Below are positions 1 to 32,278 of a stretch of 32,278 nucleotides of DNA, piece after piece. The notes under the pieces were generated by a model. The model was not told the origin of the DNA. It saw only the letters and a list, made by a program, of their open reading frames with translations, and ran no database searches. The stretch's first letter is position 1, and each line of letters begins with the position of its first letter. Made by a program: the position numbers and the translations under genes. Source of the stretch: Actinotalea sp. C106 (GTDB lineage: Bacteria; Actinomycetota; Actinomycetes; Actinomycetales; Cellulomonadaceae); NCBI RefSeq assembly GCF_023630195.1, contig NZ_JALPKN010000005.1, positions 1 through 32,278 of the forward strand. Reading direction: 5' to 3'.

Positions 1-3240
<3,240 letters not shown>

Positions 3241-3277
3241 GGGGCGTCGATCCTGCTCGAGGACGGTGGGCCGGGAG

Positions 3278-3793
3278 TCAGCGCTCGCGTGCCGCCCAGA
3301 GCAGGCCCCGCTCGACCACCTGGCGCAGGCCGGGGATCTCGAGGTCGGCGGTCTGGTGCCCCGGGGTGCACACGAAGACCCGTCCCCGTCCCCACGTCCG
3401 GGTCCACACGGCGGGGCACGTCACCGGCTCCGACCACGGGTCCTCAGGACGGCGGGGGATGGTCGTGGTCGCGAGGACGTCGACCAGCGGGTCGGTCATG
3501 GCCCAGTACTGCTCCGAGTGGAGCCGGATCGAGGAGATGCCGGTGACGATCGGGTGATCGGCCCGCTCGGGCCGCACCTCGACGGTGTGGTCCACCAGGT
3601 CGCCCGGGTGGGCGGCGAACTGGCCGCCGACCAGCTGGTGGTAGTCGGTCGCCTGCCGGAAGGCGTCCACCACCCCGCCGTGCCACCCGGCGAAGCCGGT
3701 CCCGGCGCGGACGGCCTCGCGCAGCCCGCGGAGCTCCTCGGGCAGGATGTCGCCCATCGTCCAGCTCTGCACGACCAGGTCGGTACCGAGCAT
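3278..3793 (-). pseudogene. ThuA-like domain protein lacking its N-terminus
   Basis: From the first ATG in frame, 171 residues match the C-terminal three quarters of ThuA-like proteins, whose fold is flavodoxin/glutamine-amidotransferase-like and which sit in trehalose and 3-keto-sugar loci. Characteristic blocks are TDLVVQSWTMGD, GTGFAGWHGGVVDAF, QLVGGQFAAHPGD, SEQYWAMTDP, AVWTRTWGRGRVFV and the terminal GLLWAA. Family members normally have 45-60 more residues first, with a strand and a GGW-x-GH-like motif. Here only about 62 bp separate this ATG from the stop of the upstream ROK gene, and no other start fits. The short remnant GHDEAV just before the ATG (same frame) could be the stump of a deletion. 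The core is intact with no internal stop, so it is either a recent truncation or a short functional variant. It probably shares a transcript with the ROK gene. Confidence 0.7.
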
Positions 3794-3855
3794 GACGGCC
3801 TCGTCGTGGCCGCGGTGCTGCGCTGCGCCGGGTCGGGGTGGGCTCGGCTGCGTGC

Positions 3856-5037
3856 TCAGGGGATGAGGGCCTCGATCGCCGCGGGGGACAGGACGTGCTC
3901 GGCGGCCATGGCACTCGCGCCCAGCACCCCGGCCCGTCCGCGGGTTCGGCTCCCGACGACACGCAGGTGCTGCGTGGCCAGCGGGAGGGACCGGCGGTAG
4001 ACGACCTCGCGGATCCCGGCGAGCAGGTGCTCGCCGGCCTCCGCGAGGTTTCCGCCGATGACGATGACCGACGGGTTGAGCATGCTCACGCAGGTGGCGA
4101 GGACGCTGCCGATGGTGCGGCCGGCCTCGCGGACCACGTGGCTCGCCGTGATGTCGCCGGCTCGCACCAGGCGCACGACGTCTGCGCTCGACCTCGCCGG
4201 GATCCCTTGCGAGCTCAGTGCCTCGGCGAGGGCCCGACCGCTGGCGAGCGCCTCGAGGCAGCCCGTGTTGCCGCAGCGGCAGGGGGCGTCCCCACCGCCG
4301 GCCACGGCGATGTGGCCCAGGTCGCCGGCCGCCCCCTGAGCGCCACGACGGATCTCGCCGTCGCTGATGACCCCGGCGCCGATGCCGGTCGCGACCTTGA
4401 CGAAGAGCAGGTGGTCGACGTCGGGGAACTGCGACCGGTGCTCGCCGAGGGCCATGATGTTGACGTCGTTGTCGACGAGCACCGGCACGGGGAGCCTGCC
4501 CTGGAGGTGGGCCACGACGTCGGCGCCGTCCCAGCCGGGCATGATCGGCGGGTTCATCGGTCGGCCCGAGTCGTGATCGACGGGACCGGGGAGCCCGACG
4601 CCGACGCTCACCAGGTCCTTGCTCGAGCGGCCGGCCTGCTCGACGAGCTTGAGGCCGAGCGCGGCCGCGCGGTCCAGGACGGCCTCGGGGCCGGCGGCGA
4701 TGCTGATCTCCTCGTGGTGCTCGGCCAGCACGGTCGAGGCGAGGTCGGTCACGGCCAGCCGGGCGTGGGTGGCGCCGAGGTCCACGGCGAGGACGAGCTT
4801 CGCGCTCGGCGCGAAGGCGAAGGTGGCGGGAGGGCGGCCGCCGGTCGAGCTCGCCTCCCCGGCGGGGGCGACCAGGCCCGAGGCGAGCAGGAGGTCGACC
4901 CGGGCGGCGATGGTCGAGCGGGCCTGGCCGGTCACCTGGGCGAGGTCGGCGCGGGTGCGGGGACGGCCGTCCCGGAGCAGCTGGAACATCTCGCCGACGC
5001 CGCTGGGCCGTGGCGCGAACTTGGTCAGCGCATCCAT
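3856..5037 (-). CDS. ROK-family transcriptional regulator
   Basis: A 393-residue repressor of the NagC/XylR type. An N-terminal winged helix-turn-helix (about residues 8-60, RTRADLAQVTGQARSTIAARVDLLLASGLV) is followed by a sugar-kinase-like ROK domain starting at LAVDLGATHARLAVTDL. The zinc and ROK signature CRCGNTGCLEALASG is present, with the CxCGxxGCxE cysteines, as is the glycine-rich ATGIGAGVI segment. Such proteins bind a sugar or sugar phosphate and release DNA. The ATG at 5037 is preferred; an in-frame GTG at 5055 would add six residues but has its G-rich stretch too close. It is divergent from the sugar ABC operon that begins at 5144, and the intergenic region has two perfect inverted repeats. 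The natural inference is that it controls that operon and possibly itself. The ligand is unknown. Confidence 0.93.
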   Translation of the reverse strand: MDALTKFAPRPSGVGEMFQLLRDGRPRTRADLAQVTGQARSTIAARVDLLLASGLVAPAGEASSTGGRPPATFAFAPSAKLVLAVDLGATHARLAVTDLASTVLAEHHEEISIAAGPEAVLDRAAALGLKLVEQAGRSSKDLVSVGVGLPGPVDHDSGRPMNPPIMPGWDGADVVAHLQGRLPVPVLVDNDVNIMALGEHRSQFPDVDHLLFVKVATGIGAGVISDGEIRRGAQGAAGDLGHIAVAGGGDAPCRCGNTGCLEALASGRALAEALSSQGIPARSSADVVRLVRAGDITASHVVREAGRTIGSVLATCVSMLNPSVIVIGGNLAEAGEHLLAGIREVVYRRSLPLATQHLRVVGSRTRGRAGVLGASAMAAEHVLSPAAIEALIP

Positions 5038-5068
5038 GGGCGCAGTCAAGCACACCCCCTTGAGAAGG

Positions 5069-5087
5069 TCACGTTCGCATAACGTGA
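5069..5087. promoter_or_regulatory. Candidate operator, 7-bp perfect inverted repeat
   Basis: TCACGTT (5069-5075) and AACGTGA (5081-5087) are exact reverse complements separated by CGCAT. The repeat lies in the 106-bp divergent region between the ROK regulator and the sugar ABC operon, on the regulator side. It is a plausible binding site for the ROK protein; this is inferred from position and symmetry. Confidence 0.55.
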
Positions 5088-5101
5088 TTCACCCGTCTCG
5101 A

Positions 5102-5125
5102 CTTTTGCTTGACTATCGACAAAAG
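5102..5125. promoter_or_regulatory. Candidate operator overlapping the ABC operon promoter
   Basis: CTTTTG (5102-5107) and CAAAAG (5120-5125) form a perfect 6-bp inverted repeat with a 12-nt spacer, an AT-rich patch in otherwise GC-rich DNA. The spacer contains the putative -35 of the importer operon, so a protein bound here would block RNA polymerase. ROK repressors commonly use AT-rich inverted repeats of about this size, so it is a second candidate ROK site. Confidence 0.5.
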
Positions 5126-5136
5126 GTGAGTAGGTT
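5109..5136 (+). promoter_or_regulatory. Putative promoter of the first sugar ABC operon
   Basis: TTGACT (5109-5114) and TAGGTT (5131-5136) are separated by 16 nt and match the -35 and -10 of the principal sigma factor reasonably well. The -10 ends seven bases before the ATG at 5144, and there is no Shine-Dalgarno sequence, so the transcript would be leaderless. The CTTTTG-N12-CAAAAG repeat overlaps it. Confidence 0.5.
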
Positions 5137-5143
5137 CCTCGTC

Positions 5144-6706
5144 ATGGTCAACGATGTCCAGAACGTCCCCGGCTCCCCCGGGGCGCAGCCCGGTGAGCGA
5201 CCCGGCGCCCCGATCCTCACGATGAGCGGGATCGTCAAGCACTTCCCTGGGGCCAAGGCCCTCGACGGGGTCGACCTCGAGGTCCTGCCCGGGGAGGTGC
5301 ACTGCCTGCTCGGTCAGAACGGCGCCGGCAAGTCGACCCTCATCAAGGTCCTCGCCGGTGCCCACCGCCCCGACTCCGGGACCATCACCTGGCGCGGCGA
5401 GCCCTTCGAGGTGACGACACCGGTGGCGGCCCTGCGCGCAGGCATCGCCACGATGTACCAGGAGCTCGACGTGGTCGACGGCCTGACCGTCACCGAGAAC
5501 GTCGACCTGGGCCACGAGCTCGCCTCGGCCGGGTTCACCCAGCGCCGCGCCGCGCGAGCCCGGACCGCCGAGCTCCTGGCGCGCCTGGGCCACGCCGAGA
5601 TCCCGCCAGGCCGTGAGGTCGGTCGCCTCTCAGCCGCGGGCAAGCAGGTGGTCAGCATGGCCAGGGCCCTGTCCCACGACGCACGGCTGATCGTCATGGA
5701 CGAGCCCTCGGCCGTCCTGGACTCCGAGGAGGTCGCCAACCTCTTCCGCGTGGTGCGCGACCTCACCGCGGCCGGGGTCGCGGTCGTCTACATCTCCCAC
5801 CGGCTCGACGAGATCCGCGAGGTCGGCGACCGGATCACCGTGCTCAAGGACGGCCGGACGGTCGCGACCGGGCTCGCGGTCGACCAGACCCCGACCGCGG
5901 ACCTCATCCGCCTTATGACGGGGCGGACCGTCGAGCACGCCTTCCCCGAGCGTCCCGGTGTCCCGGCCGCCGCGGACCGGCGCCTCGTGGTCACCGACCT
6001 GAGCCTGCGCGGCGTCTTCGAGGACGTGAGCATGACGGTCCGCGCGGGCGAGGTGGTGGGCCTCGCGGGGCTCGTGGGCTCGGGGCGCTCGGAGATCCTC
6101 GAGACGATCTACGGCGCGCGGCGCGCGACCAGCGGCAGCGTCGAGGTGGCTGGCCGTCGGCTGCGGGCAGGATCGGTCTCGGCCGCCGTCGGGGCCGGCA
6201 TCGGGCTGGCCCCCGAGGAGCGCAAGAGCCAGGGCCTGCTGCTCGACGAACCGGTCTACCGCAACATCACCCTCTCGACGTTCGGGCGGTTCGCCCGCGG
6301 GCCGATGCTCGACGAGCAGGCTGAGCGGACCGCGGCCCGTGAGCAGATCACCGCCCTGGACCTGCGGCCCCACGACCCGGACCGCACCGCGCGCACCCTC
6401 TCGGGGGGCAACCAGCAGAAAGCCATGCTCGCCCGCTGGCTCGTGCACGGCTGCGACGTCCTGCTGCTCGACGAGCCCACCCGCGGGGTCGACGTCGGGG
6501 CCCGCGCCGAGATCTATGGCCTGATCCGAGCCCTGGCCGACCGAGGCGCCGCCGTCGTCGTCGTCTCGAGCGAGATCGAGGAGGTCCTCGGGCTCTCCGA
6601 CGAGGTCCTCGTGATCTCGGAGGGACGCGTGGTCCACCGCTGCCGGGCAGAGCAGATCGACGAGCACGGTGTGCTCGACCTCGTCATGGAAGGAAGTGCC
6701 GCGTGA
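5144..6706 (+). CDS. Sugar ABC transporter ATP-binding protein (RbsA/MglA type)
   Basis: A 520-residue ATPase with two fused nucleotide-binding domains that energises import of a monosaccharide or small glycoside. Domain 1 has Walker A GQNGAGKST, a signature-like LSAAGKQVVSMARAL and Walker B LIVMDEPSAVL. Domain 2 has the degenerate P-loop GLVGSGRSE typical of this subfamily, the signature LSGGNQQKAMLARWL and Walker B VLLLDEPTRGVD. The start at 5144 is chosen because the frame upstream overlaps the divergent regulator and because a -10-like TAGGTT ends seven bases before it. An ATG at 5222 is a fallback. The stop overlaps the permease GTG by four bases. Family membership is secure; the sugar is not readable from the sequence. 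Confidence 0.95.
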   Translation: MVNDVQNVPGSPGAQPGERPGAPILTMSGIVKHFPGAKALDGVDLEVLPGEVHCLLGQNGAGKSTLIKVLAGAHRPDSGTITWRGEPFEVTTPVAALRAGIATMYQELDVVDGLTVTENVDLGHELASAGFTQRRAARARTAELLARLGHAEIPPGREVGRLSAAGKQVVSMARALSHDARLIVMDEPSAVLDSEEVANLFRVVRDLTAAGVAVVYISHRLDEIREVGDRITVLKDGRTVATGLAVDQTPTADLIRLMTGRTVEHAFPERPGVPAAADRRLVVTDLSLRGVFEDVSMTVRAGEVVGLAGLVGSGRSEILETIYGARRATSGSVEVAGRRLRAGSVSAAVGAGIGLAPEERKSQGLLLDEPVYRNITLSTFGRFARGPMLDEQAERTAAREQITALDLRPHDPDRTARTLSGGNQQKAMLARWLVHGCDVLLLDEPTRGVDVGARAEIYGLIRALADRGAAVVVVSSEIEEVLGLSDEVLVISEGRVVHRCRAEQIDEHGVLDLVMEGSAA

Positions 6707-7800
6707 GCGAGCAGACACCCCCCACCCTCGCGACGGCCGGGAGCGTGCCCCCCGACCCCGCCAGCCCGACCCCTCTCGAGCGCGGCCGCAGTCCCGAGCC
6801 AGCCGCCGGCGCGACGCAGCGTCCCCCGTCGGGACTGCGGCGGTTCCTGCACGGAGCCGCGGGGCGCAACATCGGCCTGGTCATCGCCCTGCTGCTGGTG
6901 TGCGTCGTCGGCGTCGCCACCGCGGGCGAGCGCTTCGTCAGCGTCGACAACCTGATGACCATCCTGCGGTACGCCGCGGTGATCGGCGTGCTCAGCATCG
7001 GGATGACCTTCGTCATCACCGGGGGCGGCATCGACCTCTCGGTCGGGTCGGTCCTCGGTCTCGCCTCGATCTGGGCCAGCACGCTCGCGACCCAGACCAT
7101 GGCCGGGGACATCCACTGGATCGTCATGGTCGGCACGGCCCTCGCGGTCGGCACCGGGGCCGGGCTGGTCAACGGTGTGCTCATCGCCTACGGCAGGGTG
7201 GTCGCGTTCATCGCGACCCTCGCCATGATGGTCGGCGCGCGGGGGCTGGCTGAGATGATCGCCAACCGGCAGACCCAGCTCGTCACGGTCGACCCCTTCC
7301 TGGACTTCTTCCGGGCGGACCTGCTCGGCATCTCGGTGCTGGTGTGGATCTTCGCGGTGGTCGCGGCGGCGGGCTGGGTGCTGCTCAACCGGACCACCTT
7401 CGGACGGCGCACCCTCGCGGTGGGTGGCAACCCCGAGGCCGCGCGCCTGGCCGGCATCAAGGTCAAGCGTCACACCATGTACCTCTACGCGATCGCCGGC
7501 CTCACCGCGGGGATCGCCGCGGTCATGATGCTGGCCCGCACGACGGCCGGCTCCTCGACCCACGGCCAGTACTACGAGCTCGAGGCCATCGCGGCCGTCG
7601 TCGTCGGGGGAACCCTGCTCGCCGGGGGCCGCGGCACGATCGTCGGCACGGTCTTCGGCGTCCTGATCTTCGCGACCCTGGCGAACGTGTTCACCCAGAA
7701 CAACCTCTCGATCTCCGCCCAGGCCGTCGCCAGGGGCGTGATCATCGTCGCCGCGGTGCTCCTGCAGCAGCGTCTGGCGGCCCGTCAGCGATCCACCTGA
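6703..7800 (+). CDS. Sugar ABC transporter permease (RbsC type)
   Basis: A 365-residue membrane protein, partner of the preceding ATPase and following binding lipoprotein. A Pro/Ala-rich cytoplasmic N-terminus of about 55 residues precedes a run of hydrophobic helices (NIGLVIALLLVCVVGVATA onward). The conserved motifs of this permease family are present: GMTFVITGGGIDLSVGSVLGL, NPEAARLAGI and the late VVVGGTLLAGGRGTIVGTVFG. Translation is probably coupled to the ATPase through the GTGA overlap. The 3' end is duplicated: the last 12 bases, including the stop codon, and a few beyond recur 17 bp downstream. Confidence 0.95.
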   Translation: MSEQTPPTLATAGSVPPDPASPTPLERGRSPEPAAGATQRPPSGLRRFLHGAAGRNIGLVIALLLVCVVGVATAGERFVSVDNLMTILRYAAVIGVLSIGMTFVITGGGIDLSVGSVLGLASIWASTLATQTMAGDIHWIVMVGTALAVGTGAGLVNGVLIAYGRVVAFIATLAMMVGARGLAEMIANRQTQLVTVDPFLDFFRADLLGISVLVWIFAVVAAAGWVLLNRTTFGRRTLAVGGNPEAARLAGIKVKRHTMYLYAIAGLTAGIAAVMMLARTTAGSSTHGQYYELEAIAAVVVGGTLLAGGRGTIVGTVFGVLIFATLANVFTQNNLSISAQAVARGVIIVAAVLLQQRLAARQRST

Positions 7801-7820
7801 GCCAACGATCCACCTGGGCC
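7789..7820 (+). repeat. Two-copy 17-bp duplication across the permease stop codon
   Basis: CGATCCACCTGAGCC begins at 7789 and recurs as CGATCCACCTGGGCC at 7806, exactly 17 bp later. The only change in those 15 bases is A to G, which turns the TGA stop of the first copy into TGG in the second. It looks like a small slippage duplication. Confidence 0.75.
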
Positions 7821-7872
7821 GCGCCACCGGCGCTGCTCGTCCGACCCCACGCTCGACCCAAGGAGGAAGTCC

Positions 7873-8940
7873 ATGTCCGCACCACTGGAGCTGCGCCGTC
7901 GCTGGACGCTCGCCGCGGCCGCCACGGTCGCTACCGCCGCCCTCGTCACCGGCTGCACCTCGAACACCCCCGCCCCTGAGGAGGACGACACCACGACCAC
8001 CGACGGCGGTGGCGAGACCACCGGCGGCGCCAACGACGAGACCGGTGACACCGTCACGATCGGCTTCTCGGCCCCCGCGGCCGACCACGGCTGGATGGGT
8101 GCGATCACCCGGGCCGCCCTCGACGAGGCCGAGAGGTACGAGGACGTCGACCTGCGCGTGGCCGAGGCCACCAACGACGTGAACCTGCAGATCAGCCAGA
8201 TCGAGACCTTCATCAACGACGGGGTCGACGCGATCGTCCTGCTGCCCTTCGACGGTGCGGCGCTGACCGAGATCGCGATCGAGGCCATGGAGGCCGGGAT
8301 CACGGTCATCAACGTCGACCGCGAGTTCTCCAGCCCGTTCGCCGCGCGCACCACCGTGCTCGGCGACAACTACGGCATGGGGGTGAGCGCGGGCACGTAC
8401 ATCTGCGAGCAGGTCGGCGACGACCCCGACGCGGTGGTCGCCGAGATCGCCGGCATCGACTCCCTGCCCCTGACCCAGGACCGGAGCCAGGGCTTCGAGG
8501 ACGCGCTCGCGGACTGCGGCCTGGACGTCGACAACCGCGTCGCCGCGGACTTCACCGTCCAGGGCGGGCAGCAGGCCGCGGCCAACCTGCTCCAGGCGGC
8601 CCCGGAGATCGACGCGCTGTGGAACCACGACGACGACCAGGGCGTCGGCGTCATGGCCGCGATCGAGGAGGCCGGCCGGGACGAGTTCGTCATGGTCGGC
8701 GGCGCGGGCTCGGCGAACGTGATGCGCGAGATCCAGGAGGACGACTCGGTCCTCAAGGCGACGGTGATCTACCCGTCGACCCAGGCGGCCGACGGCGTGC
8801 GCCTGGCACGGCTCATCGTCCAGGGCAAGGCCATGGAGGACCTGGTCGAGGTCGAGGTGCCGCGCACCGTCCAGCTCTACGCCCCCGTCGTCACGGCGGA
8901 CAACGTCGAGGAGTACCTGCCCACGGCCTTCGAGTCCTGA
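7873..8940 (+). CDS. Sugar ABC transporter substrate-binding lipoprotein
   Basis: A 355-residue RbsB-like periplasmic-binding-protein fold (Peripla_BP_4 class), anchored outside the membrane. The N-terminus has an Arg-rich n-region (RRRW), a hydrophobic core and the lipobox LVTGC with the lipidated Cys at residue 28. An acidic, Thr-rich linker of about 35 residues follows. The mature domain begins at DTVTIGFSAPAADHGWMGAI, typical of ribose/galactose-type binders, and includes VDAIVLLPFDGAALTEI and TVINVDREF. A strong AAGGAGG lies just upstream. It is the third gene of the importer and is followed by a perfect 15-bp hairpin, often seen behind highly expressed binding-protein genes. Confidence 0.94.
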   Translation: MSAPLELRRRWTLAAAATVATAALVTGCTSNTPAPEEDDTTTTDGGGETTGGANDETGDTVTIGFSAPAADHGWMGAITRAALDEAERYEDVDLRVAEATNDVNLQISQIETFINDGVDAIVLLPFDGAALTEIAIEAMEAGITVINVDREFSSPFAARTTVLGDNYGMGVSAGTYICEQVGDDPDAVVAEIAGIDSLPLTQDRSQGFEDALADCGLDVDNRVAADFTVQGGQQAAANLLQAAPEIDALWNHDDDQGVGVMAAIEEAGRDEFVMVGGAGSANVMREIQEDDSVLKATVIYPSTQAADGVRLARLIVQGKAMEDLVEVEVPRTVQLYAPVVTADNVEEYLPTAFES

Positions 8941-8946
8941 GCGCGT

Positions 8947-8980
8947 CGTCGGGGCGGGTGCCAGCGCACCCGCCCCGACG
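8947..8980 (+). terminator. 15-bp perfect hairpin after the binding-protein gene
   Basis: CGTCGGGGCGGGTGC (8947-8961) and GCACCCGCCCCGACG (8966-8980) are exact reverse complements around the loop CAGC. No T-run follows. It sits between the binding protein and the oxidoreductase of what looks like one operon, so it may act as a partial terminator or protect the 3' end of the importer mRNA. Confidence 0.75.
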
Positions 8981-9021
8981 CGCCCGGCAGGTCGAGCGTC
9001 CACCACGGAGGAAGAGGAACG

Positions 9022-10221
9022 ATGGTCAACCAGCAGGCCCGGCGGCTCGGCGTCGGCATGATCGGGTACTCCTTCATGGGGGCCGCCCACTCGCAGGCGT
9101 GGCGGGTCGCACCACGCTTCTTCGACCTCCCGCTGGCGCCCGAGATGACGGTGGTCGCGGGGCGCACCCGCAGCTCGGTCGAGGCCGCGGCCGCTCGGCT
9201 CGGGTGGGCCGAGGCCGAGACCGACTGGCGGCGCCTGCTCGAGCGGCCGGACGTCGACCTGGTCGACATCTGCACCCCGGGAGACACCCACGCCGAGATC
9301 GCCCTGGCGGCCCTCGCCGCAGGCAAGCACGTGCTGTGCGAGAAGCCGCTCGCCAACTCGGTCGCCGAGGCCGAGCAGATGGCCGCCGCGGCAGCCGTGG
9401 CCGCGCGGGACGGGGTGCTGGCGATGGTCGGCTTCACCTACCGGCGCGTCCCTGCCCTGTCCTTCGCGCGGCAGCTGGTCGCCGAGGGGCGGCTGGGGAC
9501 GATCCGGCACGTGCGGGCCCAGTACCTGCAGGACTGGATCGCCGACGAGGAGGCGCCGTTGTCCTGGCGGCTGGACCGCGAGAAGGCCGGCTCCGGGGCG
9601 CTGGGGGACATCGGCGCGCACGTGGTCGACCTCGCGCAGTTCATCACCGGCGAGCAGATCACGGGCGTCAGCGGCCTGCTCGAGACCTTCGTGCACGAGC
9701 GACCCGTCGCGACCGAGCACGCGGGGCTGCACGGCTCGGCCGGCAGCGAACGCGGCCCGGTGACCGTCGACGACGCGGCGGTGTTCCTCGCGCGGTTCTC
9801 GGGCGGCGGGATCGGCACCTTCGAGGCGACGCGATTCGCGTGGGGCCGCAAGAACGCGATCCGGCTCGAGATCAACGGCTCGGCCGGGTCGCTGGCCTTC
9901 GACTTCGAGGACATGAACGTCCTGCACTGGTTCGACGCCGCGGACGAGGCCCGCCTCGCCGGGTTCCGCAGGATCGTCGTGACCGAGCCCGACCACCCCT
10001 ACGTGGCCGCGTGGTGGCCCCCGGGCCACGGACTGGGCTACGAGCACGGCTTCACCCACCAGGCGGTCGACCTCGTGCGGTCACTCGCTGCGGGGGAGCA
10101 GCCCCGGCCCTCCTTCGCCGACGGCCTCGTGGTCCAGCGGGTGCTCGACGCGGTCGAGCGCAGCGCCGCGGCCGACAGCGTCTGGACGACCGTCCCGACC
10201 GACACCACCCAGGAGGACTGA
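9022..10221 (+). CDS. Gfo/Idh/MocA-family sugar oxidoreductase
   Basis: A 399-residue NAD(P)-dependent dehydrogenase expected to oxidise a hydroxyl of a sugar, cyclitol or glycoside in the cytoplasm. The N-terminal Rossmann fold starts at residue 9 ([19 protein letters not shown]), a variant of the GxGxxG loop. The family EKP motif is present ([10 protein letters not shown], about residue 114), as is the catalytic [16 protein letters not shown] block with its Asp and His at about residues 194-200. Length and domain order are normal. GGAGGAAGAGG precedes the ATG. It is followed one base later by the TIM-barrel enzyme. In related loci such enzymes convert glucosides to 3-keto-glucosides (ThuB is the classic case); the DUF1080 and ThuA neighbours point to that reaction here, but the substrate is inferred. 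Confidence 0.94.
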
Positions 10222-10222
10222 C

Positions 10223-11227
10223 ATGGCTCGACCCGTCACGCTGTTCACCGGTCAGTGGGCCGACCTCCCCTTCGAGGAGGTCGCCCGGCTGGCCTCCGAG
10301 TGGGGCTACGACGGCCTCGAGATCGCCTGCTGGGGTGACCACCTCGACCCCTGGCGCGCAGCCGAGGACGACGCGTACGTGCAGAGCCGGCTCGACATCC
10401 TCGACCGCTACGGCCTCAAGGTGTGGGCGATCTCCAACCACCTCAAGGGTCAGGCCGTGTGCGACGACCCGATCGACCAGCGGCACCGGGACATGCTCTC
10501 GGACCGGGTGTGGGGGGACGGCGACCCCGAGGGGGTCCGGCAGCGGGCCGCGGAGGAGATGAAGCTCACCGCCCGGACCGCCGCGCGGCTCGGGGTGGAC
10601 ACGGTGGTCGGGTTCACCGGGTCCTCGATCTGGAAGTACGTCGCGATGTTCCCGCCGGTCTCGACCGAGCTCGTCGACGCGGGGTACCAGGACTTCGCCG
10701 ACCGGTGGAACCCGATCCTCGACGTCTTCGACGAGGTGGGCGTCCGGTTCGCCCACGAGGTGCACCCCAGCGAGATCGCCTACGACTACTGGACCACCGT
10801 GCGGACCCTCGAGGCCATCGGCCACCGCGAGGCCTTCGGGCTCAACTGGGACCCGAGCCACTTCGTGTGGCAGGACCTGGACCCGGTGGGCTTCATGTGG
10901 GACTTCCGCGACCGGATCTACCACGTCGACTGCAAGGACGCGAAGCGCCGGGTCGGCAACGGCCGCAACGGCCGGATGGGCTCGCACCTGCCCTGGGCCG
11001 ACCCGCGCCGGGGCTGGGACTTCGTCTCGACCGGCCACGGCGACGTGCCCTGGGAGGACAGCTTCCGGATGCTCAGCACGATCGGCTACGAGGGTCCGAT
11101 CTCGGTCGAGTGGGAGGACGCGGGGATGGACCGGCTCGTCGGCGCCCCCGAGGCGCTCGAGTTCGTCCGTCGCCTGGCCTTCGACCCGCCCTCGGCCTCC
11201 TTCGACGCCGCCTTCAGCACCCGCTGA
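10223..11227 (+). CDS. Sugar phosphate isomerase/epimerase-like TIM-barrel protein
   Basis: A 334-residue xylose-isomerase-like TIM barrel (IolE / AP endonuclease 2 superfamily). The barrel opens with [27 protein letters not shown]. Likely metal ligands lie in [30 protein letters not shown] and the terminal VEWED, the usual Glu-Asp-His-Glu arrangement. The member is large because of a segment around residues 80-110 ([20 protein letters not shown]) common in the Gfo/Idh-linked subgroup. It starts one base after the oxidoreductase stop with an AGGAGG site, so the two are translated together. Possible roles are isomerisation of a keto-sugar, or elimination/hydration chemistry on a 3-keto-glycoside as reported for relatives paired with Gfo/Idh enzymes; the sequence alone does not decide. 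Confidence 0.88.
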
Positions 11228-11288
11228 GACCGACGGCGGTCCGCAGGCCCAGGTCCGCCCGGCCCGAAGCACCCGCACGCGCACGACG

Positions 11289-11323
11289 CCCTGCCCTGCC
11301 CTGCCCTGCCCTGCCCTGCCCTG
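11289..11323 (+). repeat. Seven tandem copies of CCCTG before the secreted-protein gene
   Basis: A perfect pentanucleotide tract (7 x CCCTG) occupies the 138-bp gap between the TIM-barrel gene and the secreted modular protein. It ends 42 bases before the GTG at 11366 and 31 bases before the AAGGAGG. Such tracts change copy number by slippage, and one in a leader region could alter expression in steps. The rest of the gap has no clear promoter. Confidence 0.9.
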
Positions 11324-11365
11324 ATTCAGCGTCCCTGGAGCATCACCGCCCTTCAAGGAGGAAGA

Positions 11366-14300
11366 GTGCGATCACGAACGGTGCCACGCCCGACAGGTCT
11401 CGTCGGCCTGCTCGGTCTGTCCCTGCTCGGCGCGATGATGACGACGGCAGCCCTGCCGACGCCCGCGCACGCCGACGACCTGCCCCCGCAGCAGCCCGGC
11501 GTCACCTTGCGCACGTACGTGCTGGGCGCCGCCCCGCAGGCGATCTGCGACATCAGGCCCGGCACGACGCCGAACGTCGACAAGCGGATGGCCACGATCG
11601 ACTACACGACGCACGAGCAGTTCGGGGCTGTGGACAGCTTCCGCACCGACGTGCTCGCCACCCTGCACGCCCCGGCCGACGGGGAGTACACCTTCCGACT
11701 GACCAGCGACGACGGCTCGCGTCTGCTCCTGGACGACCAGCTCGTCGTCGACCACGACGGCCTGCACGAGGCGACCGCCAAGGAGGGGGTCGTCTCCTTG
11801 GCGGCAGGTCACCACGCCCTGCTCGTCGAGTACTTCGACGCCGGCTACGACCAGGTGCTGCGCCTGGAGTGGCGCACGCCGGGTGCGGAGGACTTCGTCC
11901 TGGTGCCCGAGTCGGCGCTCAGCACCGATCGCGACGTCGTGCGGGTGACGGCCCCGGGCACGAAGTACTGCGCGGGGGACACCGACACCCCGGGCGACGG
12001 ACTGCGTCTGGACGCGGTGCACCCCGACTACACGCTCACCGATCTGCTGCCTGAGGGCTTCGAGCCGATGGTCTCGGCCCTCGACTGGACCGAGGACGGG
12101 GACCTCGTGCTCGTCACCTCCGGCTCGGTGAGCCCCTCCGGGCCCGTGCCGGACCCCGAGCCGGGGGAGGTCTTCGTCCTGGGCAACGTGACCGGGGAGA
12201 CGAGCGCCGAGGACGTGACCGTCACCAAGGTCGCCACCGGTCTGCTCAACCCGATGGGTGTTGCGGTGGTCGACGGCTCGATCTACGTCTCGGAGCGGGA
12301 CCGGCTGACCGAGCTGACCCCGGACACCGACGGCGACGGGCTCCGCGAGCACCGGACGGTGGCGGAGTGGCCCTACGGCGAGAACTTCCACGAGTTCGCG
12401 TTCGGGCTGCTGCACGACGAGGACCACTTCTACGTGACGTTGTCCGTGGCGATCGACAACGGTGGCGCGACCACCGACCCGCAGCCTGCCGAGAACCGGG
12501 GGACGAGCCTCAGGATCGACCGCGAGACAGGTGAGGTCGAGTACGTGGCCGGTGGTCTGCGCACCCCCAACGGCCTCGGTTGGGGCCCCGGTGGTGAGCT
12601 CTTCGTCATGGACAACCAGGGGGCGTGGCTGCCCTCCTCGAAGCTGGTCCACATCAAGGAAGGCCGCTTCTTCAACCACTACACGACCCCGGCGGGGCCC
12701 TTCGACGCCCAGCCGGCGACCGCGCCGGTGCTGTGGCTCCCGCAGAACGAGATCGCGAACTCGCCGAGCAACCCCGTCCTGCTCGAGGAGGGTCCGTTCG
12801 CCGGTCAGATGCTCTTCGGCGACGTCACCTACGGCGGCCTGCAGCGGGCGTTCCTCGAGGAGGTGGGCGGTGAGTACCAAGGTGCGGCCTTCCGCCACAC
12901 CGCGGGGCTCCAGGCCGGCGTCAACCGGACCGTCGTCGGGCCGGACGGCGCCATCTACGTCGGTGAGATCGGCGAGGCGGGGAACTGGAGCGAGAGCGGC
13001 AAGCTCGACTACGGGCTCCAGAAGCTCACCCCCACGGGCACCGATGCGTTCGACATGACCTCGATGAGCGTCACCGAGGACGGGTTCGCGGTCCGCTACA
13101 CCCAGCCGCTCTCGGAGGAGACCGCCCAGCGGATCAGCGCGGACGCTGCGGACGGCTACCAGGTGCAGCAGTGGCGGTACGTGCCCACGCAGCAGTACGG
13201 CGGACCGAAGATCGACGAGGAGGTGCTCGTCGTCCAGGGTGCCGAGGTGTCGTCAGACCGTCGGACCGTCCGCCTCACGATCGACGGGTTGAAGCCCGAC
13301 CGCGTGGTGCACCTGCGTTCCCCGCGGCCCTTCACCGACGTCGGCGGAACCGAGCTGTGGAGCACCGAGGCCTGGTACACGCTGAACACGATCCCCGGCT
13401 ACGAGGCCCCGGACGACCTCGGCTACCACGAGGCCGAGGAGGCCCAGATGCTCGGCGGTGCGAGCATCGCGGCCGACCACAGCGGGTACTCCGGCTCGGG
13501 CTTCACGGCTGGGCTGCAGGGCCCTGGCGCCTCCGTGACCTTCACGACCGAGGTCGACGAGGCGGGCACCGTCCCGATCCACGTGCGCTACTCCAACGGG
13601 CCGAACCCGTTCGCGGGGGCCAAGCAGATGACGCTGCGCGTCAACGGCGCGCAGGTAGCTCCGGTCGAGTTCCCGAGCACGGGGGACTGGAAGACCTGGA
13701 GCACCCTCACTCGAGACGTCGAGCTGCAGGAGGGCACCAACACGATCTCCTTCCGCTACGAGGCCGGCGATGACGGGAACGTCAACATCGACGTGCTGCG
13801 GGTGGGGGCCGAGCCTGACATCTGCTCCCCGATCACCCCGGAGGACGGCTACACCGCGATCTTCGACGGCACCCTGGCGAGCCTGGACGACTGGCGGCTG
13901 GCCGGAGCGGGTTCCTTCGGTCGCCAGTCCGACTGCAGCCTGCGCACCAGCGGTGGGCTGGGCCTGCTCTGGTACACGGCTCAGGAGTTCGAGGAGTACA
14001 GCCTCAAGCTGGACTGGAAGCTCGTGAAGGATGACAACGGTGGCGTCTTCGTCGGGTTCCCGAACCCGGGGGACGACCCGTGGGTCGCCGTCGACCAGGG
14101 CTACGAGATCCAGATCGACGCCAGCGACGCGGAGGACCGGACGACCGGCGCGATCTACACCTTCCAGGGAGCCGACGTCGAGGCGGTGGCCGAGGCGCTG
14201 AACCCCGTGGGGCAGTGGAACGCGTACGAGATCGAGGTCTCGGAAGGCACCATCCGGGTGCACCTCAACGGCGTGCTCGTCAACGACTTCGCCAGCACGG

Positions 14301-15526
14301 ATCCCGCTCGCGATCTCTCCTCGGGCTTCATCGGGGTGCAGAACCACGGCGCCGGGGAGGCGGTGTCCTACCGGGACGTGCGCATCCGGGCCACCGCGTC
14401 GCCCGTCCGCTCCTACGAGCTCGAGGACGGCGTCCTCGACGGCGGTGCGGAGGTCGGCACCGAGCACGCGGGGTACTCCGGCACCGGCTACGTGCAGGGC
14501 TTCCACAACCCCGGTGCAGGGGTGTCGACGATGGTGGCGGTCGACGCCGCCGGCACCTACCCGGTGACCTTGCGCTACGCGAACGGCCCGCACCCGTTCG
14601 AGGGCCCGAAGACGGTGTCGGTGCTGGTCGACGGCGCTGACCGCGGGCAGCTCACGTTGCCGAGCACGGGGCAGTGGACGCAGTGGTCGAGCATCACGAC
14701 GAACCTCGTCCTGCCGCAGGGCGAGAGCGCCGTGACCTTGCGGTACGCGGACGGGGACGACGGCAACGTCAACCTGGACCGGCTCCGCCTCGGCGAGCCG
14801 GTCCCCACCACGGCGCCCGTCACGACGGCGACGGTGACCCCGGAACCCGCGAACGGGTGGCACACGGTCGAACCCACGGTGACCCTGGTGGCCGAGGACG
14901 ACCAGGGCGTCGCGTCGACCGAGTACCGGGTCGACGACGGCGACTGGCTCACCTACGAGGAGCCCTTCCTCGTGGCCGGCGAGGGTGAGCGCACGGTGTC
15001 CTTCCGCTCGACAGGCACCTCGGGCACCGTCGAGGAGGTGTCGAGCATCGTGGTCGCGGTCGACACCGTGGCCCCCGAGGTGCTTCTCGAGGACGGCGCC
15101 AGGACGTACACGATCGACCAGGAGGTCGCGATCGGGTGCACCGCGACCGACCCCGCCCCCGGGTCAGGAGTCGCCTCGTCGACCTGCGCCGACCTCGCGT
15201 CCCCAGCCTGGGAGCACGGCGTGGGATCGCACACGCTGACCGCCTCGGCGACCGACGTGGCCGGAAACGTCGGGGAGGCCTCCACCGAGGTGAGCGTCAC
15301 GGTCACGTACGGGTCGCTGCGCGCCCTGGTGCACCGGTTCAGCGACAGGTGGCTCGTGACGGTCGGCCTGAACACGACCTTGACCGTGGCCGAGCACATC
15401 CGGAGCAGCACGGTGCGGCACTGGCTCCTCGCCTCCTTCGACCGGCAGGTCGCCGCCCAGACGGGCAGGGCGTTCACCGCGGAGGAGAGCAGCGTCCTGC
15501 GGGCGTCGGCGGCAGCCCTTCCCTGA
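11366..15526 (+). CDS. Secreted multimodular PA14 / propeller / CBM / DUF1080 protein
   Basis: 1386 residues from a GTG preceded by AAGGAGG. The signal peptide spans about residues 1-35 and ends ALPTPAHA. Modules in order, residues approximate: PA14 45-173 (DGEYTFRLTSDDGSRLLLDD); sorbosone/PQQ-glucose-dehydrogenase-like six-blade propeller 227-560 (NPMGVAVVDGSIYVSERD, LRTPNGLGWGPGGELFVMDN) with a beta-rich tail to about 676; CBM6/35-like 686-817 (YHEAEEAQMLGG ... NVNIDVLRV); DUF1080 3-keto-disaccharide hydrolase 827-1012 (YTAIFDGTLASLDDW, GGVFVGFPNP, GYEIQIDASD); a second CBM6/35-like 1015-1145; Ig/OmpL47-like repeats 1152-1315; and a tail resembling the FIMAH domain of actinobacterial hydrolases (FDRQVAAQTGRAFTAEE). 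There is no CxxCH heme site, no LPXTG and no C-terminal membrane helix, so it is probably released. The likely job is binding a polysaccharide or glycoside and cleaving a 3-keto linkage; the propeller's role is unknown. Confidence 0.88.
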   Translation: MRSRTVPRPTGLVGLLGLSLLGAMMTTAALPTPAHADDLPPQQPGVTLRTYVLGAAPQAICDIRPGTTPNVDKRMATIDYTTHEQFGAVDSFRTDVLATLHAPADGEYTFRLTSDDGSRLLLDDQLVVDHDGLHEATAKEGVVSLAAGHHALLVEYFDAGYDQVLRLEWRTPGAEDFVLVPESALSTDRDVVRVTAPGTKYCAGDTDTPGDGLRLDAVHPDYTLTDLLPEGFEPMVSALDWTEDGDLVLVTSGSVSPSGPVPDPEPGEVFVLGNVTGETSAEDVTVTKVATGLLNPMGVAVVDGSIYVSERDRLTELTPDTDGDGLREHRTVAEWPYGENFHEFAFGLLHDEDHFYVTLSVAIDNGGATTDPQPAENRGTSLRIDRETGEVEYVAGGLRTPNGLGWGPGGELFVMDNQGAWLPSSKLVHIKEGRFFNHYTTPAGPFDAQPATAPVLWLPQNEIANSPSNPVLLEEGPFAGQMLFGDVTYGGLQRAFLEEVGGEYQGAAFRHTAGLQAGVNRTVVGPDGAIYVGEIGEAGNWSESGKLDYGLQKLTPTGTDAFDMTSMSVTEDGFAVRYTQPLSEETAQRISADAADGYQVQQWRYVPTQQYGGPKIDEEVLVVQGAEVSSDRRTVRLTIDGLKPDRVVHLRSPRPFTDVGGTELWSTEAWYTLNTIPGYEAPDDLGYHEAEEAQMLGGASIAADHSGYSGSGFTAGLQGPGASVTFTTEVDEAGTVPIHVRYSNGPNPFAGAKQMTLRVNGAQVAPVEFPSTGDWKTWSTLTRDVELQEGTNTISFRYEAGDDGNVNIDVLRVGAEPDICSPITPEDGYTAIFDGTLASLDDWRLAGAGSFGRQSDCSLRTSGGLGLLWYTAQEFEEYSLKLDWKLVKDDNGGVFVGFPNPGDDPWVAVDQGYEIQIDASDAEDRTTGAIYTFQGADVEAVAEALNPVGQWNAYEIEVSEGTIRVHLNGVLVNDFASTDPARDLSSGFIGVQNHGAGEAVSYRDVRIRATASPVRSYELEDGVLDGGAEVGTEHAGYSGTGYVQGFHNPGAGVSTMVAVDAAGTYPVTLRYANGPHPFEGPKTVSVLVDGADRGQLTLPSTGQWTQWSSITTNLVLPQGESAVTLRYADGDDGNVNLDRLRLGEPVPTTAPVTTATVTPEPANGWHTVEPTVTLVAEDDQGVASTEYRVDDGDWLTYEEPFLVAGEGERTVSFRSTGTSGTVEEVSSIVVAVDTVAPEVLLEDGARTYTIDQEVAIGCTATDPAPGSGVASSTCADLASPAWEHGVGSHTLTASATDVAGNVGEASTEVSVTVTYGSLRALVHRFSDRWLVTVGLNTTLTVAEHIRSSTVRHWLLASFDRQVAAQTGRAFTAEESSVLRASAAALP

Positions 15527-15567
15527 CGTGAGGGCGTGCCCCCGACGGACGGGGGCACGCCCTCACG
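15527..15567 (+). terminator. 17-bp perfect terminator hairpin
   Basis: CGTGAGGGCGTGCCCCC (15527-15543) pairs perfectly with GGGGGCACGCCCTCACG (15551-15567) around a 7-nt loop. It starts at the base right after the stop of the secreted-protein gene. There is no T-run, which is common for terminators in GC-rich actinobacteria. It marks the end of the first carbohydrate island. Confidence 0.85.
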
Positions 15568-15601
15568 TGCCCTGACGCCCACGGGGGTGATACTGGGGGG
15601 C

Positions 15602-16129
15602 ATGATCTCCGCCGAGCTCGCCGTGGCCCTCCGAGACGCGGGGGTCCGCTGGCGGCCCGCTGCGGGGGACAGGTTCGTCATCCCCCAGCCCGAGCTCGAC
15701 GGCGAGATCTTCACCCTGAGCGAGATGACCATCGAGGCCCGCGAGTACTCCACGGGCACGGTCCTGGGCTTCAACGGCACCACGGAGTGGGCCCTGGACT
15801 CGGTCGCCCAGGACGAGGCCCTGTGGCTGCCTCGCGAGGACCAGCTGCGCGAGCTGCTCGGCGGCACCTTCGTCTCCCTCGCCCAGGTGTCGGCCGCAGA
15901 CGACCAGGACGACGCGGGCTCGGTCGAGAGCGCTCGCGACGGCGCCGTGGGGGAGGAGCCTCTGACCGAGCGGGGGCACCGCGACGAGGAGCCGGGCCCG
16001 GCCCTCCTCTTCGAGGTCACGACCCGTGGGAGCCGCGGCACGGTCGAGGTCCACGCGGCGCCGAGCGCCGCCGACGCCTACGCCCTGGCCCTGCTCGCCC
16101 TCGTCGAGCGGGCCACCACCGACGCGTGA
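15602..16129 (+). CDS. Conserved actinobacterial hypothetical protein
   Basis: A 175-residue soluble protein without signal peptide or membrane segment. I recognise its first 90 residues (ISAELAVALRDAGVRWRPA, FVIPQPELDGEIFTLSEM, GFNGTTEWALDSV, EALWLPREDQLRELLGG) as a family widespread in actinobacteria that automatic pipelines often label 'pilus assembly protein CpaE'; nothing here resembles a CpaE ATPase, as there is no P-loop. The middle (about residues 98-130) is an acidic, low-complexity linker, and a short second domain follows (ALLFEVTTRGSRGTVEVHAAPSAADAYALALLALV). A GATACT and a G-run precede the ATG. The frame is open further upstream, but that part overlaps the terminator region. It sits just before gatC; its function is unknown. 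Confidence 0.8.
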   Translation: MISAELAVALRDAGVRWRPAAGDRFVIPQPELDGEIFTLSEMTIEAREYSTGTVLGFNGTTEWALDSVAQDEALWLPREDQLRELLGGTFVSLAQVSAADDQDDAGSVESARDGAVGEEPLTERGHRDEEPGPALLFEVTTRGSRGTVEVHAAPSAADAYALALLALVERATTDA

Positions 16130-16170
16130 CGCGCCCGGTCGGCGCGCCTCGGGCCGTCCCGTGGCACCAC

Positions 16171-16176
16171 TAGACT
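16171..16176 (+). promoter_or_regulatory. -10 element of the gatCAB operon
   Basis: TAGACT ends eight bases before the gatC ATG and no Shine-Dalgarno sequence intervenes, so gatC is probably read from a leaderless mRNA. No convincing -35 is visible. Confidence 0.5.
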
Positions 16177-16184
16177 CACCGACC

Positions 16185-16481
16185 ATGTCCACCATCTCCC
16201 GCGAGGAGGTCGCACGCCTGGCTGGTCTGGCCAGGATCGACCTGACCGAGTCCGAGCTCACACGACTGGCCGGGGAGCTCGACGTCATCGTCGACTCCGT
16301 CGCCAAGGTCAGCGAGATCGCCACCGACGACGTCGCGGCGACCAGCCACCCGCTGCCGCTGACCAACGTCTTCCGTGCGGACGTGCCCGAGGAGCCCCTG
16401 CCCGTCGCCGACGCCCTGGCCGGCGCACCGTCGGCCGAGGGCGGCCGCTTCGCCGTCCCGCAGATCCTCGAGGAGGACTGA
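16185..16481 (+). CDS. gatC: Aspartyl/glutamyl-tRNA amidotransferase subunit C
   Basis: 98 residues, the normal size for the small subunit that bridges GatA and GatB in the complex converting Glu-tRNA(Gln) and Asp-tRNA(Asn) to the amidated forms. The family signature is at the start ([22 protein letters not shown]), followed by [29 protein letters not shown] and a C-terminal [10 protein letters not shown]. Its TGA overlaps the gatA ATG by one base (TGATG). The tRNA species served cannot be told from these genes alone. Confidence 0.97.
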
Positions 16482-18019
16482 TGGCCACCCAGCCGTCCAG
16501 CGACCTGACCCGCCGCACCGCGGCCCAGCTCGCCGAGGCCCTGCGCGCCGGTGAGGTCACCAGCGTCGAGGTCACCCAGGCCCACCTGGACCGGATCGCC
16601 GCGGTCGACGGCGCGGTCCACGCCTTCCTGCACGTCTGCGCCGAGGAGGCCCTCGCGACCGCCCGCGAGGTCGACGCACGACGCGCCGCCGGTGAGGAGC
16701 TCCACCCGCTCGCGGGGGTGCCGATCGCCGTCAAGGACGTGGTCGTGACCAAGGGGCTGCCGACCACGGCGGGCTCGAAGATCCTCGAGGGCTGGGTGCC
16801 GCCCTACGACGCGACCCTCGTCGAGCGGCTGCGTGCGGCCGGCCTGCCGATCCTCGGCAAGACCAACATGGACGAGTTCGCGATGGGCTCCTCGACCGAG
16901 CACTCGGCCTACGGCAACACCCACAACCCCTGGGACCTGGATCGGATCCCCGGCGGCTCAGGGGGCGGTAGCGCGGCGGCGCTCGCGGCCTACGAGGCCC
17001 CGCTGGCCATCGGCACGGACACCGGCGGCTCGATCCGTCAGCCCGGCGCCGTCACGGGGACGGTCGGCGTCAAGCCCACCTACGGGGGCGTGTCGCGTTA
17101 CGGCCTCATCGCCCTGGCCTCGAGCCTGGACCAGGCGGGCCCCGTGACCCGGACCGTCCTGGACTCGGCGCTGCTGCACGAGGTCATCGGCGGGCACGAC
17201 CCGCGCGACGCGACCTCGCTGCCCGAGGACCTGCCGGGGCTCGTGGCCGCGGCTCGGGCCGGGCAGGGCGGGGACCTCACCGGGGTGCGGGTCGGCGTGG
17301 TCGACGAGCTCAACGGCGAGGGCTACCAGCCCGGGGTCCGAGCGCGCTTCGAGGAGTCCCTCGAGCTGCTCCGGGGCGCCGGGGCCGAGGTCGTGCACGT
17401 CTCGTGCCCGCACTTCGGGCACGCCCTCGCTGCCTACTACCTGATCCTGCCGAGCGAGGCCTCGAGCAACCTGGCCAAGTTCGACGGCATGCGGTTCGGC
17501 CTGCGGGTCGAGCCGACCGAGGGGACCGTGACAGCCGAGCGCGTCATGGCCGCCACCCGGGGCCAGGGCTTCGGGGACGAGGTCAAGCGCCGCATCATCC
17601 TGGGCACCTACGCGCTCTCGGCGGGCTACTACGACGCCTACTACGGCAGCGCCCAGAAGGTGCGGACCCTCATCCAGCAGGACTTCGCGGCCGCCTTCGA
17701 GCAGGCCGACGTGCTGGTCTCGCCGACGGCGCCGACCACGGCCTTCAAGCTGGGCGAGAAGCTCGACGACCCGCTCGCGATGTACCTCAACGACGTCGCG
17801 ACCATCCCCGCCAACCTCGCCGGGGTCCCGGGCATGTCCCTGCCCAACGGGTTGTCGGACGACGGCCTGCCCGTGGGCTTCCAGATCCTCGCCCCGGCCC
17901 GTGCCGACGACCGCCTCTACCGGGTGGGCGCCGCCCTGGAGACCCTGCTCGAGCGCGAGTGGGGCGGACCGCTGCTGAACCGTGCACCCGAGCTCGCGAC
18001 CGAGGGGACCACCCGATGA
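16481..18019 (+). CDS. gatA: Aspartyl/glutamyl-tRNA amidotransferase subunit A
   Basis: A 512-residue amidase-signature enzyme that releases ammonia from glutamine for the tRNA transamidation reaction. The Ser-cisSer-Lys triad is visible: Lys85 in VPIAVKDVV, Ser160 in [10 protein letters not shown] and Ser184 in [12 protein letters not shown]. The last reads RQPGAV where many GatA have RQPA. The substrate-binding tail [13 protein letters not shown] ... [10 protein letters not shown] is complete. The stop overlaps the gatB start in an ATGA, which keeps subunit synthesis coupled. Confidence 0.98.
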
Positions 18020-19527
18020 GCACCACGACCCCGCCCCTGGTGGACTACGACGACGCCCTCGCGCGGTTCGACCCCGTCATCGGCATCGAGGTGCACGTCG
18101 AGCTCGGCACGGCGACCAAGATGTTCGACGGTGCCTCGACCGAGTTCGGTGCCGAGCCCAACACGCAGGTGACCCCGGTCTCGCTGGGCCTGCCGGGGGC
18201 GCTGCCCGCTCTGAACGGCAAGGCCGTCGAGTCGGCGATCAAGATCGGGCTCGCGCTGAACTGCGAGATCGCCGAGCTGTGCCGGTTCGCGCGCAAGAAC
18301 TACTTCTACCCCGACGTCCCCAAGAACTTCCAGACCTCGCAGTACGACGAGCCGATCGCCTTCGACGGCTGGATCGACATCGAGCTCGACGACGGCGAGG
18401 TGGTGCGCGTCGAGATCGAGCGCGCCCACATGGAGGAGGACGCCGGCAAGAACACCCACGTCGGTGGCGCGACCGGCCGGATCCACGGGGCCGAGTACTC
18501 CCTGGTCGACTACAACCGGGCCGGTATCCCGCTGGTCGAGATCGTCACCCGTCCCATCACCGGGGTGGGCGAGCGGGCCCCCGAGGTGGCCCGCGCCTAC
18601 GTCCAGACCCTGCGAGACATCTTCCGGGCGCTGGACGTCTCCGAGGCGAGGATGGAGCGCGGCAACGTGCGCGCCGACGTCAACGTCTCGCTGCGCGCGA
18701 CCCCCGAGGCGCCCTTGGGCACCCGGACCGAGACCAAGAACGTCAACAGCTTCCGGTCGGTCGAGCGGGCCGTGCGCCACGAGATCTCTCGTCAGGCTGG
18801 GGTCCTGGACGCCGGGCGCACCGTGACCCAGGAGACCCGGCACTGGCACGAGGACACCGGGGTCACGACCGCTGGCCGCGTGAAGTCCGACGCCGAGGAC
18901 TACCGCTACTTCCCCGAGCCGGACCTGGTGCCCGTCGCGCCCAGCCGGGCGTGGGTCGAGGAGATCCGTGCGACCCTGCCCGAGATGCCCGTGGCGCGCC
19001 GCCGCCGGCTGCAGACGGAGTGGGGCTACGCCGACGCCGAGATGCGTGACGTGGTCAACGCGGGGGCGATCGAGCTCATCGAGGCCACCGTCGCCGCCGG
19101 GGCCGCCCCTGCGGCGGCCCGCAAGTGGTGGATGGGTGAGCTCGCCCGCACGGCCAAGACCGAGGGTGTCGAGCTGGCCGACCTCCCCGTGACCCCGGAG
19201 CAGATCGGTCAGCTCCAGCAGCTGGTCGACGCCGGCCGGGTCAACGACAAGCTCGCCCGCCAGGTCCTGTCCGGGGTGCTGGCGGGGGAGGGTAGCCCCG
19301 AGGAGGTCGTCACCGCGCGCGGTCTCGAGGTGGTCTCCGACGACGGGGCGCTGGTCGCCGCGGTGGACGAGGCCCTCGCGGCACAGCCGGACGTGGTCGA
19401 GAAGATCCGTGGCGGCAACCAGGGACCGATCGGCGCGATCATCGGTGCGGTCATGAAGGCGACGCGCGGCCAGGCCGACGCGGGCAGGGTCCGGGAGATC
19501 GTCCTCGAGCGGGTCCAGCAGGGCTGA
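18016..19527 (+). CDS. gatB: Aspartyl/glutamyl-tRNA amidotransferase subunit B
   Basis: 503 residues: the kinase-like subunit that binds the misacylated tRNA and activates its side-chain carboxylate with ATP. The N-terminal signature [17 protein letters not shown] and the conserved blocks [34 protein letters not shown] and [14 protein letters not shown] are intact. The YqeY-like tRNA-binding domain occupies roughly the last 110 residues ([17 protein letters not shown] ... [19 protein letters not shown]). The frame extends upstream inside gatA, but homology begins at this ATG, which overlaps the gatA stop. It is the last gene of the gatCAB operon. Confidence 0.98.
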
Positions 19528-19529
19528 GG

Positions 19530-19576
19530 CCGACCCTCGCTAGGCTCAGCAGCAGCCGTCCGCCTCAGCGGGTCGG
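19530..19576 (+). other. Imperfect inverted repeat after gatB
   Basis: CCGACCC (19530-19536) and GGGTCGG (19570-19576) are exact complements, with further inner pairing (GCTAGG against CCTCAGC, with bulges). The loop region includes a TAGGCT at 19541-19546 that could serve as a -10 for the next gene. It may be a weak terminator or a leader structure. Confidence 0.4.
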
Positions 19577-19597
19577 CGCCGAGGTGAGGAGCCCGTC

Positions 19598-20179
19598 ATG
19601 CAGACCCCCGTCCTGGCCGGAGAGCTCGTGACCCTCCGGCCGATCACGGCCGAGGACCTCGAGCCCATGTGGGAGATGGTCGAGGATCCCGAAGGGCGTC
19701 GCCTGACAGGCACCTCGGCGACCTTCACCCGCGAGGAGGTCGCCGAGTGGTGCGCCACGGTCGCCGACCGCCCGGACCGGGTGGACCTCGCGATCACCCA
19801 CGGCACCGACGAGTACCTGGGCGAGATCGTCCTGAACGACATCGACCGGGAGAACCAGAACGCCAACCTGCGTCTCAGCCTGCGACCCGGTCAGCGGGGC
19901 CGTGGGTTCGGCGGCGAGGCGATCGAGCTGGTCCTGGCGCACGCCTTCGGCGAGAAGCCTGAGGGCCTCGGGCTGCATCGGGTCTCGCTGGACGTGCTGA
20001 GCATCAACCCCCGTGCCCGGATGCTCTACGAGAGTCTGGGCTTCCGCACCGAGGGGCGGCTCGTCGAGAGCCACCGCGACGGCGACTTCTGGTGCGACGC
20101 GATCCTCATGGCGGTCCTCGAGGAGGACTACCGGGCCGGCCTTGGTCCGGAGCCCGAGGGCAGCGACGACCGCGGCTGA
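19598..20179 (+). CDS. GNAT-family N-acetyltransferase (RimJ/RimL-like)
   Basis: 193 residues with the RimJ/RimL layout: an opening strand LVTLRPITAEDLEPMWEMV, a central EYLGEIVLNDIDRENQNANLRL, the acetyl-CoA loop LRPGQRGRGFGGEAIEL at about residues 95-110, and the late LDVLSINPRARMLYESLGF. Relatives acetylate protein N-termini, amino-sugars or antibiotics; the substrate here is not readable. GAGGTGAGGA precedes the ATG. It is separated from gatB by 70 bp containing a TAGGCT and an inverted repeat, so it may have its own promoter. Confidence 0.88.
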   Translation: MQTPVLAGELVTLRPITAEDLEPMWEMVEDPEGRRLTGTSATFTREEVAEWCATVADRPDRVDLAITHGTDEYLGEIVLNDIDRENQNANLRLSLRPGQRGRGFGGEAIELVLAHAFGEKPEGLGLHRVSLDVLSINPRARMLYESLGFRTEGRLVESHRDGDFWCDAILMAVLEEDYRAGLGPEPEGSDDRG

Positions 20180-20186
20180 GCCGCCC

Positions 20187-21137
20187 ATGGGCCAGGATGG
20201 TCCGGTGCTCACCGTGACCGTCGCCCATGACGACCTGCTGACCGGTCTCGAGGCCCGGGGGATCCCCGCCGAGGCCCGTGTGCTCCTGTGGGACCTCGTC
20301 GAACCCGCCCCCGTGCCCGTCGAGGAGATCGACGTGGTCGTCGTGCCGAACTACTTCGTCCGGCGTGAGGGGTACCGGGCGCTCGAGGGGCTGCCCCGGC
20401 TGCGGGTGGTGCAGCTGCCGAGCGCCGGGGTCGAGCACGCGCTGCCCTACCTGCCCCCAGGTCTGACCGTGTGCAACGGACGAGGGGTCCACGACGCGGG
20501 GACCGCCGAGCTGGCCCTGGCGCTGACCCTCGCGTCGCAACGTGGCCTGGACGAGGCGGTCGGGGCGATGCCCGAGGGCAGGTGGCGACCGACGTACCGT
20601 TCCTCGCTCGCCGACCGTCGGGTGCTCGTGGTGGGGGCGGGGGCCATCGGCAGCGCGGTCGCGCGGCGGGTGGAGGCCTTCGAGGCCGAGGCGGTCCGGG
20701 TCGGACGCACCGCCCGCAGCACCCCCGAGGGTCCGGTGCACGGGATCGACGAGGTGCCCGATCTCCTGCCGACGGTCGATGTGGTGATCCTCGTCGTCCC
20801 GCTCACCGAGGAGACCCGTCACCTGGTCGACGCCGCCTTCCTCGCGGCGCTCCCCGACGGCGCCCTCGTCGTCAACGTCGCGCGCGGCAAGGTGGTCGAC
20901 ACCGAGGCCCTGCTCGCCGAGCTCGAGTCCGGGCGTCTGCGCGCTGCCCTCGACGTGACCGACCCCGAGCCGCTGCCCGCCGAGCACCGGCTCTGGCGCG
21001 CCCCGCGCACGATCATCACCCCGCACGAGGGGGGCTACACCGACGCGACGACGCCGCGGCTGGTGGACCTCGTCGGGCGGCAGCTCGAGGCCCTGGTCGC
21101 CGGCCGCGAGCCGCTCAACGTGGTCGCTCGGACCTGA
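20187..21137 (+). CDS. D-isomer-specific 2-hydroxyacid dehydrogenase
   Basis: About 316 residues, related to phosphoglycerate, glyoxylate and hydroxypyruvate reductases. The Rossmann loop is VLVVGAGAIGSAVARRVEAF. The substrate-binding and catalytic residues of the family are present: Arg in VNVARGKVVD, Glu in DVTDPEPLP, and His in the ITPHEGG block. The N-terminal catalytic subdomain contains VVVPNYFVRREGYRALEGLPRLRVVQ. The start is uncertain: ATG 20187 or GTG 20205, which gives VLTVTVAHDD, neither with a strong ribosome site. It begins seven bases after the GNAT stop, so the two may be co-transcribed. It ends in a hairpin shared with the convergent LacI gene. Confidence 0.88.
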   Translation: MGQDGPVLTVTVAHDDLLTGLEARGIPAEARVLLWDLVEPAPVPVEEIDVVVVPNYFVRREGYRALEGLPRLRVVQLPSAGVEHALPYLPPGLTVCNGRGVHDAGTAELALALTLASQRGLDEAVGAMPEGRWRPTYRSSLADRRVLVVGAGAIGSAVARRVEAFEAEAVRVGRTARSTPEGPVHGIDEVPDLLPTVDVVILVVPLTEETRHLVDAAFLAALPDGALVVNVARGKVVDTEALLAELESGRLRAALDVTDPEPLPAEHRLWRAPRTIITPHEGGYTDATTPRLVDLVGRQLEALVAGREPLNVVART

Positions 21138-21160
21138 GCCGGGCGGTCAGAGCGCCCGGC
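21138..21160. terminator. Bidirectional terminator, LacI stop codon in the loop
   Basis: GCCGGGCG (21138-21145) and CGCCCGGC (21153-21160) form a perfect 8-bp stem. The 7-nt loop contains the minus-strand TGA (21147-21149) of the LacI gene, and the left arm starts right after the dehydrogenase stop. One hairpin can therefore end both convergent genes. Confidence 0.7.
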
Positions 21161-22148
21161 AGGAGCTCCGCTCGACCAGGGCCGTCGGCAGCCGGACGTG
21201 GGGGTCTCGCTCGACGCCGTTGATCAGGTCGAGAAGGAGGCCCATGGCCTCGACGCCCATCTGCTGGATGGGCTGGGCGATGGTCGTCAGCGCCGGCACG
21301 GACAGCGCCGACTCGGGGACGTTGTCGAACCCGATCACGGACAGGTCCTCCGGCACCCGGAGACCGAGCTCGCCGGCGACGGTGATGGTCTGGATGGCGG
21401 TGAGGTCGTTCGCGGCGAACACCGCGGTGGGGCGCTCGGGCAGGGACAGCAGCTCGCGGGCGGGCTCCTGGGCCGTCACCTGGCGGTACCCACCGATGCG
21501 CACCTGGTCCTCGTCGACCGCGAGCCCCGCGGTGGACATGGCGTGGCGGTAGCCTCCTTCGCGCAGGCGGGCGGACTCGAGGTCGGGCCGGCCGCCGAGG
21601 AACCCGATCTGCCGGTGCCCGAGGTCGATGAGATGCCGGGTGGCGGTGACCGCGCCCGAGAAGTTGTCGGAGTCGATGGTCGGCAGGCCCGAGGGACCGG
21701 TGTGCGGGTCGACCGCCACGACCGGGATGCCGTACTGCGCGTCGACCACCGTGGGCGTCACGAGGATCGCTCCGTCGATCAGGGTGCCGCTCAGCCGGGA
21801 GAGGTACCGGCGCTCCCAGCCGACGTCGCTGCCCGCGCGCCCCCCGCCCGAGTACGCGAGGAGCTCGTACCCGGTGCCCTGGACGCTGCGCGAGGTCCCT
21901 TTGAGCAGCTCGGTGCTGAACGGCTCGAACTCCGCCACGAGGATGCCGATGACGTTCGTGCGGTGGCTGCGCAGGCTTCGTGCGACGAGGCTCGACTCGT
22001 ACCCGAGCTGGTCGATGACCTCCTGCACCCGGCTGAAGGTGGCCGCCGCGACCCCGTACCGGCCGTTGATGACCTTCGAGACGGTCGCGACGGATACGCC
22101 CGCCGTCCTGGCGACGTCGCCGATGGTCACCCGCCCGGTCGGTTGCAC
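21147..22148 (-). CDS. LacI-family transcriptional regulator
   Basis: 333 residues from the GTG at 22148. The N-terminal DNA-binding domain is typical (VTIGDVARTAGVSVATVSKVINGRYGVAAAT), with the hinge helix SLVARSLRS. The ligand-binding core includes TNVIGILVAEF, DGAILVTPTVV, GIPVVAVDPH, DSDNFSGAVTATRHLIDLGHRQIGFLGG and SVIGFDNVPES. The frame stays open another 85 codons upstream, but that part would cover the operator and the neighbouring operon's promoter and has no homology to LacI. A minus-strand TACAGT lies six bases before the GTG, so its mRNA may be leaderless. It is divergent from the CUT1 sugar operon and almost certainly represses it; the inducer is probably the imported oligosaccharide or a product of it. 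Confidence 0.95.
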   Translation of the reverse strand: MQPTGRVTIGDVARTAGVSVATVSKVINGRYGVAAATFSRVQEVIDQLGYESSLVARSLRSHRTNVIGILVAEFEPFSTELLKGTSRSVQGTGYELLAYSGGGRAGSDVGWERRYLSRLSGTLIDGAILVTPTVVDAQYGIPVVAVDPHTGPSGLPTIDSDNFSGAVTATRHLIDLGHRQIGFLGGRPDLESARLREGGYRHAMSTAGLAVDEDQVRIGGYRQVTAQEPARELLSLPERPTAVFAANDLTAIQTITVAGELGLRVPEDLSVIGFDNVPESALSVPALTTIAQPIQQMGVEAMGLLLDLINGVERDPHVRLPTALVERSSCRAL

Positions 22149-22164
22149 GCCGCCACTGTATCGG

Positions 22165-22186
22165 ATCGATAACGTTATCGATAACG
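22165..22186. promoter_or_regulatory. Overlapping LacI-type operator palindromes
   Basis: ATCGATAACGTTATCGAT (22165-22182) is a perfect 18-bp palindrome. CGTTATCGATAACG (22173-22186) is a second perfect palindrome overlapping it. Both have the central CG pair typical of LacI-family operators. They lie between the LacI start and the -35 (22188) of the sugar operon. Confidence 0.85.
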
Positions 22187-22187
22187 A

Positions 22188-22217
22188 TTGACACGGCCTG
22201 ATGGGCGATGCAAAACT
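22188..22217 (+). promoter_or_regulatory. Promoter of the CUT1 sugar operon
   Basis: A perfect TTGACA (22188-22193) begins two bases after the palindromes. The -10 is weak; AAAACT (22212-22217) at 18-nt spacing is the best candidate. The ATG used is at 22258, leaving a leader with GAGGGG as ribosome site. Confidence 0.5.
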
Positions 22218-22257
22218 CGATCGACCGTTCGTCAAAGAAGACCGAGGGGACGACCCA

Positions 22258-23559
22258 ATGACGCGTAACCGAGCCGGATCAGCCGTCGCGCTGACTCTGA
22301 GCGTGGCGCTGCTCGCCGCTTGCAGCGGCGGCACCGCCGACAACGGCACCGACACCGGGAGTGATGGCGAGGACGTCACCCTCACGTGGTGGCACAACTC
22401 CAACGCCGAACCCGGCCAGGGGTACTACGAGCAGGTGGCTGCTGACTTCGAGGCCGAGAACCCGGGCGTCACCATCGAGATCAGCGCCCTGGCGCACGAG
22501 GACATGCTCACGCGTCTGAACGCGGCGTTCCAGACGGGCGACACGCCGGACGTCTACATGGAGCGCGGCGGCGGTGAGCTGGCCGCTCACGTCGAGGCAG
22601 GACTCACCAAGGACATCTCCGAGGGTGCAGCCGACACCGTCGAGAAGCTCGGTGGCACCGTCGCCGCCTGGCAGGTGGACGGTCAGACCTATGCGCTGCC
22701 GTTCTCCTTCGGCCTGGTCGGCTTCTGGTACAACGAGGCGCTCTTCGAGCAGGCCGGTATCAGCGAGGCGCCGGAGACGATGGACGACCTCTACGCCGCG
22801 GTCGACGCGCTCGAGGCCGCGGACATCGAGCCGATCGCCGTCGGTGCCGGCGACGGCTGGCCCGCCGCCCACTACTGGTACTACCTCGCCCTGCGGCACT
22901 GCAGCGAGGACGTGATCAACAACGCCGTGGCCGAGCGCGACTTCTCCGACCCGTGCTTCGTCGCGGCCGGTGAGAGCTTGCAGGAGCTCATCGAGGCGGA
23001 GCCGTTCAACACGGGCTTCCTCGCGACGCCCGCCCAGGAAGGTCCCACGAGCGCCTCCGGTCTGCTCGCCACAGGGCAGGTCGCCATGGAGCTCGCAGGT
23101 CACTGGGAGCCCGGCGTCATGCAGGGCCTCACCGAGGACGGTGAAGGTCTCGGCGAGGACACCGGCTGGTTCACGTTCCCCGCGGTCGAGGGCGGCGAGG
23201 GTGACCAGTCGGCCGCGCTCGGCGGCGGCGACGCCTGGGCCGTCTCCGAGGGCTCTCCCGACGTGGCTGTCGACTTCGTCGAGTACCTGCTGAGCGACGA
23301 GGTCCAGATCGGCTTCGCCGAGAACGACATGGGTCTGCCGACCAACCCCGCCGCCAACGACGCGGTGTCCGACCCGGCCCTGGCCGACCTGCTGGCGATC
23401 CGTGATGAGGCGCCGTACGTCCAGCTCTACTTCGACACCCTGTTCGGGGAGAACATCGGCGGTGCGATGAACGACGAGATCGTGCTGCTGTTCTCCGGCA
23501 GCACCACCCCGCAGGGCATCGTCGACGCGATGCAGGCCGCAGCGGACCAGGAGGGCTGA
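22258..23559 (+). CDS. CUT1-type sugar-binding lipoprotein
   Basis: 433 residues, solute-binding protein family 1 (MalE-like). The signal peptide ends in the lipobox LLAAC with Cys at residue 22, followed by a Gly/Ser/Asp linker. The mature protein starts VTLTWWHNSNAEPGQGYYEQVAADFEAENPGV, the characteristic opening of oligosaccharide binders. Also seen are YMERGGGELAAHVEAG, YALPFSFGLVGFWYNEALFEQAG and AVSEGSPDVAVDFVEYLL. An ATG-like start 19 codons upstream (22201) is rejected because it falls inside the promoter. It captures an oligosaccharide for the two permeases that follow. The GH3 partner suggests a cello- or xylo-oligosaccharide, but this is inference. Confidence 0.94.
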   Translation: MTRNRAGSAVALTLSVALLAACSGGTADNGTDTGSDGEDVTLTWWHNSNAEPGQGYYEQVAADFEAENPGVTIEISALAHEDMLTRLNAAFQTGDTPDVYMERGGGELAAHVEAGLTKDISEGAADTVEKLGGTVAAWQVDGQTYALPFSFGLVGFWYNEALFEQAGISEAPETMDDLYAAVDALEAADIEPIAVGAGDGWPAAHYWYYLALRHCSEDVINNAVAERDFSDPCFVAAGESLQELIEAEPFNTGFLATPAQEGPTSASGLLATGQVAMELAGHWEPGVMQGLTEDGEGLGEDTGWFTFPAVEGGEGDQSAALGGGDAWAVSEGSPDVAVDFVEYLLSDEVQIGFAENDMGLPTNPAANDAVSDPALADLLAIRDEAPYVQLYFDTLFGENIGGAMNDEIVLLFSGSTTPQGIVDAMQAAADQEG

Positions 23560-23564
23560 TCGCG

Positions 23565-24611
23565 GTGGCAGACGACGTCACGGCCCGCACGGGCACCGGC
23601 GCCGCTGCCGCCTCGCCTTCTGGAAGCGTTCGTACCGCCGACCGGGCCCGTGCCCGGTCGGCGGGACGAACCGCAGGTGGGCGCCAGAGCGGTCGCAGGT
23701 CGATGTCCGGCCAGGTGCGCAAGCGCCTGGAGATCTTCTTCTTCGTCGCTCCGGCGCTCGTGCTGTTCGCCCTCTTCGTCGTGGTGCCGGTCGTCCAGGC
23801 CGGTCGCTACTCGGTGTACCGGTGGAACGGGCTCGGCCCGATGGACAACGTCGTCGGGCTGCAGAACTACGTGGATGCGCTGGGCGACCAGGTCTTCACG
23901 GGCGCCGTCATGAACAACCTGACGATCATCGTCCTGTCGATCCTGATCCAGCTTCCGCTGGGCCTGCTGATCGCGCTCCTGCTCAACCGGGAGATGAAGG
24001 GCCGCACGGCGCTGCGCGTGATCATCTTCGTGCCGTACGTCCTGGCCGAGGTCGTCGCTGGCGTGATCTGGCTCATGCTGCTCCAGCCGCGGGGTCCGGT
24101 GGACGCGATCTTCGACGCGCTCGGCCTGGGTGGACTCAAGCAGCTCTGGCTCGGCGACCCGGACATCGCCCTCTACACGGTGATGTTCGTGCTCACCTGG
24201 AAGTACCTCGGCCTCGCGGTCATCCTCTTCCTCGCAGGCCTCCAGGGTGTGCCCCCCGACCTCTACGAGGCCGCGCAGATCGACGGAGCCTCGTGGTGGC
24301 AGGTGCAGCGGAAGATCACCATCCCGCTGCTCGGCCCGACCATCCGGACGTGGGGGTTCCTGTCCATGATCGGATCCCTGCAGCTGTTCGACATGGTGTG
24401 GATCCTCACGGGGGGCGGTCCCGCGAACTCCACGATGACCATGGCCACCTACCTGATCAACCAGGGGACCAACCGCAGCCTCTACGGCTACTCGTCGGCG
24501 GTGGCCGTGCTCGTGTTCGTCATCTCCCTCGTCCTGGCGGCGATCTACCAGGGGTTCGTCCTGCGCCGTGACGCCCAGGACACGCCCCGGACCAAGAAGG
24601 TGAAGCGATGA
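23565..24611 (+). CDS. CUT1 sugar ABC transporter permease (MalF-like)
   Basis: 348 residues with six expected membrane helices after a basic, Ala/Arg-rich cytoplasmic N-terminus of about 50 residues. The helices run from FFFVAPALVLFALFVVVPVVQAG to VLVFVISLVLAAIYQGF. The ATPase-contacting EAA loop is clear (YEAAQIDGASWWQVQRKITIPLLGP). The GTG start lies six bases after the binding-protein stop; an internal ATG at 23703 (MSGQVRKRLEIF) is an alternative that would remove the long tail. Its stop overlaps the next permease start in ATGA. Confidence 0.94.
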   Translation: MADDVTARTGTGAAAASPSGSVRTADRARARSAGRTAGGRQSGRRSMSGQVRKRLEIFFFVAPALVLFALFVVVPVVQAGRYSVYRWNGLGPMDNVVGLQNYVDALGDQVFTGAVMNNLTIIVLSILIQLPLGLLIALLLNREMKGRTALRVIIFVPYVLAEVVAGVIWLMLLQPRGPVDAIFDALGLGGLKQLWLGDPDIALYTVMFVLTWKYLGLAVILFLAGLQGVPPDLYEAAQIDGASWWQVQRKITIPLLGPTIRTWGFLSMIGSLQLFDMVWILTGGGPANSTMTMATYLINQGTNRSLYGYSSAVAVLVFVISLVLAAIYQGFVLRRDAQDTPRTKKVKR

Positions 24612-25507
24612 GTGCCCCTACCAGTGTCGCCGTCCCCGGGAAGGCAGCACCTCTCGCGGGGACCGACCGCCGTCGCCGTCGCAGCAACTCGTTCAAGGGC
24701 GGAAGCCCGCTCGTGTACGGCGCCGCGCTCCTCGTCGTCGTCGCGACCCTGGGGCCCGTGGTCTACGCGGTCCTGGGCGGCTTCCGGTCGAACGCGCAGC
24801 TGGCGGCAGCACCGGTCAGCCTGCCCGACCCCTGGGTGTTCACCAACTACGTCAACGTCCTGACCTCGTCGGACTTCTGGCGCTACGCGTTCAACTCGAT
24901 CGTCGTCGCGCTCGTCACGACGGGGATCGTGGTGATCTTCGGCGTGATGGCCGCCTACCCGCTGGCCAGGTACCGTTTCAAGGGACGGAACACGCTGTTC
25001 ATGGTGTTCGTGCTCGGGCTGCTGTTCCCGCTGACGGTCGCGATCATCCCGCTGTTCCTGATGCTCCGTGACCTGAACCTGACGAACACCTTCTGGGGAG
25101 TGGCACTGCCGCAGGCGGCCTTCGCCCTGCCGATGACGATCGTCATCCTGCGCCCGTTCCTCATGGCGCTGCCGCAGGAGCTCGAGGAGGCAGCCATGCT
25201 CGACGGCGCCTCGCGCATCGGGTTCTTCTGGCGGATCCTGCTGCCCCTGTCAGGCCCGGCGATGGTGACGGTCGGCGTGCTGGCGTTCGTCGCCTCGTGG
25301 AACGCCTACCTGCTCCCGCTGCTGATCCTCAGCGACCCGGCAGCACGGACCCTGCCGCTCGGCGTGGCCAGCTTCTCGAGCGAGCACGCGCAGGACACCG
25401 CAGGGATCCTCGCCTTCACGTCCTTGGCGATGATCCCGGCGCTCGTGTTCTTCCTGGCGATGCAGAAGCGCATCGTCAACGGCTTGCAGGGTGCGGTCAA
25501 GGGCTGA
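24608..25507 (+). CDS. CUT1 sugar ABC transporter permease (MalG-like)
   Basis: 299 residues, the second membrane subunit. It has an N-terminal helix LVYGAALLVVVATLGPVVYAVLGGF, the EAA loop LEEAAMLDGASRIGFFWRILLPLSGP, and a C-terminal helix ending VFFLAMQKRIVNGLQGAVKG, standard for MalG-like proteins. No ATP-binding gene follows; the next gene is the GH3 glycosidase 60 bp on. The transporter therefore probably borrows a shared ATPase (MsiK in streptomycetes) encoded elsewhere. Confidence 0.95.
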   Translation: MSAPTSVAVPGKAAPLAGTDRRRRRSNSFKGGSPLVYGAALLVVVATLGPVVYAVLGGFRSNAQLAAAPVSLPDPWVFTNYVNVLTSSDFWRYAFNSIVVALVTTGIVVIFGVMAAYPLARYRFKGRNTLFMVFVLGLLFPLTVAIIPLFLMLRDLNLTNTFWGVALPQAAFALPMTIVILRPFLMALPQELEEAAMLDGASRIGFFWRILLPLSGPAMVTVGVLAFVASWNAYLLPLLILSDPAARTLPLGVASFSSEHAQDTAGILAFTSLAMIPALVFFLAMQKRIVNGLQGAVKG

Positions 25508-25570
25508 CCCACGACGTCCCGACGGGGTGCGCACCTGGCGCCCTGTCCGCCACAGCAGTGAGGAATGACG

Positions 25571-27880
25571 ATGACTGATGTCGAGGTGGGGCTCGCCCCT
25601 GTGACCAGCACGGTGCAGGGGCCGGCCGAACGTTCCCTGGAGCTGCTCGGACGGATGACCCTGGAGGAGAAGGTCGCGCAGATCGTCGGCTTCTGGGTCG
25701 ACGAGGGCGGTGACGTCGTCGCCCCGATGCAGGGCGAGATGGGCGAGGGCTCCGGCAAGCTCGAGGAGTTCACGCGGCACGGTCTCGGTCACTTCACGCG
25801 GGTCTACGGCACCCGGCCGGTCGACCCGGCCGAGCGGGCCACGTGGCTGCGCGACCAGCAGCGACGCCTGATCTCGGAGACCCGCCTGGGCATCCCCGCG
25901 ATCGTCCACGAGGAGTGCCTCACGGGGCTCGCCGCCTGGCAGGCCGCGACGTTCCCCACCCCGCTGGCCTGGGGGGCCGCGTTCGACCCCGACCTGGTCG
26001 AGCGGATGGGGGCCGTGATCGGCGACTCGATGCGAACGCTCGGTGTGCACCAAGGGCTCGCCCCCGTGCTCGACGTGGTGCGAGACGTGCGGTGGGGACG
26101 GGTCGACGAGTGCATCGCCGAGGACCCGTACGTCGTCGGCACGATCGGGACCGCCTACGTGCGAGGCCTGCAGTCGACCGGCGTCCACGCCACGCTCAAG
26201 CACTTCGTCGGGTACTCCGCCTCGCGCGCGGGACGCAACCTCGCGCCGGTGCACGCCGGCCCGCGCGAGCTCGCCGACGTGCTGATGGTCCCGTTCGAGA
26301 TGGCCGTGATCGACGGCGAGGTCCGCTCGGTGATGCACTCCTACGCCGAGATCGACGGCGTTCCGGTGGCGGCCGACCCCCGTCTGCTCACCGGCGTGCT
26401 GCGAGACGAGTGGGGCTTCGACGGTGTCGTGGTGGCCGACTACTTCGGGGTCGCCTTCCTGCACCTGCTGCACGGGGTGGCCGAGGACCTCGGGGACGCT
26501 GCGGGCCAGGCCCTCGCGGCCGGCATCGACGTCGAGCTGCCGACCGGCAACGCCTACCTCCAGCCGCTGGTGGACAAGGTCCGTGCTGGACTGGTCGACG
26601 AGGCCCTCGTCGACCGGGCCGTGCTGCGCGTGCTGCGCCAGAAGGCGGAGCTCGGCCTCCTCGACGCGACCTTCGAGGAGCCCGCGCCGACCGAGGTCGA
26701 CCTGGACACCGCCGCTCACCGGGAGGTCGCTGCCCTGCTCGCGGAGGAGTCGATCGTGCTGCTGGCCAACGACGGGGCGCTGCCGCTCGCCGCGCCGGCC
26801 TCGGTGGCCGTGATCGGCCCCAACGCCGATCGCTCCGCCGCGCTCTTCGGCTGCTACTCCTTCACCAACCACGTGCTGGCGCACCACCCCGAGGTGCCCC
26901 GGCGCCTCGAGGTCCCGACGGTGCTCGAGGCCCTGCGGGAGGATCTCGCGGGTGCCGAGATCGTCGCGGCCCGTGGCTGCGCGGTGGACGACGAGGACCG
27001 CTCGGGGTTCGACGAGGCGGTGGCCGCAGCACGTGGTGCTGAGGTCGCCGTGGTCGTCGTCGGGGACCATGCCGGTCTGTTCGGCCGCGGGACGGTCGGC
27101 GAGGGGTGCGACCGCGACGACCTGGAGCTGCCGGGCGTGCAGCGCCAGATGGTCGAGGCGGTGCTCGACGCCGGCACGCCGGTCGTCCTGGTGCTGCTCA
27201 CCGGTCGGCCGTACGTCGTGGACTGGGCGCTCGAGCGGTGCGCCGCGGTGGTCCAGGCCTTCTTCCCCGGTGAGGAGGGTGGCCGCGCGGTCGCCGGTGT
27301 GCTGACGGGGCGGGTCAACCCGTCCGGCCGGCTGCCGGTCAGCCTGCCGTCGTCCGCCGGGGCGCAGCCGCAGTCGTACCTGCGTCCGCGCCTGGGAGCA
27401 GGCACCGACACCACCAATCTCGCTGCGGCCGCGGTGCTGCCGTTCGGGCACGGGCTGTCCTACACCTCGTTCGCCCGCACCGAGCTGCGGTGCGACGCCG
27501 ACGTCGCCGCAGGCGGCACGTTCGAGGTCAGCGTCCTGGTCACGAACACCGGCGACCGCGAGGGCGACGACGTCGTCCAGCTCTACGGGCGAGACGTGGT
27601 CGGCAGCGTGACGCGTCCGACCGCGCAGCTGTTGGGCTACCAGCGGCTGCGGCTGGCAGCGGGGGAGTCGGCGCGCGTCACCTTCCGCGTCCCGACGACG
27701 CGCCTGGCCTTCTCCGACCGGGACATGGTGCGCATCGTCGAGCCCGGGGCTGTCGAGCTGTGGGTAGGCCCCTCGTGCCTCGAGCGCGAGACGGAGGCGT
27801 CCCTGACGATCGGTGGACCGGTGCACCGGGTCACCACGGCCGACGACCGTTGGGTCGTCACCGACGTCGCCCGGGCCTGA
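25571..27880 (+). CDS. Cytoplasmic GH3 beta-glycosidase
   Basis: 769 residues, glycoside hydrolase family 3. There is no signal peptide, so it acts on sugars already imported. The (alpha/beta)8 domain contains KHFVGYSASRAGRNLAPVHAG and the nucleophile Asp290 in GFDGVVVADYFGV. The second domain (EESIVLLANDGALPL ... VVVVGDHAGLFGRGTVGEGCDRDDL) carries the usual acid/base region, and a fibronectin-III-like domain closes the protein (FEVSVLVTNTGDREGDDVVQLY). ATG 25571 is chosen over ATG 25565 because the GAGGA at 25559 sits seven bases upstream rather than one. The block AGIDVELPTGNAY resembles actinobacterial beta-xylosidases and beta-glucosidases of bxl/ceb-type operons; xylobiose or a cello-oligosaccharide is the likeliest substrate, not proven. 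Confidence 0.93.
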   Translation: MTDVEVGLAPVTSTVQGPAERSLELLGRMTLEEKVAQIVGFWVDEGGDVVAPMQGEMGEGSGKLEEFTRHGLGHFTRVYGTRPVDPAERATWLRDQQRRLISETRLGIPAIVHEECLTGLAAWQAATFPTPLAWGAAFDPDLVERMGAVIGDSMRTLGVHQGLAPVLDVVRDVRWGRVDECIAEDPYVVGTIGTAYVRGLQSTGVHATLKHFVGYSASRAGRNLAPVHAGPRELADVLMVPFEMAVIDGEVRSVMHSYAEIDGVPVAADPRLLTGVLRDEWGFDGVVVADYFGVAFLHLLHGVAEDLGDAAGQALAAGIDVELPTGNAYLQPLVDKVRAGLVDEALVDRAVLRVLRQKAELGLLDATFEEPAPTEVDLDTAAHREVAALLAEESIVLLANDGALPLAAPASVAVIGPNADRSAALFGCYSFTNHVLAHHPEVPRRLEVPTVLEALREDLAGAEIVAARGCAVDDEDRSGFDEAVAAARGAEVAVVVVGDHAGLFGRGTVGEGCDRDDLELPGVQRQMVEAVLDAGTPVVLVLLTGRPYVVDWALERCAAVVQAFFPGEEGGRAVAGVLTGRVNPSGRLPVSLPSSAGAQPQSYLRPRLGAGTDTTNLAAAAVLPFGHGLSYTSFARTELRCDADVAAGGTFEVSVLVTNTGDREGDDVVQLYGRDVVGSVTRPTAQLLGYQRLRLAAGESARVTFRVPTTRLAFSDRDMVRIVEPGAVELWVGPSCLERETEASLTIGGPVHRVTTADDRWVVTDVARA

Positions 27881-27902
27881 CGCGCACCCGCCCGGCCCGA
27901 CC

Positions 27903-27933
27903 CCGCCCGCCTCGCCTCAGGCGGGGCGGGCGG
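27903..27933. terminator. Bidirectional terminator with the MerR stop in its loop
   Basis: A 14-bp stem, CCGCCCGCCTCGCC (27903-27916) with GGCGGGGCGGGCGG (27920-27933), has one G-T wobble. The three-base loop is exactly the minus-strand TGA of the MerR gene. It ends the GH3 operon on one strand, and the MerR mRNA on the other. Confidence 0.75.
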
Positions 27934-28717
27934 CGTACGCCTCGATCGCGTCCCGCAGGTAGACGGCCAGGCCCGGCGCGAAGGCGTCGTAGGTCGCCGT
28001 GAACCGCGGGTCGTCGACGTACATCTGCCCCAGACCGCGATAGGCCTGGGGCGTCGGCGTCCAGAAGGTCGAGATCTGGGCGTGGTGCCGCGCGACCAGC
28101 CGCTGAACGCCGTCGTCGCCTGCGGGTCGGCCGGCCCGCAGGCAGGCTGCCAGGCCTTCGCCGATCTCCTGGGTCTCCCGGTGGTGCGCAGCCTGGCCGT
28201 CCGGGCCCAGGCGCTCCCACGCCCGGTGGCTGCGGTCCACCTCGGCATCGCCCCAGCGCTCGCGCGCCTCGGCGTCGTACTGGCTGTTGTCGAACCCGGC
28301 GTAGAGGTCTTTCGCTGTCATGCCGTGGCTCCCTTCCAGGGACTCGAGGGTCGAGGCGACGGTGCGGGCGAGCCGGTCGAACCGGTCCCGCTCGGCCACC
28401 AGGCGGGCGTGGTGCTCACGCAGGACCGCCGCGCGGTGGGCCGAGGCGTCCCGCTGACCGTCTCTGGTGGTCACCGACGCGTCGAGGGCCTCGGCGATCC
28501 TGCTCAGCGGCACGTCCAACTCGCGCAGCACGAGGATCTGCTGCAGACGCAGCAGCTCTGCGTGCCCGTAGAGCCGGCGCCCTCCGGCGGCGACCCCGGC
28601 GGGGGCGAGCAGCCCGATCGCGTCGTAGTGCCGCAGGGTGCGTGAGGTGACCCCGGAGAGCCGGGACACCTCGTCGATCGCCCAGGTGCGGCTGGGGTCG
28701 TGCGGCACGACGTCCAT
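27917..28717 (-). CDS. MerR-family regulator with TipAS ligand-binding domain
   Basis: 266 residues. The N-terminal MerR winged helix is complete (WAIDEVSRLSGVTSRTLRHYDAIGLLAPAG ... RRLYGHAELLRLQQILVLRELDVPL), followed by a dimerisation helix at about residues 85-130. The C-terminal half (about 134-262) matches the TipAS antibiotic-recognition domain: YAGFDNSQYDAEARERWGD, SHRAWERLGPDGQAAHHRE, HAQISTFWTPTPQAYRGLGQMYVDDPRFTATYDAFAPGL. TipAL-type proteins sense thiopeptides or other xenobiotics and activate transcription. This one has a single Cys (residue 192). Its own upstream region contains a 19-bp-spacer promoter with a dyad, the architecture MerR proteins act on, so autoregulation is likely. 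The inducer is unknown. Confidence 0.93.
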   Translation of the reverse strand: MDVVPHDPSRTWAIDEVSRLSGVTSRTLRHYDAIGLLAPAGVAAGGRRLYGHAELLRLQQILVLRELDVPLSRIAEALDASVTTRDGQRDASAHRAAVLREHHARLVAERDRFDRLARTVASTLESLEGSHGMTAKDLYAGFDNSQYDAEARERWGDAEVDRSHRAWERLGPDGQAAHHRETQEIGEGLAACLRAGRPAGDDGVQRLVARHHAQISTFWTPTPQAYRGLGQMYVDDPRFTATYDAFAPGLAVYLRDAIEAYAARPA

Positions 28718-28772
28718 CCCGTGACCCCTCGCCTCCGCGCCTCCGACGGCGGACCGTCCGCCGTCGTCGTGG

Positions 28773-28803
28773 ACGATAGGAGGTGACGCTACGTCAACCG
28801 CAA
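28773..28803 (-). promoter_or_regulatory. MerR-type promoter with operator in a 19-bp spacer
   Basis: On the minus strand, TTGCGG (28803-28798) and TATCGT (28778-28773) are spaced by 19 bp, two more than the sigma optimum. The spacer contains the dyad TGACG-CTA-CGTCA (28784-28796). Over-long spacers with a central dyad are the hallmark of promoters activated by MerR-type DNA distortion. It reads towards the MerR gene, whose ATG lies about 50 bases past the expected start site. Confidence 0.65.
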
Positions 28804-28842
28804 GGACGGCTGCGTGTCGGTGCGTGGTGCGACAGTGTGGCC

Positions 28843-29514
28843 ATGAGCGAGCTGATGCGTGACTCCGAGGTGACCGAGGCCCTCGACCACCGCCACTGGC
28901 GGGTCGTGCTGGGGAGGATCCACGGGACCTTCCGTACCGGCTCGTTCACGCGCGGTCTCGAGCTGACCCAGCAGGTCGCCGCGGTCGCGGAGCAGATGAA
29001 CCACCACCCGGACGTCGACCTGCGCTACGGGTCGGTCCATCTCTCGTGCGTCTCCCACGACGTCGGCGGGCTGACCGCCCGCGACGTCGCCCTCGCGCGT
29101 GCCGTCTCGGCGGTGGTCGACGAGCTGGGCGTCGAGGCCGCCCCGACGGCCTCCCAGGCCCTGGAGATCGCGATCGACGCGCTCGACATCCCCGCCGTCC
29201 TGCCCTTCTGGCGCGCCGTCCTGGGCTACGTCGACGAGCCGGCGCCCGCGGAGGGCGCCCTGCCTGCGCTCGCGGATCCCGCGGGCCGGGGGGCGGCGGT
29301 GTGGTTCCAGCAGATGGACGAGCCGCGTCCGCAGCGCAACCGCATCCACCTCGACGTCTCGGTCCCGCACGACGTCGCCGAGGAGCGTGTGGCTGCGGCC
29401 CTCGCCGCGGGAGGGCATCTGGTCAGCGACACCCGGGCCCCTGCCTTCTGGGTACTGGCCGACGGAGAGGGCAACGAGGCCTGCGTGTGCACCTGGCAGG
29501 CCCGCGAGGGCTGA
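28843..29514 (+). CDS. Pterin-4a-carbinolamine dehydratase / VOC fusion protein
   Basis: 223 residues in two parts. Residues 1-95 form a pterin-4a-carbinolamine dehydratase (4a-hydroxytetrahydrobiopterin dehydratase) domain with the active-site pattern EQMNHHPDVDLRYGSVHLSC and the later His/Asp residues. Residues from about 108 (LEIAIDALDIPAVLPFWRAVLGY) to the end form a vicinal-oxygen-chelate (glyoxalase-like) domain with VWFQQMDEPRPQRNRIHLDVSV and a closing GNEACVCTW. The pterin part would recycle a carbinolamine pterin cofactor; the VOC part has no readable substrate. The frame is open 20 codons further upstream, but those codons overlap the MerR promoter; the ATG at 28843 starts the conserved part. 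No aromatic amino-acid hydroxylase gene is nearby. Confidence 0.88.
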   Translation: MSELMRDSEVTEALDHRHWRVVLGRIHGTFRTGSFTRGLELTQQVAAVAEQMNHHPDVDLRYGSVHLSCVSHDVGGLTARDVALARAVSAVVDELGVEAAPTASQALEIAIDALDIPAVLPFWRAVLGYVDEPAPAEGALPALADPAGRGAAVWFQQMDEPRPQRNRIHLDVSVPHDVAEERVAAALAAGGHLVSDTRAPAFWVLADGEGNEACVCTWQAREG

Positions 29515-29570
29515 GGCCGGGTCATCCGTCCGCTCTGCGATCCTCCGGCCCGGTCCACCCACGGCCGTCC

Positions 29571-29576
29571 TAGACT
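29571..29576 (+). promoter_or_regulatory. -10 element of ilvD
   Basis: TAGACT ends six bases before the ilvD ATG, and no ribosome-binding sequence lies between, implying a leaderless mRNA. No good -35 is visible. Confidence 0.5.
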
Positions 29577-29582
29577 CCCGGC

Positions 29583-31304
29583 ATGAGCGAGACGAGCACC
29601 GCAGGGAACGCCGCGACCCCCGACATCAAGCCACGCAGCCGACAGGTCACGGACGGCCTCGAGGCGACCGCGGCGCGCGGCATGCTGCGCGCGGTCGGTC
29701 TGGGCGACGAGGACTTCGCCAAGCCGCAGATCGGCGTCGCGAGCTCGTGGAACGAGATCACCCCCTGCAACCTCTCCCTCGACCGGCTCGCCAAGGCGGT
29801 CAAGAACGGCGTGCACGCCAACGGCGGGTACCCCCTCGAGTTCGGCACCATCTCGGTCTCGGACGGCATCTCGATGGGCCACGAGGGGATGCACTTCTCC
29901 CTCGTGAGCCGGGACCTCATCGCCGACAGCGTCGAGACCGTGATGCAGGCCGAGCGGCTCGACGGCTCGGTGCTCCTCGCCGGGTGCGACAAGTCGCTGC
30001 CCGGCATGCTCATGGCCGCCGCCCGCCTCGACCTGGCCTCGGTGTTCCTCTACGCCGGCTCGATCGCCCCGGGCTGGGTCAAGCTCGAGGACGGCACCGA
30101 GAAGGAGGTCACGATCATCGACGCCTTCGAGGCCGTCGGCGCCTGCTCGCGTGGCCTCATGAGCCGTGAGGACGTCGACCGCATCGAGCGCGCGATCTGC
30201 CCGGGGGAGGGGGCCTGCGGCGGCATGTACACCGCCAACACCATGGCCTCGGTGGCCGAGGCCATGGGCATGTCCCTGCCGGGCTCGGCCGCGCCGCCCT
30301 CGGCCGACCGTCGGCGCGACACCTTCGCCGTCCGCTCGGGGGAAGCCGTGGTCGAGATGCTGCGGAAGGGGATCACCGCACGTCAGATCATGACCAAGGA
30401 GGCCTTCGAGAACGCGATCGCCGTGGTCATGGCCTTCGGCGGCTCGACCAACGCGGTGCTGCACCTGCTGGCCATCGCGCACGAGGCCGAGGTCGACCTC
30501 ACCCTCGCCGACTTCGCCCGGGTGGCCGAGAAGGTGCCTCACCTCGGTGACCTGAAGCCCTTCGGCCGCTACGTCATGAACGACGTCGACCGCATCGGCG
30601 GCGTGCCGGTGGTCATGAAGGCCCTCCTCGACGCGGGGCTGCTGCACGGCGACTGCCTGACGGTGACCGGGAAGACGGTCGCCGAGAACCTCGCCGACGT
30701 CGCCCCGCCCGACCCGGACGGCAAGATCCTGCGGGCGATGGACAACCCCATCCACCGCACGGGCGGGATCACGATCCTGCACGGCTCGCTCGCCCCCGAG
30801 GGGGCCGTGGTCAAGTCTGCGGGCTTCGACTCGGACGTCTTCGAGGGGACCGCGCGGGTCTTCGACCGGGAGCGCGCCGCGATGGACGCCCTCGAGGACG
30901 GCACCATCCAGGCGGGCGACGTCGTCGTCATCCGCTACGAGGGCCCCAAGGGTGGGCCCGGGATGCGTGAGATGCTCGCGATCACGGGTGCCATCAAGGG
31001 TGCGGGCCTGGGCAAGGACGTGCTCCTGCTGACCGACGGCCGCTTCTCGGGCGGGACCACGGGCCTGTGCGTGGGCCACGTCGCCCCCGAGGCCGTCGAC
31101 GGCGGACCCATCGCCTTCGTCAGGGACGGGGACCGGATCCGCCTCGACGTCGCGCACGCGACCCTCGACGTGCTCGTCGACGCCGAGGAGCTCGAGTCCC
31201 GTCGGGAGGGCTGGGCCCCGCTGCCTCCGCGCTACACGCGCGGCGTGCTCGCCAAGTACGCCAAGCTGGTCCAGTCGGCCAGCACCGGCGCCGTGCTCAT
31301 CTGA
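29583..31304 (+). CDS. ilvD: Dihydroxy-acid dehydratase
   Basis: 573 residues. It dehydrates 2,3-dihydroxy-isovalerate and 2,3-dihydroxy-3-methylvalerate to the 2-keto acids, the third common step of valine, leucine and isoleucine synthesis. The iron-sulfur cysteines are Cys62 ([11 protein letters not shown]), Cys135 ([10 protein letters not shown]) and Cys212 ([12 protein letters not shown]), the spacing of the actinobacterial [2Fe-2S]-type enzyme. The C-terminal swivel domain includes [17 protein letters not shown] and [23 protein letters not shown]. The end of the gene, from 31290 through the TGA, is the first unit of a 17-bp tandem repeat. The next biosynthetic gene, ilvB, begins about 870 bp downstream behind an attenuator. 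Confidence 0.98.
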
Positions 31305-31374
31305 CCGCCGTGCTGCTCTGACCGCCGTGCTCCTCTGACCGCCGTGCTGCTCTGACCGCCGTGCTCCTCTGACC
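31290..31374 (+). repeat. Five tandem 17-bp units carrying the ilvD stop codon
   Basis: GCCGTGCTNNTCTGACC repeats at 31290, 31307, 31324, 31341 and 31358. The variable dinucleotide is CA, GC, CC, GC, CC, so the last four units form two copies of a 34-bp unit. Unit 1 is the coding 3' end of ilvD and its TGA, and every later unit keeps the TGA. As 17 is not a multiple of three, the array places stops in all frames. The GTG of the next gene follows one base after the array. Confidence 0.93.
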
Positions 31375-31375
31375 C

Positions 31376-31924
31376 GTGGCGCGCGTCCTGCCGGAGATCG
31401 ACGCCCGCACTGCGACCTTCCTCGAGGAGCAGGCGGTCTTCTTCGTCGCGACCGCCCCCCTCGCGGCCGACGGCCACGTGAACCTCTCGCCGAAGGGCGG
31501 GGCGGGGTCCCTCGTGGTCGTCGACCCGCTCACCGTGGCGTACCTCGACCTCACGGCCTCGGGGGCCGAGACCATCGCCCACCTGCGGGAGAACGGCCGC
31601 ATCACCATCATGGCCTGCGCGTTCTCCGGGCGGCCCTCCATCGTTCGTCTTCACGGGCGCGGTCGGGTGGTCCCTGCCGTGGCCGACGAGTTCTCGACCT
31701 GGGCGGCGCGCTTCCCCGAGCGACCGGGGGTGCGTGCCGTGATCGTCGTCGAGGTGGACCGCGTCTCGGACTCGTGCGGGTTCGCGGTACCGCGGATGGA
31801 CCTGGTGGGGGAGCGTGACGTCCTCGACCAGGCCAACGAGCGCAAGGGGCCCGACGGGGTCGCGGAGTACCGGGCCCAGAAGAACCGCATGAGCATCGAC
31901 GGGCTGCCCGCCGCGGACTGGTGA
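31376..31924 (+). CDS. Pyridoxamine 5'-phosphate oxidase-family protein
   Basis: 182 residues with the FMN-binding split-barrel fold of the PNPOx-like family: an opening LPEIDARTATFLEEQAVFFVATAPLAADGHVNLSPKGG, a central LTASGAETIAHLRENGRITIMACAF, RPSIVRLHGRGRVV, and the C-terminal DSCGFAVPRMDLVGERD. Relatives bind FMN or F420 and reduce or oxidise small molecules; true PdxH specificity is not implied. A TGA lies two codons upstream (in repeat unit 5), so the GTG at 31376 must be at or near the real start. There is no Shine-Dalgarno sequence because the preceding 85 bp are tandem repeats, so translation may depend on ribosomes ending at ilvD or on inefficient initiation. Confidence 0.87.
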   Translation: MARVLPEIDARTATFLEEQAVFFVATAPLAADGHVNLSPKGGAGSLVVVDPLTVAYLDLTASGAETIAHLRENGRITIMACAFSGRPSIVRLHGRGRVVPAVADEFSTWAARFPERPGVRAVIVVEVDRVSDSCGFAVPRMDLVGERDVLDQANERKGPDGVAEYRAQKNRMSIDGLPAADW

Positions 31925-31976
31925 CATCTCGCATACCGATCACACGATCCACGATACGAGACGCACTCGGGGCTGC

Positions 31977-32005
31977 GTGACATCCCCACGGGGTAGGCGT
32001 AATGT
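31977..32005 (+). promoter_or_regulatory. Promoter of the ilvB leader transcript
   Basis: GTGACA (31977-31982, five of six -35 consensus bases) and TAATGT (32000-32005) are 17 nt apart. The -10 ends seven bases before the leader-peptide GTG at 32013, so transcription should begin at or next to that codon. The rest of 31925-32000 shows no other element I can support. Confidence 0.65.
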
Positions 32006-32012
32006 TCGCGAG

Positions 32013-32042
32013 GTGCAGACGATCGTCGTAGTACTTCCCTAG
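32013..32042 (+). CDS. ilvB leader peptide (attenuation)
   Basis: A nine-codon open frame, GTG start then Gln-Thr-Ile-Val-Val-Val-Leu-Pro and TAG. Five consecutive codons specify the three branched-chain amino acids that are the end products of the pathway. It lies directly after a promoter and in front of a terminator that precedes ilvB, the classical arrangement for ribosome-mediated attenuation, known for actinobacterial ilvB operons. There is no ribosome-binding site, fitting a leaderless start. Ribosome stalling when Ile, Val or Leu is scarce would favour transcription into ilvB. Confidence 0.85.
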   Translation: MQTIVVVLP

Positions 32043-32078
32043 GCGCGAGCCAGACCACCGCCAGGTCTCGTCCGCGCC
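32042..32078 (+). promoter_or_regulatory. Leader hairpin of the ilvB attenuator
   Basis: GGCGCG (32042-32047) pairs with CGCGCC (32073-32078), and AGACC (32052-32056) with GGTCT (32064-32068) inside it. The structure starts in the leader stop codon. It would trap the antiterminator strand (32067-32073) once the ribosome has left, and would be blocked by a ribosome stalled on the leader codons. Confidence 0.6.
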
Positions 32079-32110
32079 TACCCCTCGCCAACCCCGCCTG
32101 ACGGGACGAG
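32067..32110 (+). promoter_or_regulatory. ilvB antiterminator pairing
   Basis: CTCGTCC (32067-32073) is the exact complement of GGACGAG (32104-32110). This pairing uses bases 32107-32110, which are also needed for the terminator stem, so the two folds exclude each other. Confidence 0.6.
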
Positions 32111-32119
32111 GGGTTTTTT
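32081..32119 (+). terminator. Intrinsic terminator of the ilvB attenuator
   Basis: CCCCTCG (32081-32087) pairs with CGAGGGG (32107-32113). An inner CCCG (32093-32096) / CGGG (32102-32105) stem and six T residues (32114-32119) complete it. It is the only hairpin noted in the window with a clear T-run, which fits a regulatory terminator placed before ilvB. Confidence 0.85.
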
Positions 32120-32176
32120 CATGTCAGGCCCCGATCCATGCACGCACCGCACGTCCGACGTCCAGGGAGAGCAACG

Positions 32177-32278
32177 ATGGTCCAGGGCCCCCACCCGGCA
32201 CCGCCAGCCGGGGCCAGTCGTCAGCCGGCCGACCGGCCGACACCCCGCCCGCAGGCCGCCCCCGCGGTCACGCCGGCC
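32177..32278 (+). CDS. ilvB: Acetolactate synthase large subunit, N-terminus (partial)
   Basis: Only 34 codons are inside the window: an ATG with AGGGAGA seven bases upstream, then a Pro/Ala-rich segment (MVQGPHPAPPAGASRQPADR). Such a disordered N-terminal extension is usual for actinobacterial IlvB, before the thiamine-diphosphate enzyme proper. No catalytic part is visible, so the call rests on the extension, the branched-chain leader peptide and terminator directly upstream, and the nearby ilvD. Confidence 0.7.
   Translation, partial: MVQGPHPAPPAGASRQPADRPTPRPQAAPAVTPA

Follow-up and report, generated by a model that had tools for sequence, protein, structure and literature searches.

The window, by which we mean the whole 32,278-nucleotide stretch of DNA analysed here, carries on its forward strand an uninterrupted open reading frame (11366–15526) that begins with a GTG codon, carries aaggagg a short distance upstream and encodes a multidomain protein of 1386 amino acids; its own genome holds one copy of the gene. 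The frame is not a product of chance because 43 homologous ORFs, most of them full length, were found at other loci (L061 and L006 are one and the same gene, and the L007 ORF is split). The N-terminus, read by eye and with a hydropathy value, displays a basic start, a hydrophobic run from residue 11 and the sequence AHA preceding DD, so that residues 1–37 (11366–11476, forward strand) read as a signal peptide. The protein is apparently secreted, in agreement with the initial annotation, which had proposed an exported chain of this length.

The proposed module order was likewise borne out by Pfam, PDB modules, NCBIfam and a structural model, except for the tail. From the N- to the C-terminus, and all on the forward strand, the chain comprises a PA14 domain (residues 43–177, 11492–11896; PF07691, cut-off 24 bits), a six-bladed propeller (about residues 205–568, 11978–13069; AlphaFold model, PDB comparison and alignment A1), a β-rich conserved extension of the propeller with the motifs YGGPK and EAWYTLN (residues 569–687, 13070–13426; invariant residues in 42 sequences and DSSP of the model), a first CBM35/CBM6 module (residues 689–813, 13430–13804), a DUF1080 or 3-keto-disaccharide hydrolase domain (residues 828–1008, 13847–14389; PF06439, 125.1 bits against a cut-off of 26.8), a second CBM35/CBM6 module (residues 1012–1143, 14399–14794), Ig-like or OmpL47-type repeats (residues 1151–1312, 14816–15301; NCBIfam NF047446, 58 bits against a cut-off of 40, with the best stretch at residues 1171–1232) and a C-terminal tail (residues 1313–1386, 15302–15523). 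Both CBM modules have a Pfam stretch and match CBM modules in the PDB, and they are 45% identical to each other; the Pfam scores for CBM35/CBM6 and PA14 (87, 78.6 and 66.5 bits) are above the cut-offs. Cys61 and Cys202 are invariant across the homologues. The tail had been called FIMAH-like, a resemblance visible by eye only: Pfam has no match there, and FIMAH (PF22888) finds none in it at E values up to 1, matching one of the 42 family proteins scanned, with the full-length L087 just below the cut-off (23.7 against 24.8 bits). The Ig-like/OmpL47 stretch is alike in nine of 44 proteins and the tail in five of 44, where both counts include the protein itself and the duplicate pair L006/L061.

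The gene is the last in an operon that also encodes a sugar ABC importer, a levoglucosan-dehydrogenase-like Gfo/Idh/MocA oxidoreductase and a relative of a 2-hydroxy-3-keto-glucal hydratase. On the forward strand, an open frame that matches syntenic genes at other loci (5144–6706) is followed by a sugar ABC transporter permease of the ribose/arabinose type (6703–7800) and a sugar ABC transporter substrate-binding lipoprotein (7873–8940), both assigned by family scans, the latter with a lipobox recognised by eye. The oxidoreductase (9022–10221, forward) matches 4h3v, which has no assigned role (E 2.2e-191), and 6a3f, which we take to be levoglucosan dehydrogenase (E 1.1e-92); its score as a levoglucosan dehydrogenase equivalog (NF052479) is 379.8 bits, below the cut-off of 650. 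The adjacent sugar isomerase-like enzyme of the AP_endonuc_2 family (10223–11227, forward; PF01261) matches 2zds, again without an assigned role (E 1.2e-176), and 8ro4 (E 3.6e-37), and is a likely 2-hydroxy-3-keto-glucal hydratase. The operon probably ends at a hairpin that starts at the stop codon of the large gene (15526–15568, forward; 19-bp stem, z −6.54, no T tract) and that had no match in a pattern scan. On the reverse strand lie a divergent ROK regulator (3856–5055; PF00480, 209.3 bits) and a ThuA-family protein that, by comparison with L005, is devoid of its N-terminal part (3278–3793; PF06283 positions 45–209 of 209). As judged from gene families, the operon content fits 3-keto-sugar catabolism. 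The cassette of ABC transporter, substrate-binding protein and Gfo/Idh genes is near the gene in six of 43 loci (window included), in two layouts, and was not seen in the remaining 37; at L094, a hydratase gene and a ROK gene are nearby.

The PA14–propeller–CBM–DUF1080 core is that of a conserved actinobacterial family. Members of this family are present in 65 actinobacterial genomes (overlapping search sets counted once), and Pfam finds PA14 in 42, DUF1080 in 40 and CBM35 in 39 of 42 proteins, the window's included; L078 and L097 have the propeller and lack DUF1080. Of the three domains compared, the propeller is the most conserved, with a median pairwise difference of 0.38 compared to 0.44 for PA14 and 0.63 for DUF1080. 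Within the genus, the gene is patchy (3 of 19 genomes).

The DUF1080 domain, the sole PF06439 match in its own genome, looks sound: its model (pLDDT 93) has an eliminase/hydratase fold, and 13 residues (D834, G835, N891, G893, E914, Q916, Y931, W951, Y954, N968, Q992, H994 and R1003) are invariant in all 40 DUF1080 domains. The best PDB match is 9fbe, a 3-keto-glycoside eliminase/hydratase with 2-hydroxy-3-keto-glucal (Z 22.8, 2.2 Å over 177 residues). Further matches are 8v31, 8rr2, BT2157 (3osd) and 8tda at Z 21.2–21.6, with DUF1080 structures lacking an assigned role interspersed at Z 19.3–22.2 and the first other family, CBM66, at Z 18.0. On this structural comparison, the closest DUF1080 structures that bear a name are those of eliminase/hydratases, not of simple hydrolases, and the conserved motifs NsG, Eiq, geWn and lQdHg are also found in alignments of the solved relatives. 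It might be argued that DUF1080 cleaves unoxidised polysaccharide directly and that oxidation is unnecessary, as reported for Thermogutta THTE_1561, which the accessible part of PMC9007349 cites as a DUF1080-containing endo-xanthanase/lichenase; a passage of PMC5673643 also proposes DUF1080 for xanthan. This is improbable, given that 3-keto eliminase/hydratases are the closest of the solved relatives to which a role has been assigned and that the other enzymes of the operon belong to 3-keto-sugar families. The several binding and Ig-like modules would also suit an adhesin of the cell surface or a matrix protein whose two enzyme-like domains have lost their activity, a reading that is very unlikely in view of the invariant residues (in 40 of 40 DUF1080 domains and 42 of 42 propellers) and the catabolic operon.

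The propeller model (pLDDT 89.3, pTM 0.90) has six blades by our reading of its strand list. Its best PDB match is 2ism (Z 28.8, 2.9 Å over 283 residues); PQQ-bound 3das gives Z 28.2 (3.2 Å over 288 residues), sGDH Z 25.3–26.2 and SMP30 Z 24.7. The fold, as modelled, is closest to PQQ sugar dehydrogenases. In Pfam, the GSDH family (PF07995) has no match to the protein at E values up to 1. SMP-30/gluconolactonase (PF08450) scores 13.1 bits against a cut-off of 26.3, and the PVC-type heme-binding CxxCH protein family (TIGR02604) 28.1 against 122.2; no CxxCH motif was found in the protein. DUF7133 (PF23500) scores 19.2 bits against a cut-off of 27 for the window's propeller and matches 26 of 42 family members at E values up to 0.001, several of them above the cut-off (e.g. 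L066, 35.9 bits), which suggests that the family as a whole lies near DUF7133.

Within a conserved polar residue set of the propeller, His342 (12389–12391, forward) and Arg399 (12560–12562, forward) are invariant in all 42 sequences of alignment A1, which also marks a DNQG loop (residues 416–419). Motif mapping puts both residues as far from the following strand as the corresponding His and Arg in GSDH alignment A2 (His144 and Arg228 of sGDH), in a register that differs from that of hhalign. By the same unproven mapping, which draws on motifs, on spacing and on how far the structural match extends and for which hhalign favours a different blade register, the PQQ-holding Asn229, Lys377 and two C-terminal arginines of sGDH/ASD correspond to Thr400, Thr488, Gly518 and Asn520. 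Lys377 is likewise absent from AA12 according to a part of PMC6881789, and oxidation by known sGDH enzymes takes place at C1 according to passages of PMC6881810. PqqE scores above its cut-off in none of 121 family-level (Cellulomonadaceae) genomes and in nine of 388 class genomes. The initial annotation had raised the possibility of a sugar-oxidising propeller whose PQQ and calcium ligands structure prediction might reveal. The predicted folds of both the propeller and DUF1080 and, by motif, the His/Arg pair conform to this possibility; the mapped replacement of the Asn, the Lys and the two Arg, the missing PF07995 match and the PqqE count do not.

LacABC, the dehydrogenase of the Caulobacter lactose pathway, is of the GMC/Gluconate_2-dh3 kind. 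The window's own genome (99.4% complete) has no match to GMC (PF00732) or Gluconate_2-dh3 (PF13618), Caulobacter being positive in both control sets, and the propeller is therefore the best local candidate for an extracellular oxidant. A topological argument points the same way because the 1386-residue protein looks exported, the Gfo/Idh enzyme, as its sequence reads, does not, and no GMC/LacC-type protein was found. Alternatively, the propeller could be a binding or non-redox catalytic module, with DUF1080 using 3-keto-glycosides that a different exported dehydrogenase supplies; candidates would be the one ordinary GSDH of the genome, an exported-type lipoprotein with the usual motifs, or the neighbouring GSDH proteins of relatives. 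The replaced PQQ-holding residues, the lack of a PF07995 match, the few PqqE genes, the ordinary GSDH lipoprotein and the presence of a separate GSDH gene in 8 of the 43 neighbourhoods all favour such a division of labour. Six of these eight genes are nearer to a ThuA-GSDH/GSDH-PKD-CBM6 profile, itself built with genes of L062, L065 and L066, than to the ordinary GSDH profile. The strong conservation of the polar set that includes His342 and Arg399 speaks against a non-oxidising propeller, as does the absence of a further exported oxidant from the window's operon and of a GSDH gene from 35 of 43 loci within the stretch examined (shorter than 20 kb in five of the 35). We regard a non-oxidising propeller as a serious possibility, though a doubtful one.

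Considering the architecture, the DUF1080 fold and the families of the operon, we propose, at slightly less than even chances, that the protein is a secreted two-step glycan-cleaving enzyme in which propeller oxidation precedes DUF1080 cleavage. The initial annotation's single extracellular enzyme is retained here in outline, with the PQQ residues, PF07995, PqqE and the separate GSDH genes counting against it. Further points against the two-step enzyme are the C1 oxidation by known sGDH enzymes, the two relatives that have the propeller and lack DUF1080, the many loci without the ABC/Gfo cassette and the patchy occurrence of the gene. In this model, the CBMs would keep a presumed glycoside substrate outside the cell, and the propeller would oxidise one of the ring hydroxyls, presumably the one at C3. 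Its cofactor would probably be of the quinone type and sit in a Ca-type site, with transfer to a putative electron acceptor. DUF1080 would then act on the 3-keto sugar and split its glycosidic bond through elimination, hydration or both, yielding 2-hydroxy-3-keto-glucal or 3-keto-glucose for uptake by the ABC transporter. Inside, the AP_endonuc_2 enzyme would hydrate the glucal, and the Gfo/Idh enzyme would turn the 3-keto sugar into an ordinary hexose by reduction. Chains of oxidation, elimination, hydration and reduction are known from the available parts of PMC7676230 and PMC10628242.

Only recently has the 3-keto route been recognised as a means of breaking glycosidic bonds without classical glycosidases, and the family offers a single protein that could be expressed and that may combine oxidant and eliminase. 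An active propeller would add a class to the known oxidative carbohydrate enzymes; an inactive one would implicate the separate GSDH proteins. If the one-chain reading is true, the protein would, to our knowledge and as far as the literature searches go, be without precedent among propeller enzymes in making 3-keto-glycosides. The question is relevant to extracellular 3-keto sugar formation by bacteria that have no periplasm.

The DUF1080 module shares its fold and conserved motifs with the solved eliminase/hydratases (9fbe, 8rr2, BT2157 3osd, AL2 8v31 and 8tda), but those are chains of about 265–281 residues, whereas here DUF1080 is one module of a 1386-residue chain with PA14, a propeller and CBMs. 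The ThuA-GSDH-PKD-CBM6 giants L134 and L135, which come from related genomes, also combine a GSDH-type propeller with CBMs and lie beside the same Gfo/ABC cassette; unlike the 1386-residue protein, they have a true PF07995 match and no DUF1080. An exported propeller dehydrogenase with CBMs is common to the Teredinibacter CBM-GSDH-cytochrome c proteins (excerpt of PMC12055684) and fungal AA12 pyranose dehydrogenase (excerpt of PMC6881789), from whose descriptions there our protein differs in the lack of CxxCH, the presence of DUF1080 and other residues at the PQQ positions. The levoglucosan (Lgd) pathway, as covered by the sections seen of PMC7676230 and PMC10066097, has in common with the window a Gfo/Idh enzyme, a PF01261 enzyme in a hydratase role, a sugar ABC importer and ROK neighbours; Lgd, however, acts on imported levoglucosan, while the window's operon adds an exported-type DUF1080 protein and its Gfo/Idh enzyme is below the equivalog cut-off. 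In the Caulobacter lactose pathway, the relevant part of PMC9007349 describes the periplasmic glucoside 3-dehydrogenase LacABC acting with a DUF1080 protein. In both systems, 3-oxidation and DUF1080 cleavage are proposed to take place outside the cytoplasm, with genes for uptake and later steps nearby, but LacABC is a separate membrane-bound dehydrogenase, whereas here one chain carries both DUF1080 and the candidate oxidant, a propeller. With chances that we put appreciably short of even, the protein may be a one-chain extracellular oxidise-then-eliminate glycan depolymerase, in which the propeller would serve as a glycoside 3-dehydrogenase whose quinone site is novel or modified and would be fused to an eliminase for 3-keto-glycosides and to CBMs. 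Such a protein would do for single-membrane bacteria what LacABC plus DUF1080 is proposed to do in Caulobacter.

The open reading frame at 11366-15526 (+) has a ribosome site and encodes 1386 residues with an export-type N-terminus. Matches in Pfam, NCBIfam and the PDB locate PA14 at residues 43-177, a first CBM35/6 module at 689-813, DUF1080 at 828-1008, a second CBM35/6 module at 1012-1143, and OmpL47/Ig-like repeats with their best stretch at 1171-1232. From PA14 to the first CBM, sequence matches are weak throughout. An AlphaFold model of this stretch, built with the 42-sequence alignment as input, has a pLDDT of 89.3 and a pTM of 0.90, and its predicted strands, as read from the strand list, fit six blades with the N-terminal strand closing the ring. 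The matches and the model agree with the domain order of the initial annotation (PA14, propeller, two CBMs around DUF1080, Ig-like repeats), to which a conserved β-rich extension beyond the propeller (residues 569-687) and the operon described below are added; the FIMAH-like tail proposed there is without Pfam support in the giant protein.

The DUF1080 model (pLDDT 93.0) is closest in the PDB to 9fbe (Z 22.8, 2.2 Å over 177 residues), a 3-keto-glycoside eliminase/hydratase with 2-hydroxy-3-keto-glucal bound. Next come 8v31, 8rr2, BT2157 and 8tda at Z 21.2-21.6, level with DUF1080 structures that have no assigned role, and CBM66 scores Z 18.0. Thirteen residues are invariant in all 40 aligned DUF1080 sequences, with corresponding motifs in the solved relatives, and the predicted domain, the sole PF06439 match in its own genome, is taken as active. 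The initial annotation raised the possibility that the propeller oxidises a sugar and DUF1080 cleaves the keto product, a reading that is partly supported: the cleavage half is well founded, and the probability of the oxidation half falls just short of one half. Among PDB entries the CBMs match 5x7o best, a GH31 α-glucosidase-type enzyme carrying two such modules, and one homologous chain (L087) carries glucodextranase modules; our guess at the substrate is α-glucans.

Upstream, the same strand encodes the ATPase and permease of an ABC transporter, followed by a binding protein, a Gfo/Idh oxidoreductase and an AP_endonuc_2 enzyme. The Gfo/Idh protein scores 379.8 bits against the levoglucosan dehydrogenase model, below its cut-off of 650, and matches 6a3f with an E value of 1.1e-92, while the AP_endonuc_2 enzyme matches the 2-hydroxy-3-keto-glucal hydratase 8ro4 (E 3.6e-37). 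A hairpin of 19 bp (z −6.54) begins at the stop codon of the giant gene, and a scan for promoter and terminator patterns returned no matches. A ROK regulator gene and a ThuA-type gene are divergent. The latter (3278-3793, −) is about 50 N-terminal residues shorter than its Actinotalea soli relative (L005), which may reflect a deletion or an assembly fault, the genome being in 661 contigs. Two repeats were also seen: 7.2 perfect copies of GCCCT at 11288-11323, in the gap that separates the giant gene from the hydratase-like one, and 5.1 copies of a 17-base tandem repeat at 31289-31374, from the 3′ end of a gene that we named by eye as dihydroxy-acid dehydratase-like.

The cassette of binding protein, ABC and Gfo genes, together with ROK, occurs near the giant gene at six of 43 loci, window included (L061 is left out of these counts, and L007, L074, L084, L094, L095 and L096 span less than 20 kb). 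The giant gene is last in the row in the window, L005 and L007, and lies beyond the ROK gene in L062, L064 and L065; L094 has ROK and the hydratase. The cassette was not seen at the other loci and is thus one context among several.

Propeller searches, counting the own genome each time, matched 37 of 121 genomes at the level of the window's family, 26 of 394 at that of the class and 9 of 396 at that of the phylum, or 65 carriers with overlaps counted once; the family is taken as the Cellulomonadaceae from the named relatives Actinotalea soli and Cellulomonas cellasea. The whole gene is patchy: at E values up to 1e-30, three of the 19 genus genomes carry it. One of these three copies, in Actinotalea ferrariae S/N-202-OC-R2 (G005; L007 10001-14153), is broken into two frames near residue 571, either as a pseudogene or through a sequencing fault. 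The 44 ORFs recovered, window's included, gave 42 sequences for the propeller-containing alignment A1 and for A3, after omission of L061 (the same gene as L006) and the split L007, and 40 for the DUF1080 alignment A4, from which L078 and L097 drop out without a DUF1080 match. In a Pfam scan of 42 proteins including the window's (L087 by its first 1302 residues alone), PA14 was found in 42, DUF1080 in 40, CBM35 in 39 and DUF7133 in 26; PA14 and the propeller are therefore constant, DUF1080 nearly so, and the remainder variable.

Median pairwise difference is 0.38 for the propeller, 0.44 for PA14 and 0.63 for DUF1080, and propeller distances correlate at 0.73 with those of PA14 and at 0.57 with those of DUF1080. 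Measured against the window's domain, the DUF1080 sequences split into a close group of 22 with 52-91% identity and a far group of 17 with 25-33%, both preceded by the same propeller, and L087 carries one stretch of each kind in a single chain. We read these comparisons as suggesting that DUF1080 was replaced under a need to keep the propeller-DUF1080 pair. In the L078 and L097 proteins (genomes G179 and G702, which belong to a different family within the class), PA14 is followed by the propeller but DUF1080 is absent from the matches, and in L078 a ricin-type lectin stands in the place of DUF1080. No paper on a PA14/propeller/DUF1080 protein was found among the open-access papers searched; a Cellulomonas secretome paper (PMC4780727) contains none of the terms sought, and PDB codes in the text of papers gave nothing relevant.

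PQQ sugar dehydrogenases head the structures nearest to the propeller: 2ism (Z 28.8, 2.9 Å over 283 residues), 3a9g (Z 28.3), the PQQ-bound 3das (Z 28.2) and sGDH (Z 25.3-26.2), followed by fungal AA12 (Z 24.3-24.9) and SMP30/lactonases (from Z 24.7). Foldseek likewise puts PQQ enzymes first. The margin is only moderate, because all the structures compared are six-bladed propellers. Against PDB sequences, the propeller profile finds designed Pizza propellers over one to two blades (best E 2.8e-9), everything else having E > 0.2. A heme-binding PVC protein was rejected, CxxCH being absent and the score far below cut-off, and so was a gluconolactonase, for its Pfam score below cut-off, even though the fold follows closely (Z 24.7) and a PNG motif known from the gluconolactonase family stands in blade 4. 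A defence role was rejected, PADLOC giving no match at E up to 0.001.

The giant protein looks exported and the Gfo/Idh enzyme does not, so that, with the cell taken as single-membraned, any 3-keto substrate of DUF1080 must arise outside. The families chosen as holding known extracellular makers of 3-keto sugars, GMC oxidoreductases (PF00732) and Gluconate_2-dh3 (PF13618, LacC-type), have no match in the own genome; both were positive for Caulobacter in the control set. For these reasons the propeller is favoured as the oxidant, the best reading available and slightly less probable than its negation. Alternatively, a separate GSDH-type (PF07995) enzyme could supply the substrate, for example the lipoprotein encoded elsewhere in the own genome, which has the usual motifs. 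A GSDH-type gene lies within the stretch examined (at most 24 kb, against 32 kb for the window) at 8 of 43 loci, three of these eight genes having helped to build the profile used; set against 45 PF07995 matches in 39 relatives, nine of them in G419, this looks by eye above chance. In L062 and L065, ThuA-GSDH-PKD-CBM6 giants follow the Gfo gene. TIGR02604, below cut-off, matches both the giant-protein family and ThuA-type GSDH proteins, a weak bridge between the two.

The nine PF07995 matches of G419, a genome of the same family as the window's, include several in long multidomain ORFs. ThuA-GSDH-PKD-CBM6-DUF1349 giants follow the cassette's Gfo/Idh gene at L134 2188-7800 (1870 aa) and L135 2066-7411 (1781 aa), and an ORF of L136 shares its N-terminus with the L135 giant, which makes such a protein probable for L064 too, just beyond the stretch examined there.

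PqqE reached the cut-off in none of 121 family genomes and in 9 of 388 class genomes, which shows that the search can detect it; the class draws for PqqE and the propeller (394 genomes) overlap without being identical. Two of the 26 class carriers of the propeller (G179, G727) are among the nine, and genomes lacking PqqE can still have ordinary GSDH genes, so its co-occurrence was rejected as a discriminator. Of the 29 genomes among 39 that were positive for a PF07995 GSDH, 14 were also covered by the family search for PqqE, and none of these exceeded its cut-off. Since PQQ could be taken up from outside and GSDH genes occur without PqqE, the scarcity of PqqE is weak evidence against PQQ use.

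The residues of the propeller can be set against those of sGDH, for which the relevant passages of PMC6881789 and PMC6881810 name His144, the Arg228/Asn229 pair, Gly247/Pro248, Lys377 and Arg408. In an alignment of 22 actinobacterial PF07995 proteins (A2, out of 30 GSDH loci fetched), the invariant H111 stands 13 residues ahead of the invariant L124, as His342 of the giant protein does ahead of Phe355; R173 stands 17 ahead of E190, within the loop that binds Ca in sGDH, as Arg399 does ahead of Asp416 in the invariant DNQG loop. The model places His342 and Arg399 each ahead of a blade's first strand. Lys377 and the arginine pair, Arg406 and Arg408, were placed on A2 by our own mapping. By these motifs, Asn229 maps to Thr400, Lys377 to Thr488 and the two arginines of the GRLR motif to Gly518 and Asn520. 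On this mapping the giant protein seems to retain the catalytic pair, with the PQQ cation set lost or moved. Alignment of the propeller with the GSDH alignments by hhalign was partial, in a shifted register that differs from the motif mapping in all modes tried; it neither confirms nor replaces that mapping, whose weak point this is. The missing Lys377 is no proof of PQQ absence, because AA12 enzymes, as a passage of PMC6881789 describes, also lack it and hold PQQ in another way. The propeller is not assigned here to the PQQ dehydrogenases, but it may act as they do.
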